This document shows positions 1 through 64,000 of a DNA stretch of 64,000 nt, piece after piece. The position numbers and the translations under genes are program-made. Position 1 is the first letter of the stretch, and each line of letters begins with the position of its first letter. The notes beneath the pieces were generated by a model. That model worked only from the letters and a program-made list of their open reading frames with translations. It was not told where the DNA came from and searched no databases. This DNA comes from Kiritimatiellota bacterium (lineage in GTDB: Bacteria > Verrucomicrobiota > Lentisphaeria > Oligosphaerales > JAADHN01): assembly GCA_013151865.1 (NCBI GenBank), contig JAADHN010000087.1, positions 1-64,000 of the forward strand, given 5' to 3'.

Positions 1-1383
1 TCATTCTTCGGACCAAGGGTCGCCGGTGCGCGCGAGCCAATCCCGGAGCGTGGCTTCGAGTTCCCGAACCGCCTCGGGCCGTTCGGCCGCCACGTTCCGC
101 AACTGGTAAGGATCTTCGAGGCAATCGAACAACAATTTCGGATCGGACTCTGTTGCATCCCGGTCGACCACGTAAGCCCAACGGTGCGTGCGGATGCCGC
201 GTTTCCCGCGCCGAGGAGCGTCGAGTTTGGGAGCCAAATAGAGTGCGCTTTCGGGGCGGTCGCCGGGTTTGCCCAGGAAGATGTCGGACCGGTCACGGCC
301 GTCGACCTCAGGCGGGACGGCTCGGCGCAGTCCTGCCAGCGTCAGCAAAGTCGGCATGATATCCGGGACGCTCAGCAGCAGGTCGTCGCGCCGCGCCGGC
401 AGGCGTCCGGGCCACCGAATCAGAAATGGAACGAGGAAAGACTCGTCGTAAATCACGTCCTTGTGCATTCGACCGTGACTCCCCATCATTTCGCCGTGAT
501 CTGCGGTGAAAACTACAATCGTGTCGTCCCGGAGTCCGGCGTCGTCCAAAGCCAGCAGGATTCGTCCGAACTGTTCGTCGATGCCCGTTACGGCAGCGAA
601 ATAGTGCCGGACCCACCGCCGGGCCGCCTCAGCCCCGTCATCAGCCGGAAGATTGGGGCGGTTGAGGAGTTGTTCGGGCTCAGCGTGCCGATACATGTCC
701 AAATACTGTGGGGGCACTTGGTCGAAAGGGGTGTGGGGCGGGTTGAATGCGACGAAAAGGGCGAAGGGCTTCCCGGGGACGCGGTGAATGCGCTCTTGGT
801 TGAGAATGTAATCCACGGCCACGTCGGTCTCGTGCTTCACGGACCATTCGCCGAATTCGGTCGGCTGATCGACCGGGGCGTTTCCGATCCAGTAATGGGG
901 GCGCATGTGTCGGTCGCAGCACCCATAGGAATGCCAGAAATCAATTCCGTGGCGCCGGGGGCCGGGTGGGGTGTAGGCGTCCCAAATTCGCCCATCGCCC
1001 CGCAGTCCTTCCCCGAAGCGGGCATCGTCGGACCCGGGTGTATCCAGGTGGTATTTTCCGATATACCCCAGCGAGTAACCGGCGTCGTGCAGGACGTCCG
1101 TGATGCAGCGGTGCTCCGGCCGGAGGAAGACGCCGCGGGAGCGGGTTTCCGAGTAGCAGTTGCCGGTCACGTGGTTATGAAACGGGTATCGACCGGTAAA
1201 CAACATTGCCCGGTAGGGGCTGCATACCGGGTAATTGCTGACGGCGTGGGTCAGGACAAGGCTTTGCGCAGCGAAACGGTCCAGGTTCGGTGTGCGGACG
1301 GGGTCCGCGTTCATGCAGCCCAGAGCCTGCTGTCGGAACTGATCCGGGAAGACGAAAACGATGTTGGGGTGGGGTGTGGCCAA
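1..1383 (-). CDS. Type I sulfatase (alkaline phosphatase superfamily)
   Basis: Hydrolyses sulfate esters, probably on a sulfated glycan fragment. The 460-residue protein opens with the metal-binding NIVFVFPDQ stretch (Asp14). It carries the sulfatase signature VCSPYRAMLFTGRYP around Cys54, the residue that is normally matured to formylglycine. Further expected active-site residues are Lys110 in GKYHL, His217 in PPHTPF, Asp295-His296 in FTADHGE, and Lys308. I see no signal peptide, so it is probably cytoplasmic. The start is a TTG, supported by GAGGAG about nine bases upstream; no ATG in that frame fits better. The gene is complete: its stop is the first codon of the window. No formylglycine-generating enzyme is in the window. 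It lies in tandem with a GH51 gene, which fits sulfated polysaccharide use. The substrate cannot be told from sequence. Confidence 0.93.
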   Translation of the reverse strand: MATPHPNIVFVFPDQFRQQALGCMNADPVRTPNLDRFAAQSLVLTHAVSNYPVCSPYRAMLFTGRYPFHNHVTGNCYSETRSRGVFLRPEHRCITDVLHDAGYSLGYIGKYHLDTPGSDDARFGEGLRGDGRIWDAYTPPGPRRHGIDFWHSYGCCDRHMRPHYWIGNAPVDQPTEFGEWSVKHETDVAVDYILNQERIHRVPGKPFALFVAFNPPHTPFDQVPPQYLDMYRHAEPEQLLNRPNLPADDGAEAARRWVRHYFAAVTGIDEQFGRILLALDDAGLRDDTIVVFTADHGEMMGSHGRMHKDVIYDESFLVPFLIRWPGRLPARRDDLLLSVPDIMPTLLTLAGLRRAVPPEVDGRDRSDIFLGKPGDRPESALYLAPKLDAPRRGKRGIRTHRWAYVVDRDATESDPKLLFDCLEDPYQLRNVAAERPEAVRELEATLRDWLARTGDPWSEE

Positions 1384-1448
1384 CGTCGATACTCCTCGCT
1401 TCGCCGTACTTGACTCTCAGCCTGACCTATTCATGAAGCCGACAGTCT

Positions 1449-1460
1449 TGTATCGATACA
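1449..1460. promoter_or_regulatory. Operator-like palindrome upstream of the sulfatase
   Basis: TGTATCGATACA is a perfect 12-base palindrome centred on CG, 65 bases upstream of the sulfatase start codon. LacI-family regulators bind CG-centred palindromes of this kind, and such repressors often control glycan genes. That link is inference; no regulator gene lies nearby. Confidence 0.4.
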
Positions 1461-1631
1461 CACTGGACGGAGAACGGTTGCGGACGATGCAGCGACAGTA
1501 CTCGATTCCCGGCGCTTGCGTCGAAAGGACGGCAATGCGCTTCACCCTTCGGGCGAGCCGCCTGCCTGTCGGGCCGTAGCCTTGGCGAAGGCCGGCACTG
1601 CATCTGGTTTTACGGCTGCAAGTTGGCGTTC

Positions 1632-1667
1632 TCCGCCTGAGGCGGATCACTCCGCCCCGGTGGGCGG
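1632..1667. repeat. Two adjacent GC-rich hairpins
   Basis: TCCGCCTGAGGCGGA (1632-1646) and CCGCCCCGGTGGGCGG (1652-1667) each fold into a perfect six-base stem. They sit back to back in a non-coding gap downstream of the GH51 gene. They may be a REP-like intergenic element or a weak terminator for the GH51 gene; there is no U-tract. Confidence 0.4.
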
Positions 1668-1841
1668 CCGTCTCGGCTAACCCTCGGCTGGAGTGGTCAC
1701 CACACCGGCGTCTTGCCGCGAAACCACATGCGGCACAAGCGACGCGCGAACAGTTCAGGTTGGCGTGATGAATCCATGAATTTCGTCGCGAGAGGGCGTA
1801 GCGTCCGCCCGGATGTCCGCTCCCGCCGGCTTTGGGCCGCC

Positions 1842-3329
1842 CTATTTCAGACCGAGGGTCAGCGCCGCCAGGGAAAGCGGCGGCAGCTCGAATTGTGCGT
1901 GGCCGTTTATAAGCCGGACCTCGCGGAAGTCGACCGGTTTCACCTCATTGGGGGTGTCGAACGTATTGGCGGCTTTCGGGTCCGCATGGACAAGGAGTTC
2001 GCCTCGTTCGACCGCCGCGATTTCGGCGTCTGCCAGGTCGACCGCGATTTCGGCCGCAGTGTCCAGGCTGCGGTTCGTGGCGAACAGATGCAGCCGTTCC
2101 GGCGCCAGCACGGCGCTGGCGTCAACGCAGGCGACCGGTCCCGAGGAACGGCTTTCGTACTGCGGCCCCTCGACGACGGGTTTGAGGGCGACGCCGTCGC
2201 GGCGGGTGGCAAACATCTTGAAAGGGTGGAAGATCGATTGTACGAGCAGGTCGTCTCCGCGGGTCAGGACCGGGGCGATGACGTTCACGACCTGGGCAAG
2301 GTTGGCGATGCGGAGCACGTCGGCATGGCGGAGGAAGCTGTGAAGAAAGCCCGCGACCGCCAGGGCGTCCTCGAAATTGTAGACTTCTTCGAGCAGATGA
2401 GGGGCGGCTTCACCGTGGCCGTTGCTTTCATGGTTCTTATACCACACATTCCACTCGTCGAAGCAGAGCCATGGGCGTTTCCGGCTGCGGCGGAGGGCCT
2501 GGACGAAACGACAGGCGGCGTCCATTTCCTCGATCTGCCGGTCCACTGAAGCACCGACAGCCAAGTATTCGGCCGTATCGGTTCCTGGGTTTCCCACGTA
2601 CCGATGAAGACTGATGTAATCGGCGAGGTCGCCGAGGGATTCGAGTACGATCCTGTCCCATTCCATGTACGTGGGCAGGCTGGTTCCGCAGGAGCCGCAG
2701 ACCACCAGTTCGATTTCCGGGGAAACCGCCTTCATCATCTGAGCGGCTTGCCAAGCTCGAAGCGCGTATTCTTCAGCCGGGACGTGTCCGAGCTGCCATT
2801 GTCCGTCCATTTCATTTCCCAGGCACCAGAGCCGGACGTGGAAAGGCTCGGAATGGCCGTTGGCCGCACGCCGGTCGGCATAGTGCGTTCCCGGCGGACG
2901 ATTGCAGTACTCGACCCAGTTTCGGGCTTCCTCTGGTGTGCCGACGCCCAGATTCACGGTGATCATCGGGTCCCAATTCATTTTCCGGCAGAGCGTGATG
3001 TATTCATCTGTCCCGAAGGTGTTCGGCTCGATGCTCTGCCAGGCAAGTTCCAGCACTGTGGGGCGTTGGTCCTTCGGGCCCACGCCGTCGAGCCAGTGAT
3101 ATCCGGAAGCGAAGTTTCCCCCGGGATAGCGCATGGTCGTCATGCGGAGTTCGCGGAGCACTTCCAGGACGTCGGTGCGGAATCCCTGTTCGTCGGCATG
3201 ACGGCTGTCGGGGTCGTACACGCCTTGATAGACGGCTCGGCCGAGGTGTTCGAGAAAGCCCCCGAAGATGCGGGGGTCCACCTTGCCCAGAGCGAATGCG
3301 GGGTGAAGTCGGATTTGGGTGGGCTTCAT
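1842..3329 (-). CDS. Alpha-L-arabinofuranosidase, GH51
   Basis: Removes terminal arabinofuranose from arabinan or arabinoxylan. The 495-residue protein has the family N-terminus (IFGGFLEHLGRAVYQGVYDP) and the conserved MRYPGGNFASGYHW stretch near residue 70. The acid/base Glu173 lies in LWCLGNEMDG and the nucleophile Glu292 in FDEWNVWY. After the TIM barrel comes the usual C-terminal beta-sandwich. An open frame extends 16 codons further upstream, but the ATG at 3329 has GGAGAG eight bases before it and matches the family start. There is no signal peptide, as in most bacterial GH51 enzymes, so it probably acts on imported oligosaccharides. It shares strand with the downstream sulfatase but is separated from it by 458 bases, so it is likely a separate transcript. 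Confidence 0.95.
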   Translation of the reverse strand: MKPTQIRLHPAFALGKVDPRIFGGFLEHLGRAVYQGVYDPDSRHADEQGFRTDVLEVLRELRMTTMRYPGGNFASGYHWLDGVGPKDQRPTVLELAWQSIEPNTFGTDEYITLCRKMNWDPMITVNLGVGTPEEARNWVEYCNRPPGTHYADRRAANGHSEPFHVRLWCLGNEMDGQWQLGHVPAEEYALRAWQAAQMMKAVSPEIELVVCGSCGTSLPTYMEWDRIVLESLGDLADYISLHRYVGNPGTDTAEYLAVGASVDRQIEEMDAACRFVQALRRSRKRPWLCFDEWNVWYKNHESNGHGEAAPHLLEEVYNFEDALAVAGFLHSFLRHADVLRIANLAQVVNVIAPVLTRGDDLLVQSIFHPFKMFATRRDGVALKPVVEGPQYESRSSGPVACVDASAVLAPERLHLFATNRSLDTAAEIAVDLADAEIAAVERGELLVHADPKAANTFDTPNEVKPVDFREVRLINGHAQFELPPLSLAALTLGLK

Positions 3330-3666
3330 TGTGATGACTCTCCATTGGGGGGCTGACCGACGAGTTTTCGGGTGCATCCATGTGCGCTACAAGCGCCGCG
3401 ACGGCCGTGGTCCGGCGGAGCACGGTGTCTTCTGTGCTCGTTTTTCGTGTGTTGCGAAGTCCGCGGCGCGGACGAAGTGCGTTTGCCATGATGACCTCAT
3501 TGACCTCGTCGCGAGATGGCATAACTTACACGGTTTCAGGTCATTGTGGCGAGCGTTGGGCCGGGCTGTGTTGAAGCGCCGCCTCGGCCGGCAGGCGGCG
3601 GCAATGTTCCGAAGACGGTTGAGACACATCGTCGCATTAGATGGCTCACGCCTTATTCAGTGCAAT
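3330..3666. other. Intergenic region, nothing recognised
   Basis: This 337-base gap lies between the ATP-cone gene stop and the GH51 start, both on the minus strand. The short reading frames in it have no ribosome sites or recognisable composition. It should carry the GH51 promoter, but I could not pick out a convincing pair of hexamers. Confidence 0.5.
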
Positions 3667-4644
3667 TCACGGGCGAAAGACGACCGCGGGCGACGGGGTG
3701 ATTCCTTTGAGTGCAAATCGCCCGACCAAGTCCCGGATTTCCGCTGCGGTTCGGACCCGGCCGACCTTGGAGAGCGCGGTGAATCGTTTCTGGAGCAAGA
3801 CCTCCAGGCGTCGCACTTCAAGAGCGGCAGGCAAAGAGAGACCCGTGGTGTCCGCTTCGGCGATACACGTTTGGATTCGGCGAGCGACGAGAGTTGCCGC
3901 CCGGCAACAATCCACCAACAGAGGATAGAAGGCGAGTTGGGTCAAGGGGTCGGTTTGGACGCGTTTGCCCAGGCGTTCAAGATCCAATCGCAGGCGGGGC
4001 GCCGGCAATAAGCGTGAGACCGGTTTGATCTCCAGGGCGCCGCAATGTACGAACGGCGCGGTCCCGGTCGGGAATTCGTCCTGCCATCGGTCGGGTCGGA
4101 GGAGCCAGGGGGCGTCTTCTTCCGAGGGAGGCGGACCCGGGGGGCCGGCAGACGATGGTGCGACGTGGCGGGCGACCTGCACGATGAGACTGTCGGCGAT
4201 TGCGTCAATCCCGAGGCGTTCGAGTCGTGCGGCGGTGAGTTCGGCCAACCGCTGCAATGCCAAAGGATGAAGAGGCAGGTTTCGCCGTAACACCTGCTCG
4301 ATCCGTGTGCGGTCCCAAGCTCCTCGGGGGGAATCGCCGTCTAGAAACGGTGTCAGACCCGAATTCTGCACAAACCCCGCGGCGACTTCGGGATAGCCCG
4401 CGTCCACCAGAACTTGGGCGACCATGCGATCGAGTCCGGTGGTAGACGGCAGAGCGTCGCCGTTTTGCTGAAGATACTGGAGATAGTCTTCGATGAATGC
4501 CGCGATATGTCCGGCGACCCACGGATCCCGCATTCCGGCGTCCCGGCAACAGCGGGCGATTCTGTCGCGCAGGTCGCGGGCATGGAAAGTGCGGAGTCCG
4601 TCTCCATCCCGAAGAAGCAGATTACCTGCGGCCGGCTTGATCAT
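3667..4644 (-). CDS. Divergent ATP-cone protein coupled to NrdR
   Basis: I do not recognise the whole protein (325 residues). Residues 8-93 read as a diverged ATP-cone: LLRDGDGLRTF followed by ARDLRDRI, a helical stretch, then VAQVLVDAGYPEVA. These match the order and spacing of the cone in NrdR and ribonucleotide reductases, including the RDG turn and the closing GY-EVA helix. The remaining 230 residues are helical, arginine-rich, with a proline/glycine linker near residue 165, and match nothing I know. Its ATG overlaps the nrdR stop (ATGA), so the two are almost certainly translated together. An ATP-sensing partner or modulator of NrdR is a reasonable inference; a role apart from dNTP control is possible. 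Confidence 0.7.
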   Translation of the reverse strand: MIKPAAGNLLLRDGDGLRTFHARDLRDRIARCCRDAGMRDPWVAGHIAAFIEDYLQYLQQNGDALPSTTGLDRMVAQVLVDAGYPEVAAGFVQNSGLTPFLDGDSPRGAWDRTRIEQVLRRNLPLHPLALQRLAELTAARLERLGIDAIADSLIVQVARHVAPSSAGPPGPPPSEEDAPWLLRPDRWQDEFPTGTAPFVHCGALEIKPVSRLLPAPRLRLDLERLGKRVQTDPLTQLAFYPLLVDCCRAATLVARRIQTCIAEADTTGLSLPAALEVRRLEVLLQKRFTALSKVGRVRTAAEIRDLVGRFALKGITPSPAVVFRP

Positions 4645-5114
4645 TCGGCTGTTGCTTCATCCTGTTGGTCGGTAAGTTTGCGGACTGTATGCACGAAATC
4701 GTCCACGTCTTGGAAATGACGGTAGACCGAAGCAAAGCGGACGTAGGCCACCTCGTCCAGGTCTTTGAGTTCGTTCATAATCATTTCCCCGAGATCCTGA
4801 CTGGGGATTTCGCGGTCCGGGCGTTGTTCGATGTACGCGGCGACTTTTCGGATAAGGCGGTCGATTTCGTCGGTGCTGATCGGGCGTTTTCCGCAGGCCC
4901 GCCGGATACCGGTCCGCAGTTTTTCGGGGTCGAAGTCTTCGCGGCGTCCATCGCGTTTCACGATCTGCTTTTCGGTGCGCACGATGACTTCGTAAGTGGT
5001 GAAGCGGTGTCCGCATCCCAGGCATTCCCGGCGGCGGCGGATCGATTCCCCGCCCCGACAGACGCGGGTGTCGATGACCCGGTCTTCGACGTGGCGGCAC
5101 TGGGGACAACGCAT
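4641..5114 (-). CDS. nrdR: Transcriptional repressor NrdR
   Basis: Represses ribonucleotide reductase genes when dATP/ATP occupy its cone domain. The 157-residue protein has a zinc ribbon (Cys3, Cys6, Cys31, Cys34) followed by an ATP-cone at about residues 49-139 starting at VKRDGRREDFDPEKL. Length matches the family (about 150). The open frame runs 58 codons further upstream, but the ATG at 5114 gives the canonical MRCPQC start and has AGGGAG at good spacing. It follows the ymdB-like gene by 170 bases and overlaps the next gene by four bases. No ribonucleotide reductase gene is in the window, so the regulon lies elsewhere. Confidence 0.96.
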   Translation of the reverse strand: MRCPQCRHVEDRVIDTRVCRGGESIRRRRECLGCGHRFTTYEVIVRTEKQIVKRDGRREDFDPEKLRTGIRRACGKRPISTDEIDRLIRKVAAYIEQRPDREIPSQDLGEMIMNELKDLDEVAYVRFASVYRHFQDVDDFVHTVRKLTDQQDEATAE

Positions 5115-5284
5115 CGCCGTTCTCCCTGTTGCTGATCGTCTCGACACCGTCCGGCGAACCGACCGGCGTCCCGGTTGGATCGTCGTGGACCGTGCCCCCC
5201 CGCCGGCGCGTGTTTCGGCGGGAGGTGGGGCGTCCGGCGTCTGTCCTGCCGAGTGAGGAGCGCCGCCGTGTATTTCACGGACGA

Positions 5285-6091
5285 TCAATCAGTTGCTTGG
5301 TTTGACCCTTCCAGGTCGCGATGCACGGGATGAATACCGTATGCCCGACCGTCGGTCGGGTTAATGGAAACAACGGCGCCGCAAAGGCGGATATTGTCTT
5401 CGATCACTTTGAAGCGTGCGGGCATTCCGGTCGAGAATCGCCGCAGAACGGGCGGAATGGCTCGGCCGAGGATCGATTCGCGGCTGCCCACCATTCCTAC
5501 GTCACACTGAAAAGCGGTGCCGCCGGAGAAGACCTGCGCGTCGGCGGTGGGTACGTGTGTATGCGTTCCCAAGACGGCGGACACTCGACCGTCGAGGTAG
5601 CGTCCCATGGCGATTTTTTCGCTGGTGGCCTCTGCATGGAAGTCCACGATCACGACCGGGGTCCGGGCCTTGATTTCCTCGATCAGGCGGTCGGCGGCCT
5701 GGAAGGGACAGTCTGCATTGGCGTGCATGAAGGTACGTCCGAGCAGGCAGAGGACGCCGACCGGCACGGCGGCGGCGGATTGAAAGACGCCCCAGCCGCG
5801 TCCCGGTTGAGCGGAGCAGACGTTGGCCGGACGAAGCACGTTGGGAAACAGCAGGATGTCCTGCTCGAATTCGCCCTGGTCCCACATGTGGTCGCCGCCG
5901 GTGAACACGTCCACCTGCGCGTCCCTGAGTCCGGCGATGCAGCGGCGGGTCATCCCCCCTCCGCCGGCCATGTTTTCCCCGTTGGCGATGCAGAACGAGC
6001 AGGCGAAGTCGCGTCGGAGCGCAGGGACAAGCTCACGGACGGCGCGGCGCCCGCCTTTGCCCACCATGTCGCCGACGAAGAGGATGTTCAT
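5285..6091 (-). CDS. YmdB-family metallophosphoesterase
   Basis: The family (TIGR00282) comprises dimetal phosphodiesterases, shown in Bacillus to hydrolyse 2',3'-cyclic nucleotides and to affect RNA turnover and biofilm decisions. The 268-residue protein begins MNILFVGDMVGKGG, the family hallmark with the first metal-binding Asp. It continues with ANGENMAGGGG, TGGDHMWDQ, VDFHAEATSEK and GTHTHVPTAD, which supply the remaining Asn, His and Glu ligands. The start at 6091 is preceded by AAGGAAAG; the longer open frame upstream has no family match. It is the first gene of a minus-strand cluster with nrdR and the ATP-cone gene. Confidence 0.93.
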   Translation of the reverse strand: MNILFVGDMVGKGGRRAVRELVPALRRDFACSFCIANGENMAGGGGMTRRCIAGLRDAQVDVFTGGDHMWDQGEFEQDILLFPNVLRPANVCSAQPGRGWGVFQSAAAVPVGVLCLLGRTFMHANADCPFQAADRLIEEIKARTPVVIVDFHAEATSEKIAMGRYLDGRVSAVLGTHTHVPTADAQVFSGGTAFQCDVGMVGSRESILGRAIPPVLRRFSTGMPARFKVIEDNIRLCGAVVSINPTDGRAYGIHPVHRDLEGSNQATD

Positions 6092-6196
6092 GCCCCGTTC
6101 TTTCCTTGCGTGCAACGGGTCGCGGGGACGCTCCGAGCAGTTTCGCACGAGCAATGCGCCTGCAGAACGTCGACAAACCCGGACAGTTGACGGGGG

Positions 6197-6206
6197 CAAT
6201 ATAGTG
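6197..6206 (-). promoter_or_regulatory. Partial NrdR-box-like site
   Basis: Read on the minus strand this is CACTATATTG. It matches nine of ten central positions of the published NrdR box core CWATATATWG. It lies about 105 bases upstream of the ymdB-like gene that heads the nrdR cluster, and overlaps a TATATT that could serve as a -10. A second box at the usual three-turn spacing is not seen, so the call is weak. Confidence 0.3.
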
Positions 6207-6553
6207 CCTCGACGGGCCGGGGGCGACAGAAGGGAGCGAGGCTGCAGCGGTCACGAGTCACCGCCGGGGATGGACCTCGACGGGCCGTTTGCCGGTCAGA
6301 GGCCGTCTATCTATGTGCGAAGTTCCACGGAAGCGAACAGAGGTGAGAGCCCCGCAGGTTCACCGGCGATGCCGTGGACCTGCCCGTTGCGTGCCCCGCG
6401 GCATCGTGAAAGTCGGCGCATCCGGTCCGTTTTGCAGGGCAAACGGCCGAGACGACCGCCTCCAGGCGCGTTGTTCTGCCCGCGTGGCGTTCCTTGGCGC
6501 CGGAGGTCCCCACCGACCGTGGTCGACATGTTGCAAGTCGGCCGTATTGCATG

Positions 6554-6582
6554 TAGACCCTTTTCGCTCGGCCGTGTACAGT
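6554..6582 (+). promoter_or_regulatory. Possible sigma-70 promoter for the HNH gene
   Basis: TAGACC, a 17-base spacer, then TACAGT, each hexamer matching four of six consensus positions. It lies 78 bases upstream of the HNH start codon. Confidence 0.35.
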
Positions 6583-6659
6583 AATATCCCAATGCCGGCC
6601 CGGCGATTGCGGGCGCGCCAACGACGCGACGGTCTGTTTTGGGGAGTGATGTGCTGCCT

Positions 6660-7088
6660 ATGAGTGCGACGATTGAATTCGACGATTTGTCTTTCGAGAC
6701 TGCGGACGAGGAGCATGTGCGGCGCGAGAAGGCCCGGGGCCGCGAACTCCGCAGGTCGCAATGGTGGAAGAACCGACTGGCCGTCGGTCGTTGTCATTAC
6801 TGCAAGGGCTGGTTTCACCCGCACGAACTCACCATGGACCACGTGGTCCCCATCTGTCGCGGCGGTCGGAGCACCCGGGGCAATGTCGTCCCATGCTGCC
6901 AAGCCTGCAACTCGCGGAAGAGGCAGATGCTCCCGGTGGAATGGCAGCAATATGTCGACAGTCTGCGAAATGCGGGGGCGAGTGAACTCGAACGTGTTCG
7001 GTCTCGAATGAGGGCGGACAGGGAAGTTGTGCGGCGGCCGGAGCCGGCGCGCGGCGACGGCGGCCATGGCAGCGGGGCGGAGTGTTGA
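6660..7088 (+). CDS. HNH endonuclease domain protein
   Basis: A 142-residue protein with a central HNH nuclease fold. It has a CHYC zinc knuckle, TMDHVVPICRGG containing the catalytic Asp-His pair, GNVVPCCQACNSRK with the Asn and the second Cys pair, then a basic helical tail. Free-standing HNH proteins of this kind cut or nick DNA, but the cellular role of this subclass is mostly unknown. The start chosen is ATG 6660. A GGGGAG lies some 14 bases upstream, and GTG 6651 or TTG 6639 in the same frame are alternatives. No restriction methylase, phage gene or toxin partner lies beside it. Confidence 0.88.
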   Translation: MSATIEFDDLSFETADEEHVRREKARGRELRRSQWWKNRLAVGRCHYCKGWFHPHELTMDHVVPICRGGRSTRGNVVPCCQACNSRKRQMLPVEWQQYVDSLRNAGASELERVRSRMRADREVVRRPEPARGDGGHGSGAEC

Positions 7089-7291
7089 GTCCGTGCCCCG
7101 TAACGAATCGATGATGTGCAGTGGACTCTTGCCGACCTCGCGACGCGGAACGGGGCGACGTCCAAAAGGGTCGTTTCGGAGGTCCTTCGGACGGGAGCGA
7201 TTGCGGATTGTCGTGAACCAAAGTGGATCACAGGCGAACTCGCAGGTGCTGCGAGACCGCCCGAACGAATTCAGCGATGCACGGTGGCACA

Positions 7292-8383
7292 ATGAATACG
7301 CTTCTGGAAATCCCGGCGACCCCCGATGCTGGGGAACTCCGTGAATGGATCACGGCCCGGAAACCGGCGCACCGGCTGTTTGCCGTCGAATTGTTTCAGG
7401 ATTACCCGGTGCAGGAAGCGGTCGCGGCGCGGTACGGACTGTGGGAGGGTTTGGACTTGGGAGACCCGGTGGATGCACTGAGGGCCCAGGTGCGCCTGCA
7501 GGGGTTTCTTGGATACGACATGATTCGCATCCAGCCCCGGGTGGCGATGAGTTTCTTTCGGAATACAACCGAGGACCCGGTCGGTCCGGGCACGACGGAA
7601 GTCGCGCCTCGCATTCGCAGTTGGCAGGACGAGCACAAGGGGCCGATCGATTCGTGGGAAACGTTCGAGAGTTTTCCGTGGCCCAAGATCGAGGACTTCG
7701 ACTTTTCGGGCTTTGAGTGGGCGGAGCGGGAGTTGCCCGAACAGATGGGGGTCTACACGCTCACCGCACACATCCTGGAACACGCGACGTGGTTGATGGG
7801 GTACGAGACGCTCTGCTACATGCTATACGATGATCCGGATTTGGTGGAAGCGGTGTTCAATCGCGTAGGTGAATTGTCCGACGCGTACAGTCGAGCGGCA
7901 TGTGATTTCGACTGTCTCACCGTTCTCTGGGGCAGTGACGACATGGGTTTCAAGGGCGGGACCATGATTTCCGCCGCCGCCCTGCGACGGTTCGTCTTGC
8001 CCTGGCACGCCTCGTCGGCGCGGATCGCCCACGAGCATGGCAAGATGTATTGGCTGCACGCCTGCGGCAATCTCGAGGAAATCATGGCGGACATCATCGA
8101 TACGGTTGGTGTGGACGCCAAACATTCGTTCGAGGACGTCATCTGTCCGGTCGAGGAAGTCTCCCGCCGGTACGGCGACCGCACCGGCGTACTCGGGGGC
8201 GTGGATGTGGATTTTCTCTGTCGTGCGGACGAAGCGGCGATTCGGCGTCGGGTTCGGGGCATTCTGGACGAGTGCCTTCCCCGGGGCGGCTACTGCCTCG
8301 GGACAGGGAACTCCGTGACCAACTATATCCCGTTGGAAAATTACCTGATCATGTTGGACGAAGGGCGACGTTATTTTGCATGA
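7292..8383 (+). CDS. URO-D-family protein, probable zinc methyltransferase
   Basis: The 363-residue protein belongs to the uroporphyrinogen decarboxylase superfamily. It resembles the cobamide methyltransferase branch (MtaA/CmuA type) more than HemE. It has His256-x-Cys258 in WLHACGN and Cys335 in GGYCLGTGN, the His-Cys-Cys zinc site used by that branch to activate a thiol. The HemE N-terminal substrate-binding motifs are missing. Members are abundant in glycan-degrading PVC bacteria with undefined substrates. The start at 7292 has GGTGG just upstream; ATG 7277 in the same frame is an alternative. No corrinoid protein is adjacent. Its stop lies inside the next gene, so the two overlap. Confidence 0.8.
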   Translation: MNTLLEIPATPDAGELREWITARKPAHRLFAVELFQDYPVQEAVAARYGLWEGLDLGDPVDALRAQVRLQGFLGYDMIRIQPRVAMSFFRNTTEDPVGPGTTEVAPRIRSWQDEHKGPIDSWETFESFPWPKIEDFDFSGFEWAERELPEQMGVYTLTAHILEHATWLMGYETLCYMLYDDPDLVEAVFNRVGELSDAYSRAACDFDCLTVLWGSDDMGFKGGTMISAAALRRFVLPWHASSARIAHEHGKMYWLHACGNLEEIMADIIDTVGVDAKHSFEDVICPVEEVSRRYGDRTGVLGGVDVDFLCRADEAAIRRRVRGILDECLPRGGYCLGTGNSVTNYIPLENYLIMLDEGRRYFA

Positions 8384-9374
8384 TTCTCCTCAAACGCCGG
8401 GGCCTCTCGATGACCGTCCACAAGACGCGCCGCCGTCTTCTTCAGCCTTCCTGCCCAGTGCCGAGCGGCTTCAAGCTGCGGTCGGCGGCGACGAAGCCGC
8501 CGCAGGGGAACTCGATGCCTCCGGTCTTCTCCTCGGCGGACGGGAGACTCCGGAGGAATGGGTGGAGCGCATCCGCAAGCTCGCCGTCAACATCGAGCGG
8601 ATGGAGACGCAACTGGCGGAGACCGAGCAGTTCACCGTGGAGGACGTTTGCGTGCAAGCCGCAGACCGCATACCGCAAGAACTCTTCGGTGCGGCGGGGC
8701 GCATCACCGAGGGCCTCTACGGGTTTCGGGCGGAGTGGGTGCCGGGCTTTTTCGTGAATCCGTCTTTCGGTTGGCTTTTCGGCGGGTGCGCGTTCTATTT
8801 CTATCCGGACTTTTTCGCCATGTTCATCATCCGACGTGCGTTTGCCCATCGGGAGAAATGGCTTTTTTACGACCGTGTCGAACTGCTGGCTCACGAGCTT
8901 TGTCACGTGGCGCGGGTAGGGTTTAGCAGTCGGCGTTTCGAAGAGATGCTCGCTTACCAGACGGCCACCTCGCGCTTTCGGCGTGCGGTGGGGGGGGTGT
9001 TCCGCAGCCCGGCCGACGGTTACGTCTTGCTGGGCGCCACTTGGCTCCTGCTTCTGGCGCAAGTTCTGCGGTTTTCGTTTCTTTTTTGGCTCCCCGGGTG
9101 GCCGTTTTGGCTGCTGGTCGTCGGTGTGATCGGCTTTTTGGCGATCCGGCACGGACGGGACGTCCACATCTTCGGACAAGCGGTCCGAAACCTGGAACGG
9201 GTCGCTCCGGGGGCGGCGTCCGCCGTCCTTTTTCGGTGCACGGACGAAGAAATCGACGCCCTGGCCGGCCTAAGTGACGCCGATGCTTTGACCGAATGGC
9301 TCGACTATCGTGTCCGAACCAGCCGGCGTTGGCAGGTCATCCGGAACCGTTTTTTCCGGAGCCCGTCACAATAA
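8376..9374 (+). CDS. Membrane-associated HELCH metallopeptidase-like protein
   Basis: I do not recognise the family. The 332-residue protein has an acidic, disordered first 60 residues and a helical stretch to residue 90. HELCH (residues 173-177) is a classic HExxH zinc motif preceded by hydrophobic residues. Glu189/Glu190 in RRFEEMLAYQ could be the third, gluzincin-type ligand. Two hydrophobic segments at about 218-236 and 243-258 would form a hairpin in the membrane. It starts at a TTG that overlaps the stop of the preceding URO-D-like gene by eight bases, with GAAGGG upstream, so translational coupling is likely. A peptidase activity is inferred from the motif alone. Confidence 0.7.
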   Translation: MHDSPQTPGPLDDRPQDAPPSSSAFLPSAERLQAAVGGDEAAAGELDASGLLLGGRETPEEWVERIRKLAVNIERMETQLAETEQFTVEDVCVQAADRIPQELFGAAGRITEGLYGFRAEWVPGFFVNPSFGWLFGGCAFYFYPDFFAMFIIRRAFAHREKWLFYDRVELLAHELCHVARVGFSSRRFEEMLAYQTATSRFRRAVGGVFRSPADGYVLLGATWLLLLAQVLRFSFLFWLPGWPFWLLVVGVIGFLAIRHGRDVHIFGQAVRNLERVAPGAASAVLFRCTDEEIDALAGLSDADALTEWLDYRVRTSRRWQVIRNRFFRSPSQ

Positions 9375-9474
9375 CGTCGCTGTCGGGGCGTTTTCCGCGG
9401 TGTCAGCCTTCCGGGAAGAAGTCCCGGGCGTGGACAGGGCTTGACAACGAACCACAGAACAGGAGGCGAGAACA

Positions 9475-10080
9475 ATGCGAACTCCGTGGAAAGCAATGAT
9501 GGTGGGAATGCTGTGCATTCTGAGCGTCGGTATTGCGACGGCCCAGCAGCCTCAACAGGGCGGGCGCAAACGGCCCGGCGGCGGCCCCGGGATGATGCGT
9601 CCACCCATGAAAGGCGGCGCCATGCGCGGCATGATGTTCCTCCAGCGTTTTGACACGAATCACGACTTCCAGATTCAGGAAGAAGAACTCCGGACCGGTC
9701 TCGAAAAGGCGGCGGCCGATCTCGCGAAAGTTCATGGGATCCTGCTGCAGATCTTCGACGAAAACAAGAACGGCACCCTCGATCCCAAGGAGAACAAGAA
9801 GGTCGGCGAGTTTCTCATGGTGATCATGAGTTCGCGCATGCTCGACACGAACCATGACTGGCAGATCAGTGAAGACGAACTTGGTCAGGCGTGGGACAAA
9901 CTGGCTGAGCAGTGTCAGCGCTACAATGACTTTGTACTGAAGCGATTCGACAAAGATCAGGACGGCAAGCTCAGTGAGGAGGAAATCAAGGCGGCGCGGG
10001 AACATATGCGTCGGCGTCGGCCGGGGGGCGGGCGCCCCGGAGGGCCGGGCGCCGGTCGGGGACCGAAGCGCGACCGGTAG
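9475..10080 (+). CDS. Secreted four-EF-hand protein
   Basis: A 201-residue calcium-binding protein. A Sec signal peptide (about residues 1-23, ending ATAQQ) is followed by a Gly/Pro/Met-rich linker. Then come four EF-hand loops at about residues 60-71, 95-106, 124-135 and 159-170, each with Asp at position 1 and Glu or Asp at position 12. The last 25 residues are rich in Arg, Gly and Pro. The ATG has a near-perfect AGGAGG seven bases upstream. Small secreted EF-hand proteins of this type are common in planctomycetes and relatives; function unknown, perhaps calcium buffering or adhesion at the cell surface. It appears monocistronic, with a terminator 63 bases downstream. Confidence 0.88.
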   Translation: MRTPWKAMMVGMLCILSVGIATAQQPQQGGRKRPGGGPGMMRPPMKGGAMRGMMFLQRFDTNHDFQIQEEELRTGLEKAAADLAKVHGILLQIFDENKNGTLDPKENKKVGEFLMVIMSSRMLDTNHDWQISEDELGQAWDKLAEQCQRYNDFVLKRFDKDQDGKLSEEEIKAAREHMRRRRPGGGRPGGPGAGRGPKRDR

Positions 10081-10458
10081 ACTTCCGACGGACACCCGGC
10101 CGGGGCCTTACCGGACCGAGGGCGTCGGATCGGAAAACATGCGAGGCGCGGTCCTGTCGGGCCGCGCCTCTTGTATTCTCGCGCGCGCCCGGGGGCGGCG
10201 CGCCATTGTTCGCGGTTCGTCGGTGCGCACATGGGGGACAAACGTATCGGCAGACTTACGAACCACGCTTCGGTTGGGCCGCTTGCCGGGAAAAAGGGCA
10301 CGACTCTCCTCTCCCGCCGCGGGAGAAGCGTCCTCCGCCTCCACCGGTTTTCGCCCGCGTCGTCCGCTCGTACAATCGGTGCACGTCCCGGTTTGCGCGA
10401 ACACAAGGACCGATGCAACGGCGTCGGGCCGGTCGGGGCTGCTTCGGTCGTGATCATT
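10081..10458. other. Convergent intergenic region
   Basis: A 378-base gap between the convergent EF-hand and glycogen genes. It holds the EF-hand terminator (listed) and a GC-only hairpin TCTCCCGCCGCGGGAGA near 10310 without a U-tract. No gene is seen. Confidence 0.5.
10143..10175 (+). terminator. Intrinsic terminator after the EF-hand gene
   Basis: A nine-base perfect stem, GAGGCGCGG pairing with CCGCGCCTC across a ten-base loop, followed by TTGTAT. Position and strand fit termination of the EF-hand transcript. Confidence 0.7.
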
Positions 10459-13400
10459 TCAGGCCCAGACCACCAGCCCCATTTCCTCCTTGTGCCCGAG
10501 GTCGGGATGGTAGGGCATGATGCGGATTCCATAGGCGTAATTCCCCTTCCGCTCCGCCTTGAAGGCGCCCCGGAAGGAAACTGTCCGCTCCTTTTCTTTC
10601 CTTTTCTCGGGTTGGAGAGGGATGAGGATCGGGTCCCGGACTTTCCTTTTTGGGTCCGCAGGGCCCACAATCAGTTCGATGCAAAGTTCGTCCGGCTTCA
10701 TCTCCCCGAGGTCGACGCGGACCGACACACGGAAGGGGCGGCCGACTTGGATCGCACCGTCGGCCAAACCGCTGGTGCGAATGTCCAGGATCTGAACGGA
10801 CCCGAACCGGGCGGCGGCCTTTTTCTTCCAGGCTGCCAGTTCCCGCGCTTTGGCGCCGTCGTCTTTGCGCATTCGGTCACCGCGGGCCGCGGCGGGCAGG
10901 TATGCCTGGTTCCAGTAGTCGGTGAGCATGCGGAGGGAATTGAATCCGGCCGTGACCGTGGCGATGGAGCGGCGCATGACCCGGAGCCAGGCATCGGGGA
11001 CGCCGTGGCTGTTGCGTCGGTAGAAGAGCGGCACCACCACGTCTTCGAGCAGCGCCAGGAGGTGGACTGCGTCCTGGAAATCGTTGGATGCGGTATCTTC
11101 GTCCACTTCGTTCGGGGGCAGTCCGATTGTCCACCCGTTGTCGCCCGTTGCGCCCTCGCACCACCAGCCGTCGGCCACGCTCAGGTTGATTCCGCCGTTC
11201 ACGCCGGCCTTCTGCCCGCTCGTGCCGCTGGCCTCATGGGGTCGCCGAGGCGTATTGAGCCACACGTCCACGCCTTGAACGAGGAGTTTGGCCGTGAGCA
11301 AATCGTAGTTTTCCAAGAAAACGATCCGCCCGGCAAAGCGGGGGTCGCGCGAGTAGCGCACGACCTCGGCGACCAAGTCGCACCCGGCCTGGTCGTTCGG
11401 GTGGGCCTTGCCCGCGAAAACGAACTGCACGGGTCGTCGGGGATTGTTCACGATTCGGGCGAGGCGGTCGAGATCCTGAAAGAGCAATGTGGCCCGCTTG
11501 TACGGTGCGAAACGACGGGCGAACCCGATGGTAAGCGCGGAGGAATGAATCCGGGACAGGACTTCCTCGAGCGTGACCTCCGGTCCGACGCCGTCCCCGG
11601 ACCACGTCTCGGCGAGGCGCTCTTTCACAAAGGCGATCAGCCGCTGCTTCATCTCGATCTTGGCACTCCAAAGCAGGTCGTCGGGGAGCGTGTCCAGCCG
11701 GTCCCACAATGCCGCTGACGACAGATCGTCCGTTGTCCAGTCGAGGCCGAGGTACGTATCGAGCAATCCTCTGAGTTCCGGGCCGATGAACGTGGGTGCG
11801 TGGATGCCGTTTGTGATGGCATCGATCGGGACCATGGATCGCGGCACGCCCTGCCAAACCGACTCCCACATCTTGCGCGAGACGCTGCCGTGGAGTCGAC
11901 TCACCCCATTCGACAGATACGCGCATTTCAGGGCCAGGATCGTCATGATGAACGACTGGTGCTCGGCGGGGCCCAGGCGCCCGAGTTCGAAGAAGCGGTC
12001 CGGTGAGATGCCCAACTCTTTGAAATAATGAGCAAAATAGTGTCGGATCAGGTCGTGCGGAAAACGTTCGTTTCCGGCTTCCACGGGTGTGTGCGTCGTA
12101 AAAACGATTTGGCTGCTGACCACTTCGCGGGCCTCGTCGAAGGACATGCCGGCCTCCTGCACGGCTTGGCGGATATTCTCGATGATAAGGAACGCGCTGT
12201 GCCCCTCGTTCAGGTGATACAGGCTGGGGGTGATGCCCACCCGCCGCAGGGCCCGTGCACCGCCGATCCCGAGCAGGATTTCCTGCTCGATCCGTGTGCG
12301 TTGGTCTCCGACGTACAGTTGGGCTGTGATCAGTCGGTCTTGGGCAGTGTTTGCGGGCAGGTCCGCATCGAGCAAGTACAGCGGCGTCCGGCCGACCTCG
12401 ATGCGCCAGATGCGGGCATACAGAGTCCGACCGGGCAAGTCGACCGCGACGGTGACCGCGGCGCCCGAATCGTCGCGCACTTGTTTCATGGGCAGCGTAG
12501 CAGGGTCGTTCTCGCTGTACTCGGCTGCCTGACGGCCCTCGGGGTCGATTCGCTGCGTGAAGTATCCGTGTTTGTAGAACAAACCCACACCGACCAGAGG
12601 GACGCCCAGGTCGCTGGCGGATTTGAGGTGGTCACCGGAGAGCACCCCCAGGCCGCCGGAATAAATGGGGAGAGACTCGTGGAGGCCGAATTCAGTCGAG
12701 AAATACGCCACGGGGTGCTGCCAGCCGATGCGTGAAGTTTTCTCGAGTCGGTCTGAGGTCGGGCCGTCCACCGCGAGGTACTTGTCGAACGCGGTCGTGA
12801 CCTGGGCATACAACCGCAGGTATGCCTCGTTGCCGGCCAGTTCCACAAGACGTTTTGTAGACACGTCGTCGAGCACCCGGATTGGGTTGTGCCCGCTTTC
12901 TTCCCACAAATGCGGATCGATGCGTTCGAAGAGTTCCTGGGCGGGGGGTGTCCAGCTCCACCAGAGATTGTAGGCGATCTCGCGCAGCCGGACGATCGGG
13001 GGCGGGATTTCCGTTTCGACCACAAAGGACCTGAAATGCGGTTGGCCGGATTCGGTGGCCTGCAAGACACGTCCCACCTGTCCGGTGCGTATGGCCGCCT
13101 CACGAAAAACGCGTTTTTCGGCACTGACCGCCGCCGCCTCGTACGCCTCGACATAATGATCGTAGAATACGTCCCACGAGGCCTTGGTGGCGATTCGGCG
13201 CGCCGCCTCGCGGTTACGGTCGAGGTCTGGGATTTCGCAGGAACGCAACTTGATCAGGATCTCGGTAAGTTGGGAAATGACCTCTTCCCGCGGACGTCCC
13301 ATCCGAGGCAGGACGAAAACGCCGGGGGCCTCTTCGCCGGCCACATAATGGCGAGCCCAGATGCCGAATCCGGCTTGGTCGGTGGTCACGGTGGGCACGG

Positions 13401-14712
13401 CGTACGCCGCACTTTCGAGCGGAGTGTACCCCCACGGTTCATACTTGGACGGGAACACGCCCAAGTCGAAGCCCTGGAGCACGTCGTAATAGGACATATT
13501 CAACACACCGTCCCCCTCGCTCAAATAAACGGGGATGAAGATGACCTTGATGGGTTGTTCCGCCTGGTTTGTCAACCCGAGGCGGATGCAGTTTGTGAGG
13601 ATCGGATCGTTGTTTTCGTCCGGAAGGCGATGACTGCAGATGGTCGGACGTCCTGCCTGGCCTGTTTCCGGACGGTGTTCGAGGTGAGCGCCCACCACGA
13701 AAAGGAAAGCCAGCAGGGGGCATGGGTCCGCCTGGGCGTCTCGGACCCGAGCCAGGGCTTCGAGAAAGACGTCGATCCCTTTGTTGGTGAACTCGTACCG
13801 GCCCGACAGCATAGCCAGACGCGCACTCTCCGGGATGTCGGTCCCCAGGAACCGCCGCGCATAATCCAGCACTCGTGCCCGGGAAGCCAGAGCAGGGGTG
13901 CGGTCTACGCTCAGGTCGGTGATTGCTTCTATATTGATGCCGTTGGGCGTGACCACAGTGGACTCGCGTCCCAGAACACGGTAGGCCTCGCGTGCCGTGA
14001 TTTCGCTGACCGTAGTGAAACTGTCGGCTTGGCGGGCCGCGACGCATTCCATCGAGTGCTTTGCCGCCACATTGTGACTGCGCGCCTCGTCGGTGGGAGA
14101 GATTTCGTCCAGGTTGGCATAGAGTTCCTGCCCGCCCCCCATGACGGCCCGTCCGACCACAGTCGCGTGGGTGGTGAACACCGTGGCCACGTGCGGGGCT
14201 TTGTCGCGGACATACAGCAGGCCGGCGCCGGTCATCCACTCGTGAAAATGCGCCAGGATGCGGTGACCGTTCAGAGTGGCCAGGTAATTGGCGACTGTGG
14301 CGATGGTCTCGCCGAACGCCGTGCTGTACAGGACGGGCTCGATGTAGTCCCAGCCGCCCGCTATGGAGTCGACGCCGAACCGCTCCCAAAGGCGAAAGAG
14401 AAGTTGCTCGGTATTGTACCGTCCGGCGGGTTCCACGAGGATCACTTTAGGGCGCTCCGGGACCGTCCAGCGCCCGAGGCGGAATTTCAGCTCCTTCAGC
14501 GCGAGTTGTTCCCGGATCATCCGCCATCCGGGCTCGTCGGTTTCTTCGAACTCGACGTTGCTCGGCAGGAGTGGCCCGACCAGGAAGTAGCCGTCGCCGA
14601 ACTCGGCCGTGGCACGGCTGAGTTTGCTCCGAATGACGGTGTGAATACCGCCGACTTTGTTGCAGACTTCCCAACTGGCTTCGAAAAGATAAGTCGTCGC
14701 GGGACCGGGCAT
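10459..14712 (-). CDS. Glycogen synthase (GT3-type) fused to alpha-glucan phosphorylase
   Basis: One 1417-residue chain carries both glycogen-building and glycogen-degrading enzymes. Residues 1 to about 550 are a GT3-type, eukaryote-like glycogen synthase: EVCNKVGGIHTVI near the N-terminus and SKYEPWGYTPLES at the nucleotide-sugar site. From about 560 comes the DUF3417 helical lead-in (REIAYNLWWSW), then a GT35 alpha-glucan phosphorylase of the shorter bacterial branch. That half has YFSTEFGLHESLPIYSGGLG and the pyridoxal-phosphate segment EASGTSGQKAGVNGG with its Lys near residue 1167. The last 120 residues are a beta-rich tail. The start at 14712 gives the synthase N-terminus and has AAGGAT ten bases upstream; the open frame upstream is low-complexity. 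A promoter lies 88 bases before the start codon. Confidence 0.92.
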   Translation of the reverse strand: MPGPATTYLFEASWEVCNKVGGIHTVIRSKLSRATAEFGDGYFLVGPLLPSNVEFEETDEPGWRMIREQLALKELKFRLGRWTVPERPKVILVEPAGRYNTEQLLFRLWERFGVDSIAGGWDYIEPVLYSTAFGETIATVANYLATLNGHRILAHFHEWMTGAGLLYVRDKAPHVATVFTTHATVVGRAVMGGGQELYANLDEISPTDEARSHNVAAKHSMECVAARQADSFTTVSEITAREAYRVLGRESTVVTPNGINIEAITDLSVDRTPALASRARVLDYARRFLGTDIPESARLAMLSGRYEFTNKGIDVFLEALARVRDAQADPCPLLAFLFVVGAHLEHRPETGQAGRPTICSHRLPDENNDPILTNCIRLGLTNQAEQPIKVIFIPVYLSEGDGVLNMSYYDVLQGFDLGVFPSKYEPWGYTPLESAAYAVPTVTTDQAGFGIWARHYVAGEEAPGVFVLPRMGRPREEVISQLTEILIKLRSCEIPDLDRNREAARRIATKASWDVFYDHYVEAYEAAAVSAEKRVFREAAIRTGQVGRVLQATESGQPHFRSFVVETEIPPPIVRLREIAYNLWWSWTPPAQELFERIDPHLWEESGHNPIRVLDDVSTKRLVELAGNEAYLRLYAQVTTAFDKYLAVDGPTSDRLEKTSRIGWQHPVAYFSTEFGLHESLPIYSGGLGVLSGDHLKSASDLGVPLVGVGLFYKHGYFTQRIDPEGRQAAEYSENDPATLPMKQVRDDSGAAVTVAVDLPGRTLYARIWRIEVGRTPLYLLDADLPANTAQDRLITAQLYVGDQRTRIEQEILLGIGGARALRRVGITPSLYHLNEGHSAFLIIENIRQAVQEAGMSFDEAREVVSSQIVFTTHTPVEAGNERFPHDLIRHYFAHYFKELGISPDRFFELGRLGPAEHQSFIMTILALKCAYLSNGVSRLHGSVSRKMWESVWQGVPRSMVPIDAITNGIHAPTFIGPELRGLLDTYLGLDWTTDDLSSAALWDRLDTLPDDLLWSAKIEMKQRLIAFVKERLAETWSGDGVGPEVTLEEVLSRIHSSALTIGFARRFAPYKRATLLFQDLDRLARIVNNPRRPVQFVFAGKAHPNDQAGCDLVAEVVRYSRDPRFAGRIVFLENYDLLTAKLLVQGVDVWLNTPRRPHEASGTSGQKAGVNGGINLSVADGWWCEGATGDNGWTIGLPPNEVDEDTASNDFQDAVHLLALLEDVVVPLFYRRNSHGVPDAWLRVMRRSIATVTAGFNSLRMLTDYWNQAYLPAAARGDRMRKDDGAKARELAAWKKKAAARFGSVQILDIRTSGLADGAIQVGRPFRVSVRVDLGEMKPDELCIELIVGPADPKRKVRDPILIPLQPEKRKEKERTVSFRGAFKAERKGNYAYGIRIMPYHPDLGHKEEMGLVVWA

Positions 14713-15255
14713 GGGGCGGGTATCCTTGGTTCGGATCGCTACGGGGCTGGGGAGCAGATCCCACAGCGACCGGGAGCGTGGCAACCGGAATGGGTTTGTA
14801 CTATAGCCGATCGGAGGTGCTTTGTCGCTGCGGTCGGAAAAGCCGCCGCCGGTCGCGAGTCGTTTTCCCTGGATGGGGCAATACGCTATTGATTGATGTG
14901 GCGAGGGCGCCCTCGCGTTTCGAGGCGTCGGCGACCTTGGAGTTCGCCGAGATGAACGAAGGAATGAAAGACGCCCGACAGGCTGCCCTGGACATTCTGA
15001 AGCCCTCGAAACGAGACCTTGATGATACGGTCCTGCACTGCACGCCGAATCCATCATTTGCGACACATACGGCGTTTTGGAAAAGGCGATGCTCAGCCTG
15101 TCATGGACCAACTGGCCGCTTTTCGCCGTCGGCCTGGTGCAGGGCGGCTGCAGCGACGCCGCCACCCGTCGGGTCATCGGCGGGGCCACATGCCCACGCG
15201 TGGCCGAGGCCGTTCCGGCGCATTCGGCGGAGCAGCGTCGGGTTTTTTGAACCGG
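14713..15255. other. Intergenic region with promoter of the glycogen gene
   Basis: A 543-base gap between two minus-strand genes. Apart from the promoter at 14800-14828 I see nothing supportable; a 180-codon plus-strand frame here has no ribosome site or family resemblance. Confidence 0.5.
14800..14828 (-). promoter_or_regulatory. Sigma-70-like promoter of the glycogen fusion gene
   Basis: On the minus strand GCGACA, a 17-base spacer and TATAGT. The -10 matches five of six consensus positions and the -35 four of six. It would give a leader of about 80 bases before the ATG at 14712. Confidence 0.55.
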
Positions 15256-16146
15256 TTACAGTGCTTGGGCGACGATTTCCGGCTGTACGCTGCTGCCCCG
15301 CAGCATGTGCCGATCGGTGATTCCGGTCATGACCAGGACTGTTCGGTAGCCGTAATCGCGCCCGCCCCGAACATCCCCTTCGAGGGAATCGCCCGCAAAG
15401 AGCACGCGCCGACGGTCGATGGCGCGCCCGCATCGTCTTTCGAGTTGCCGGTGGTTCATCTCGAAAATGGGGGCATACGGTTTGCCTAGATAGATGGGTT
15501 CCACGTTCAGGCCGGCGCTTCGGGCGAGGGTCTGAATGAAACGGGCCACGGCGCCGGACGCCACCTCCAGGTCGCCCTCGCGCCCCGGGAAGAACTCGTC
15601 CGGGTTCGGGACCACCAAGGGCGTTTCCGAACGACTTCGCAACCGATTGAAGACTGCGGTGATTGTCGCCTGCCAATCGTAATCCATTTCACCGACGATG
15701 ACGCCCTGGCAGGAAGCGAGTCGATTCAGGTCGCGCACAGGGACAAGTCCGGCTCGCCGCGCATAGCACGGCTCTCCGAGATAGCCCATGACAAAGAAAC
15801 GGCGCCCGGTCCAACGGTGTTTCGGGACCAGCTCCATGAGCCCGTGTGAAGAGGAAACGATGTCTTCCGGGCCGAAATCGAACCCACACCGTCGCAAGTA
15901 GGCTGTCTTCTCCTCCGGGGAATGACAGCCGTCGTTCGTCAGGAGATTAAACGGAACCGCGGCGCGGCGCAGCTGTTCGATCAGCTCAAGACTTCCGGGC
16001 AAGGGCTTTCGTTCGCGCATGAGCACCCCGTCTACATCGAAGACCACGGCATCGAACTCGGCGAGTTTCGCCGTGAGCCATGGGCCGAGGCGTTCGATCC
16101 TGAGCGGGGTCTCTTCTTCAAACACCGTAGGAGCGGGGTTGCGCAT
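15256..16146 (-). CDS. HAD-IIA (NagD-like) phosphatase
   Basis: A 296-residue haloacid dehalogenase-superfamily phosphatase. Motif I is FDVDGVLM (Asp37, Asp39), motif II is LLTND near residue 70, and motif III is the Lys in YLGKPY followed by FAGDSLEGDV with the metal-binding Asp residues. The C2 cap between motifs II and III places it in subfamily IIA, with NagD, phosphoglycolate and sugar-phosphate phosphatases. The substrate is not predictable. AAGGG precedes the ATG. It points towards the glycogen gene but is separated from it by more than 500 bases, so common transcription is uncertain. Confidence 0.88.
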   Translation of the reverse strand: MRNPAPTVFEEETPLRIERLGPWLTAKLAEFDAVVFDVDGVLMRERKPLPGSLELIEQLRRAAVPFNLLTNDGCHSPEEKTAYLRRCGFDFGPEDIVSSSHGLMELVPKHRWTGRRFFVMGYLGEPCYARRAGLVPVRDLNRLASCQGVIVGEMDYDWQATITAVFNRLRSRSETPLVVPNPDEFFPGREGDLEVASGAVARFIQTLARSAGLNVEPIYLGKPYAPIFEMNHRQLERRCGRAIDRRRVLFAGDSLEGDVRGGRDYGYRTVLVMTGITDRHMLRGSSVQPEIVAQAL

Positions 16147-16345
16147 GTTCCGAACCCTTGTTTTTCAGGTGCCGCCCAGCGGTGTCCCGGACATGTCGGA
16201 GGCGATTCGGGGCGCAGCCCCGGCTGCCGCCCGTCGTCCGGGAAATCGCGCTCACGTCCCGGTTGAGGCCAGCGCGTTGACCTCCCGTCGCGGCCCGGTA
16301 TGTTTTGCGGCGGACCTCTCACTCGGGACATGGAAAGGGCGACAG

Positions 16346-16981
16346 ATGAGCATGATTCGAGACGGTGATCTGATCCTGTTTCAAGGCGACAGCATTACGG
16401 ACGCGGGGCGGCGGACGGCCGCGGACGGATTGGGCGGCGGTTACGTGGCAATCATTCGCGGTTGGCTGGCGGCCGGTCGACCCGACCTGCGGGTGCGCAT
16501 TGTCAACCGCGGGGTGGGGGGGGACCGGACAGCAGAACTGCTGGCCCGGTGGGAGGAGGATTGCCTCGCGTTGCGGCCCGATGTCTTGTCCCTGATGATC
16601 GGTGTGAACGACGTCTGGCGCAAAGCGGGGGAATGGAATGGTCAAACACACATCCCTTTGGACCGCTATCGCCGGAACCTCGGGGAACTCCTGGACCGGG
16701 CCGCAGCCGCGGGGGTGCGTCAATTCGTACTGATAAGCCCGACGACCATCGAGCCGGAAAACGGGGGGGAGCTGAACGTTCTGTTGGGAGCGTACGACGC
16801 AGCAGTCCGGGAAGAGGCGGCGCGCCGGGGTGCTGTGTACGTACCGGCCCGAGAGAAACTGATGGCATCTCGGGTCCGGCTCCCCGAGGTGGATTGGACC
16901 CACGAAGGCTGTCACCCGACCGTCGCCGGTCACGCGATCCTGGCCCAGGCCTGGCTCGAAGCCGCGGGGCTGACGAGTTGA
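16346..16981 (+). CDS. SGNH/GDSL-family hydrolase
   Basis: A 211-residue esterase or acetylhydrolase. Block I is FQGDSITDAG with nucleophile Ser16, block II supplies Gly in NRGVGGDRT, block III is IGVNDVW with Asn88, and block V is DWTHEGCHP with Asp183 and His186. There is no signal peptide, so it acts in the cytoplasm. Many members deacetylate sugars or xylo-oligosaccharides, which suits the surrounding glycan-degrading genes. The start at 16346 is preceded by GGAAAGGG. The gene faces the end of the ribosomal operon and is unrelated to it. Confidence 0.9.
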   Translation: MSMIRDGDLILFQGDSITDAGRRTAADGLGGGYVAIIRGWLAAGRPDLRVRIVNRGVGGDRTAELLARWEEDCLALRPDVLSLMIGVNDVWRKAGEWNGQTHIPLDRYRRNLGELLDRAAAAGVRQFVLISPTTIEPENGGELNVLLGAYDAAVREEAARRGAVYVPAREKLMASRVRLPEVDWTHEGCHPTVAGHAILAQAWLEAAGLTS

Positions 16982-17038
16982 CGGCCGTTGCAGAGCACGC
17001 CGACGTTGCACGCTGCAAGAGCGTCGTCTGGCGTCGGC

Positions 17039-17311
17039 TCAGCGCTTGCCGCTGATGCTGCCGTGGGACCGGAACGTGCGGGTGGGAGCGAATTCTCCGA
17101 GCCGATGTCCCACCATGTTCTCGGTCACGAAGACGTTCACGAACGCACGGCCGTTGTGCACGGCGAACGTGTGCCCGACGAATTCGGGCAGGATCATGGA
17201 TCTTCGGGACCACGTCTTGATCAACTGCTTTCGGCCTGTCCTGCCGGCGGCCTCCACCTTTCGGATGAGGTGTTCGTCGGCGAAAGGGCCTTTCTTGATG
17301 GAGCGACTCAC
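17039..17311 (-). CDS. rpsS: 30S ribosomal protein S19
   Basis: Assembles into the head of the small subunit near the A site. The 90-residue protein starts SRSIKKGPF and contains [18 protein letters not shown] and [14 protein letters not shown], all diagnostic. It starts with GTG, which shares its first base with the TAG stop of rplB, so the two are coupled. It is the last gene of the ribosomal block: the expected rplV and rpsC do not follow, and the next gene is on the other strand. Confidence 0.98.
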
Positions 17312-18138
17312 TACTTCTTCCTCCGTTCGACGATGAAGCGGGTCGACGCTTTCTTGCGATTGCGCGTACGGTAGCCCTTGGCAAGCTGACCCCATGGCGA
17401 CACGGGGTGTCCGCCGCCGCTGCTGCGACCTTCTCCGCCGCCCATCGGGTGGTCCACGGGATTCATGGCAACCCCGCGCACGTGCGGGCGCTTACCGAGG
17501 TGGCGTTTCTTGCCCGCCTTGCCCAAGGAGAGGCCGGCGTGCTCGATATTGCCGACTTGACCGATGGTGGCCCGGCAGCCCACGTTGATCATGCGCACCT
17601 CGCCGCTGGGCAACCGGACTTGTGCGTATTTCCCATCCTTGGCGCGCAGTTGGGCGCCCATTCCGGCGCTCCGCACCAGCCGTGCGCCCTGTCCGGGAAC
17701 GAGTTCGATATTGTGAATCTGCACGCCAAGCGGCATGTCCGCCAAGGGCATAGCGTTGCCGGGCCGGTATTCGGCCTTTGGTCCACTCATGACCGTGTCG
17801 CCGACCTTGAGCCCAATGGGGGCCAGGATGTAGCGCTTTTCTCCGTCGGCGTAATGCAACAGCGCAATGCGAGCGCTGCGGTTGGGGTCGTACTCGATGG
17901 AAGCGACTTTGGCGGGGATTCCGTCCTTGTTCCGCCGGAAGTCGATCAAGCGGTGTCGCCTTTTGTGTCCGGCGCCTCGGAACCGGGTGGTGACGCGACC
18001 GAGGTTGTTGCGACCGCCGGTGGACTTCTTGGACCGCGTGAGAGATTTTTCGGGCCTGGATCGAGTGATTTCAGAAAAATCACTGACCACCATCTGTCGG
18101 CGCCCGGGAGAGGTGGGTTTGTAGGGTTTGAGTCCCAT
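17311..18138 (-). CDS. rplB: 50S ribosomal protein L2
   Basis: Binds 23S rRNA near the peptidyl transferase centre and supports subunit joining. It has 275 residues, the normal length. Hallmarks include [33 protein letters not shown] and the C-terminal [18 protein letters not shown] loop with the conserved His. The ATG at 18138 gives the canonical N-terminus with AGGA upstream; three further codons upstream are open but not needed. Confidence 0.98.
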
Positions 18139-18177
18139 GATCAACATCCTGTTTGAAGGTCGGGTGACGCGGATATG

Positions 18178-18459
18178 TCAAATGAGGGTGATTTCGCTGC
18201 CTTCCTTGAGCGTGACCACCGCTTTTTTCCAGTCCGCCCGCTTCCCGTACGTGCCGTAGCGGACCCGTTTTTTCTTGCCGCGCCGATTCATCACGTTGAC
18301 GGCGGCCACTTCCACGTCGAAGATCTCCTCGACCGCTCGCCGGATGTCGGGCTTGGCGGCGTCCCGGGCAACCCTGAACGTGTACTGATTGAAATCCTCG
18401 GCCAGTTCGGTACCCTTTTCGGTCACCAGAATGCTCTGCACGATTCGATAAGGATTCAT
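18178..18459 (-). CDS. rplW: 50S ribosomal protein L23
   Basis: Sits at the exit of the peptide tunnel and docks trigger factor and SRP. It has 93 residues and shows VTEKGTELAEDFNQYTFRV, IRRAVEEIFDVEV and a basic GKKKRVRYG loop. Its ATG overlaps the rplD stop (ATGA), as is common in the S10 operon. Confidence 0.97.
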   Translation of the reverse strand: MNPYRIVQSILVTEKGTELAEDFNQYTFRVARDAAKPDIRRAVEEIFDVEVAAVNVMNRRGKKKRVRYGTYGKRADWKKAVVTLKEGSEITLI

Positions 18460-19106
18460 GATGTTTTCTCCCGGGAGGTCAGACGGCCGCCGGTGAATGC
18501 ATCGAGACCGGCCTTGGTAAAAAGCAATTTGCGGTAATAGAGCAATTGGTATGTGTGCGCCCCAGCGGCGTCCACGGCAAAGACGTTCGGCAAATTCCGT
18601 GTGGCAAGCCGGAGGTTGTCGGTCATTTTGTCCACAATGATCAGGACGTGCTCGCCGATTCCGAGTTTCTCGAGCAGGTTTGCAGCCTCGCGGGTACGCG
18701 GTGCGTCGAGCACGAATTCATCCACGACCACGACATCGCCTTCAGCCACTCGGTCGCTGAAAGCGCGCTTGAGCGCGAGCCGGCGGACTTTTTTGTTCAA
18801 CTTCTTGGCATAGCTGCGGGGATGTGGTCCGAAGATGACGCCGCCGCCGCGCCACAGGGGGCTGCGGGTACTGCCGGCCCGGGCGCGCCCGGTGCCTTTT
18901 TGGCGAAACGGCTTGGCGCCGCCGCCGCGGACGGCGGCCCGTGTTTTGGTACAAGCGGTCCCCGAGCGTCGGGCCGCGAGATGGGCCACGACGGCATCGT
19001 GGACGGCTTGCCGGCCTTTTTCGAATTCGAGCCAGTCCGATTTGAGTTCGACGGTCCCGGCCTCTCCGCCATCGGCAGTACGTATGGTCAAAGTGGTTTC
19101 CGGCAT
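18456..19106 (-). CDS. rplD: 50S ribosomal protein L4
   Basis: Binds 23S rRNA and lines the tunnel constriction; in some bacteria it also represses its own operon. It has 216 residues. The basic tunnel loop reads GGGAKPFRQKGTGRARAG, followed by SPLWRGGGVIFGP and LNKKVRRLALKRAFS. It lies 116 bases after rplC, an unusually wide gap for this operon that might hold a leader or internal promoter. Confidence 0.97.
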   Translation of the reverse strand: MPETTLTIRTADGGEAGTVELKSDWLEFEKGRQAVHDAVVAHLAARRSGTACTKTRAAVRGGGAKPFRQKGTGRARAGSTRSPLWRGGGVIFGPHPRSYAKKLNKKVRRLALKRAFSDRVAEGDVVVVDEFVLDAPRTREAANLLEKLGIGEHVLIIVDKMTDNLRLATRNLPNVFAVDAAGAHTYQLLYYRKLLFTKAGLDAFTGGRLTSREKTS

Positions 19107-19222
19107 TTTGCAATGCTCCCAGAGTTCGATCGGGCGTGACTGCGGTCGACCCGTTTTTCACTGACCGGAGGCCGTGCACGAGTCGCCTTGGGGACTTTCC
19201 TATTCCGGCTCGGACCGGGCGT

Positions 19223-19858
19223 TTATTTCTTGCAGGCGCTTCGGATCAGCAGAAGGCCTCCGTTCGGTCCGGGCACGGCGCCCTTCACGAGAATGAGGTT
19301 TTCTTCCGGGCGCACATCGACAATGGTGAGGTTCTGGACCGTCCGGCGGACTCCGCCCATTCGTCCGGGCATCTTACGGCCCTTGTAGACTCGGGCCGGA
19401 CTCACGCACATCCCGATGGATCCCGGTCTGCGGGTCCAGCCGCCGCCGTGGCTCGCCCGGCCGCCGCCGAAGTTCCAGCGTTTGACCACGCCCTGGAAGC
19501 CGCGGCCTTTGGACCGCCCCGTCACGTCAACGCAGTCGCCCTTGCCGAACAGGTCTGCGCCGAGTTTGTCCCCGATTTTGTATTCGGGGTCGTGGTCGAA
19601 GCGAACCTCGCGCAAGACGGCTGGGGGCGTGTCGCGCAAACCGGCAGCGGCCACGTGCCCGAGCAACGGCTTGCGGGCTTTGGCACGGCTCTTCTTGCCG
19701 AAAGCCAGCTGGACCGCGGAATAGCCATGGATTTGAGTGGTGCGCAGAGCCACAACCGTGCAGGGGCCTGCCTGAACGACAGTCACGGGCACCAAGTCCC
19801 CGTTCTCGTCGAAAATCTGGGTCATGCCCAGTTTCTTTCCAATAAGTCCCTTGCTCAT
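19223..19858 (-). CDS. rplC: 50S ribosomal protein L3
   Basis: One of the first proteins to bind 23S rRNA during assembly. It has 211 residues and the family signatures KKLGMTQIFDENGDLVPVTV and GRSKGRGFQGVVKRWNFGGG. The usual Gln that is methylated in Escherichia falls in this loop region. The ATG is preceded by GGAGG at ideal spacing. It lies 12 bases after rpsJ. Confidence 0.97.
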   Translation of the reverse strand: MSKGLIGKKLGMTQIFDENGDLVPVTVVQAGPCTVVALRTTQIHGYSAVQLAFGKKSRAKARKPLLGHVAAAGLRDTPPAVLREVRFDHDPEYKIGDKLGADLFGKGDCVDVTGRSKGRGFQGVVKRWNFGGGRASHGGGWTRRPGSIGMCVSPARVYKGRKMPGRMGGVRRTVQNLTIVDVRPEENLILVKGAVPGPNGGLLLIRSACKK

Positions 19859-19870
19859 GACAACCTCCGG

Positions 19871-20185
19871 TCAGATCTTGATGCTGATATCGACCCCGGC
19901 GGGGAGGTTGAGCTTTTTCAGCTCGTCCACCGTTTTGGCCGTGGGGCTGACAATGTCGACCAATCGTTTGTGGGTACGTATCTCGAATTGTTCCATCGAC
20001 TTTTTGTCCACGTGGGGTGAACGGTTCACACTGAACCGCTCGATTCGTGTGGGCAGCGGGATGGGCCCCACGAGCTGGGCGCCGGTGCGGCGAGCCGTGT
20101 TGGCGATTTCCGCCGCAGACTGGTCCAGCACCCGGTGATCGTAGGCCTGCAAGCGGATTCGAATGATCTGTTTGTTGGCAGCCAT
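19871..20185 (-). CDS. rpsJ: 30S ribosomal protein S10
   Basis: Structural protein of the small subunit head and, with NusB, part of transcription antitermination complexes. It has 104 residues and contains [37 protein letters not shown] and [14 protein letters not shown], all characteristic. Its start lies nine bases after the fusA stop. Confidence 0.98.
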
Positions 20186-20194
20186 GGGCGTTTC

Positions 20195-22306
20195 CTACAG
20201 CTTTGCGAGAATTGCTTCTTCGACTTTGCGGGGCGCGGGTTCGAACCGAGAGGGTTCTGCGGAGAAGACAGCCCTCCCCTTGGTCAACGACCGCAGTACG
20301 GTGGCATAGCCGAACAGCTCGGCCAGCGGCACAAAAGCAATGAGCCTGGCCACACCCGGCTCGGACACGACCTCGACGATGCGGCCCCGACGTCCGTTCA
20401 AGTCGCCGATGACATCGCCGAGGTTTTCTTCCGGCGTCGACAATTCGAGGCGCATTACGGGTTCGAGAAGACGGAGCCCAGCCTTGGTTACGGCCTGTTT
20501 CAGGGCGAGCGACGCAGCGATCTTGAACGCGAGTTCGGATGAATCGACGGCGTGGTAGGAGCCGTCGAGGATGTCGGCGTGGAAGTCGACCAACGGGTAT
20601 CCGGTGCGCACCCCGCCTTCCGCCGTTTCGCGAATACCGCCTTCCACGGCCTTGTGATAGTCTTTGGGAATGACGCCGCCGACAATTCTGTTCTCGATGG
20701 TGAGGCCATGGCCTGTTTCGCGAGGTTCGACCCGCAGGATGACGTGGCCGTACTGTCCCCGACCTCCCGTTTGCCGGATGAACTTTCCGTTTCCGTCGGC
20801 GGCGTTACAGATGGTTTCCCGGTAAGCCACTTCGGGTCGGCCCACATTGGCTTCCACCTTGAATTCGCGGAAGAGCCGGTCGCGGATGACGTCCAGGTGC
20901 AGCTCGCCCATTCCCGAGACGACCGTTTGGCCGGTTTCAGTGTCGGTGCGCACCCGGAAGGTGGGATCTTCGGCGGCCAGCGTGCCCAGGGCCGCGAAAA
21001 GCCGGTCGCGTTCGGCGGCCGTTTTCGGTTCGATGGCGATGGACATCACGGGGTCGGGGAAATTCACCGATTCAAGTTGGATGGGGGCTTCGGGGCTGCA
21101 CAGGGTATCGCCGGTCGTGACGTCGGACAGTCCCAGGCTGGCGGCAATATCGCCGCTGAAAATCTCGTCCCGGTCTTCCCGGTGGTTGGCGTGCATCTGG
21201 AGCAAACGCCCGATCCGAACTTTCTTCCCCGTTCTCGCGTTGAGAACCGACATGCCTTTATGCACTGTCCCGGAGTAAACCCGGAAGAAAACCAGTTTTC
21301 CCATAAAAGGATCGGCCATGAGCTTGAACACCAGGGCCGCGAAGGGCTGGGCGTCCCCGACGTGGCGGGTAACGTTTTCCCCACTGGCGGGGTCGGTGCC
21401 GCTGATGTCCCAAACGTCGAGAGGAGAAGGCAGAAGCGCGGCCACGGCATCCAGCAGAGGTTGCACGCCTTTGTTTCGGAAGGCGCTTCCGCAAAGTACA
21501 GGCACGACATCGCCACTGACGACCGCGGCGCGCAGGGAAGTGTTGAATTGCTCGGGAGAGGGCGTTTCCTCGGCGAGGAACTTCTCCATCATCTGATCGT
21601 CGACTTCGGCGAGGCACTCGAGCAGATAGGTTCGGGCTTCCCGGACCTCTTCGACCATGTCCTGTGGTACGGGTCCGCGACGAATCGTGGCGCCCAAGTC
21701 CTCTTCGTCGAAATAAAGGGCCTCCTGATTCACCAGATCGACCACACCGGCGAATTCGCCCTCGGCGCCTACCGGCAATTGGATGGGGACGGCATTGGCC
21801 TCGAGTTTTCGACGGATGTCGGAAACGGCCTTCTGAAAGTCGGCGCCGATACGGTCCATCTTGTTGACGAAAGCGAGGATGGGGATGCCATATCGGCGCG
21901 CCTGCCGCCAGACGGTCTCCGATTGGGGCTGAACGCCGGCGACGCCGCAAAATACGGCAACGGCTCCGTCGAGCACACGCAGGGAGCGCTCGACTTCGGC
22001 GGTGAAATCCACATGTCCCGGTGTATCGATTATGTTGATCCGGTAGTCGTTCCAGAAACAGGTGGTGGCGGCGCTGGTGATGGTTATGCCGCGCTCCTGC
22101 TCCTGGACCATCCAGTCCATGGTGGCGGTACCTTCGTGGACCTCGCCCAACTGGTAGTTGACGCCGGTGTAATAGAGGATGCGCTCGGTGAGGGTGGTCT
22201 TCCCGGCGTCGATGTGCGCCATGATGCCGATATTGCGCACACGCGCCAGCGGCACCTGGCGGCCAGGCGCCTGAGCAACAGTTACATTGGCGGCGTGTTT
22301 CGACAT
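20195..22306 (-). CDS. fusA: Translation elongation factor G
   Basis: GTPase that moves tRNAs and mRNA after peptide transfer. The 703-residue protein has all five domains. The G motifs are AHIDAGKTT (G1), DTPGHVDF (G3) and NKMDR (G4). Domain IV begins near GGRGQYGHV and ends in the usual C-terminal [10 protein letters not shown]. It lies between rpsG and rpsJ. The usual tuf gene is not directly downstream; the only tuf in the window is 13 kb upstream in the same block. Confidence 0.98.
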
Positions 22307-22336
22307 GGCGTGAATGACGGGGGTCCGTTTTGGCTC

Positions 22337-22807
22337 TTACCAGCGGTAATGGGCAAAGGCGCGGTTCGCGGCAGCCATCTTGTGTGTATCGTCGCGCTTC
22401 TTGACGGTATTGCCGGTTTCGTTATAGGCATCGAGCAGTTCGGCCGCGAGAGCTTCCCGCATGGGGACGCTCTTCCGAGACCGGGCGAAATCTCGAATCC
22501 AACGCATGGCGAGAGCGACCTGCCGTTCGGGTTCGATTTCCACGGGCACTTGATACGTGGCGCCCCCGACGCGCCGGCTCTTGACCTCGACGCGGGGCTT
22601 GGCGTTCTCGAGCGCCTGGAGAAAGACCTCGAGGGGGTCGCGGTCCTTGCGCTGTTCTCGAATGATGTCCAAGGCCCCGTAGACGATCCGCTGCGCAACG
22701 GATTTCTTGCCCCGTTGCATGACCGTGTTGATCATGCGGGCGACCAGTTCGCTATTGTACCGAACGTCGGGAATCGGCTGTCTTTTTTCGGCTCGTCTTC
22801 GTCGCAT
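22337..22807 (-). CDS. rpsG: 30S ribosomal protein S7
   Basis: Nucleates assembly of the 3' domain of 16S rRNA. It has 156 residues. It starts [19 protein letters not shown] and carries [21 protein letters not shown] and [19 protein letters not shown]. The ATG has GAGGG seven bases upstream. A 281-base gap separates it from rpsL, wider than usual for the str operon, so an additional promoter there is possible. Confidence 0.98.
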
Positions 22808-23088
22808 GTTTGAACCCTCAGATTGTATGAGACATTCGCCCCGAAGCGGTCCGCGGCGGTTGTTTCCGAAATGATTTCGAACAGAGGCGAACTCACCTCA
22901 TGGCGTTGCCGCGAAGCCGTCCCGCTCCTTGGCGGGGTTGCCCCTTCGGCGCCGCCCGGTCGATTCCGGCGGGCATTGCGCCATATCTGTTCCGGACAAA
23001 ACAACTGCCGGCAACCTTGAGGGGCCACGTTGCCGACAGCGTTTGGGGATCGACGGCGCTGTCCGAGCTTCTTCCCGGGGACCGCTCA

Positions 23089-23460
23089 CTATTTGGGGCG
23101 GCGCGCCCCGTATTTGGATCGCCCGCGCCCCCGGTTTTCGACGCCCAGGCAGTCGAGCGTCCCCCGGACCACGTGGTAACGGACGCCCGGCAAGTCCCGG
23201 ACTCGGCCGCCGCGGACCAGCACCACGCTGTGCTCCTGAAGATTGTGTCCCTCGCCGCCGATATATGCGGTAATCTCCTGTCCGTTGGTCAAACGGACCT
23301 TGGCGACCTTCCTCAAGGCCGAATTCGGCTTCTTTGGGGTCCGAGTCGTCACTTGGATACATACCCCACGCTTTTGGGGGCATTGCGCCAGAGCCCGGAC
23401 TCTGGACTTGGCGGGTCGGGTCTTGCGTCCCTTGCGCACAAGTTGGTTGATTGTGGGCAT
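23089..23460 (-). CDS. rpsL: 30S ribosomal protein S12
   Basis: Decoding-centre protein. It has 123 residues, starts [13 protein letters not shown] and carries [17 protein letters not shown] and [19 protein letters not shown]. The lysine and proline residues at positions where streptomycin-resistance mutations arise are of the sensitive type. It is the first gene of the str-like segment, 114 bases after rpoC. Confidence 0.98.
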
Positions 23461-23574
23461 GTGTGTCTTCCTGCTGTTTTCGGAACAAAGTGCTCAATAT
23501 AGTCGTCCGACCGGCCAGTTCAAATTGCGAGCGAACGTTGACCCGCGATCCGAGGCGCCGGGGGAAGACCCTCC

Positions 23575-26500
23575 TCAGAGATCCAAAATGGCCTTGGCTC
23601 GGGCCGTGGCGGCTTCTTCCGGGGTCCCCCCCGACGCGGCCGGTCGCGGCGCCTGCAACTCCGCCTCCGTTCCTTCGGCGGCCTCGGTCCCTCCCGTATT
23701 GCGCACCAGTTGAATTCCCCGGTGTTTGAAGTACCCGGTCCCGGCGGGAATTAAATTGCCCATGATCACGTTCTCTTTGAAACCGCGCAGCGGGTCCACT
23801 TTTCCGAGGGTTGCAGCCTCGGTCAGGATGCGCGTGGTGTCCTGAAAGGACGCGGCCGAGATGAAACTCTCATCGGCCAGAGACGCTTTGGTGATCCCGA
23901 GCAAAATCGGCTGGGCTTCTGCGGCCTGGCCCCCTTCGGCGAGGACCCGGGCGTTTTCTTCCAGGAACTGCCGCCGTTCCACCAATTCCCCGAACAGGAA
24001 CCTCGTGGTGCCGGGCTCGGTTATGCGGACGCGGCGCATCATCTGCCGCACGATGATTTCGATGTGCTTGTCGCTGATCTCCACCCCCTGGAGCCTGTAG
24101 ACCTGCTGCACTTCGTTCACCAAGTAGGTCTGCAGTTCATGCGGCCCACCGACCTCGAGAATTTCCTGCGGCACCAGAGCCCCGTCAGTCAGCGGTTGTC
24201 CTTTCCGAACAAAGTCGCCGTTGAAGACGATCAGCCGCTTGCCGGCCGGAATGCTGTGCTCCTCGATCTGGTCGTTTTCCGGGTCTCGAAGTACAAGGCT
24301 TCTCTTGCCGCGGGAGACCTTGCCCAACTCGACAACGCCGTCGATACGGGCAATTTCGGCGGCCTCTTTCGGGCGTCGGGCCTCGAACAGCTCGGCCACC
24401 CGGGGGAGTCCGCCGGTGATGTCCTTGGTTCGGGTGGTTTCCCGAGGGGTACGGGCCAATATCTGACCGGCCCTCACCTGCTCGCCTTCCTCGACCATGA
24501 TGTGGGCGCCGCCCGGCAGACTGTAGTGGTCGACGATTTCACCTTCCGAATTCGCAATCACCAATTGCGGGTGCAAGTCTTCACGGTGTTCGGTCACAGT
24601 GACTTCCTCGGTGCCGCTGACTTCGCTGCGTTCTCTTCTCAACGTTGCACCTTCGATGAGATCGCGGTACTCGACCCGGCCCCCTGTTTTGGTAATAATG
24701 GGCACGTTGTAAGGGTCCCACCGAGCGAAGATTTCGCCTTTTCGGATCTTGTCGCCTTCACGTTTGGAGATGACGGCGCCCGGCACCAGTTCATAGCGCT
24801 CGACTTCAATACCGCCTTTGCCCTCCAGAACGGCAAACCCATTGCGGTTGAGCACCACCAGATTGCCGTCCTGCTGCTCGACGGACCGCACGTCTTCGAG
24901 GCGAAGCGCGCCGCCGATGCGGAGCTGCGGCTCGCGGAACGTGGCGGCCGCGATGCCGCCGTAATGGAACGTCCGCATGGTGAGCTGAGTGCCCGGTTCA
25001 CCGATGGACTGCGCGGCAATGATGCCGAGCGCGTCGCCGGGCTTGGGCATGTCGCCGACGGCAAGACTGCGCCCGTAACACTTGGCGCAGATTCCGTGCT
25101 CGCTTTCGCAGGTGAGCACCGAACGAATCCGCACCCGTTCGATCCCAAGTTCATCGATCCGGCCGGCCACTTCTTCGGTAATCTCTTCGCCGGCCCCGAC
25201 CACCAGCGCATCCGGCGCGTCTGGCTCGGCGAGAGGATTTCGGATGTCGTCCAGACTGAACCTGCCGATGATACGGTCGCGGAGTGGAAGCATCTCTTCC
25301 TCGCCCTCCCGGATTGCTTCCATCCAAACCCCGTTGACTGTACCGCAGTCCGGTTCTTCACAGATGACGTCCTGGGCCACGTCCACGAGCTTTCGGGTCA
25401 TGTAGCCCGAGTCCGCCGTTTTCAGGGCGGTGTCGGCGAGCCCCTTGCGCGCACCATGAGAGCTAATGAAGTACTCGAGCACCGTAAGCCCTTCCCGGAA
25501 GCTGGACAGGATGGGGCGCTCGATGATCTCGCCGGAGGGCTTGGCCATGAGCCCGCGCATACCGGCCAACTGGCGAATCTGGTCCTGGCTGCCGCGTGCG
25601 CCGGAGTCCAGCATGGCGAACACGGGGTTGATCTCCGGGCGACCGGCGTTGGTCTTGAGCGTCTTGACCAACACGGCGGCCAGATCGTTGTTGGCCTGGG
25701 TCCAGATGTCAACGCATTTGTTGTATCTTTCCAGTTCGGTGATTACCCCTTTTTCCCGCTGCTGCCGGACCTTGTGGACCTCGGCTTCAGCCTCGGCGAC
25801 CCGCTGCTTCTTCTCGTCGGGGATGATCATGTCGTCAATCCCGATGGAGAATCCGGCGCGGGTGGCGTACTCGTAGCCCAGGTCCTTCAGGATATCGAGG
25901 ACCTCCACCGTGCGCTCCCGGCCGACCCCGACGTAGCATTGGCTGATCATCGCAGCCAGGGATTTCTTGGTGGCGACGCGATTGTAGAACCCCATCTCCT
26001 CCGGCCAGATCTCGTTGAAAATGCAGTGCCCCGGTGTGGTCACGATGAAACGGTCCGTTGCGTTGCCCCAAACGGTTTCCCGCCCGCAATCCGGATTGCG
26101 CAACCGGATTTTGTCGTGCATGTGAACCACGCCCGCATCGAGGGCGCGGAGCACCTCGAAATCGTCGTTGAACGCTTTAAGGGCGGCCAGCGCCTCGGCA
26201 TCGAGTTCCCCGGGGAAATCGGTCATGCCGTACGTCAAATAATAAAGGCCGAGCGTGATGTCCTGTGACGGAGTGGTCGTGGGTTTGCCGTTGGCCGGGG
26301 AAAAGATGTTGTACGGAGCCAGCATGAGGGTTTTGGCCTCGAGCTGGGCTTCGTTGGACAGGGGAATGTGTACGGCCATCTGGTCTCCGTCGAAATCGGC
26401 GTTGTACGCCTGGCAGACCAGGGGGTGCAGGCGTATCGCCTGACCCTCGATGAGGATCGGATCGAATGCCTGAATGCTCAAACGATGCAGCGTGGGCGCA

Positions 26501-27777
26501 CGGTTCAGCAGCACAGGATGGTTCTGGATGACTTCGTCAAGAATGTCCCAGACGACGGGCACCCGGTTTTCGATCATCTTCTTCGCGCTGCGTACCGTAT
26601 GAACGTAACCCCGTTCTTTGAGCCGATGCATGATGAACGGCTCGAACAGAACCAAGGCCATCTCCTTGGGAAGTCCACACTGATGCAGGCGCAATTCCGG
26701 TCCGACAACGATGACGGAACGTCCGGAATAGTCGACGCGTTTTCCGAGCAGGTTTTGCCGGAACCGTCCCTGTTTGCCCTTGAGCATGTCGCTGAGGGAC
26801 TTGAGCGGCCGGTTGCCGGTGCCGGTGACCGGTCGCCCGTGCCGTCCGTTGTCGAGCAGGGCGTCGACGGCTTCCTGCAACATGCGCTTCTCGTTGCGGA
26901 TGATCACCTCCGGCGTACGCATTTGCAACAGATTCTTGAGGCGATTGTTCCGGTTGATGACCCGGCGGTAGAGGTCGTTCAGGTCGGACGTGGCGAAACG
27001 GCCGCCTTCGAGCGGGACCAGAGGTCGCAGGTCCGGAGGGATCACGGGCAGAACGGTGAGCACCATCCATTCGGGGCGCGTCTTGCTTTGGACGAATCCC
27101 TCGACCAACCGCAGCCGTTTGGCAAGCTTCTTGCGATTGGCCTTGCTCCGAGTCGCCGCCATCTGGGCTTCAAGTTCGATCCGCGATTCTTCCAGGTCGA
27201 CTGCGGCCAAAAGGTCGCGGATTGCCTCGGCCCCCATTCCGGCGCGAAATGCGTCCCCGAACGATTCGCGGGCGTCGCGGTATTCGTCGTCCGTCAGGAT
27301 CTGCTTGGGCTGCAGCGGCGTGTTGCCGGGATCGGTGACAATCCAGCCCTCGTAGTAAATTACCTGTTCGAGGGACCGGGCCGTGAGGTCCAACATGAGC
27401 CCCAGGCGACTCGGCATGCATTTGAAAAACCAGACGTGCGTTACGGGCACGGCCAGATCGATGTGTCCCATGCGCTCGCGACGCACGCGCGAATGAGTCA
27501 CCTCCACGCCGCACCGGTCGCAAACAATGCCTTTGTGCTTTATCCGCTTATACTTGCCGCAGTTGCATTCCCAGTCGCGAGTCGGGCCGAAGACTCGCTC
27601 GCAGAAGAGGCCGCCTTTTTCCGGCTTGTAGGAACGGTAGTTGATGGTTTCGGGGTTCTTGACCTCGCCCCGGCTCCAGGAACGAATGGTCTCCGGAGAA
27701 GCAACGGCTATCGTGACGCAGGCGTACTCGCCGGCATCGTCGATACCCAAAACCTGTTTGACCGCGCTTGTGTCCAC
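23575..27777 (-). CDS. rpoC: RNA polymerase beta' subunit
   Basis: Catalytic subunit of RNA polymerase, 1400 residues. The N-terminal zinc finger reads [13 protein letters not shown] with CDRCG. The active-site magnesium loop is [13 protein letters not shown]. The second zinc site uses CEEPDCG and [11 protein letters not shown]. The trigger-loop and bridge-helix regions are present ([36 protein letters not shown]). The start is GTG, with GGAGG nine bases upstream. It follows rpoB by 116 bases. Confidence 0.98.
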
Positions 27778-27893
27778 CAGAATGGTCCTCCGTCTCGAAC
27801 CTCCCTGCCGCTATGCCGTCACCGAAAAAGCGACCGGCCGCAGCGGGAAGATGAAAAGCATGATTTTGTCCGGTTGCAGACAGGCCCCCGGCG

Positions 27894-30800
27894 TCAGACG
27901 TGCCGGGAACGTCCACGGCGAATCCGGACGTCCAGGCAGAGACCTTCGATCTCCTTCACCAGAACGTTGAACGATTCGGGTGTCCCGGCTTCGAGTGTGT
28001 TGCGCCCCTGCATGATGGATTCGTATATCTGCGTGCGCCCGTTGACGTCGTCGCTCTTGACCGTCAACATCTCTTGAAGCGTGTAGGCGGCCCCATAGGC
28101 CTCGAGGGCCCACACTTCCATCTCGCCGAAGCGCTGCCCGCCGTGTTGGGCTTTGCCGCCCAACGGCTGTTGGGTTACCAGCGAGTACGGACCGACCGCC
28201 CGGGCGTGAATCTTGTCCACGACCAAATGGTCCAGCTTCAGCATGTAGATGTACCCGACGGTGATGCGTTGGGCAAAGGCATCGCCCGTCCGGCCGTCGA
28301 AGAGGCGGGTCTTCCCGTCCACGTCGACCACGGCGTCGGTCATGTCTCGGCCACTGACAGGGTCGACAACGCGTCCGTCGGCTTCGAGCTTCCAGCCGGC
28401 ATCCTTGACGGTGACTTCTTTGGCTTCGGCCAACATTTCATGAATGCGACTCTCGGGCACCCCGTCGAAGATGGGACTGGCCACCTTTATCCCGAGGACT
28501 TTGGCGGCCCATCCGAGGTGAGTCTCGAGGACTTGTCCCACGTTCATACGGCTCGGGACTCCCAACGGGTTCAAGACAATGTCCACCGGTGTCCCGTCCG
28601 CCATGTACGGCATGTCCTCTTCCGGGACGATGCGGGCGATGATGCCTTTGTTTCCGTGACGCCCTGCCATCTTGTCTCCCACGGAAATTTTGCGTTTCCC
28701 GGCCACGTAGACCTTGACGGATTTGACGATGCCCGGGTCGAGACCGTCGCCGGTGTCGAGTTCTTGGAGGATTTCGTCCCGGCGCAACGAGACGTCCCGA
28801 ATGCGCAGCCGAAACGGCTTCATCGCTTCTTCAATCTGATCGCGGCCCGGGCCGGCGGGCATGTCGTAGGTCTCGTGCTTGGTCGCAAGTTTTCGGAGCA
28901 TGACCTTGGTGATCTTGCGGTCGGCCGGAATGATCGGCGGCCCTTCGAGGTCGAGTCGGTCCCGAATGTCCACCGGCAGCTTGGAGCCGAGAAGAAAATC
29001 CGCCAAGCGACCGGCCATCTCTTCGAGGATGTCCGCATACTGGGATTGAAAATCGCTCTCGGTTTCCTTCTTGCGGCGCTTGATCTCGACTTGCGTCATC
29101 CGCGCCTTGGTGGGATCGCGTCGCCGCTCGATGCGGACATCCATGACGATGCCCGACGCCCCGCTGGGCACACGCAGGGAGCTGTCCTTGACGTCGGCGG
29201 CTTTTTCGCCGAAGATGGCCCGGAGCAGGCGCTCCTCGGGGGCCAGTTCCTTTTCGCTTTTTGGGGTGATCTTTCCCACAAGAATATCGCCGGGGAAAAC
29301 CTCAGTCCCCACACGAACGATCCCCTCGTGGTCCAAGTTCCGCAACGCTTCCTCGCCCACGTTGGGAATGTCCCGGGTGATCTCTTCCGGCCCCAGCTTG
29401 GTGTCTCGTGCCGTGATGTCGAATTCGGAAATGTGAATGCTGGTGTACACATCGTCTTTGACAAGCCGCTCGCTGAGGACAATGGCGTCCTCGAAGTTGT
29501 AGCCGCGCCACGGCATGAAAGCGACCAGCACATTGCGCCCGAGCGCCAGTTCGCCGCTTTCGGACGAGGAACCGTCGGCCAGGACTTGACCCGGCTTGAC
29601 CCGGTCCCCAGTCCGTACGATCGGACGTTGGTTGATGAGCGTCGAGGCGTTCGACCTCATGAATTTGTACAGCTCGTACACTTCCACCGATGCCGGATAC
29701 TTGGTCTGGTCCGGCATCTTCCCGTCCCGCGTGGTGATAATTCGATCCGCCGATGCCGCCGCCACGGTCCCTTTGGCGCGCGCCGAGAGAACCGTGCGAG
29801 AATCCCGCGCCACAATGGCCTCGAGACCCGTGCCGACCAAAGGCACCTCGGCGTGAAGCAGCGGGACCGCTTGGCGCTGCATATTCGAGCCCATCAGGGC
29901 CCGGTTGGCATCGTCGTGCTCAAGAAAGGGGATCAGTCCGGCAGCGGCGCTGACCAACTGCTTCGGGGAAACGTCCATGTACTCGACTTTTTCCCGGGGA
30001 TGGTCCGCACTGTCGCCCCGATATCGTGCCAGGACGTATTCATTGGCCAGGCAATTGTTCTCATCCAGGGGGGCGTTGGCCTGGGCGATGACGTATTTCT
30101 CTTCTTCGTCGGCCGGCAGATAGACGATTTCATCGGTCACCCGAGTATGGCGAACCCGCCGATAGGGAGTCTCGATGAATCCATAGTTATTGATCCGCGC
30201 ATAGAGAGCCAGCGAAGAAATCAGACCGATGTTGGGACCTTCCGGCGTTTCGATGGGGCAGACACGACCATAATGACTCGGATGAATGTCTCTCACCTCG
30301 AAACCGGCTCGTTCCCGGGTGAGGCCGCCAGGCCCGAGCGCACTGAGACGCCGCTTGTTCGTCAACTCGGCCAGGCAATTCGTCTGATCCATGAATTGGC
30401 TGAGCTGGTTCCTGCCGAAGAAGTCGCGAACCACCCCGGCGAACGCCTTGGGGTTGACCAGCTTGCCCGGAGTGATTCCGTCGCTGTCCACATCGACGAG
30501 AGTCATCTTTTCCCGCACCAAACGCTCGGTTCGCAGAAGACCGATCCGACACTGATTCTGCAGTAACTCGCCGACTGTCCGGACCCGTCGGCTGCCCAAA
30601 TGGTCGATGTCGTCGACCGTGCCCTCCCCGTTGCGCAGCAGCATCAGGTATCGGGTGGCGGCAACCAGATCTTCCTTGACAAGAGTGCGCGTGTCAGCCG
30701 GGACGTCCGTGATCCCGAGCTTGTGATTGATCTTGTGGCGCCCCACCAAGCCGAGGTCGTAGCGGCGAATGTCGAAAAAGAGCCGCTTCAGGAGCTGTTT

Positions 30801-31757
30801 TGCATTCGTCACGTTCGGCGGGTCGCCCGGCCGCATCCGGCGGTAGATTTCTTTGAGGGCTTCATCCTGGTCCCGGCTGGTGTCGCGTTCGACGCATCGG
30901 ACAAAGAAATCCCCCAAGCGATGGGTGTCCACGACGGCCACTTTTTTCACACCGGCCGCTCGCAGGGCCTGGAGTGCGTCGGGAGTCAACGGCTCCAGTT
31001 CCCGAGCGATCAAAGTCGGCTCGGCGCCCTTCGGCCCGGCGTACACGTTCTCGGCCGATACGATGGGTTGCAGGTCCCGTGCCTTGGCCAAGGCGGTCAA
31101 GGTTTTCATTTCGATCCCGTACACGGCATCCAACAGTTCCCGGTTGGTCGGGTAGCCGAGTGCGCGAAGGAAAGTGCTGACCAAGAACTTGCGGCGCCTG
31201 CGCCGCCGGTCCAAATAGATAAAGATCAGGTCGTTGATATCGAACTGGACCTCCATCCAGGAGCCCCGATCCGGGATGACGCGGTACGAATAGAGCGTGC
31301 GCCCGCTGGCATGGGCGGTCTTTTCAAAGCAAATGCCGGGTGTACGGTGAAGCTGGCTGATGATGACGCGCTCGGCGCCGTTGATGACAAAAGTGCCGCG
31401 CTCCGTCATAATGGGCATATCGCCCATATACACCCGCTCCTCGCGTGTTTCCTTGGCCGTCTTGAGCCGAAAGGTCACGTAAAAAGGCACATCGTACGTC
31501 TGGCCGTCTTTAAGGCAGTCGACCAAAGTCTTTTTGGGCTCGCCGAGTTCGTACGAAACGAAATCGAGCGTGCACTGGTTGTCGAAGCTCTCGATGGGGA
31601 ACACTTCGTGGAATATCTGCTGAAGCCCCTGCTCTTTGCGCTTTTCCGGGGCCACAGCGGTCTGGAAAAAGCCCTCGTAGGATTCGAGTTGAATCCCGAT
31701 GAGGTCCGGAATGTCGAGAACTTCTTTGAGTCTGCCGAAGCTGATTCGCTGTCCCAT
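27894..31757 (-). CDS. rpoB: RNA polymerase beta subunit
   Basis: The 1287-residue beta subunit forms the other side of the catalytic cleft. Diagnostic stretches include QLSQFMDQTNCLAELTN with SALGPGGLTRERAGFEV, FMPWRGYNFEDAIVLSE, GDKMAGRHGNKGI and the C-terminal GGQRFGEMEVWALEAYGAA. In the rifampicin region the residue equivalent to Escherichia His526 is Asn, and Pro520 is Cys. The ATG has AGGGGG just upstream. It lies 185 bases after rplL. Confidence 0.98.
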   Translation of the reverse strand: MGQRISFGRLKEVLDIPDLIGIQLESYEGFFQTAVAPEKRKEQGLQQIFHEVFPIESFDNQCTLDFVSYELGEPKKTLVDCLKDGQTYDVPFYVTFRLKTAKETREERVYMGDMPIMTERGTFVINGAERVIISQLHRTPGICFEKTAHASGRTLYSYRVIPDRGSWMEVQFDINDLIFIYLDRRRRRRKFLVSTFLRALGYPTNRELLDAVYGIEMKTLTALAKARDLQPIVSAENVYAGPKGAEPTLIARELEPLTPDALQALRAAGVKKVAVVDTHRLGDFFVRCVERDTSRDQDEALKEIYRRMRPGDPPNVTNAKQLLKRLFFDIRRYDLGLVGRHKINHKLGITDVPADTRTLVKEDLVAATRYLMLLRNGEGTVDDIDHLGSRRVRTVGELLQNQCRIGLLRTERLVREKMTLVDVDSDGITPGKLVNPKAFAGVVRDFFGRNQLSQFMDQTNCLAELTNKRRLSALGPGGLTRERAGFEVRDIHPSHYGRVCPIETPEGPNIGLISSLALYARINNYGFIETPYRRVRHTRVTDEIVYLPADEEEKYVIAQANAPLDENNCLANEYVLARYRGDSADHPREKVEYMDVSPKQLVSAAAGLIPFLEHDDANRALMGSNMQRQAVPLLHAEVPLVGTGLEAIVARDSRTVLSARAKGTVAAASADRIITTRDGKMPDQTKYPASVEVYELYKFMRSNASTLINQRPIVRTGDRVKPGQVLADGSSSESGELALGRNVLVAFMPWRGYNFEDAIVLSERLVKDDVYTSIHISEFDITARDTKLGPEEITRDIPNVGEEALRNLDHEGIVRVGTEVFPGDILVGKITPKSEKELAPEERLLRAIFGEKAADVKDSSLRVPSGASGIVMDVRIERRRDPTKARMTQVEIKRRKKETESDFQSQYADILEEMAGRLADFLLGSKLPVDIRDRLDLEGPPIIPADRKITKVMLRKLATKHETYDMPAGPGRDQIEEAMKPFRLRIRDVSLRRDEILQELDTGDGLDPGIVKSVKVYVAGKRKISVGDKMAGRHGNKGIIARIVPEEDMPYMADGTPVDIVLNPLGVPSRMNVGQVLETHLGWAAKVLGIKVASPIFDGVPESRIHEMLAEAKEVTVKDAGWKLEADGRVVDPVSGRDMTDAVVDVDGKTRLFDGRTGDAFAQRITVGYIYMLKLDHLVVDKIHARAVGPYSLVTQQPLGGKAQHGGQRFGEMEVWALEAYGAAYTLQEMLTVKSDDVNGRTQIYESIMQGRNTLEAGTPESFNVLVKEIEGLCLDVRIRRGRSRHV

Positions 31758-31942
31758 GGTACCCCCTGATTCAAAAACGCCGGCGGGACCGGCAGCAACC
31801 GCCGGAACAAGGACGGCCGTCGGAGCATCGGTGCCGTGATTTCAGTTCGGAAACGAACAGCAGGAATCGGAGACCGCCTCGAGCCGGCCCCCGATTCTGC
31901 CGATTTCATCGCCTGCAGTGTACTTGCGCGTTCCGCGTCCGC

Positions 31943-32353
31943 TCACTTCAACTCTACGCCGGCCCCGGCAGTTTCGAGCTGTTCTTTGACTTTCTCGGCT
32001 TCCTCTTTGGAAACGCCTTCTTTCACGGCTTTGGGAGCGGCGTCCACCAAGGCCTTGGCATCTTTCAAGCCCAGCCCGGTAATGGCCCGAACTTCTTTGA
32101 TCACGGCGATCTTTTTCTGGCCGGCACTGGTGAGAATGACATCGAATTCCGTCTTCTCTTCGGCCTCCGCAGATCCCTCGTCGCCGGCCCCGCCCGGGGC
32201 GGCCGCCACCGCGACAGGCGCCGCAGCCGTAACGCCGAGTCGATCCTCGAGCGCTTTGACCAACTGAGAGAGTTCAAGCACCGTCAAGTTCTCGATGAAC
32301 GAGATGAACTTCTCCATTTCCTCTGAGACTTCGACTTTTGCTTCTTCCGGCAT
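31943..32353 (-). CDS. rplL: 50S ribosomal protein L7/L12
   Basis: Stalk protein that recruits translation GTPases. It has 136 residues. There is an N-terminal dimerisation helix ([20 protein letters not shown]), an Ala/Gly hinge with extra acidic residues ([17 protein letters not shown]), and the C-terminal domain with [21 protein letters not shown]. It follows rplJ by 22 bases. Confidence 0.98.
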
Positions 32354-32375
32354 TTATGCAGTCCTCCATTCACGT

Positions 32376-32912
32376 TCAAGACGCGCTTTCGGTTTCCTCT
32401 TTCTTGTCCAGATACGCCTGAATGACGTACACGATACTGGCGGCCTTTGCATTCAGGACGCCGACGAGTTGACGCATGGGGCCCTGCAGGACACCCAGCA
32501 GTTGAGCCAACAACACCTCGCGACCGGGAAGGGTCGTCACGACCTTCACTTCGTCCGGACTGAGGAGTTTGCCCTCGAGCAGTCCGCATTTGAAGGCGCA
32601 GGCCGGATTCGCCTTGGCGAAGGCCGCCACTCTTTTCGCCACCTGAACGGCGTCGGTCCCCCCCGTGATCAAAGCGGTCTCGCCGGTCAGTGGGACGTCC
32701 GCCAACGCAGCGCAACCCGGCTCTTCGGCAGCGGCCCGGCGCAGCAGCCGATTCGGAATCACGTGACACTCGGCCTCGTTCTCCAGAAGCTGCGTGCGGA
32801 GTTCGCCCATTTGGGCCACGGTCAACCCTTTGTATGCGATGAGAAAGACGCCTCGTTTCGAGTCGAGGAACCCTCTCAGATCCTGAACCAATTGTTGCTT
32901 TTCTGGTCTCAT
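32376..32912 (-). CDS. rplJ: 50S ribosomal protein L10
   Basis: Anchors the L7/L12 stalk to the ribosome and usually represses its own operon. The 178-residue protein starts MRPEKQQLVQDLRGFLDSKRG and has YKGLTVAQMGELRTQLLENEAE. The C-terminal helix that binds L12 dimers runs to the end. The open frame extends 66 codons upstream into rplA, but ATG 32912 gives the family start with GAGG upstream. Confidence 0.96.
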   Translation of the reverse strand: MRPEKQQLVQDLRGFLDSKRGVFLIAYKGLTVAQMGELRTQLLENEAECHVIPNRLLRRAAAEEPGCAALADVPLTGETALITGGTDAVQVAKRVAAFAKANPACAFKCGLLEGKLLSPDEVKVVTTLPGREVLLAQLLGVLQGPMRQLVGVLNAKAASIVYVIQAYLDKKEETESAS

Positions 32913-32917
32913 ACGGT

Positions 32918-33613
32918 TCAAGCCTCTGTCACGCTGCGAACATCGATCTTGATGCCGGGGCCCATGGTGGAACTGACCGAAAGGCCGCGCACATAGGTCC
33001 CCTTGACCGCTGAAGGTCGGGCGTTCAATACGGCCTTCACCACGGTCTCGGCGTTTTCGAGCAACCGGTCCAACTCGAACGAGATCTTGCCGACGGGGGT
33101 ATGCACACAACCGGTCCGGTCGTTGCGGTATTCGACCCGTCCCGCTTTGGCGGCCTGGACCGCGCCCGCCGTGTCCGCCGTAACCGTGCCGGTCTTGGGG
33201 TTGGGCATCAGGCCCCGAGGCCCCAGGATTCGCCCCAAACGTCGCACTCGTTGCATGGTCTCGGGAGTGGCGATCAGCACGTCGAAGTCCGTCCAGCCGC
33301 CTTGGATGCGCTCGACGATGTCGTCGACCCCCACTTCGTCGGCCCCGGCCTCGCGGGCCCGGTCCGCTGCCTCGCCTTCGGCCACAACCACGACTCGGAC
33401 GTTCTTGCCGGTCCCGTGCGGGAGCCCAACCACGCCTCGGACGGTCTGGTCGGAATGCCGTGGATCGATCCCCAAATTGAAGGCCAATTCCACCGTTTCG
33501 TCGAACTTGGCGGTCGGCATCTTCTTCAGCAGCTCCAGGGCCTCAGCCAAAGTGTATGCCTTGCCGGCCTCGATCATCTCCGCACGTTTCTTGTAAAGTT
33601 TGCCCTTACTCAT
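32918..33613 (-). CDS. rplA: 50S ribosomal protein L1
   Basis: Forms the L1 stalk that guides tRNA out of the E site. It has 231 residues. Typical segments are [59 protein letters not shown] and the C-terminal [17 protein letters not shown]. It overlaps the rplK stop by eight bases, so the pair is translationally coupled. Confidence 0.98.
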
Positions 33614-34034
33614 TGATCACCTCGATCCCCATGCTCCGTGCAGTGCCCGCAATGATCCTCATGGCAGCATCCATATCGCGCGCGTTCAGATCCTGCTGCT
33701 TCTTTTCGGCAATCTCGCGGACTTGAGCTTCTGTGACTTTGCCCACCGTCTCCCGCCCCGGCGTCTGGGCGCCGGAAGCGAGGCCCGCGGCCTGTTTGAG
33801 CAACACGGCGGCGGGGGGGGACTTGGTGATGAAAGTGAAACTTCGGTCCTGGTATACAGTGATGACCACGGGGATCACCGTACCGGAGTCGTTCTGGGTG
33901 GCCGCGTTGAATTGCCGGCAGAACTCCATAATATTCACGCCGGCCTGGCCCAAGGCCGGCCCAACCGGCGGCGAAGGATTGGCGGCCCCGGCCGGAATCT
34001 GAAGCCGGACCTGCGTCGCGATACGTTTTGCCAT
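33606..34034 (-). CDS. rplK: 50S ribosomal protein L11
   Basis: Part of the GTPase-associated centre and needed for the stringent response. It has 142 residues. It contains [34 protein letters not shown] and [20 protein letters not shown] precedes the ATG at nine bases. A run of eight G lies inside the gene near 33813-33820. It starts 271 bases after nusG, so a promoter may lie between them. Confidence 0.98.
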
Positions 34035-34305
34035 TGCCGTTGTTCCTTATCTGGACATCTTGCAGTCCGGCGGCGATACACAAGCGCTTGGCCAGTTCCT
34101 GCAAGACTGTCCGGACGTTAAAGGCGCGCGATCGGATTGTATCGAGAACACGGTGCGAGGCGGCAGCACCTCTCCCAATGTTCGTTTCGCGCCCCGCGAG
34201 ACGTCCCGGATTGCCGGCCGATCTCACGTGTGAGTGCGGGACCGTAGTTCGGACCGCGAATGGCGGCCGCAGGGCCGGTCGCGACGCGACGCCTGGGGCG
34301 GCGCC

Positions 34306-34863
34306 TCAGCCGCGCTCAACCTGCCAGTATTCCACTTCTACGGGGGTCGAGCGACCAAAGATGGTCACCGAAAGCCGTAAACGCCCGCGCTCGGGGTCCA
34401 CACTTTCGATGACGCCCTCGAAATTCTCGAACGCGCCGTTCTTGATTGTGACCGTTTCGCCCACCTCGAAGTCCACTTTCGGCTTGGGGGCCTCGGCGCC
34501 TTCGGTGGTCTGAACAAAAATGGCCTCGATTTCTTCCGGGGACAACGGGGCCGGTTTCTCGCCGCCAAGGAAACCGATCACACCTTGCGTCTGCCGGATG
34601 AAATACCAAACCGCCTGATCGATCTTGCCCGCGTCGTCATAAAGACTCGCCTGCACCAGCAGGTATCCGGGAAAAAACTTTCGATTCAAGGTGATCCGCC
34701 GCCCCTGGCGCACTTCGGAGACCTTTTCGGTCGGCACCTGAACGTCGACCACCCGTTCCTCGAGACCCTCGATCACCCGTCGCTTCAGCAACGAGTCCCG
34801 GACCTTGAATTCCTGTCCGGAGAGGGTCTGCACCACAAACCATTGTGCCTGGAGAGGTGCCAT
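34306..34863 (-). CDS. nusG: Transcription termination/antitermination factor NusG
   Basis: Binds RNA polymerase, suppresses pausing and links to Rho or S10. The 185-residue protein has the NGN domain starting QWFVVQTLSGQEFKVRDSL, with FFPGYLLVQ, and a C-terminal KOW domain with VGETVTIKNGAFENFEGVI. The long open frame upstream is not part of it: ATG 34863 gives the family start, although its ribosome site (GGGA) is weak. It follows secE by 77 bases. Confidence 0.97.
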   Translation of the reverse strand: MAPLQAQWFVVQTLSGQEFKVRDSLLKRRVIEGLEERVVDVQVPTEKVSEVRQGRRITLNRKFFPGYLLVQASLYDDAGKIDQAVWYFIRQTQGVIGFLGGEKPAPLSPEEIEAIFVQTTEGAEAPKPKVDFEVGETVTIKNGAFENFEGVIESVDPERGRLRLSVTIFGRSTPVEVEYWQVERG

Positions 34864-34940
34864 TGGATTCCCGTGTGATGTCTGCCGAGGGCAAAGCCGC
34901 TTTGTTGGTTCCTGACGAGCGGGGTATGCACCTCGCACGA

Positions 34941-35141
34941 TCAGGAAGCGACCGTGACCCATTTGAGGACCAAGCGCAACGCATAGTCCATGAACGCAAC
35001 AAAAACCGCCACGATCAGGACCGATGCAATGACGACCACGGTCGACTCGATCAACTCGCTCCGGGTCGGCCACGTACACTTGCGGAGTTCGCCGACAGTG
35101 TCCTGGTAAAGTTGGCGTATAGAATGAATCGGATTGCGCAT
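34941..35141 (-). CDS. secE: Preprotein translocase subunit SecE
   Basis: Stabilises SecY in the inner-membrane translocon. The 66-residue protein has the short bacterial form. A cytoplasmic amphipathic helix contains LRKCTWPTRSEL, which matches the family WPT motif, and one membrane helix runs from about residue 33 to 57. The start at 35141 has GGAAGAG upstream. The wider open frame runs into the tRNA-Trp gene and is not real. Confidence 0.96.
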   Translation of the reverse strand: MRNPIHSIRQLYQDTVGELRKCTWPTRSELIESTVVVIASVLIVAVFVAFMDYALRLVLKWVTVAS

Positions 35142-35200
35142 ACCACCGCTCTTCCCGGGGTCGATGCCGACAGAGGATTGCAGAGCATTCGACAAGCAAA

Positions 35201-35277
35201 TGGCAGGTGAGACAGGGCTCGAACCTGCGACCTGCGGTTTTGGAGACCGCTGCTCTACCAAACTGAGCTACTCACCT
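35201..35277 (-). tRNA. tRNA-Trp (CCA)
   Basis: A complete cloverleaf on the minus strand. The acceptor AGGTGAG pairs with CTCACCT, the anticodon stem GCGGT/ACCGC holds loop CTCCAAA with anticodon CCA, and the T loop is TTCGAGC. The discriminator is G and the 3' CCA is encoded (35201-35203). It sits between rpmG and secE, a common place for tRNA-Trp in bacteria, and is probably cut from the operon transcript. Confidence 0.97.
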
Positions 35278-35300
35278 GCCGGCAATATCGCCGCGTGGTC

Positions 35301-35453
35301 CTATCGTGTCTCCCGATGCACCGTATGCCGACGGTCGAACGGGCAGAACTTTTTTTTCTCCAACCGCCCCGAGGTGGAACGGCGGTTCTTCGTGGTCGTA
35401 TAGTTTCTCCGTTTGCATTCCGTGCATTGGAGAATGACAAGGTCACGCGCCAT
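35301..35453 (-). CDS. rpmG: 50S ribosomal protein L33
   Basis: Small protein near the E site of the large subunit. It has 50 residues, starts [18 protein letters not shown] and ends [10 protein letters not shown]. The first zinc-binding pair is intact (CTEC), but the second pair reads CPFD, so the fourth cysteine is replaced by Asp. It is therefore intermediate between zinc-binding (C+) and zinc-free (C-) L33 types. Position between tuf and the tRNA-Trp/secE pair is classical. Confidence 0.95.
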
Positions 35454-35584
35454 CTGGGAAGTCCCCCTTTCGTGCCGGAGAGACGGTGGCTGCCGATCCC
35501 GTGGGTCGCTCGCGCCGCCGGACCGCAGCATGGGGTTTTCCCGACGCGCACCGACTGTTGACGGAACGACTGCAGCGGGTCGCA

Positions 35585-36781
<1,197 letters not shown>

Positions 36782-36911
36782 CTTACGGGTCCTCCTGAGT
36801 GCCGGGGAAGCACCGATTTCTCCCCGGACCGTTTTCTCCTGGGCTATTCCTCACACAAAGCGCTGTCGGCAGGAGCGGTACCCCGCCGCGTTCTCCGCAC
36901 TGTCTCCGGAA

Positions 36912-36987
<76 letters not shown>

Positions 36988-37010
36988 CTTCTTTGTGCAA
37001 AAAGACATAT

Positions 37011-37038
37011 AATTTACCGCCGAAACCACTGGATGCAA
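37011..37038 (-). promoter_or_regulatory. Promoter of the tRNA-Thr/tuf operon
   Basis: On the minus strand TTGCAT, a 16-base spacer and TAAATT, inside an AT-rich patch (TAAATTATATG) that stands out from the GC-rich surroundings. Transcription would start about 15-20 bases before the mature tRNA-Thr, which fits a stable-RNA and translation-factor promoter. Confidence 0.5.
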
Positions 37039-37098
37039 ACCCGAGGGGTGGACTTTTCCAGTCCGTCCGTCGAGTCCGTTGCGGCGCCAGTCAAGGAT

Positions 37099-39174
37099 TC
37101 ATTCGGCAGGCGAGGCCGGCTTCTCCACGTCGCCGGCGTCTTCGGGTTCCGACTCAGCCGTCTCTCCGGGAGAGGGCGAAGGAGCTTCGTTCTCTTCAGC
37201 CGTCGCAGTTTTGGCGTCCGGTTCGGCTTCTTCCGGCGCCTCGTTCCCCGTGTCGTCGCTCGCGGCCGTCACCTCGGCGTTTGGCTTTTCTTCCGCAGGA
37301 GCAGACTCCGGCGGCCCGGCTGTTTCGCTGCGGCCGTCATCGTCGATCACAGCGGTTTCTTGCGCCGGCGCGCCGTCCGAATCCTCTTTTTCCGCGGCCG
37401 CCGGTCCCGGCGCCGCATCGCCGTCGGCCTCGGCGGCCGGCGTAGCCTGGGCAAGGGCCGAGTCGAAAATGTCTCCAACATCCACCATGTCGGCGCCGGG
37501 CGCAAGGACCCCCGCGGCGGAGGGCGCCGGGCCCGGCTCGCCGCCGCCGATCTCTTCCTCGGACGCCGTCAGACTCAGTCCGATGCGCCGTTCCTCGGGT
37601 GAAATCTTAATCACCCGCGCCTTTACGACATCACCCACATTCAGCACATCCCGGACTTTTTCCACACGCTCGGCGCTGAGTTGGGAAATATGGATCAGGC
37701 CGTCGATGCCGTGCTCGAGTTCCACAAACGCGCCGAACGAAGCGATTTTGGAAACCCGGCCTTCGACCATGCTGCCGACCCGGTAATACTTCTCGATATT
37801 GGACCACGGATCTTCCTCGAGCTGTTTCAGTCCCAGAGAAATCCGCTGCTGCTCCGGGTCAATGTCCAGAATGACCGCCTCCACTTCCTGACCCTTTTGC
37901 AGCACTTCGCTCGGGTGGTTGATCTTTCGGGTCCATGACATGTCCGAAACATGAATCATGCCGTCCAAGTCGTCCTGGATCTGCACGAAAGCGCCATACG
38001 AGGTCATGTTCCGAACCTTGCCCTTGATCTTGCTGCCCTTGGGGAACTTTTCGGCCAACGTCTCCCAGGGGTTCTCCATGGTCTGACGGAGCCCCAGAGA
38101 AATCTTGCGGGCCTCCTTTTGGATGTCCAGAACGACCGCTTCAACCTCATCGCCGACACGGAGCACTTCGCTTGCCTTGTTGACCCGCTTGGTCCAGGAC
38201 ATTTCAGATACGTGAACCAGCCCCTCGACGCCCTCTTCCAGTTCCACAAAGGCGCCATACGGCAACACGTTAACCACGCGACCGCTGATCCGTGAGCCGA
38301 TGGGATACTTGACGTCGACGGTCGTCCACGGGTCTCCCTGCTTCTGTTTCAATCCCAGAGAAATCCGCTCCCGCTCCCGGTCCACGTCCAATACCATCAC
38401 CTCGATTTCCTCACCCACTTTCACAACTTCGCTGGGATGGGAGATCCGGCCCCAGGACATGTCCGTGATGTGCAGCAAACCGTCCATGCCGGTCAAGTCA
38501 ACGAAGGCGCCGAAGTCGGTAATGTTTTTCACCACTCCGCGCCGCAGCTCGCCGGGCTTGAGTTCTTCGAGGAGTTTCCGGCGTTGCAGGGCCCGCTGTT
38601 CTTCCAAGAGTTCACGGCGGGAAACGACGATGTTTCGCCGCGCTGCGTTGATCTTGACGATCTTGAATTCGGTCTCGACTCCCAGGTACTCTTCCAGATT
38701 ACGGACCGGGCCGATGTCCACTTGCGAACCCGGCAGAAAGGCATCCACCCCGACGTCCACGATCAGACCGCCTTTGACGCGCCGTTTGGGCACTCCCTTG
38801 ATCGTCGAGCCTTCCTGATAATTGGAAACCAAGTGATCCCACGCTTTCTGAAGCTCGGCCCGGCGGGCGCTGATCAGAGGCATGTGATCGTCGTCCTCGA
38901 TGAGTTCGAGGTATACATCTATCGTCTGACCCGCCGCCAGATCGTCCCAATTCGAGAATTCGTCTCGAGGAACGAACCCTTCCGCCTTGTAACCGATGTC
39001 GACCAGTACGCCGCTCTCGCGCTTTTCCACGATCCGTCCTTGGACGACCGTGCCTTCCGCAAAAGTCGGGGCCTCGCTCTCGCCCAGGAGATCTTCCATG
39101 CTGGGCAGATTATCCAAATCCACGTAGCGCGCTGCGCCCTCGCCGGTTGGGGTGTTTGCCGTTTCCGTCGCCAT
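37099..39174 (-). CDS. rpsA: 30S ribosomal protein S1, six S1 domains with acidic tail
   Basis: Binds mRNA and brings it to the ribosome. The 691-residue protein has six S1 repeats, each recognisable by G-x-V-x-x-[IV]-x-x-[FY]-G-A-F-V or its diverged form (the first two are diverged, the last four canonical, ending HI/HVS-DMSW). After the sixth repeat comes an unusual tail of about 150 residues made almost entirely of Ala, Glu, Asp, Pro, Ser and Gly. The start at 39174 gives [13 protein letters not shown]. Its ribosome site is poor, as in many rpsA genes, and an in-frame ATG at 39204 is an alternative. ispG starts 118 bases away in the other direction. Confidence 0.96.
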
Positions 39175-39292
39175 TGGGTTTTCTCGGTTGGGGTGAGTTC
39201 TCATGTCCGGGGTTTGCGAAGCATCGCCCGCCCGGTACATTCCACAAGGTCGGTCGTCGTCTCGAAGACTTCCGACAAAAGAGCCTGGAAAT

Positions 39293-40462
39293 ATGCATGA
39301 CTTAAATGAAAATACAACGCCGCTCCAAGGAAAAAGTGGCCCACGGTCTGCCGCACGTCCCCGCAGAAAGACCCGACCGCTGCATGTCGGCCCCGTGGAG
39401 GTGGGCGGCGGCGCTCCCGTGTCCATTCAGTCCATGACGAACGCGGACCCGTTGGACGTGCCCGGCAATTTGGTCCAGATTTGCGAACTCGCAGCAGCAG
39501 GTTGCGACATCGTCCGTGTAGCCGTGCCGACACAGCGGGCCGTCGCCGCACTCGCCGAACTCCTGAACGAAAGCCCGCTCCCCATCGTGGCGGACATCCA
39601 CTTCGATCATCGCCTGGCCGTTGCCGCTATCGAGACCGGAGTTCACGGCGTCCGAATCAATCCGGGCAACATTGGGGGGACGAGCGGTGCGCTTGCCGTG
39701 GCGCGCGCCGCGGCCGCTTGCAATGTGGCCGTGCGCATCGGGGTAAACGCCGGCAGCCTCGAACCGGACATTTCGAGCCGGTATGGCGGACCCGCTCCGG
39801 AGGCGCTGGCCGAAAGCGCCCTCCGGCATTGCGAAGCCTTCGAACGCGCCGGTTGCAGCAACTTGAAGGTCAGTCTCAAGAGTTCCGATGTGTGGACCAC
39901 GGTTGCCGCCAACCGTATTTTTGCGGCACGCACCGATTATCCGTTGCATCTCGGGGTTACCGAGGCCGGGACCGAGTACGCCGGCGTCGTCAAATCAGCG
40001 GTCGGCATCGGGGCCTTGCTCCTCGAGGGAATTGGGGACACCATCCGGGTCAGCCTCACTGCGCCGCCAGTCCGCGAGGTGCAAACCGCGCTCCGCATCC
40101 TGGAGGCCTGCGGGCTCCGCAGCGCCGCTCCGGAAATCGTCGCCTGCCCGACATGCGGGCGAACCCAGATCGACCTGATTGCTTTGGCGACTGCGGTCGA
40201 ACGCGAGGTCTGCCGTTTGAAGGCTGAGGGGTATCGAATCGGGGCGCGCAAAATCGCCGTCATGGGATGTGCCGTCAATGGTCCGGGAGAAGCCCGAGAC
40301 GCCGACATCGGCATCGCCGGCGGGAAGGGCCGGGGCATTCTGTTCGCCAACGGGGAAATCGTCCGAACCTGTCCCGAGGAACGCTTGCTCGAAGTCTTCC
40401 TCCAGGAACTACGCAAACGGGCGACAAGACCTTCCAGAAAAGACGCTCCGAACTCTTCTTGA
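39293..40462 (+). CDS. ispG: 4-hydroxy-3-methylbut-2-enyl diphosphate synthase
   Basis: Converts methylerythritol cyclodiphosphate to HMBPP, the penultimate step of the MEP isoprenoid pathway, using a 4Fe-4S cluster. The 389-residue protein has [11 protein letters not shown] and [14 protein letters not shown] near the start, and RINPGNIGG. The cluster site is CPTCGRT plus [11 protein letters not shown] with its conserved Glu. The start is ATG 39293; the ribosome site is weak. It is the compact bacterial form without the large insert seen in plants and Chlamydia. It diverges from rpsA and converges with the kinase gene, whose end lies 25 bases away. Confidence 0.96.
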
Positions 40463-40487
40463 CCATGCGGAGGGCCGCCGCGGCGCT

Positions 40488-42500
40488 TCACCGAACTCGG
40501 GTCGGTATGTACCGCCTGACGCGAGGGGCGAGCCCGGGGGCCAGCTCGACTGCGCGGGCGGCCCAGTGCCGGGCCATGGTCGTCTTGCCGTACCAATCGC
40601 AGAGCAGGGCGAGCCGAAAGCAATCCCGGGCCGCCCCCTTCCGTGGGTCCGCGTCTCCGTTGCCGGGAACTTTCGTGAGTTCGCGCCCGAGTCGGATCTT
40701 GATGTAATAACTGAAAAACTCCACAATCTGCCTGAACGACAGTTCACCCCAGCCAACTTGTCGGAGCCCGTCCGCGCCGGGCCCCTTTACGGCGATGCCG
40801 TTGTCATTGCAGAGCGGGACCGAGCCTTTCAACCGTCGTCCGTCCCGCAGTTCGATGCCGGTCTCGGACGCTTCGTAGGGAAGGTATTTCATGAGTTGCA
40901 CAAGGTAGGGCCGGCATCCTTTCAGGATCTCGAGCCGTTCTTCTTCCATCCGTCGCGCCTCAGGGGATTGCCGGGCCAAGTGGCGCGCCAATGCCGTCCG
41001 GACGCGGGCGAAATCCAAGTCTTCCGGCTGTGGCCTCGAGGAGATGTCCACCGTCGGCTCCCCGCCGCCGGACGCGGGAGAGTCGGCCGACAAGGACCGA
41101 CCGTCGGCGCCCGCGGTCTTGCCTCCGTTCGGCAAGACCCCGGTCGGGGGGGGGGGCGTTTCGGCGGTTTGCTGCGACGGGGGGGGGCTGTCGCGAGTCG
41201 CAGGGGCCGATGCCCTCCCCGGACGCGCCGCGGTTTCACCGGCTGCATTCTCCGGCGAGGAACGGGGTCCGCGGGCCTCCTGCCGCGGGGGCTTGTCCGA
41301 ACTCAGACGGCCCAGAAGCGGCTTCACATGTCGTGTGTACCACGGGGCCTGCCGCCGGACCCCGAGTATAAGGGCAGCTGCCGCCACCAAGACGCCGCTG
41401 GCCAAACCAAGATTCAATAGGAAAACACCCCGGGAAGTTCTCCGCCGCGAGCCGCGTCGCCGAACGGCGCCGTTGCCTCCCTGGCGCGTGACCAATACTC
41501 GGCGCGTCGATGCGCCGGACACGGCCCCGCCGACCCTCGAGCCAATCGCTGTCACAGGCGTCTTAAGAAATCGGTTGAGATCCGCGATGATCTCGGAATA
41601 ATCCACCGGTCGCTTGTCCGGAGCCTCTTCCATCATCCGCAGGATCAAGGCACTCACCGACGCCGGCACCCCCGCCCGCAACTCGGCTGGAGCAGGGGGC
41701 GGTCCGGAAGCCCGCACTTTCATTACGTCGGCAAAACCCGACCCGCACCACGGCGGACGCCCCGTGACCAAATGGTAGAAAACGACGCCCAGGCTGAAGA
41801 TGTCCCCCCGAACATCTTCCTCGGCGGACAGAATTCGTTCCGGACTGGCATAACCCGGCGTGATAAAACGGGCCTGTCCGGGCCCCTGGGATGGACCGCC
41901 CGCTTCAAGCGCTTGGGCCAGGCCGAAATCACCGACCTTCACGTTCCCGTCGCCGTCGAGCAAGATGTTCGCCGGCTTAACGTCGTGATGCATGACCCCG
42001 CGCCGAAACGCGGCATCAAGGCCCTTAGCCGCATCTCGCACGTAGCGCATACAGGTCTGCAATGGGATCGAGGCCCCGTGTTGCTCGATCTGCGCCCCCA
42101 AAGATCCGCCCGCCAGATACTGCATCACCAGGTACGGGTGTGATTCCTCCGCTCCGGACGAATAGATCGGCGCCACATTCGGGTGGTTGACCGCCGCCGC
42201 ACGCCGGGCCGCCTCGAGGAACTGGGATACACACGCCGGGTCCGCGTGCATTTCCGCACGCAACACTTTTACCGCAACTTCCCGGTCCAGAGTGATGTGA
42301 AGTGCCCGGTAAACCCGCGCCATGCCGCCGGAACCGATGAGTTCCTCCAGCATGAACTCGCCAAAACGCCGAGGAACGATTACCTCCACCCGACACGACG
42401 GACAGGGAAAACGATGGAAGGAAGGAAGATCGCTGACGTCCAGCTTCTGCCCGCAACCCGGACAATGAATTTTGAGGACCTTCGATGCTTCTCCCGTCAT
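40488..42500 (-). CDS. Membrane Ser/Thr protein kinase with N-terminal zinc ribbon
   Basis: A 670-residue Hanks-type kinase. An N-terminal zinc ribbon (CPGC at 13-16, CPSC at 33-36) precedes the kinase domain at about 46-312: glycine loop GSGGMARVY, Lys78 in VAVKV, catalytic HHDVKPAN (Asp173; the usual HRD Arg is His) and DFG Asp191. A basic stretch leads into one membrane helix at about 358-380. The outer part has a Pro/Ser/Gly linker, including two poly-proline runs encoded by long C tracts, and a small C-terminal domain I do not recognise (IELRDGRRLKGSVPL). Such kinases are abundant in planctomycetes and relatives. The start at 42500 has GAGGAG nine bases upstream. Confidence 0.93.
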   Translation of the reverse strand: MTGEASKVLKIHCPGCGQKLDVSDLPSFHRFPCPSCRVEVIVPRRFGEFMLEELIGSGGMARVYRALHITLDREVAVKVLRAEMHADPACVSQFLEAARRAAAVNHPNVAPIYSSGAEESHPYLVMQYLAGGSLGAQIEQHGASIPLQTCMRYVRDAAKGLDAAFRRGVMHHDVKPANILLDGDGNVKVGDFGLAQALEAGGPSQGPGQARFITPGYASPERILSAEEDVRGDIFSLGVVFYHLVTGRPPWCGSGFADVMKVRASGPPPAPAELRAGVPASVSALILRMMEEAPDKRPVDYSEIIADLNRFLKTPVTAIGSRVGGAVSGASTRRVLVTRQGGNGAVRRRGSRRRTSRGVFLLNLGLASGVLVAAAALILGVRRQAPWYTRHVKPLLGRLSSDKPPRQEARGPRSSPENAAGETAARPGRASAPATRDSPPPSQQTAETPPPPTGVLPNGGKTAGADGRSLSADSPASGGGEPTVDISSRPQPEDLDFARVRTALARHLARQSPEARRMEEERLEILKGCRPYLVQLMKYLPYEASETGIELRDGRRLKGSVPLCNDNGIAVKGPGADGLRQVGWGELSFRQIVEFFSYYIKIRLGRELTKVPGNGDADPRKGAARDCFRLALLCDWYGKTTMARHWAARAVELAPGLAPRVRRYIPTRVR
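41146..41187. repeat. Two long G tracts inside the kinase gene
   Basis: Eleven consecutive G at 41146-41156 and nine at 41179-41187 on the plus strand, read as proline codons in the kinase linker. Both lie between the membrane helix and the C-terminal domain. Confidence 0.9.
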
Positions 42501-43061
42501 GGACGAGTTCTCCTCGCGATCAACGCATCGATCTGTCGCCTGGCGGGGAGGCCGGAAACAAACTTCCCACGACGCCGCCCCCGGCCCCAACCTCTGCCGC
42601 AAATCCCGGGGCCGGCACCAGGTACCATGCCCTCCCGCCGACCGGAATTCCAGTCCCGGTAAGGCCGCTCCGGCCCCGGCGTGCCCTCCCGGTCTCCGGC
42701 AATCGAGAATGCCGGGAGTCTCACCGGTCGCATCGCCGCGTGCGTTGTTTTCGGCACAGCGCAGCTCTCCGAGTGTGTCATTTGGGCACGACAGGAATAT
42801 GCTGTTTGTTGATGGCTTGCCGTGCTGTGTGCCAGGATGACGCATTAAACGGTTCATTGCAACGATTCAAGATACTATGGAACTAGCTGGTCGACAGTAT
42901 GTTCAAGAAGTCATAGCAATTATGGCATGTGTGATGCTTTGGTTCCGATGCGTAGACAAGTTGATTCTCCGGCCCACATACTTTGTGGGGTGGGTCCACA
43001 CAGTGGGCCCGACAGACAGCGAGAAGCAAACGAAAGAAGTGACAGAAAGGAGGTGGTACCC
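42501..43061. other. Divergent intergenic region with hsp20 leader
   Basis: A 561-base region between the kinase and the first hsp20 gene. The half next to hsp20 (about 42830-43060) is clearly richer in A and T than its surroundings and includes the structured leader listed separately. A TACTAT at 42873-42878 might be a -10 element. No CIRCE element and no good heat-shock sigma-32 promoter was found. A 67-codon frame at 42877 lacks a ribosome site. Confidence 0.5.
42971..43009 (+). promoter_or_regulatory. Structured leader hairpin upstream of the hsp20 genes
   Basis: A two-tier hairpin. An outer stem GGCCCAC/GTGGGCC (42971-42977 with 43003-43009) encloses an inner stem TGTGG/CCACA (42984-42988 with 42996-43000) with a seven-base loop. 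It ends about 40 bases before the strong ribosome site of the first hsp20 gene. It could be a leader RNA element or a weak terminator-like structure; it does not sequester the ribosome site in an obvious way. Confidence 0.45.
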
Positions 43062-43502
43062 ATGTTGTGGCCGACACTGACAGGACGTGGATGGAACCCA
43101 TGGGCGGAACTCGAGCGGCTCCAGCGCGAGATGAACCGGTTGTTCGAGTCGTATTCCGGGAACGCGGCGCCGAGCGAGTTTCCAGCCGTGAACATCTGGA
43201 CCAACAGCGATGGGGTCGTCCTCACCGCCGAGGTCCCGGGCATCAAGACAGAGGATTTGGACATCGCTGTTCAAGACGACACCGTCACCATTCGCGGCAG
43301 TCGTCCGCGGGAAGAACTTAAGGATGGCGAGACTTGGCTCCGCCGGGAACGCGGCGCCGGGGCCTTTGTCCGCTCGTTCTCTCTTCCGTTCTCGGTGGAC
43401 GCGGACAAAGTGACGGCAACGTATCGGAACGGGGTCCTCGAACTGACGCTCCCCCGGGCCGAAGCCGACAAGCCCAAAAGAATCGCCGTGAATACCGAAT
43501 GA
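43062..43502 (+). CDS. Small heat-shock protein (Hsp20), first of three
   Basis: ATP-independent holdase that traps unfolding proteins. The 146-residue protein has a short N-terminal arm (WAELERLQREMNRLFESY), the alpha-crystallin domain from FPAVNIWTNSDGVV to about residue 125, the AEVPGIKTEDLDI stretch typical of bacterial class A members, and the GVLELTLPRAE motif. The tail has IAVNTE. An unusually strong AAGGAGGTGG precedes the ATG. Two further hsp20 genes follow in the same direction. Confidence 0.95.
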   Translation: MLWPTLTGRGWNPWAELERLQREMNRLFESYSGNAAPSEFPAVNIWTNSDGVVLTAEVPGIKTEDLDIAVQDDTVTIRGSRPREELKDGETWLRRERGAGAFVRSFSLPFSVDADKVTATYRNGVLELTLPRAEADKPKRIAVNTE

Positions 43503-43669
43503 AGGGTGCACTGCGCGCCGCTTGAGACGCAAGCCACGCGAAGCGGCACCACCCAGTATCCAGTCCGATGTGTCTCTGAATTGTCTGGACAGCATACCAG
43601 CGGTTCGGCAAACGAGCGTTCTCCGGACAGTTTCGAGACAATCAGCAAGCAGCAAGGAGGTGAGGCGCC

Positions 43670-44068
43670 ATGGCAGATCAACTTCAAAAACGTCCCACGG
43701 AACAACCTGTCAAGATGCAGGAGAAAGCGGAGCAAACTCCGCTCTATGCACCGGACGTGGACATCTTCGAACGGGAAGATGCGTATGTCATCGTCGCCGA
43801 CGTTCCAGGAGTTGACCGGGACAGCGTCGAAATCGACCTGGATCGGAATGTCCTCACGCTCCGGGCCCACTTGGCGACCGGGGCGCCGGAAGGATACGAA
43901 CTCACTTACCGAGAATATCGCAGCGGCGACTTTGAGCGCGTCTTTACCCTCGGCAATGAAATCGACCGCGACGCAGTCGAGGCGTCGATCCGCGACGGTG
44001 TCCTGCGTTTGACACTGCCCAAAGTCACGGAAGCCAAACCACGAAAGATCACGGTCCAGGCAGGCTGA
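43670..44068 (+). CDS. Small heat-shock protein (Hsp20), second of three
   Basis: The 132-residue protein has a Gln/Lys-rich N-terminal arm and a crystallin domain that begins at YAPDVDIFEREDAYVIVADVP. It differs from its neighbours by a YREYRSGDFERVFTL segment, and it lacks the long N-terminal helix. That combination resembles the HspQ-unrelated, Hsp16.6-like partner type that assembles with class A proteins. It ends GVLRLTLPKVTEAKPRKITVQ. The ribosome site is AAGGAGG. The 167-base gap before it has no terminator. Confidence 0.94.
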   Translation: MADQLQKRPTEQPVKMQEKAEQTPLYAPDVDIFEREDAYVIVADVPGVDRDSVEIDLDRNVLTLRAHLATGAPEGYELTYREYRSGDFERVFTLGNEIDRDAVEASIRDGVLRLTLPKVTEAKPRKITVQAG

Positions 44069-44101
44069 CCCGAGGGCCGGAACGGAAAGGAGGTGATTGA
44101 C

Positions 44102-44638
44102 ATGTCGATCCGAGATCTCATGCCGATCCGACGCAATCGCGTCGACGCTCTGCCGGACCGCCGGCGCCGATTCCGGAACGAAACATCGCCTTTTCTGACT
44201 CTGCACCGCGAAATGGACCGGCTTTTCGAGGAGTTGATGGCGGACTTCTTCCCGGCGCCTCGGCGGCGCTGGTTCGGACGGGGGACCGGTATCGACGAGG
44301 AGCCGTTCCTGCCGGCGGTCGATGTGAGAGAGAAAGCACGGTCCGTCGTGGTCACGGCGGAACTGCCCGGCGTTGACGAGAAAGACATCGAAGTCCGCTT
44401 GGACGGGGACACTCTCATCATCCGCGGCGAGAAACATGAAGAAAAGGAAGACGCAGAAAACGGTTGGTTCCGCTCGGAGCGCTCGTACGGGGCGTTCGTG
44501 CGATCCGTTCCGCTTCCCGCGGAAGTCGATCCGGAACGGGCCGAGGCCAGCTTCCGACGCGGTGTGCTCAAGGTGACGCTGCCCAAACTCAAGACGGCAC
44601 GAGATGACGGCCGGCGGATCGAAGTCAAAACCGCATGA
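44102..44638 (+). CDS. Small heat-shock protein (Hsp20), third of three
   Basis: The 178-residue protein is the longest of the trio. Its N-terminal arm is basic (RRNRVDALPDRRRRFRNE) and includes TLHREMDRLFEELMADFF. The crystallin domain runs from FLPAVDVREKARSVVV through AELPGVDEKDIEV to GVLKVTLPKLK. The start is ATG 44102 with AAGGAGG upstream; a GTG three codons earlier overlaps that site and is unlikely. It is followed by a strong hairpin. Confidence 0.95.
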   Translation: MSIRDLMPIRRNRVDALPDRRRRFRNETSPFLTLHREMDRLFEELMADFFPAPRRRWFGRGTGIDEEPFLPAVDVREKARSVVVTAELPGVDEKDIEVRLDGDTLIIRGEKHEEKEDAENGWFRSERSYGAFVRSVPLPAEVDPERAEASFRRGVLKVTLPKLKTARDDGRRIEVKTA

Positions 44639-44661
44639 TTCCATCCCGTATCGGTCCCCAT

Positions 44662-44685
44662 CCCCGGGGCCATTTGGCCCCGGGG
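44662..44685 (+). terminator. Hairpin after the hsp20 cluster
   Basis: A perfect ten-base stem CCCCGGGGCC/GGCCCCGGGG with an ATTT loop, 24 bases after the third hsp20 stop. There is no U-tract, so it may need help or mainly protect the 3' end. Confidence 0.6.
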
Positions 44686-44765
44686 AACGCCGCTCGTGCT
44701 GAATAACGCGCCCGGAGGCGGCCGTTTCTCCGTCAGACTGATCGCATGTTCCATCCCGGAGCGCG

Positions 44766-44800
44766 AAGTGCCCGCCACGCTTCAGGCGTGGCGGGCACTT
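44766..44800. terminator. Long perfect hairpin, likely intrinsic terminator
   Basis: A 15-base perfect stem, AAGTGCCCGCCACGC pairing with GCGTGGCGGGCACTT across a five-base loop, followed by TTA. The A and T ends allow action in both directions. It separates the hsp20 cluster from cysH. Confidence 0.75.
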
Positions 44801-44893
44801 TTACTTTCCGGCTGGCGGGGGCATTCAAGCGGCCGCGGCGGGTCGCCGGAACCAGACTCACCGGGCGCACACGTTTTTTAAAGGTGCATCGAC

Positions 44894-44921
44894 TTGACAT
44901 GGCCCGGACAGAGCGTATAGT
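44894..44921 (+). promoter_or_regulatory. Consensus sigma-70 promoter of cysH
   Basis: A perfect TTGACA, a 16-base spacer and TATAGT (five of six). It is the best promoter in the window and lies 79 bases before the cysH start. Confidence 0.75.
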
Positions 44922-44999
44922 TGGTTTCATCGATCAACATATAGTACTTTTCGGCCGGGCGGTGCACCGGACGAAGAGCGGCCCGGAATCGAGGGTCAA

Positions 45000-45731
45000 A
45001 TGAAGACGACGGCGACACAATTGAACAAGCGCGATGAACTCGGCCTTGCGGGGCTGGGCTCGATGCCGGCGGAGGAAGTGCTGAGCTGGGCCTTTGAACG
45101 ATTCCACCCGAGGATCGCCCTGGCCAGCAGCTTTCAGCACTGCGTTCTGATTCACATGGCGCTGCAAGTGCGTCCTGACGTTACGGTGTTTTCGATCGAC
45201 ACCGGGCGACTCCCTGAGGAAACGTATGAATGCGCTCGAGCGGTGGAAGACCGTTTCGGTATCAGGGTCCGCTGGTATTTTCCCGAGCGCGACGCATTGG
45301 AACGGCTGGTTCGGGAAAAGGGCGTCTTTTCATTTCGGCGATCCCCTGAGGACAGGCGGGAATGCTGTCGTATTCGTAAGGTGGAGCCGTTGACCCGGGC
45401 ACTCCAGGGCTTGGATGCCTGGATTACCGGGCTGCGACGCGACCAGGGCGGACATCGGGGAAATGTGGAAAAGGTGGAACGCGACGACGCTCATGGCGGG
45501 GTCGTTAAGATTAATCCGCTGGCAGACTGGACGTGGGAACAGGTTCGCGAGTACGAGCGAATTCACGATCTTCCCTACAACAAGCTGTTCGACCGAGGAT
45601 ACACTTCGATCGGATGTGTCTGCTGTACACGAGCGCTCGCACCGGGGGAACACCCTCGGGCGGGACGGTGGTGGTGGGAACAGGGCGTACACAAAGAGTG
45701 CGGACTGCACGTGCCGAACTGGAACATCTAA
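45000..45731 (+). CDS. cysH: APS reductase (iron-sulfur, assimilatory)
   Basis: Reduces adenylyl sulfate to sulfite in sulfate assimilation. The 243-residue protein has SSFQHCVLIHM near the N-terminus. It has the paired Cys122-Cys123 in RRECCRIRK and Cys206/Cys209 in GCVCCT; these four cysteines bind a 4Fe-4S cluster and mark the APS-using type rather than the PAPS-using one. Catalytic Cys234 lies in the C-terminal KECGLH motif. An extra cysteine (Cys208) sits inside the second pair. GAGGGT lies five bases before the ATG. cysK follows 450 bases later on the same strand; no sulfate adenylyltransferase or sulfite reductase is in the window. Confidence 0.95.
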   Translation: MKTTATQLNKRDELGLAGLGSMPAEEVLSWAFERFHPRIALASSFQHCVLIHMALQVRPDVTVFSIDTGRLPEETYECARAVEDRFGIRVRWYFPERDALERLVREKGVFSFRRSPEDRRECCRIRKVEPLTRALQGLDAWITGLRRDQGGHRGNVEKVERDDAHGGVVKINPLADWTWEQVREYERIHDLPYNKLFDRGYTSIGCVCCTRALAPGEHPRAGRWWWEQGVHKECGLHVPNWNI

Positions 45732-46180
45732 TTCGCGGTGATGGGCCGTGCCCGCGCCGCGTGACCCGCCGGCTGTACACGAGGCAAAGGCAGTCCCTCC
45801 ACGGACAGGAGAGCGACTGACATAAAGAAGTGCGCGGTCCCGTGCGGGCACGATTCTGTGCGAGGTTCGCGATTACAGGTTGCCGTTGCGCTTTTGCTCT
45901 ATTACCATGGTGCCTGCGTGCCCGTCGCGTCGGGTCAGGAGTGCGAAAGGCGGGCTGGGACAGCCTTTTGCTCTCCCTCTTGGCCGTCGCTTCGTGCGGT
46001 TCGTGGTGGGGACGCGGGCGCCCTCCGGGTGCGTCTGTTGCGAACCCGGGAATGGCGAAGCGCCCCGCAAGCCGTGTTTTCTCCGGCGTCGGACAATGAA
46101 GCGACACACCCTTCGGCGGGACACGCGAAGCCCCATGCGGGCCGGTAGCCACGACCGCCTCTAAACAGGGAGACAGAGCC
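45732..46180. other. Intergenic region between cysH and cysK, element copy A
   Basis: A 449-base gap. Its right third carries copy A of a short repeated element (46065-46111, with weaker similarity back to about 46020). No SAM riboswitch or T-box was seen. A TATTAC near 45900 could be part of a cysK promoter but lacks a good -35. Confidence 0.5.
46065..46111 (-). repeat. Short repeated element, copy A
   Basis: Identical to 48391-48437 at 41 of 47 positions without gaps. All six differences are transitions, and five of them fall on third codon positions of one minus-strand frame reading [13 protein letters not shown] from GTG 46107. Weaker similarity, including a shared CCCTCCGGG and TTCGC block, extends about 45 bases to the left. 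Confidence 0.7.
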
Positions 46181-47125
46181 ATGCGTATCTTGACGGACAA
46201 TTCATTCGCTATCGGCGGCACTCCTCTGGTGCGGCTCCATCGACTGGGCGGCAATCACGCCACCGTCCTCGGGAAGATCGAGGCTCGCAATCCATCGTTC
46301 TCGGTGAAATGCCGGATCGGCGCCAACATGATCTGGGATGCCGAAAAGCGAGGCCTGCTCAAGGAGGGAATGCAGGTGATCGAACCCACCAGCGGCAACA
46401 CCGGCATTGCATTGGCTTTTGTCGGCGCCGCCCGGGGATACAAGGTGACCCTGACCATGCCGGAAACGATGAGCGTCGAACGCCGAAAAGTATTGAAGGC
46501 GTTGGGGGCCGACCTGGTTTTGACACCGGGCGACAGAGGGATGCCCGGCGCCATCGAGAAGGCGCAGCAGATCCTCCACGAATCCCCGGACCGGTTCTTC
46601 ATGCCGCAACAGTTCCGCAATCCGGCCAACCCCGACATTCATTTCCGGACGACCGGCCCGGAAATCTGGGCTGATACCGACGGAAAAGTGGATGTCCTGG
46701 TGGCGGGAGTCGGCACCGGCGGGACCATTACGGGGGTATCGCGGTATTTCAAGCAGGAAAAGGGGCGGCGGATCCTCACCGTGGCCGTTGAACCTGCGGC
46801 AAGCCCCGTGATCACCCAGACTTTGGCGGGACAACCGGTTTGCCCCGGTCCTCACAAGATCCAAGGCATCGGCGCCGGGTTCATTCCCGAGGTGCTCGAC
46901 CTTTCTCTTGTTGATCGAGTAGAAACTGTTCGAGACGAAGAAGCCCTCGAGACGGCCAGGCGCCTGGCCGTCGACGAAGGGATTCTTGCCGGTATCTCGA
47001 GCGGCGCCGCCGTCGCGGTCGCGGCGCGCTTGGCGGCCGATCCCGCCTTTGAAGGACAAACCATCGTGGCCATTCTCCCCGATTCCGGAGAACGCTACCT
47101 CTCGGCCGGTCTCTACCCGGAATGA
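46181..47125 (+). CDS. cysK: Cysteine synthase A (O-acetylserine sulfhydrylase)
   Basis: Makes cysteine from O-acetylserine and sulfide with pyridoxal phosphate. The 314-residue protein has Lys43 in [14 protein letters not shown], the substrate loop [12 protein letters not shown], the phosphate loop [10 protein letters not shown] and [10 protein letters not shown] near the end. The wording around the lysine (SVKCRIG rather than SVKDRIG) is that of the gammaproteobacterial CysK, and similarity to that group runs along the whole chain. GGGAGA lies before the ATG. A strong bidirectional terminator follows. Confidence 0.96.
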
Positions 47126-47171
47126 GGCGGAGCCGCGGCCGGCAGCTTATCGCGTGGAGTGAATCGACAAG

Positions 47172-47203
47172 AAAGGCCGCCGGGGATGATCCCGGCGGCC
47201 TTT
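47172..47203. terminator. Bidirectional terminator between cysK and the pseudopilin gene
   Basis: A 13-base perfect stem, AAAGGCCGCCGGG against CCCGGCGGCCTTT, with a six-base loop. It lies between two converging genes and its A/T ends serve either strand. Confidence 0.85.
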
Positions 47204-47238
47204 CACGTTTCTGGGTGCTTTGAATCTGGCGGTGCGTA

Positions 47239-47931
47239 TCAGTCGTTCGGGGTGATCGTCCAAATGCCGACCGCCGCCTGTCCGGTGGCGCGTTGGGGAC
47301 TGATGCCCGTCCGCTTGTACCACTTGACGTGCCAATCGCAGAACAGGACGTTGGCGCCGTCATTGTGCCGGTAGGTGTCCGGCCAGTTGCCGGTGGCACT
47401 GGGCCAGATGTTGGGCGGAGAGGCCACTACGCACGCGCTGTCCGTGGCGGCAAGCGTGCCGGACGGATCTTTGATTTCCACTGTTTTTCGGTTCGAGGGT
47501 ACGGGCCACGGATTGAGGAGCGTCGTATTCCCCCAGTTGGTGCCGTACCCGGCCCGGAAGCGCCAGTAGGTGTTGCCGCAACCGCAATTCGTGCCGCCGC
47601 CGGTCCAATTGACGGCCGGCCGCGTCCGAATCGTCCCCGTGTAGGCCGGGCACACCCAAACTCGCATGTCCTCGATGTAACTCTTCAGAAAAAAGGACGT
47701 CCACACAACCCCCTGGTCCCAACCAGCGGCATTCGGTGCGATGCGTTCGTCGCAATCCGACGCGTACATGGCGTACCCGAGACCAATCTGTTTCAGGTTG
47801 GCCGAGCAGTTGGCCTGTAAGGCCTTGGCCTTGGCCTTCTGCAAGGCCGGCAACAGCATGCTCGCCAAAATGGCGATGATCGCAATGACCACCAGCAATT
47901 CGATCAGGGTGAAGTTCCGTTTTCGTTGCAT
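47239..47931 (-). CDS. Type II secretion/type IV pilin-like pseudopilin
   Basis: The 230-residue protein starts with a short basic leader and [17 protein letters not shown], the prepilin peptidase and N-methylation site followed by the pilin helix. Residue -1 is Asn rather than Gly, as often in Lentisphaerota. The rest is a compact extracellular domain with several Cys (CPAY, NCGCG) and ends with [18 protein letters not shown], the H-x-DG-like signature of the large pseudopilin families in PVC bacteria. These proteins occur in many copies per genome and are thought to present or secrete surface proteins. GAGGAG precedes the ATG. No other secretion gene is adjacent. Confidence 0.92.
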
Positions 47932-48030
47932 GATGCGTTCTCCTCAAATGTGTTCGATTTTCGGCTGGACTTGCCGCAGGCCCCTGAAACAACGATTGGA
48001 CGCGGCTCACACCACGTCCTGAGCAGCATT

Positions 48031-48059
48031 ACCTTAACGAACGAATACAGACGTGTCAA
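48031..48059 (-). promoter_or_regulatory. Promoter of the pseudopilin gene
   Basis: On the minus strand a perfect TTGACA, 17 bases, then TAAGGT. The -35 is perfect; the -10 is poor. The leader would be about 95 bases. Confidence 0.5.
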
Positions 48060-48390
48060 GCCTCTTCTGACTTTTCCGTTCCGTTTTGCCGGCCTCCCCT
48101 CGGGTTTTGGCCGGGCCACGCCGGGGGGGCAGTTGCGGGGCCGGCAACCATGAAAAGCCCGCTCCCTTTTCCTTCGGCCTTCCGTCCTCGTCCCCGAACC
48201 TCAACCCGCTCGATGGGAGGGGGCTCGCAACCAGTTCCCGGACGCCGGTCCATTAGAACAAGCGCGCGATAACCCCCACACATAAAAAGGAGAGCGTCCA
48301 ACTCTCCGGAGAGTGGGAGGTTCGCGTCCTGTCGTTCTGTTCGGCTCACGGGGCCGCTCGCCCCTCCGGGTTCGCCGATCGCGAACGTCT

Positions 48391-48437
48391 CCACAAGTCG
48401 TGTTTTTTCCGGTGTTGGGCAATGAAGCGACACACCC
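48391..48437 (-). repeat. Short repeated element, copy B
   Basis: The partner of 46065-46111. The minus-strand frame again reads [13 protein letters not shown] from GTG 48433, preceded by GAAGGGGT and an in-frame TGA two codons before the GTG. Five of the six differences from copy A keep the amino acid. Confidence 0.7.
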
Positions 48438-48496
48438 CTTCAACGGATTCCCCAAGTACGTGCGGGGGGCGGACGCGCCCCAAGAAACATCGGAGG

Positions 48497-51400
48497 TCAA
48501 GGGCGAACAATGCGCCCGGACGGCAGTTCGACCGAGGCAAGGCTGTGCGGAGCAAGGGGAACCTCGAAACGACGCCGTCCAGGCACCGGCACGCCGAACC
48601 GTGCGAGCGTTTCGGAATCAAGGCTCACGACTTTGCGGACGGTCCGATCCGAGCGGTTCAGCAACAACACCCGGCCGGGCATCAAGGCGCTCCACACATC
48701 GTCCCGGAGGTCGTCGGCAAGGGCGGGGCCGGCATACCCCGGCACGACCTTGATGGGAAGGTGCACGATTGCGGACACGAATCGTGCGAAATCCGCCATG
48801 GCTCCCGCCCCACGACACGGGAGCAAAACGGTCCACCCGGCGTCCACCCGACGGCGGCACGCCCCGGCGACCGGCCCTAGACGCACTGTTTTGCGGAGAG
48901 TCGATATGTTCGGTTTCTTCGGCTCCGGCGTGCCTTCTTTCCAAACCTTTACCCAGTTCACGGCAATACCGAGGGTCCGACTGTCGTCGCTCGACCCGAT
49001 GTCGCACGGCCGCCATGGGCGATGCACGAACCCGATCTCGGCCACCGGCTTGCCCCGCCATTCCGGCGGCCCCAGATCGAACCGGACCACACAGGCTCGC
49101 TCATTTGGAACTTCTCCTACGCGCACGCCGTTGACCGTGATCGGACACGGTTCGTTCAGCAGTTTTGGATGCCGCGCGAGCGCCGCGGCAAAATGGTAGC
49201 GTGCCTGCGGGTCCACGGGGAGACGGATCAAAGGGTTCGGTCCGGACCAGCGTTTGGCGACACTATTCGGGGCGCCGCCCCATTCCCAATGTCCGCTTTC
49301 GCGGTTGTTCCAGTCGCCGGCCAGTACGGTTTCGTCCCCGGGTGCGCCGACGTCCACATACCAGGCATCCCGTGAGCGGGTGTCAAAGGCCCAAAGGTCC
49401 CGGTCGGGCGGCAACGCGGATTCGGAGACCAGGAAGGTGGAGCCGGCAACACGCACACCATCCACCGCCTCGATTTCACCTGCGGCGGCGCGAATCAGGA
49501 TGCCGCCGCGTTCGACCCACCGGCGGATGCGTGCAAACACTTCCTTCGGCACGATCCGTCCTGCAGGCCAAAGCAGGACGCGGTATCGTTCGAGAGCCCC
49601 GTCGCACACCAGGCGTTCGTCGACAAGGTCCCAGTCAAAGTAGTCCCGAGCTGCGGCACAGGCGGCCAGGAGCGCGGACGGATTGTTCTCATTCGGCTGA
49701 AGCCAATGGTCCGTGCTCGGGAAAAAGAAAGCGATGTCCGTCAGCGAATGTTCCCCTTCCATGTAACGTCCGAACCGCGAGAACAGGTCGGTCGCATTGA
49801 GCAGATTGGGCGGATAGTCGAAGAACTCGGTCGTCCCGCTGGTGGCGTCTTTAAAGATGCGGTCGACTTCTTCATGCCGCGACACACCGCCCGGCGGCTC
49901 GGTCACCAATGGAACACCGTAAAACTTGGCCGCAGTCGAGAAACGGCGATAAAAGAACATCGGCAGCTTGCCGTGGGTCGAGCGCACGGTATAGCCGTCG
50001 GTCTTCGAACGTTTCACATAAGCCGTGACGTCCGCTCCGTATTCGAGACGTTCGCTACCGAAGCCGATCTTGATTTCGTGCGGGAGCCGCGGAAAATGTC
50101 GCCGGGAGACGCCAACCGCTTTGCCTGCGAAACGCACCATCGAGCCCAGGTACCACTCGGCGAAGTCCAGCCGTCGCCGCCGGGCCTGCACTTTTCGCGG
50201 AAGCCTGTACCCACCGCGGGACGCCCATCCGGGATAATCGATGGCGCCGGCCCCCCGAAACGCCGTGCCCCATGCATCGTTCACCCCCTTCAGGGAGCCG
50301 TACTTCTCCAAGGCGAACCGACGGAAGTCCGCACGGGCGTCCGGGTCGCCGCACCAGAAGCCCGGATGGATATGGTCCGTCGGAACCAGTTTCCGGGTCA
50401 TGCCGATCGGGTAGCCGATTTCGCCGAAGTCCGCAACCATCGAGACGTACACGGCGGAAATCCGGTCGCCGAAGTGGTCCCGCAATTCGGCGTAGAACCG
50501 GTCGAACAGCGCCAACGTCTGCGGACTCCAGACCGACGGCGCCCACGTGGACTTGCCGTGGCGCAGGCAGAGCAACGGAGCCCAGAATTCACTGGCCAAT
50601 GCCCATTTCGGTGCGAAATGGAGCCACGGATAAACGCTATACCCCATGTGGCGCTTGCGGAGTTCGCGGCAGTTTTCGTCGTAGGTCGCCCAATTCCACG
50701 CGCCGCGCTCGGGCTCGAGCGGCAACCAACAAATGTAATCCTCGACGCTCGACACGCCGCCGAATGTTTTCCACGTCTCGAACTCCGGGTGCGACCGCGG
50801 CTCCGGCAGCCGCTGCCCTCGGGCTGCCGCCGTGATGAGACCGACCGAAAGGTTGCCTGTCTTGATGGGAATACGCATGCCCGCAAGTGGAAAGCGTGGC
50901 GGCGGCTGGACCGTCATATCTCCGTATGGCGCCATGTGCATCCCACCCAAGCGGCGCGGGCGTGCGCTGCGGCCGGCGACATCCAAGACGCGCCATTGAC
51001 CGTCTCCCGTAAAACACAACAAACGCCGCCCGCCGTTTTCATCCGCCGCATCGACCCAGGCCAAAACCCCACCCGGTTTTCCCGGCGCGATATCGAGCCG
51101 GAGCCGGTTGACGGCGGCGCGTAACAGGCCGCTGGGAACCAAAAAACGGGCCGCGGCATCCACGCCCGTCGCCGTCCCCAGGGTTCGGCCGTTGAGGAAG
51201 ACCCGGGCACGGCCGTCGCAAAGCACGGAGACCAGCGCTTGGCGAGACTTGGACGTCGCGGGGAACGTGCGTTCGAAAACCCACGCAGCTTGCTCGAGCG
51301 GTCCGGCGATCCAGGCGCGCGGCCCGTCTGCCGGTGGCGGGACCCGGCGCAGAGCGAGCGCGTCGATATAGAGCAGGTAGTCGTTCTCGCTGCGCCGCCG

Positions 51401-51868
51401 CTCGTCGCAGCGGAGAGTGATCTCGACTTCGCCTTTGGGCAGTTGAAAGACGCCCGCCGTCACCCAGCCGAAAATGCCCCCGGGACCATACGGACTCTGG
51501 ACCGGAATGCCGTCCAACCTCCGGGACCGATACCCGGTAATCTGCACGTGATAGGCGCACAAACGCAGCGAGTCCGGACGTGTTGTGGCCAGCCGCACCT
51601 CCCACCAACCGGGTTCCGGGAGAACAGGACGATACGTGGCATGGTAGCCTCCCGGAGGGCGCCGTGTCTGAGTCTGCAATTGCAAAATGGCGCTTTCGTA
51701 ACAGCTCTTGAACGCCGGGTCCCGGCCGATGGTGTTGAAGTTGTGGTCCGTACAGGTTTCGCCCTCGATCCAGATGTCGTGCGGCGGCTTCGGCGGCGCG
51801 CCCTGAAGAAACGAATAACTCAGCAGCAGACTTCCGAAAACAAGCTTTGCGGAAACTGTGGGACCCAT
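48497..51868 (-). CDS. Secreted GH42-like multidomain glycosidase
   Basis: An exported protein of 1123 residues. A signal peptide (about 1-23) is followed by a beta-sandwich starting IWIEGETCTDHNF and a second sandwich that contains the FLNGRTLG turn. From about 340 comes a TIM barrel of GH42/GH14-like type: SSVEDYICWLPLEPERGAWNW, a candidate acid/base Glu in ADFGEIGYP, and a candidate nucleophile Glu in PLVTEPPGG. Then a Rossmann-like trimerisation domain with VLLWPAGRIVPKEVF and GGILIRAAAG, and a C-terminal beta domain. The exact specificity is unknown; beta-galactosidase or a relative is likely. The start at 51868 has GGGAG eight bases upstream. Confidence 0.85.
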   Translation of the reverse strand: MGPTVSAKLVFGSLLLSYSFLQGAPPKPPHDIWIEGETCTDHNFNTIGRDPAFKSCYESAILQLQTQTRRPPGGYHATYRPVLPEPGWWEVRLATTRPDSLRLCAYHVQITGYRSRRLDGIPVQSPYGPGGIFGWVTAGVFQLPKGEVEITLRCDERRRSENDYLLYIDALALRRVPPPADGPRAWIAGPLEQAAWVFERTFPATSKSRQALVSVLCDGRARVFLNGRTLGTATGVDAAARFLVPSGLLRAAVNRLRLDIAPGKPGGVLAWVDAADENGGRRLLCFTGDGQWRVLDVAGRSARPRRLGGMHMAPYGDMTVQPPPRFPLAGMRIPIKTGNLSVGLITAAARGQRLPEPRSHPEFETWKTFGGVSSVEDYICWLPLEPERGAWNWATYDENCRELRKRHMGYSVYPWLHFAPKWALASEFWAPLLCLRHGKSTWAPSVWSPQTLALFDRFYAELRDHFGDRISAVYVSMVADFGEIGYPIGMTRKLVPTDHIHPGFWCGDPDARADFRRFALEKYGSLKGVNDAWGTAFRGAGAIDYPGWASRGGYRLPRKVQARRRRLDFAEWYLGSMVRFAGKAVGVSRRHFPRLPHEIKIGFGSERLEYGADVTAYVKRSKTDGYTVRSTHGKLPMFFYRRFSTAAKFYGVPLVTEPPGGVSRHEEVDRIFKDATSGTTEFFDYPPNLLNATDLFSRFGRYMEGEHSLTDIAFFFPSTDHWLQPNENNPSALLAACAAARDYFDWDLVDERLVCDGALERYRVLLWPAGRIVPKEVFARIRRWVERGGILIRAAAGEIEAVDGVRVAGSTFLVSESALPPDRDLWAFDTRSRDAWYVDVGAPGDETVLAGDWNNRESGHWEWGGAPNSVAKRWSGPNPLIRLPVDPQARYHFAAALARHPKLLNEPCPITVNGVRVGEVPNERACVVRFDLGPPEWRGKPVAEIGFVHRPWRPCDIGSSDDSRTLGIAVNWVKVWKEGTPEPKKPNISTLRKTVRLGPVAGACRRRVDAGWTVLLPCRGAGAMADFARFVSAIVHLPIKVVPGYAGPALADDLRDDVWSALMPGRVLLLNRSDRTVRKVVSLDSETLARFGVPVPGRRRFEVPLAPHSLASVELPSGRIVRP

Positions 51869-52396
51869 GGAAAAAACTCCCGAACTCAGCGGTGGCCCGG
51901 CACAGGCCGCCGACCGGAAACATATCGACTCAAAGCCGAGCCGCACGACGCCCGGGGGGGCCGGATCGGAATCAAATGCCTCGCACGCCGACGGCCTGTG
52001 GCTGTGTCGGTTCTCGGAATCCGCTTTGAAATCAGATCCACGCCTCGCACCGGGGTCGACAGGGGCGGGTCGCAGTCGCCGGTGTGGACGGTACGGTCAC
52101 TCTTGCAGCTGGTCCCGAGCGGTCAGGGGTATTCTGCCCCGCGATCGGACGGAGCTTTACAACAAGTCGCCGAAGCGGACCGCTCGCCCCCGGTTCCCTA
52201 CCCGAGACCCAAGATCAATGGTCCATGTCCGGGCACGACGTGCAGCCCGTGCGTGTCCAGGATCGGGCTCCACCTGGGCATCCCCAAGTTTGTGTGGGTG
52301 AGTGCCGGCGGACGCCGTCTCGTCGAGTGGTTTTCGAGGACGAGCACGGCGTGTGCCGGTTGGCGGGGAAGCACCGGGAACCGGGCACGGGCGGGC
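51869..52396. other. Intergenic region, nothing recognised
   Basis: A 528-base gap between two minus-strand genes. I found no gene, terminator or clear promoter. A run of GGGGGG and several short GC palindromes (for example near 52231-52255, GGGCACGACGTGC with GCCCGTGC) are present. Confidence 0.45.
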
Positions 52397-55300
52397 TCAG
52401 AAGCGGTACGCCGCAATGCGGTCGGGACCGCCGACAATGATGCGATCGCCGCAGGGAACGGCGCGAGCGGGAGTCATCCCCAGGTCGCGTCGGGAGCGCT
52501 CGACTCCGTCGAAACCGAGTACCACCGCCCCGCCGCCGCGGTCCAGGGCCAGGATCCGATTGTCCGGGAGAACCAGGCATTCGACCACGTCGTCGCCGAC
52601 CCGGCATCGCCACACCGATTTGCCTTTGGCATCGAGTGCATACACGTACCCGGTTTGGGACGCCACCAGCACTTCGGGCCTTCCGTCTCCGTTCACGTCC
52701 GCAGTCCGCAGGCGGTTGACGCCGTACCCGAAGTTGTCGAAGCGCCAGAGTTTCTCGACCGGGCCGAGTCGGCCCTTGGGCGTCCGGGGAAGGCGCCAGC
52801 AGACCAGGTCACCGGTGGAGGAGCCTGCGGCCAACTCATACCGCCCGTCCCCATCGATGTCCGCGACCGCAGCCTGCATGTCGCCGATGGAGGTGTAGAG
52901 TCCGGCCAGTCGTTTGCCGTCTGCGGCGAAGATCGAGACGCGGCCATAATGGTCCGTGGCCACCAGTTCCTGCTTGCCGTCGCCGTCCAGGTCGATCGGC
53001 ATGAAGTCGATGCTGCCGTGCAACACGGCGCGCCGGGTGAGAGCCAGGGCTTTCCACGCCGGCGTGTATATGCGGAGTTCCATGGTCTGCGTGCCCAAGA
53101 TGATTTCCGGTTTGCCGTCGCGATTCAGGTCCGCCACGATGCCGCTGGTGCAGGCCCAAGGGCGATCGCCGTAGTTCTGGTTCCAGGCCGGCCCGCGAAT
53201 CTGATGTTTCGAGAGCATTTTGCCGTTCGCATCGAGAACATAAGCATACGTATCGCCGCCTGCGACCAATACCTCGAGGCCCTTGTTCGGAGCCAGGTCG
53301 CCCGCGGCCACGTCCGCACATGCGCCCGCCAGAGAGAAACGCCACAGTTCGTTGCCGTTGTCGGGATCCAGGGCGCGCGCGGCGTTCCCCGCGGCGACCA
53401 GGATTTCGCCATGACCGTCGCCGTTCAGGTCCGCGACTTGGAGCCTCGCCACGCCGCCGTTGCGGACTTCGCAACTCCACAATGGCGGCGTCGGGCGGGT
53501 GCCGGCGACTTGCTTCCGGTCCGGCGCCGGCTGGGTGCGGAGGGTATTCTGCCAAGCGCGCACTGCTTGCTCGGACACGCCGTTCACAGACGCCGCTTTT
53601 GCCCCGACGACCTTTCCAGAAGCAACCTCCAGTTCTCCGGAACACCGGGCCGGGGCGGTGATGCGACATTCTCCAAAACGAATGTTGCGGGCGTTGCACC
53701 ATGCAATAGTGCTTGGGCTGACCCAGAGCATGTCCGCATCCGTGTCGAGTCCGGCCAAACGTGCATCGCCCACGGCGAGCACGGCGGGGTCCGTCCCGGT
53801 AATCAGGACCGCACCGGGAGCCAGGCGCCGGATACCGTAACCGGCCGCACTCCGGGCGCGATCCGTATACAGAAGATTCGCGAATTCCGCACATTGTCCG
53901 GCTTTCAGAGGGCCGCTGCGACGCTGGAAGAGTTTCACCACGGGCACGACGATTCCCTTGGGATGGGACGCCGCGGTGCGTGCCGTAACCGGGTCGTCCC
54001 ACTTGATGAAGAACCGGTCCGCGGGTAGGCGCGCGACGTCCGCGGCGCCGGGTGGGGGCGCGGTTTCCGCTTCGACGGCGCAAAGCTGCCGACCGGTGGC
54101 GTCGAAAAACACCAAGCGATCAAGATGTATCGGCGGTCGTTCGCGGAGCCATACGGTCACCACCTGTCGTCCGGAATGCCTGGACACGATGGGGGTCTTG
54201 GGGGGACCGGTATAGTTCGGGTTCTCCCGGGAGGGACCGTAGCGGTCCAGAGGCAAACCGCAGGCGGCTGCCGGTGCGCCGCCGATGGAGACGTACACCG
54301 AATCGGAGCTGGTGGTATCGCCGAAGCCGTACACCGCGACCCGGAGGTTGCCGGACGGCAGGTCGGCCACAAACGAGAGTTCGGCGTCGGCGGTGCTCAG
54401 AACCACGGCCTTGGCGCCGGAAGCGGTCTCGTCCTCGACAGGACTGATGCCCCGGTTGCGTCCACCTGCTTCCGCACGTCGCACGGTAAACACCCCCCCA
54501 CGCGCCGTGCGAGCGAGTCGTTCGTCCCCTCGGCGCTCGACCTTCCAACTCAGATCCAGATCGTACTCCGCAGGTTTGCGGGCGGTGGCCCGGTCCATGA
54601 CCACCAGGCAGTCGCCTTTGAGCCAGAACAGATTACGACGCCAGTTGATCCCGAGCCAGTCCCGGACTTCCGTAGCGACGAAAGCCACACGGCCCCCGGG
54701 GTCCGCGCGACAGACCAAGCCGGCGCACGGGGGTTCGAGTTGATTCGCGCGTCCGTTTCGGACGACCGAAAGCATGTTGTGTTCGGTGGTGTTTCGCGTC
54801 AGGTAGTCGTGATCGAGCAGCCAGCGTCGTCCGCGGTCCACGAATTCGATGATCGCATTTCCGTCGAAATGCAGGTGTTTGCCCCGACTGAAGCCGTCGA
54901 GCAGTATGTATTGGCCATTGGCGTCCCAATCGGCACGCAGCGAAATCTTGTCGAAGGCCATTCCTTCGGGAACGTTCGGCGGAACGAACTCTTCCGCGTA
55001 GAACCCGGAACGTGCGGTATACCGATACAATCGGGGATCCATGGGGAAGACCGTGAGGCCGAGAAATCGCTTGGGCGCCAGGGGCGCCACGTCGGAATGA
55101 AAGGGCGTCTGCCATTTTTTTCCTTGAGTGTGCTGCAATACCCAGAGATAACCGGGATCGCGCGTGAACCAGAACGCCCGCGGCAACACGCTTTTCAACA
55201 GGTACGGCCGGCGGGCCAGGCCGGAATCGCCGAACCCGGAAGAGAGGCCGTTGTTGTCGCAGAAGCCGATCACATAATCGGCGAATTTTGCCACGATCCC

Positions 55301-56878
55301 GGTCTTGCGGAGCAGATCAACGCGCCATTCGGCGAGGCAGTAGTCGATGGTGTGGTTCATGGTCAGGGTCATGTAGCTGTCGGCGTCTTCTTGGGGTTTC
55401 CAGGACCGGGCCTGAGCGAGGAAACAGGCTTTGGCTTTGGCGAGGTATTCGTCGGTCTCGGTGAGATGGTAATAGTCGCGGAAGTATCGCGCGGCGAAAT
55501 AGAGCCCCAGGAGCGGGAAGGTCGTATGGTTCCATGTGACCAGATCGCCTTTACCGAGTGTGCCGTAGCCGGAGACGTGCCGAGGGAGCAGGCGCATGAA
55601 CCGGAGGAATGCACCGGTGAAGGCCAAACGCTGGGCATCGGTCATCAGAGGGCATTCGTCGAAGGCGTCCCAAGCGGCCATGATCTTGCCGGAACTGGTT
55701 TCCTCCGGCCAGTCGTAAAACCAGTCCGGCCTGGCTTCCTGTTCTTCGACGATTCGTTCGAGGGTGGCGATGGCGTCTCGGGCGTATTCGGCATTGCCGG
55801 TGCGCTGGTAGAGCGCGGACGATTTCAGGAATACCTTGAAGTTGGGCGCGTTGTCGCGGGCCGGGGGCCGCCGGGTCGCCTCGGAGAGCGGCTCCGCGGT
55901 GGAGACCTGAATCCGATAATCCATGCCCACTTTTCCGGCGCGCCGGGTGAGCGCCCGCTCAAACGCATCGGCGGCCTTGCCCGCATCGGCGGGTCGACTG
56001 CAGCCGACCACGATCACGTCGCCTTTCCCATGCCACGGGTAGGGGTCGTACACCGTGCGCAACGACCATCCGTCCGGACCGGGCAGGAGGGCGTCCTCGA
56101 AGGCATAACCGTTCCAGTACAGCCGGGCAATGAGTTCGTTGTCGTTGACATTGCCCAGGGCAATGACGTTCGCCCGGCCCGGCGTGGCTCGTGTCGGGTC
56201 CGTGGTGGCGAAGACCTGCTCCGCACCCATTTTTCTCAGCGCGGCCACAATGCGTTCGGCGGCCCGGCGGGATCCGGGGCCGGCAGGGTGCAGTACGGCG
56301 ACGGGACGGGCGACGCCGCTGAGGTCGATCCAGCGGTCGATCGCCCGCACCTTGGAAACCCGCCGGACGGGCCATCCCGCCCGGAGGGCATCGTCCGCGT
56401 CGTCGGGCAGGATCTTGCCGAACACCTCGATTTCTCCGAGGCACGGGTGCGCGCGCTGCCCTTTCGATACGCCGTCGACAGATTCGAGACGCAACCCGCG
56501 GACGCTCGTTTCCGACCAGTGTGCCTCGGTCCAATTATACGTCGGACGGCAGCGCCCTGCGGCAAGAGGTCTCTCGAACCGTCCGTCTCCGTCGACATCG
56601 GCAAGCACCCGGTACATCGTGCTGTAGTAGACGTTGCTGTTCTGATAAAAGCGTAGGCCGGAAACCGGACGTGCACGAAAAAACCGGATTATCACGGCGC
56701 CGTTCCCGGTGGATCCGACCGGAAACACCAATCCTCGGCGGATCGAACCGTCCGCCAGTTTGCGGACTTCGCGGTCCGGTGTTTTCGGTTCCGTGGTTAT
56801 ACGCGCCGTGTCCGTAACGACTGCGGCGTGCGCCGCACAGGCCCAAATCATCCAGCTTCCCGGAATACATCGGTTCAT
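52397..56878 (-). CDS. Secreted heparinase-like toroid protein with FG-GAP repeats
   Basis: A 1493-residue exported protein. The signal peptide spans about residues 1-19. A discoidin-like beta domain (to about 155) and an alpha/beta stretch with phosphate-loop-free Rossmann features (PVAVLHPAGPGSRRAAERI) come next. A helical toroid follows, with YMTLTMNHTIDYCLAEWR and NHTTFPLLGLYFAAR. Next is a heparinase II/III-like beta domain (FDGNAIIEFVDRGRRWLLDHDYL, RNTTEHNMLSV). The last 380 residues form a propeller with five D-x-[ND]-x-D-G FG-GAP calcium loops (such as DLNGDGHGEI and DVNGDGRPEV). A polysaccharide lyase or hydrolase is plausible, but no catalytic residue is certain. The start at 56878 has GAGAG upstream. 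Confidence 0.75.
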   Translation of the reverse strand: MNRCIPGSWMIWACAAHAAVVTDTARITTEPKTPDREVRKLADGSIRRGLVFPVGSTGNGAVIIRFFRARPVSGLRFYQNSNVYYSTMYRVLADVDGDGRFERPLAAGRCRPTYNWTEAHWSETSVRGLRLESVDGVSKGQRAHPCLGEIEVFGKILPDDADDALRAGWPVRRVSKVRAIDRWIDLSGVARPVAVLHPAGPGSRRAAERIVAALRKMGAEQVFATTDPTRATPGRANVIALGNVNDNELIARLYWNGYAFEDALLPGPDGWSLRTVYDPYPWHGKGDVIVVGCSRPADAGKAADAFERALTRRAGKVGMDYRIQVSTAEPLSEATRRPPARDNAPNFKVFLKSSALYQRTGNAEYARDAIATLERIVEEQEARPDWFYDWPEETSSGKIMAAWDAFDECPLMTDAQRLAFTGAFLRFMRLLPRHVSGYGTLGKGDLVTWNHTTFPLLGLYFAARYFRDYYHLTETDEYLAKAKACFLAQARSWKPQEDADSYMTLTMNHTIDYCLAEWRVDLLRKTGIVAKFADYVIGFCDNNGLSSGFGDSGLARRPYLLKSVLPRAFWFTRDPGYLWVLQHTQGKKWQTPFHSDVAPLAPKRFLGLTVFPMDPRLYRYTARSGFYAEEFVPPNVPEGMAFDKISLRADWDANGQYILLDGFSRGKHLHFDGNAIIEFVDRGRRWLLDHDYLTRNTTEHNMLSVVRNGRANQLEPPCAGLVCRADPGGRVAFVATEVRDWLGINWRRNLFWLKGDCLVVMDRATARKPAEYDLDLSWKVERRGDERLARTARGGVFTVRRAEAGGRNRGISPVEDETASGAKAVVLSTADAELSFVADLPSGNLRVAVYGFGDTTSSDSVYVSIGGAPAAACGLPLDRYGPSRENPNYTGPPKTPIVSRHSGRQVVTVWLRERPPIHLDRLVFFDATGRQLCAVEAETAPPPGAADVARLPADRFFIKWDDPVTARTAASHPKGIVVPVVKLFQRRSGPLKAGQCAEFANLLYTDRARSAAGYGIRRLAPGAVLITGTDPAVLAVGDARLAGLDTDADMLWVSPSTIAWCNARNIRFGECRITAPARCSGELEVASGKVVGAKAASVNGVSEQAVRAWQNTLRTQPAPDRKQVAGTRPTPPLWSCEVRNGGVARLQVADLNGDGHGEILVAAGNAARALDPDNGNELWRFSLAGACADVAAGDLAPNKGLEVLVAGGDTYAYVLDANGKMLSKHQIRGPAWNQNYGDRPWACTSGIVADLNRDGKPEIILGTQTMELRIYTPAWKALALTRRAVLHGSIDFMPIDLDGDGKQELVATDHYGRVSIFAADGKRLAGLYTSIGDMQAAVADIDGDGRYELAAGSSTGDLVCWRLPRTPKGRLGPVEKLWRFDNFGYGVNRLRTADVNGDGRPEVLVASQTGYVYALDAKGKSVWRCRVGDDVVECLVLPDNRILALDRGGGAVVLGFDGVERSRRDLGMTPARAVPCGDRIIVGGPDRIAAYRF

Positions 56879-57061
56879 GGCGTCTCTCGCAGTTGAGTGC
56901 ATGCAGGTCGCGTTCCGTTCCGTATCGAGTCCCGTCCGTCACGAGACCGTTCGCACCATGCCGGGCCGTTTGCCGGACCGAGCCAGCCGGTAACATGCCA
57001 CGCAAACCGCGAAAAAGCGCCGCGGACCGTTCAGTCTCCGAGCACTCGGGCCGGAAACGGA

Positions 57062-57107
57062 GAGCGCCCCGCAGAGAGACCGCTTTGGTCTCTCACGCAG
57101 GGCGCTC
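57062..57107 (-). terminator. Two-tier hairpin after htrA
   Basis: The outer stem GAGCGCCC/GGGCGCTC and inner stem GAGAGACC/GGTCTCTC are each eight bases and perfect, 52 bases beyond the htrA stop. There is no long U-tract. Confidence 0.6.
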
Positions 57108-57158
57108 GATACCGATTGCCAACGGAAGCCCCGTTCTCGACGGGCCCCCGGGCGGAGT

Positions 57159-58619
57159 TCACTTGCCGATGTCGCCGAGCGGCACCGCGACGAAGTACTT
57201 GTCGCCGCGCCGATTGATGTAGAACACCGCCGTATCGCTCTTGGCGGCGCTGATCGCCGCGACCACGTCTTCGGCGGTTTTCACCGCGTGTCGGTTAACT
57301 TCGAGAATGATGTCGCCGCGTCGGATTTGGGCCACATCGGCGGGACTGCCTTGGACCACGCCGGCCACCACCACGCCTTCATCCGACTCATCCAGGGCCA
57401 AGCCCAACTGGTTGAGGAGATCGTCTCGGGACCGAATCGAGGTGCCGCCGCCTTTGCCGCTCTTTTCCCGCGCCGTCACTTGTTTGACCATCCGCTTTCC
57501 GCGCCGGTCGATCAGGAGCTTGATCTTGTCCCCGGGATTGTACGCGAGCACGGCGAACTGCACATCGTGCGGGGTCCGCACCGGACGTTTTCCCACCTGC
57601 AGGATCACGTCCCCGGGCTCGATCCCGGCTTTGTCGGCCGGGTCGCCCTTCATGACTTCGCTGACCAATACTCCCTTCTTGACGCCGAACTGTTTCTCGA
57701 GTTCCGGGGTGAGTGTCTGCATGGCGATCCCGAGCCATGGTCGGACGACGCGCCCTTTCTTGATGAGGTCGTCCGCCACTTGCCGGGCCAGGTTGCTCGA
57801 TATCGCAAACCCGAGCCCGATGCTGCCGCGGGAGCCGCCGCCGGTCACGATGAAATCGTTGATCCCGATGATCTCGCCCCGGATACTGAGCAGCGGCCCA
57901 CCGCTGTTGCCGGGGTTGATCGAAGCGTCTGTCTGGATGTAGTTCTCGTAGGTATTCATGGAGAGATCGTACCGGCCTTTCTGGCTCACGACCCCGACGG
58001 AAACCGAGTAATCCAGGTTGAAGGGAGCGCCCACGGCAATGGCCCAGTCGCCGACCCGGACCTTCTCCGAGTCCGCCAGCGGCAATACGGGCAAGTCTTT
58101 GACTTTGCCGTTCCCGATCCGTAGGATGGCAAGGTCCGTTTCCTCGTCTCTGCCCACGACCACCACGGCTTTCTTGTCCCGTGCACTGTCGAATACTTGT
58201 CCGTCGTGAAGCCTCACCTCGAGCGCGTCGGCATCCTTGATCACGTGGAAATTGGTCAGGACGTACCCGCGAGGATCGATGATGACCCCCGAGCCTTTGC
58301 CCACCGGTTGCGGGACTTGGGGCGCACGGCGGTGAAATCGTTCCCCGGGGCGGCCGCGCCCGGGAGGGACGGGCCGATTAAAAGGGCCCGGGAAGAAAAA
58401 CCGAAATTCCGGGGGGAGCTGGGGATACATGGGCATCTGCTGGGCGACCTGCTTGTTGGTAATCACCACTACCGCCGGAAAAGCTTTCTGTGCAACGTTT
58501 GCAAACGCGTTTTGCAGAACTTCGGCATCGTTTTGGGGGGCGGCAATCGCAACCGGGCCCCCTACCGCAAGTCCTCCCGCTATCGCCAATACCGCTGTCA
58601 ACCATCGGCTCGTTCTCAT
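57159..58619 (-). CDS. DegP/HtrA-family periplasmic serine protease
   Basis: Degrades or refolds damaged envelope proteins. The 486-residue protein has a signal peptide (about 1-27) and a proline/phenylalanine-rich loop at 62-105 in place of the usual LA loop. The trypsin-like domain has His125 in TNFHVIKDA, Asp162 in ETDLAIL and Ser239 in NPGNSGGPL. Two PDZ domains follow at about 290-380 and 395-480 (RPWLGIAMQ, GVVVAGVVQGSPA). This is the DegP/DegQ layout. AAGGAG is placed ideally before the ATG at 58619. It stands alone between two terminators or divergent genes. Confidence 0.95.
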   Translation of the reverse strand: MRTSRWLTAVLAIAGGLAVGGPVAIAAPQNDAEVLQNAFANVAQKAFPAVVVITNKQVAQQMPMYPQLPPEFRFFFPGPFNRPVPPGRGRPGERFHRRAPQVPQPVGKGSGVIIDPRGYVLTNFHVIKDADALEVRLHDGQVFDSARDKKAVVVVGRDEETDLAILRIGNGKVKDLPVLPLADSEKVRVGDWAIAVGAPFNLDYSVSVGVVSQKGRYDLSMNTYENYIQTDASINPGNSGGPLLSIRGEIIGINDFIVTGGGSRGSIGLGFAISSNLARQVADDLIKKGRVVRPWLGIAMQTLTPELEKQFGVKKGVLVSEVMKGDPADKAGIEPGDVILQVGKRPVRTPHDVQFAVLAYNPGDKIKLLIDRRGKRMVKQVTAREKSGKGGGTSIRSRDDLLNQLGLALDESDEGVVVAGVVQGSPADVAQIRRGDIILEVNRHAVKTAEDVVAAISAAKSDTAVFYINRRGDKYFVAVPLGDIGK

Positions 58620-59190
58620 GATCGCTTTCTCCTTGTTTTGTTGTCGATTCCGTCTTCTTGACTCGCGCGGATCACGCCCTCCGCGCCCGGTTACGGTCCG
58701 CCGGGGACGCATGGCCCCGTCCGAGGCGTTTTTCACATTCGGGCCCGAGTTCTCGGTTCCGTCTCGAATGGAGCAGGCCCGGGGGCGGTGCGCGTCCGCC
58801 CCATGTTTCACTCGGATTTCACTCGGAAGTCGGCTGCAAAGCGGTCCTCTCGAACCCTGCCGGCAACGGTCGAGAAACCGCACAATTAGAACCGCATCGA
58901 GTCGCTGAGGTTGCATTGCGAAGTCCGCAAAACGGCATTATGGTGTCTTACAGGGACAAAATACGACAGAAATGAGCCCATCCGTCGGCCGGGCAATTCG
59001 GGGCTAGTGGCCGGCGGATGTCCGGGAAGGTCTTGCGAGTTTTTGCCTGGGAGAGGCCGAGCAGCCCTGCATCTTGCCCCGGCTTGCGTTCCGCCATGTT
59101 GTGACGGGCTGACGGCGGCCCGGCCGCGGCTTTTTTCGACTTCCGCCGGGATCGAAGACGACATTACCGACACGAAGGGGGTGACACACC
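58620..59190. other. Divergent intergenic region
   Basis: 571 bases between the divergent htrA and HEAT-repeat genes. On the plus strand TTGCGA (58916-58921), 17 bases and TATGGT (58939-58944) form a possible promoter for the HEAT-repeat gene with a leader of about 240 bases. No RNA gene was recognised. Confidence 0.45.
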
Positions 59191-59994
59191 ATGACGCAGG
59201 CAAGCGAAATCGACGCACTTCTTCGCCGGCTGAACGATTACCGGACCCGGGCCGAGGCCCGGCGACGGCTTGCGGAACTGAGCGAGCAGGCTGCGCCGAA
59301 AGTGCTCGAAGTCCTGGTCAACGAACCGCACGCCCCCCCGAACAAACGCTGGGCATTGGCGACCCTCCTGGGGCGGGCTCGCTTCGAGCCGGCCATTCCC
59401 GTCTTGTTGGACATGCTCAGGAACGAGCCCGCCCTGCGCGCCGACGCCTGCCGCGCCCTGCAGCAGATCACCGGAAAGGACATCGGCGAGGAAGTGAGCG
59501 ACTGGGAGCGCGCCCTTTCCGGCGCCGCGGATGCGGAAAGTTCCGACACCGGGGCGCCCACGGACGCAAACCCCGAGCTTTTCATGCCCGAGAAAGAGCT
59601 GATCCGCCAGGCCTTCGAAGGGATCGCCACCAAGATTGAATGGGAAGGCAACCCGCCCTACGCCTATCTGCGCATGCCGCTGCCCGGCGAGCGAAAACAG
59701 CAGATCATCGTGAGTTTCAACGAGAAAGACGAGAACGGCGGAGACATCGTCTCGATCTATACCGAGTGCGGCCCGGCCAGTCCCGCGACCGAGGCCGCGG
59801 CCCATCGACGCAACGTGACCGTGCAATACGGTCGGTTCGCCATCGAGCAGGATGACGGGCGACCTCGCGTGGTCATGCGCCACAGCATGCCCCGTCTGGG
59901 CGTCGACCCGGAACGCTTGCGCGAGGTTGTCGAGAGCATGGCCCGGGACGCAGACAGTTTCGAGGCCGAACTGACCCACCAGGACCGAATCTGA
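59191..59994 (+). CDS. HEAT-repeat protein with uncharacterised C-terminal domain
   Basis: The 267-residue protein begins with two or three HEAT repeats (residues about 5-100, with APKVLEVLVNEP, RFEPAIPVLLDMLRNEP and RADACRALQQITGKD). A short acidic linker leads to a second domain at about 132-265 that starts FMPEKELIRQAFEGI and contains PPYAYLRMPLPGERKQQIIVSF. That alpha/beta domain is not one I can name with confidence; it resembles small chaperone-like sensory folds. No signal peptide. AAGGGGG lies before the ATG. Its role is unknown; HEAT repeats normally bind proteins. Confidence 0.75.
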   Translation: MTQASEIDALLRRLNDYRTRAEARRRLAELSEQAAPKVLEVLVNEPHAPPNKRWALATLLGRARFEPAIPVLLDMLRNEPALRADACRALQQITGKDIGEEVSDWERALSGAADAESSDTGAPTDANPELFMPEKELIRQAFEGIATKIEWEGNPPYAYLRMPLPGERKQQIIVSFNEKDENGGDIVSIYTECGPASPATEAAAHRRNVTVQYGRFAIEQDDGRPRVVMRHSMPRLGVDPERLREVVESMARDADSFEAELTHQDRI

Positions 59995-60268
59995 TCCGGG
60001 CCGTTCGTGTAAATCGCGATATGTCCGAAAGACCGGGACGGTTCGCTCAATCGATCCCGTTCCCGGGTGCCGACCCTTCTGTATCTCTGTTTCTCCTTTT
60101 CCGCGACGGACTCCGTGATCGCTGTTGCGGAAGTTGCCCTCCGACGTTCCCGGCTCGTGTCGACAATCATGCCGACGGTTCCTCCCAAAGGACGCCGGTG
60201 ACGCAGGATTCGTGAACTCGGTCCCACGGTCCGACGTGCGGTCGTTGTGGTTGCCCGTCTCTGCTCCG

Positions 60269-61471
60269 TCAGGAAAGTCGGGCGGAGACACGTTCGAGGC
60301 GGGTGGCGAGCCAAGCGCAGAAGACGAAGACCAGGGCGCCGGCGCCGAACGCTCCGGTCATTTGGAGCTTCAGGCCGAGCAGGTTCACGCCTACTGCCGC
60401 CGCGGCGACCCCCAAATCCCGAAACCCGAACAGCACGCCGTAGACGAGCCGGCGTTTCTGTCGCGGCACGTCTCCCACCATGGCGGACGCCACCACCGGC
60501 ACGGTGCTGTTGAGCAACCCCAAGCAGATGCCCGCGATCACTGCGGCGGCCGGACCGTGCCACAACGCCAGGACGGCCATGCCGACGGCGCCGCACAGGA
60601 ACCCCCCGACCAGGACCCGCGCCTGACCCATGCGGTCGGCCAGACCGCCCCCCAGCAGACTGAAAACCACGCGTGTGCCCGGATAGAGCGCGATGGTGAC
60701 CCAAACCCACCGCGACCCGCAGGTTTGCTCGACAAAACGACCGAACGCCCCGAGGATGACGCCGTATGCCAGGGCCGAAAGGAATTGGAGCGTTCCGGCA
60801 ACCTGAACCCGGGGCCGCCCCAGGACCGTTCCGACTTCCCTGCCGGTGGGGGCTCTCGCCAAGGATGCGTCCGAGGCCGGCAGCAGAAACGCGAGCGCGT
60901 TGCCGATCAGGGTGATTCCGGCGGCCGCAAGATAGAGGGCGTACAACCTTTCTCGGGACAGGGCCGCATAAACCAGGCCGAGCACCACCGCACCGGTCAG
61001 CCATCCGGCTTGGGTCGAGCCGTACAGGACCCCCATGCCTGTGCCGTGGCGTCCGCCTGCTTCGTCGCTCAAACGCAGGACCTGCATGGTCGTGCCGGTC
61101 CACATCATGGCCGCACCGATCCCCCAGACCACGGCTGCACCCAGAGCAACGGCATAAACCGGCCGTTGGGACAATCCGGCCATGACCAGGGTGAAAAGCA
61201 GGTACGTCAGGGAGCCGACGACCGTGAATGCTTTGTCGGACCAAGTGCGGAAGATCGCGAGGTTCGCGACCCGGAAAACCACCATGGTGCAGTAGAGCGT
61301 GGTGATGACCAGGCTGCAGGCCACTCGGTCCCAGCCGGCCACCGCGGAAAGGTATTGTACCAGGTAGGCCTGCTGCGCGCCGGCCCCGGCGAAAATAAAA
61401 AAGAACATTGCGGAAAGAAGGTACAACCGTCGTTCGAACGAGGGCGGACGCGTCGCATTGGCAGGCTGCAT
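60269..61471 (-). CDS. MFS transporter, probably for sugars
   Basis: A 400-residue protein with twelve predicted membrane helices and the cytoplasmic loop between helices 2 and 3. The equivalent loop in the second half reads GGGLADRMGQARVLVGG, matching the MFS signature G-x-L-x-D-R-x-G. The start at 61471 gives MQPANATRPPSFERRLYLLSAM and has GAGGG upstream; the long open frame further upstream is proline/arginine-rich and has no family match. It follows a GH42-like gene by 176 bases on the same strand, so it may import the products of that glycosidase, but the substrate is not evident. Confidence 0.88.
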   Translation of the reverse strand: MQPANATRPPSFERRLYLLSAMFFFIFAGAGAQQAYLVQYLSAVAGWDRVACSLVITTLYCTMVVFRVANLAIFRTWSDKAFTVVGSLTYLLFTLVMAGLSQRPVYAVALGAAVVWGIGAAMMWTGTTMQVLRLSDEAGGRHGTGMGVLYGSTQAGWLTGAVVLGLVYAALSRERLYALYLAAAGITLIGNALAFLLPASDASLARAPTGREVGTVLGRPRVQVAGTLQFLSALAYGVILGAFGRFVEQTCGSRWVWVTIALYPGTRVVFSLLGGGLADRMGQARVLVGGFLCGAVGMAVLALWHGPAAAVIAGICLGLLNSTVPVVASAMVGDVPRQKRRLVYGVLFGFRDLGVAAAAVGVNLLGLKLQMTGAFGAGALVFVFCAWLATRLERVSARLS

Positions 61472-61647
61472 GAACTTTCCCTCAAGACTCGCGTGGCGCG
61501 CAAGTGAACGAATGCGGGACCGCATTGGACCCCGGCCACGTCGATTCGGCCGGCGGAATACGGCTCTCTCGCCCCGGGGGATCGTTCTCCGCGAGTTGCG
61601 GCCGGCGCTGTACGTCCGTTCGATCTGGGCCCATCCTGAACCGGGCC

Positions 61648-64000
61648 CTACCTGGCCGCGTCCTCGAGAACGAAGACGCGTGTGCTCTTTTCGGCGAACT
61701 CCGCGCGGAATTTGCGGACCCCGGCAGCCAGGGCGCGCCCGGTGTACAGGTCCCTGACATTGCTCTTGCGCGGGAGGCGGACCGTGCGGGGACCGGCTTC
61801 CAGGACCGAAACAGCCAGCAAGTTTCGGCTGGCCCACACCACGTCGGGTGTGTCGATGTAAGCATGTACCCCAGCGGCCCGGGCCAGATTGCGGAGCAAA
61901 GCGGCCGGGAGCAGCGGGACCGCTGAAAACACCGCAGTCCAGCCCGGGTGCCGGCGCACAGCCAAGCCCGGACGGCCGTCGGGCAGGTCCCCCAGAACCA
62001 CGGCCTCCGGATCGTCGACGAACCCGACGGGGAGGGTCTTGTGCTTGGGGCCGTAGGTCTGCCCGGCCAGACCGGAGACAATCGGATCGTCCATTTCACG
62101 AATCGTCACGCGCAGTTCCTGCGGGGTTCGCGAGAGCCCGAGCCGGATTCCGGTAAACGCACTCATGGCCTCTGTCTCGATCCGGCCGTTGCGGTAAATG
62201 CCGGGCAGGTGGAGGAAGACCAGGACGCGACCGTCGCGTTTGAGCGCGTCCACTGCCCGGCGTTGAGCCGGGGACGGGGCCAAACTGGTGGGAAAGATGA
62301 AGAGTCGCCGGTCCTCGATCCGCTCGAGGTCCGCGGCGAGGTAGTCGCCGACGGGCGCGCCGAGCCGGCGCAGGGCCGGCACCTGTCCGACCAGGAGCCA
62401 GCGGCCGAGCGGATCGGCCACGCGCAGATAGGTCAGGCTATCCTCATCCACAACGAACGCGACCTGGTCCACAGGCGAACGGTCCACCCCGAGTACGGTC
62501 CGTGCGTTGCGGACGTAACCGGCCAGGCGTTTCATCAATTCGGGAGTGTCGTAGCGGTTCCCGCCGACGTCGAACCACCACTGCGCCGTGCCGTTCACCA
62601 GGACGTTGGCCAGCTCCTTGTCCTGCTGCAGGATGTCTCCGGCCACGTTCGCGGGTTTTCCCCACCCGCCGGCGGCGCCGGGAGACAGGGAGGTCCGGAT
62701 GTCGTTTTCGTCGAACCAGAGCTTTCCGTGGAGCTTCACGCTGCCCAGTAGTGACATGAAATGACTGGTCCCCTCGCCGCCGAGCCGGCGGAACGCGTAA
62801 CTGGTGGGGCTGCAGAGGAAGTCCACATCCGGGCAGTTCAATACGTTCTCGAGTGCCAAGTGTCCGGCATTCTGCTGCCGCTGTTCGCCGCACAACTGGA
62901 GGAGGTATCCGTAGAAAACGCCCACGATGCGCTCGCGTCCCGCGGCTTCTTTCACTACCCGTGCGAAGTATGCGATGGTGTCCGCTACCAACTCGGAGTT
63001 GTACAAATAGTAATCGACGACCGGTTGTTCGCGCGGCAGGACGTGAAGGGCGCCAAAGCCCGCGACGCTGCGTTGCGCCTTTGTAGGCACGGCGGCGGTT
63101 TCGAACGCAATCTCCGGGTCATCCCAAGCCCGACGCAAGCGGTCGATTGTCCGGTACCTGCGTTGTAGCCATTTCCGGAAGAGGGCGGTGTTCACGGGCG
63201 AGTAGTCCACCCATTGATTCTCGTTGGCGCCCCACATCATCCATTCCTCGGTGGTGCCGCTCGCCAGGTGATAGCCGATCACGCGATCCGCGTACGGCGC
63301 GGATTGGACATGGGCTATGAGCCGGCGCAGGCCTTCGGCCGTGTCGCGGCGCCAGGCGGCGGAGGCCCAGCTCGGGGCCGGCTTGCCCCCCGAGTGAACG
63401 AATGGGACCGGCTTGCCGTTGCCGGGGTCGTAGCGGACGATGTCGTCCGGGTGTTTCTCGCTCCACCAAACCGGGGCATGGAGATAGAGCCTGGGGAAAA
63501 AGAACGCCTCAGGGTCGGCTTCGAGCACCATGAGCGCGCGTCGGTCGAGCTGGGAGAAATCGTACTTGTCCGGGGCAATCCAGGTTGTTTTGGAGAGCCC
63601 GTAGCCCGCTTCGGTCGGCGTGGCGCTGAAAGAAAAAAGGTCGACGCCCGCCTCAGCGAAGTCCCTGAAGACCTTAACCCCGGGGCGATAGGCGGCGTAG
63701 GCCATGCCTGAGTGGGGCTTCCCGTTGATGAACAGGGTGGGAGTCCCGCGCCAGGGCTTGACCCGGGCCGAGAGTTTTCCGGGCGTCCGCGGTTGAATCG
63801 TCATGTTCGTCACTCCTTCGTCGTCCCGGAGCGTGCGACCTGCGAGCCGCACCCGGGCATTTCCGAGGCGCAGGATGACCCGGTACGTGCCGCCGGGCGC
63901 GAAAATGGGTAGGTGTTTGTCGCGCACCCGCGCCACCACCCACTTTTGAGCGGGGAGCGCCTCGAGGGGAGAAGGCGTCTCGAGCGGCAGGTGAAACCGT
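61648..64000 (-). CDS. GH42-like beta-galactosidase family protein (5' end outside window)
   Basis: At least 783 residues are visible, and the reading frame continues past base 64000, so the N-terminus is missing. After a beta-sandwich piece comes the barrel: TPTLFINGKPHSGMAYAAY, PVWWSEKHPDDIVRY, and a candidate acid/base Glu in SGTTEEWMMWG. The other catalytic Glu is probably in LWFDENDIRTS. Then a flavodoxin-like trimerisation domain (VAFVVDEDSLTYLRV, RLFIFPTSLAPSPAQ) and a small C-terminal beta domain. The family is widespread in planctomycetes and relatives and is usually annotated as beta-galactosidase, though its activity is rarely tested. It forms a likely transcription unit with the downstream MFS gene. 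Confidence 0.85.
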   Translation of the reverse strand, partial: RFHLPLETPSPLEALPAQKWVVARVRDKHLPIFAPGGTYRVILRLGNARVRLAGRTLRDDEGVTNMTIQPRTPGKLSARVKPWRGTPTLFINGKPHSGMAYAAYRPGVKVFRDFAEAGVDLFSFSATPTEAGYGLSKTTWIAPDKYDFSQLDRRALMVLEADPEAFFFPRLYLHAPVWWSEKHPDDIVRYDPGNGKPVPFVHSGGKPAPSWASAAWRRDTAEGLRRLIAHVQSAPYADRVIGYHLASGTTEEWMMWGANENQWVDYSPVNTALFRKWLQRRYRTIDRLRRAWDDPEIAFETAAVPTKAQRSVAGFGALHVLPREQPVVDYYLYNSELVADTIAYFARVVKEAAGRERIVGVFYGYLLQLCGEQRQQNAGHLALENVLNCPDVDFLCSPTSYAFRRLGGEGTSHFMSLLGSVKLHGKLWFDENDIRTSLSPGAAGGWGKPANVAGDILQQDKELANVLVNGTAQWWFDVGGNRYDTPELMKRLAGYVRNARTVLGVDRSPVDQVAFVVDEDSLTYLRVADPLGRWLLVGQVPALRRLGAPVGDYLAADLERIEDRRLFIFPTSLAPSPAQRRAVDALKRDGRVLVFLHLPGIYRNGRIETEAMSAFTGIRLGLSRTPQELRVTIREMDDPIVSGLAGQTYGPKHKTLPVGFVDDPEAVVLGDLPDGRPGLAVRRHPGWTAVFSAVPLLPAALLRNLARAAGVHAYIDTPDVVWASRNLLAVSVLEAGPRTVRLPRKSNVRDLYTGRALAAGVRKFRAEFAEKSTRVFVLEDAAR

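Follow-up and report, generated by a model that had tools for sequence, protein, structure and literature searches.

The gene directly behind nrdR in the window (the whole stretch of DNA that was analysed, 64,000 nucleotides) encodes a protein composed of a clear ATP-cone at the N-terminus, then a cone-like segment, and finally an alpha/beta domain at the C-terminus. Judged from its sequence, this protein is neither an NrdR, nor a reductase, nor a canonical nucleotide sensor. It belongs to a cone family that appears to be common to Verrucomicrobiota (in the GTDB sense) and is usually translated together with NrdR. The initial annotation had described a 325-residue open reading frame that follows nrdR with an ATGA overlap, and this arrangement is confirmed by the two reading frames at 3667-4644 and 4641-5114, both on the minus strand. 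The relevant features are:

3667..4644, minus strand: gene of the 325-aa two-cone protein (nrdR-linked cone protein), ATG start, from the ORF call and orthologues
4641..5114, minus strand: nrdR, 157 aa, a clear equivalog (TIGR00244, 191 bits against a cut-off of 125) with nucleotide ligands K53, R54, E59 and K65 intact
4641..4644, minus strand: ATGA stop/start overlap of nrdR and the cone gene, 4 nt, with the cone ATG over the nrdR TGA
5285..6091, minus strand: TIGR00282-family metallophosphoesterase, upstream neighbour of nrdR (E = 1.7e-64; 217.8 bits, under the cut-off of 254)
4360..4644, minus strand: cone 1, residues 1-95, from the Pfam ATP-cone match, hhalign, AF2 with Foldseek, and ligand counts
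4144..4350, minus strand: cone 2-like segment, residues 99-167, from hhalign and hmmsearch against NrdD
3688..4107, minus strand: C-terminal alpha/beta domain, residues ~180-319, from AF2

The window also carries genes for an arabinosylfuranosidase-like enzyme (1842-3377) and an MtaA/CmuA-like methyltransferase (7223-8383), neither of which bears any relation to the cone finding.

The N-terminus of the protein is a divergent ATP-cone. It matches the Pfam ATP-cone family (PF03477) over residues 19-91 with an E-value of 3.9e-5 and 24.6 bits, 1.2 bits short of the curated cut-off of 25.8. The same Pfam family is matched individually by 21 of 28 orthologues, the best at 1.3e-10, so the match in the window protein is not due to chance. 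Aligned to NrdR with hhalign, residues 1-98 cover nearly the whole NrdR cone (probability 78, E = 1.7e-5 for one comparison). A profile built from the cone-protein family alone recovers reductase cones as well as those of NrdR, which provides independent support for homology. The AF2 model shows cone 1 as a beta-hairpin (8-13, 16-21) followed by four helices (22-35, 41-61, 68-81, 85-94); with a mean pLDDT of 73 and a pTM of 0.49 for the protein as a whole, the packing of the domains is uncertain. In a Foldseek search of the PDB the nine top rows consist entirely of cone proteins, either reductases or NrdR, the top matches being double-cone NrdA, NrdB with a cone, NrdD and NrdR; the best E-value is 8.8e-3 and none falls below 0.001. 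The NrdR model 9a6n is matched with probability 1.00 and an rmsd of 4.0, and a fold search of a viral structure library gives the same picture. The initial annotation had read the first ~90 residues as an ATP-cone and had proposed a profile check of the N-terminus against that family; the check gave a cone match, and the reading is borne out by profile, profile-profile and fold comparison alike. Its 'RDG turn' (residues 12-14) is not a motif of the family, the conserved hairpin glycine being G16 (78 of 80 members). A weak Pfam match to DinB_2 (0.0029), found for the window protein alone and absent from the other members of the 28, was dropped, and a profile match of residues 66-155 to GID8, a LisH/CTLH protein (E = 0.012), was judged to be chance helical similarity.

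ATP-cones are known dATP sensors in reductases and in NrdR. The positions that serve this purpose in NrdR are well defined: binding requires V48, K50, E56 and K62 of the Streptomyces coelicolor protein (V51, K53, E59 and K65 in Escherichia coli), and direct contacts to the nucleotides come from K50, R51, E56 and K62 in S. coelicolor numbering (PMC9110341, PMC12176259). All local NrdR proteins have K53, E59 and K65, and 14 of 17 have R54. The cone family keeps only the hydrophobic V51. A lysine or arginine stands at K53 in 5 of 80 members, at R54 in 2 of 76 and at K65 in 10 of 80, and a glutamate at E59 in 12 of 80, counts that hinge on how a short hairpin is aligned and represent a sequence comparison rather than a binding test. 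Structural positions are retained: besides G16, L79 is found in 79 of 80 members, G83 in all 80 and F/Y91 in 79 of 80. This loss of ligand residues while structural residues are kept makes canonical ATP/dATP sensing by cone 1 unlikely. The earlier proposal of a 'nucleotide-dependent' partner is thus not upheld, since the residues by which NrdR contacts ATP and dATP have been lost across the family of 80.

The second portion of the protein is closest to the second cone of the class III reductase NrdD of the same organism. With hhalign, residues 99-167 align to the cone 2 region of NrdD (probability 94, E = 2.2e-7), and an hmmsearch of a small database with this segment matches all 21 local NrdD proteins (E = 1.4e-4 to 3.7e-11). 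The segment carries the pattern WDxxRLxxxL...LGxxxxxDxLIxxLAxH. It is termed cone-like because no clear beta-hairpin is predicted within it. Five short-form members of the class (L046, L047 and L059-L061) do not have the segment, which marks it as a detachable module. It also matches a two-cone NrdD-like protein encoded directly behind nrdR in one metagenome-assembled genome (MAG), from rumen (L140:3457-5280). That protein has 607 residues, begins 3 bp behind nrdR and, with a weak NRDD match of 22 bits, looks like a pseudo-reductase. The C-terminal domain (residues ~180-320) is predicted to follow the order strand-helix-helix-strand-helix-helix-strand, with AF2 pLDDT values mostly of 75-89. 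The C-terminal 227 residues match nothing in Pfam, including the reductase barrels PF02867 and PF13597, and a profile of the domain matches neither the NrdD nor the NrdR profiles. A possible barrel start at residues ~195-240 ('GALEIKPVS' against 'GAIHLHDLG' of NrdD) was set aside when profiles of the domain failed to match the 21 NrdD proteins and L140. The statement that the remaining 230 residues match nothing therefore holds for ~180-320, where no relative was found, and fails for 99-167. The protein as a whole has no TIGR00244 match and no CxxC pairs, and hence no NrdR-type N-terminal zinc ribbon; profile searches of its full length find no PF02867 or PF13597 barrel. The description of a cone protein without zinc ribbon or reductase barrel was correct.

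Orthologues were found by sequence search in 44 of 60 relatives. A family profile (A1) built from 28 of these detects a member in 80 of the 82 genomes sampled from the class; beyond the class its matches are almost only reductase cones. The class in which the cone protein is nearly universal is apparently Lentisphaeria, as judged from sequence matches. A direct search of a public genome collection with the window protein found nothing; the family alignment is too divergent for such a search, and NrdR served as bait instead. The best matches of the window NrdR (55-58% identity) are in MAGs labelled Lentisphaeria, Lentisphaerae or Verrucomicrobia. Shorter relatives stand behind nrdR in two other classes, with ~185 aa in Verrucomicrobiae and 200-248 aa in Kiritimatiellae. 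Cone 1 is common to the window family and the Verrucomicrobiae type (hhalign, E = 1.4e-9), and the proteins L094 and G175 act as links, matching the profiles of both types at about 1e-11 to 1e-29. Between the Kiritimatiellae and Verrucomicrobiae types the match has an E-value of 2.7e-6, or 1.5e-7 when the link proteins are included. The C-terminal domains of the window and Verrucomicrobiae types show a weak sequence match (E about 0.003) and the same order of predicted elements; a fold search with a model of the Verrucomicrobiae type gave only insignificant AAA+ matches. The loss of the nucleotide ligands and the low identity between families (only 20-34%) would fit a decaying cone fragment carried along in the operon with no regulatory role. 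However, such a passenger is very improbable given its retention in 80 of 82 genomes with intact reading frames, the strong conservation of G83, L79 and G16, and its survival of relocation or of the loss of nrdR. No report of the cone family was found in a search of largely open-access literature, nor any paper joining the ATP-cone with Verrucomicrobia or with an anti-repressor, or NrdR with TIGR00282; PMC4989314, which concerns Lentisphaerae and NrdR, was not seen to mention the neighbouring gene.

The genomic context of the cone gene is largely conserved. Of 45 matches from a survey of 60 relatives, 39 share a contig with nrdR and lie downstream of it in the same orientation. Class-wide, among the 65 copies with a listed nrdR position, 37 lie directly downstream of nrdR, 6 are on its strand no more than 3 kb away and none lies on the opposite strand; the remaining 22 are on a contig other than that of nrdR, 17 of these from one family. 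Among 23 gene pairs that could be measured, 14 overlap, by 1 to 8 nt. With NrdR as the sole bait, a survey without bias for the neighbouring gene, a short overlapping gene follows nrdR in about half of 80 named loci, and the 4-nt overlap recurs in about 40 of the 80 (Lentisphaeria, Kiritimatiellae and Verrucomicrobiae). The TIGR00282 gene is also present upstream in 20 of 26 nrdR-cone loci, so part of the linkage reflects general operon conservation. In the two loci examined, an RNase Y-like gene (judged by eye) lies further upstream. In L195 the cone gene is preceded by a gene for a chloride-channel-like protein of about 600 aa (judged by eye); in L099 such a gene stands between nrdR and a cone gene that is split into two frames, and L200 has a gap of corresponding size before the cone gene. 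Genus g39 has another arrangement in 7 of 16 genomes (L222, L223, L224, L230, L235, L237 and L240): there the cone gene is directly upstream of dnaN-recF, with dnaA nearby in one, all three genes being identified by eye from sequence. The expectation that orthologues always follow nrdR thus stands as conserved adjacency throughout the class and fails as a strict rule, given the 22 copies on other contigs and those before dnaN-recF. This relocation hints at a replication client, and the protein might be an adaptor of, for example, DnaN or RecF, with the nrdR linkage representing co-expression with DNA synthesis. Such a role is improbable, since the arrangement is probably a single relocation inherited within one genus and is absent from the other loci examined.

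NrdR is probably in use in the source genome, which encodes a two-cone class III NrdD (L172) and an NrdG-type activase, as well as a class II NrdJ that has no cone. Pairs of NrdR boxes with a spacing of 32 bp precede both nrdD (L172 1346/1378, spanning 1346-1393) and nrdJ (L251 1487/1519, spanning 1487-1534), so NrdR control looks intact. No box was found at the nrdR operon itself; matches in the window do not exceed chance. These boxes, the intact NrdR and the overlap or adjacency with nrdR over three classes would be expected of a dedicated partner that makes hetero-cone contacts with NrdR and acts purely as a co-repressor or anti-repressor. However, many other copies are free of nrdR linkage, and four genomes in which nrdR is not detected (G095, G106, G263 and G245) still have the cone protein. 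For G263 and G245, with completeness of 93 and 87, the absence could be an assembly gap. On one contig each of G095 and G106 (L193 and L194), the RNase Y-like, TIGR00282-like and cone genes follow each other, with nrdR missing from its usual slot between the last two. No paired NrdR boxes were found in the reductase stretches scanned in these two genomes, whereas their relative G109 has a pair at nrdD. Together with the unlinked copies, this retention indicates that the cone protein is not solely an NrdR co- or anti-repressor; it may act as either among other roles. The proposal that it exists only to serve NrdR is not supported by these genomes, and an exclusive NrdR partner seems rather doubtful.

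The reductases are a possible second point of contact. G106 keeps the cone protein and has a cone-less class II NrdJ, with no detectable NrdR and no intact NrdD (the NRDD match is weak and partial). This observation, and the best match of residues 99-167 being to cone 2 of NrdD, would suit a regulator directed at reductases only, supplying or blocking a cone in trans on class II or III enzymes, with the nrdR linkage serving common expression. Without nucleotide ligands, however, such a regulator could not sense dATP itself, and no linkage to nrdD or nrdJ was seen, reductase type having been checked in six genomes only. A role restricted to reductases is unlikely.

The best explanation, which is tentative, is that the protein is a cone subunit insensitive to nucleotides, with NrdR as a binding partner and with a second client that is probably a reductase. 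NrdR oligomerises through its cones (PMC9110341), and the integrative model of a Soj-NrdR complex (PDB 9a6n) suggests that NrdR can have protein partners. Contact of the cone protein with NrdR or a reductase is suggested by gene order and domain type. NrdR and cone-bearing reductases change oligomer through cone-cone contacts, and co-translation together with the cone fold suggests hetero-oligomers with NrdR. A cone unable to bind nucleotide could then cap or bridge NrdR or reductase assemblies and so shift the set point at which NrdR responds to ATP and dATP. A second client is expected because the cone protein outlives NrdR and the only clear reductase of G106 is a cone-less class II enzyme; this client would act in dNTP synthesis and would most likely be the reductase itself. 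No other cone protein was found in G106, which nevertheless keeps the family, and this argues against cone-cone contact as the sole mechanism. The C-terminal domain makes up nearly half of the protein and could also give it a quite different role. More speculatively, and with rather less likelihood, the protein might be a class-wide third component of dNTP control, blind to nucleotides and co-translated with NrdR, that forms a hetero-oligomer with NrdR and the reductase to set the dATP response and still controls the reductase after NrdR is lost. If the preferred reading of a nucleotide-insensitive subunit is true, a core gene of an entire class with the cone fold but not its ligands, located in the nrdR operon and surviving the loss of nrdR, would mean that cones can also be pure assembly modules, and NrdR control may have a protein partner not described in the papers found. 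The cone protein is a concrete candidate for the tuning of dNTP supply in Verrucomicrobiota.

Among known systems, NrdR (TIGR00244) shares the ATP-cone and the operon, and cone 1 aligns over nearly the whole of its cone; the window protein differs in having no zinc ribbon, TIGR00244 match or ATP/dATP ligands, and in adding a cone-like segment and a C-terminal domain. The two-cone NrdD of the source genome (L172) likewise has tandem N-terminal cones, the second of which is the best sequence match, but the window protein contains neither a reductase barrel nor a glycyl-radical domain, and its C-terminal domain is unmatched there. The double-cone class I NrdA of Pseudomonas aeruginosa (PDB 5im3) is the best fold match, over 172 columns; it is a dATP-sensing reductase, whereas the window protein has no barrel or ligands. 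Phage stand-alone ATP-cone proteins (e.g. A0A5B9N963 of an Aeromonas phage, 88 aa) resemble it in having the cone fold with no reductase attached (TM 0.65 by target), but are single small domains with no nrdR linkage as far as seen. The short proteins of Verrucomicrobiae and Kiritimatiellae have only a single cone and a C-terminal domain that aligns only weakly with the one in the window protein, yet they occupy the same slot behind nrdR, and the Verrucomicrobiae type has cone 1 in common with it.
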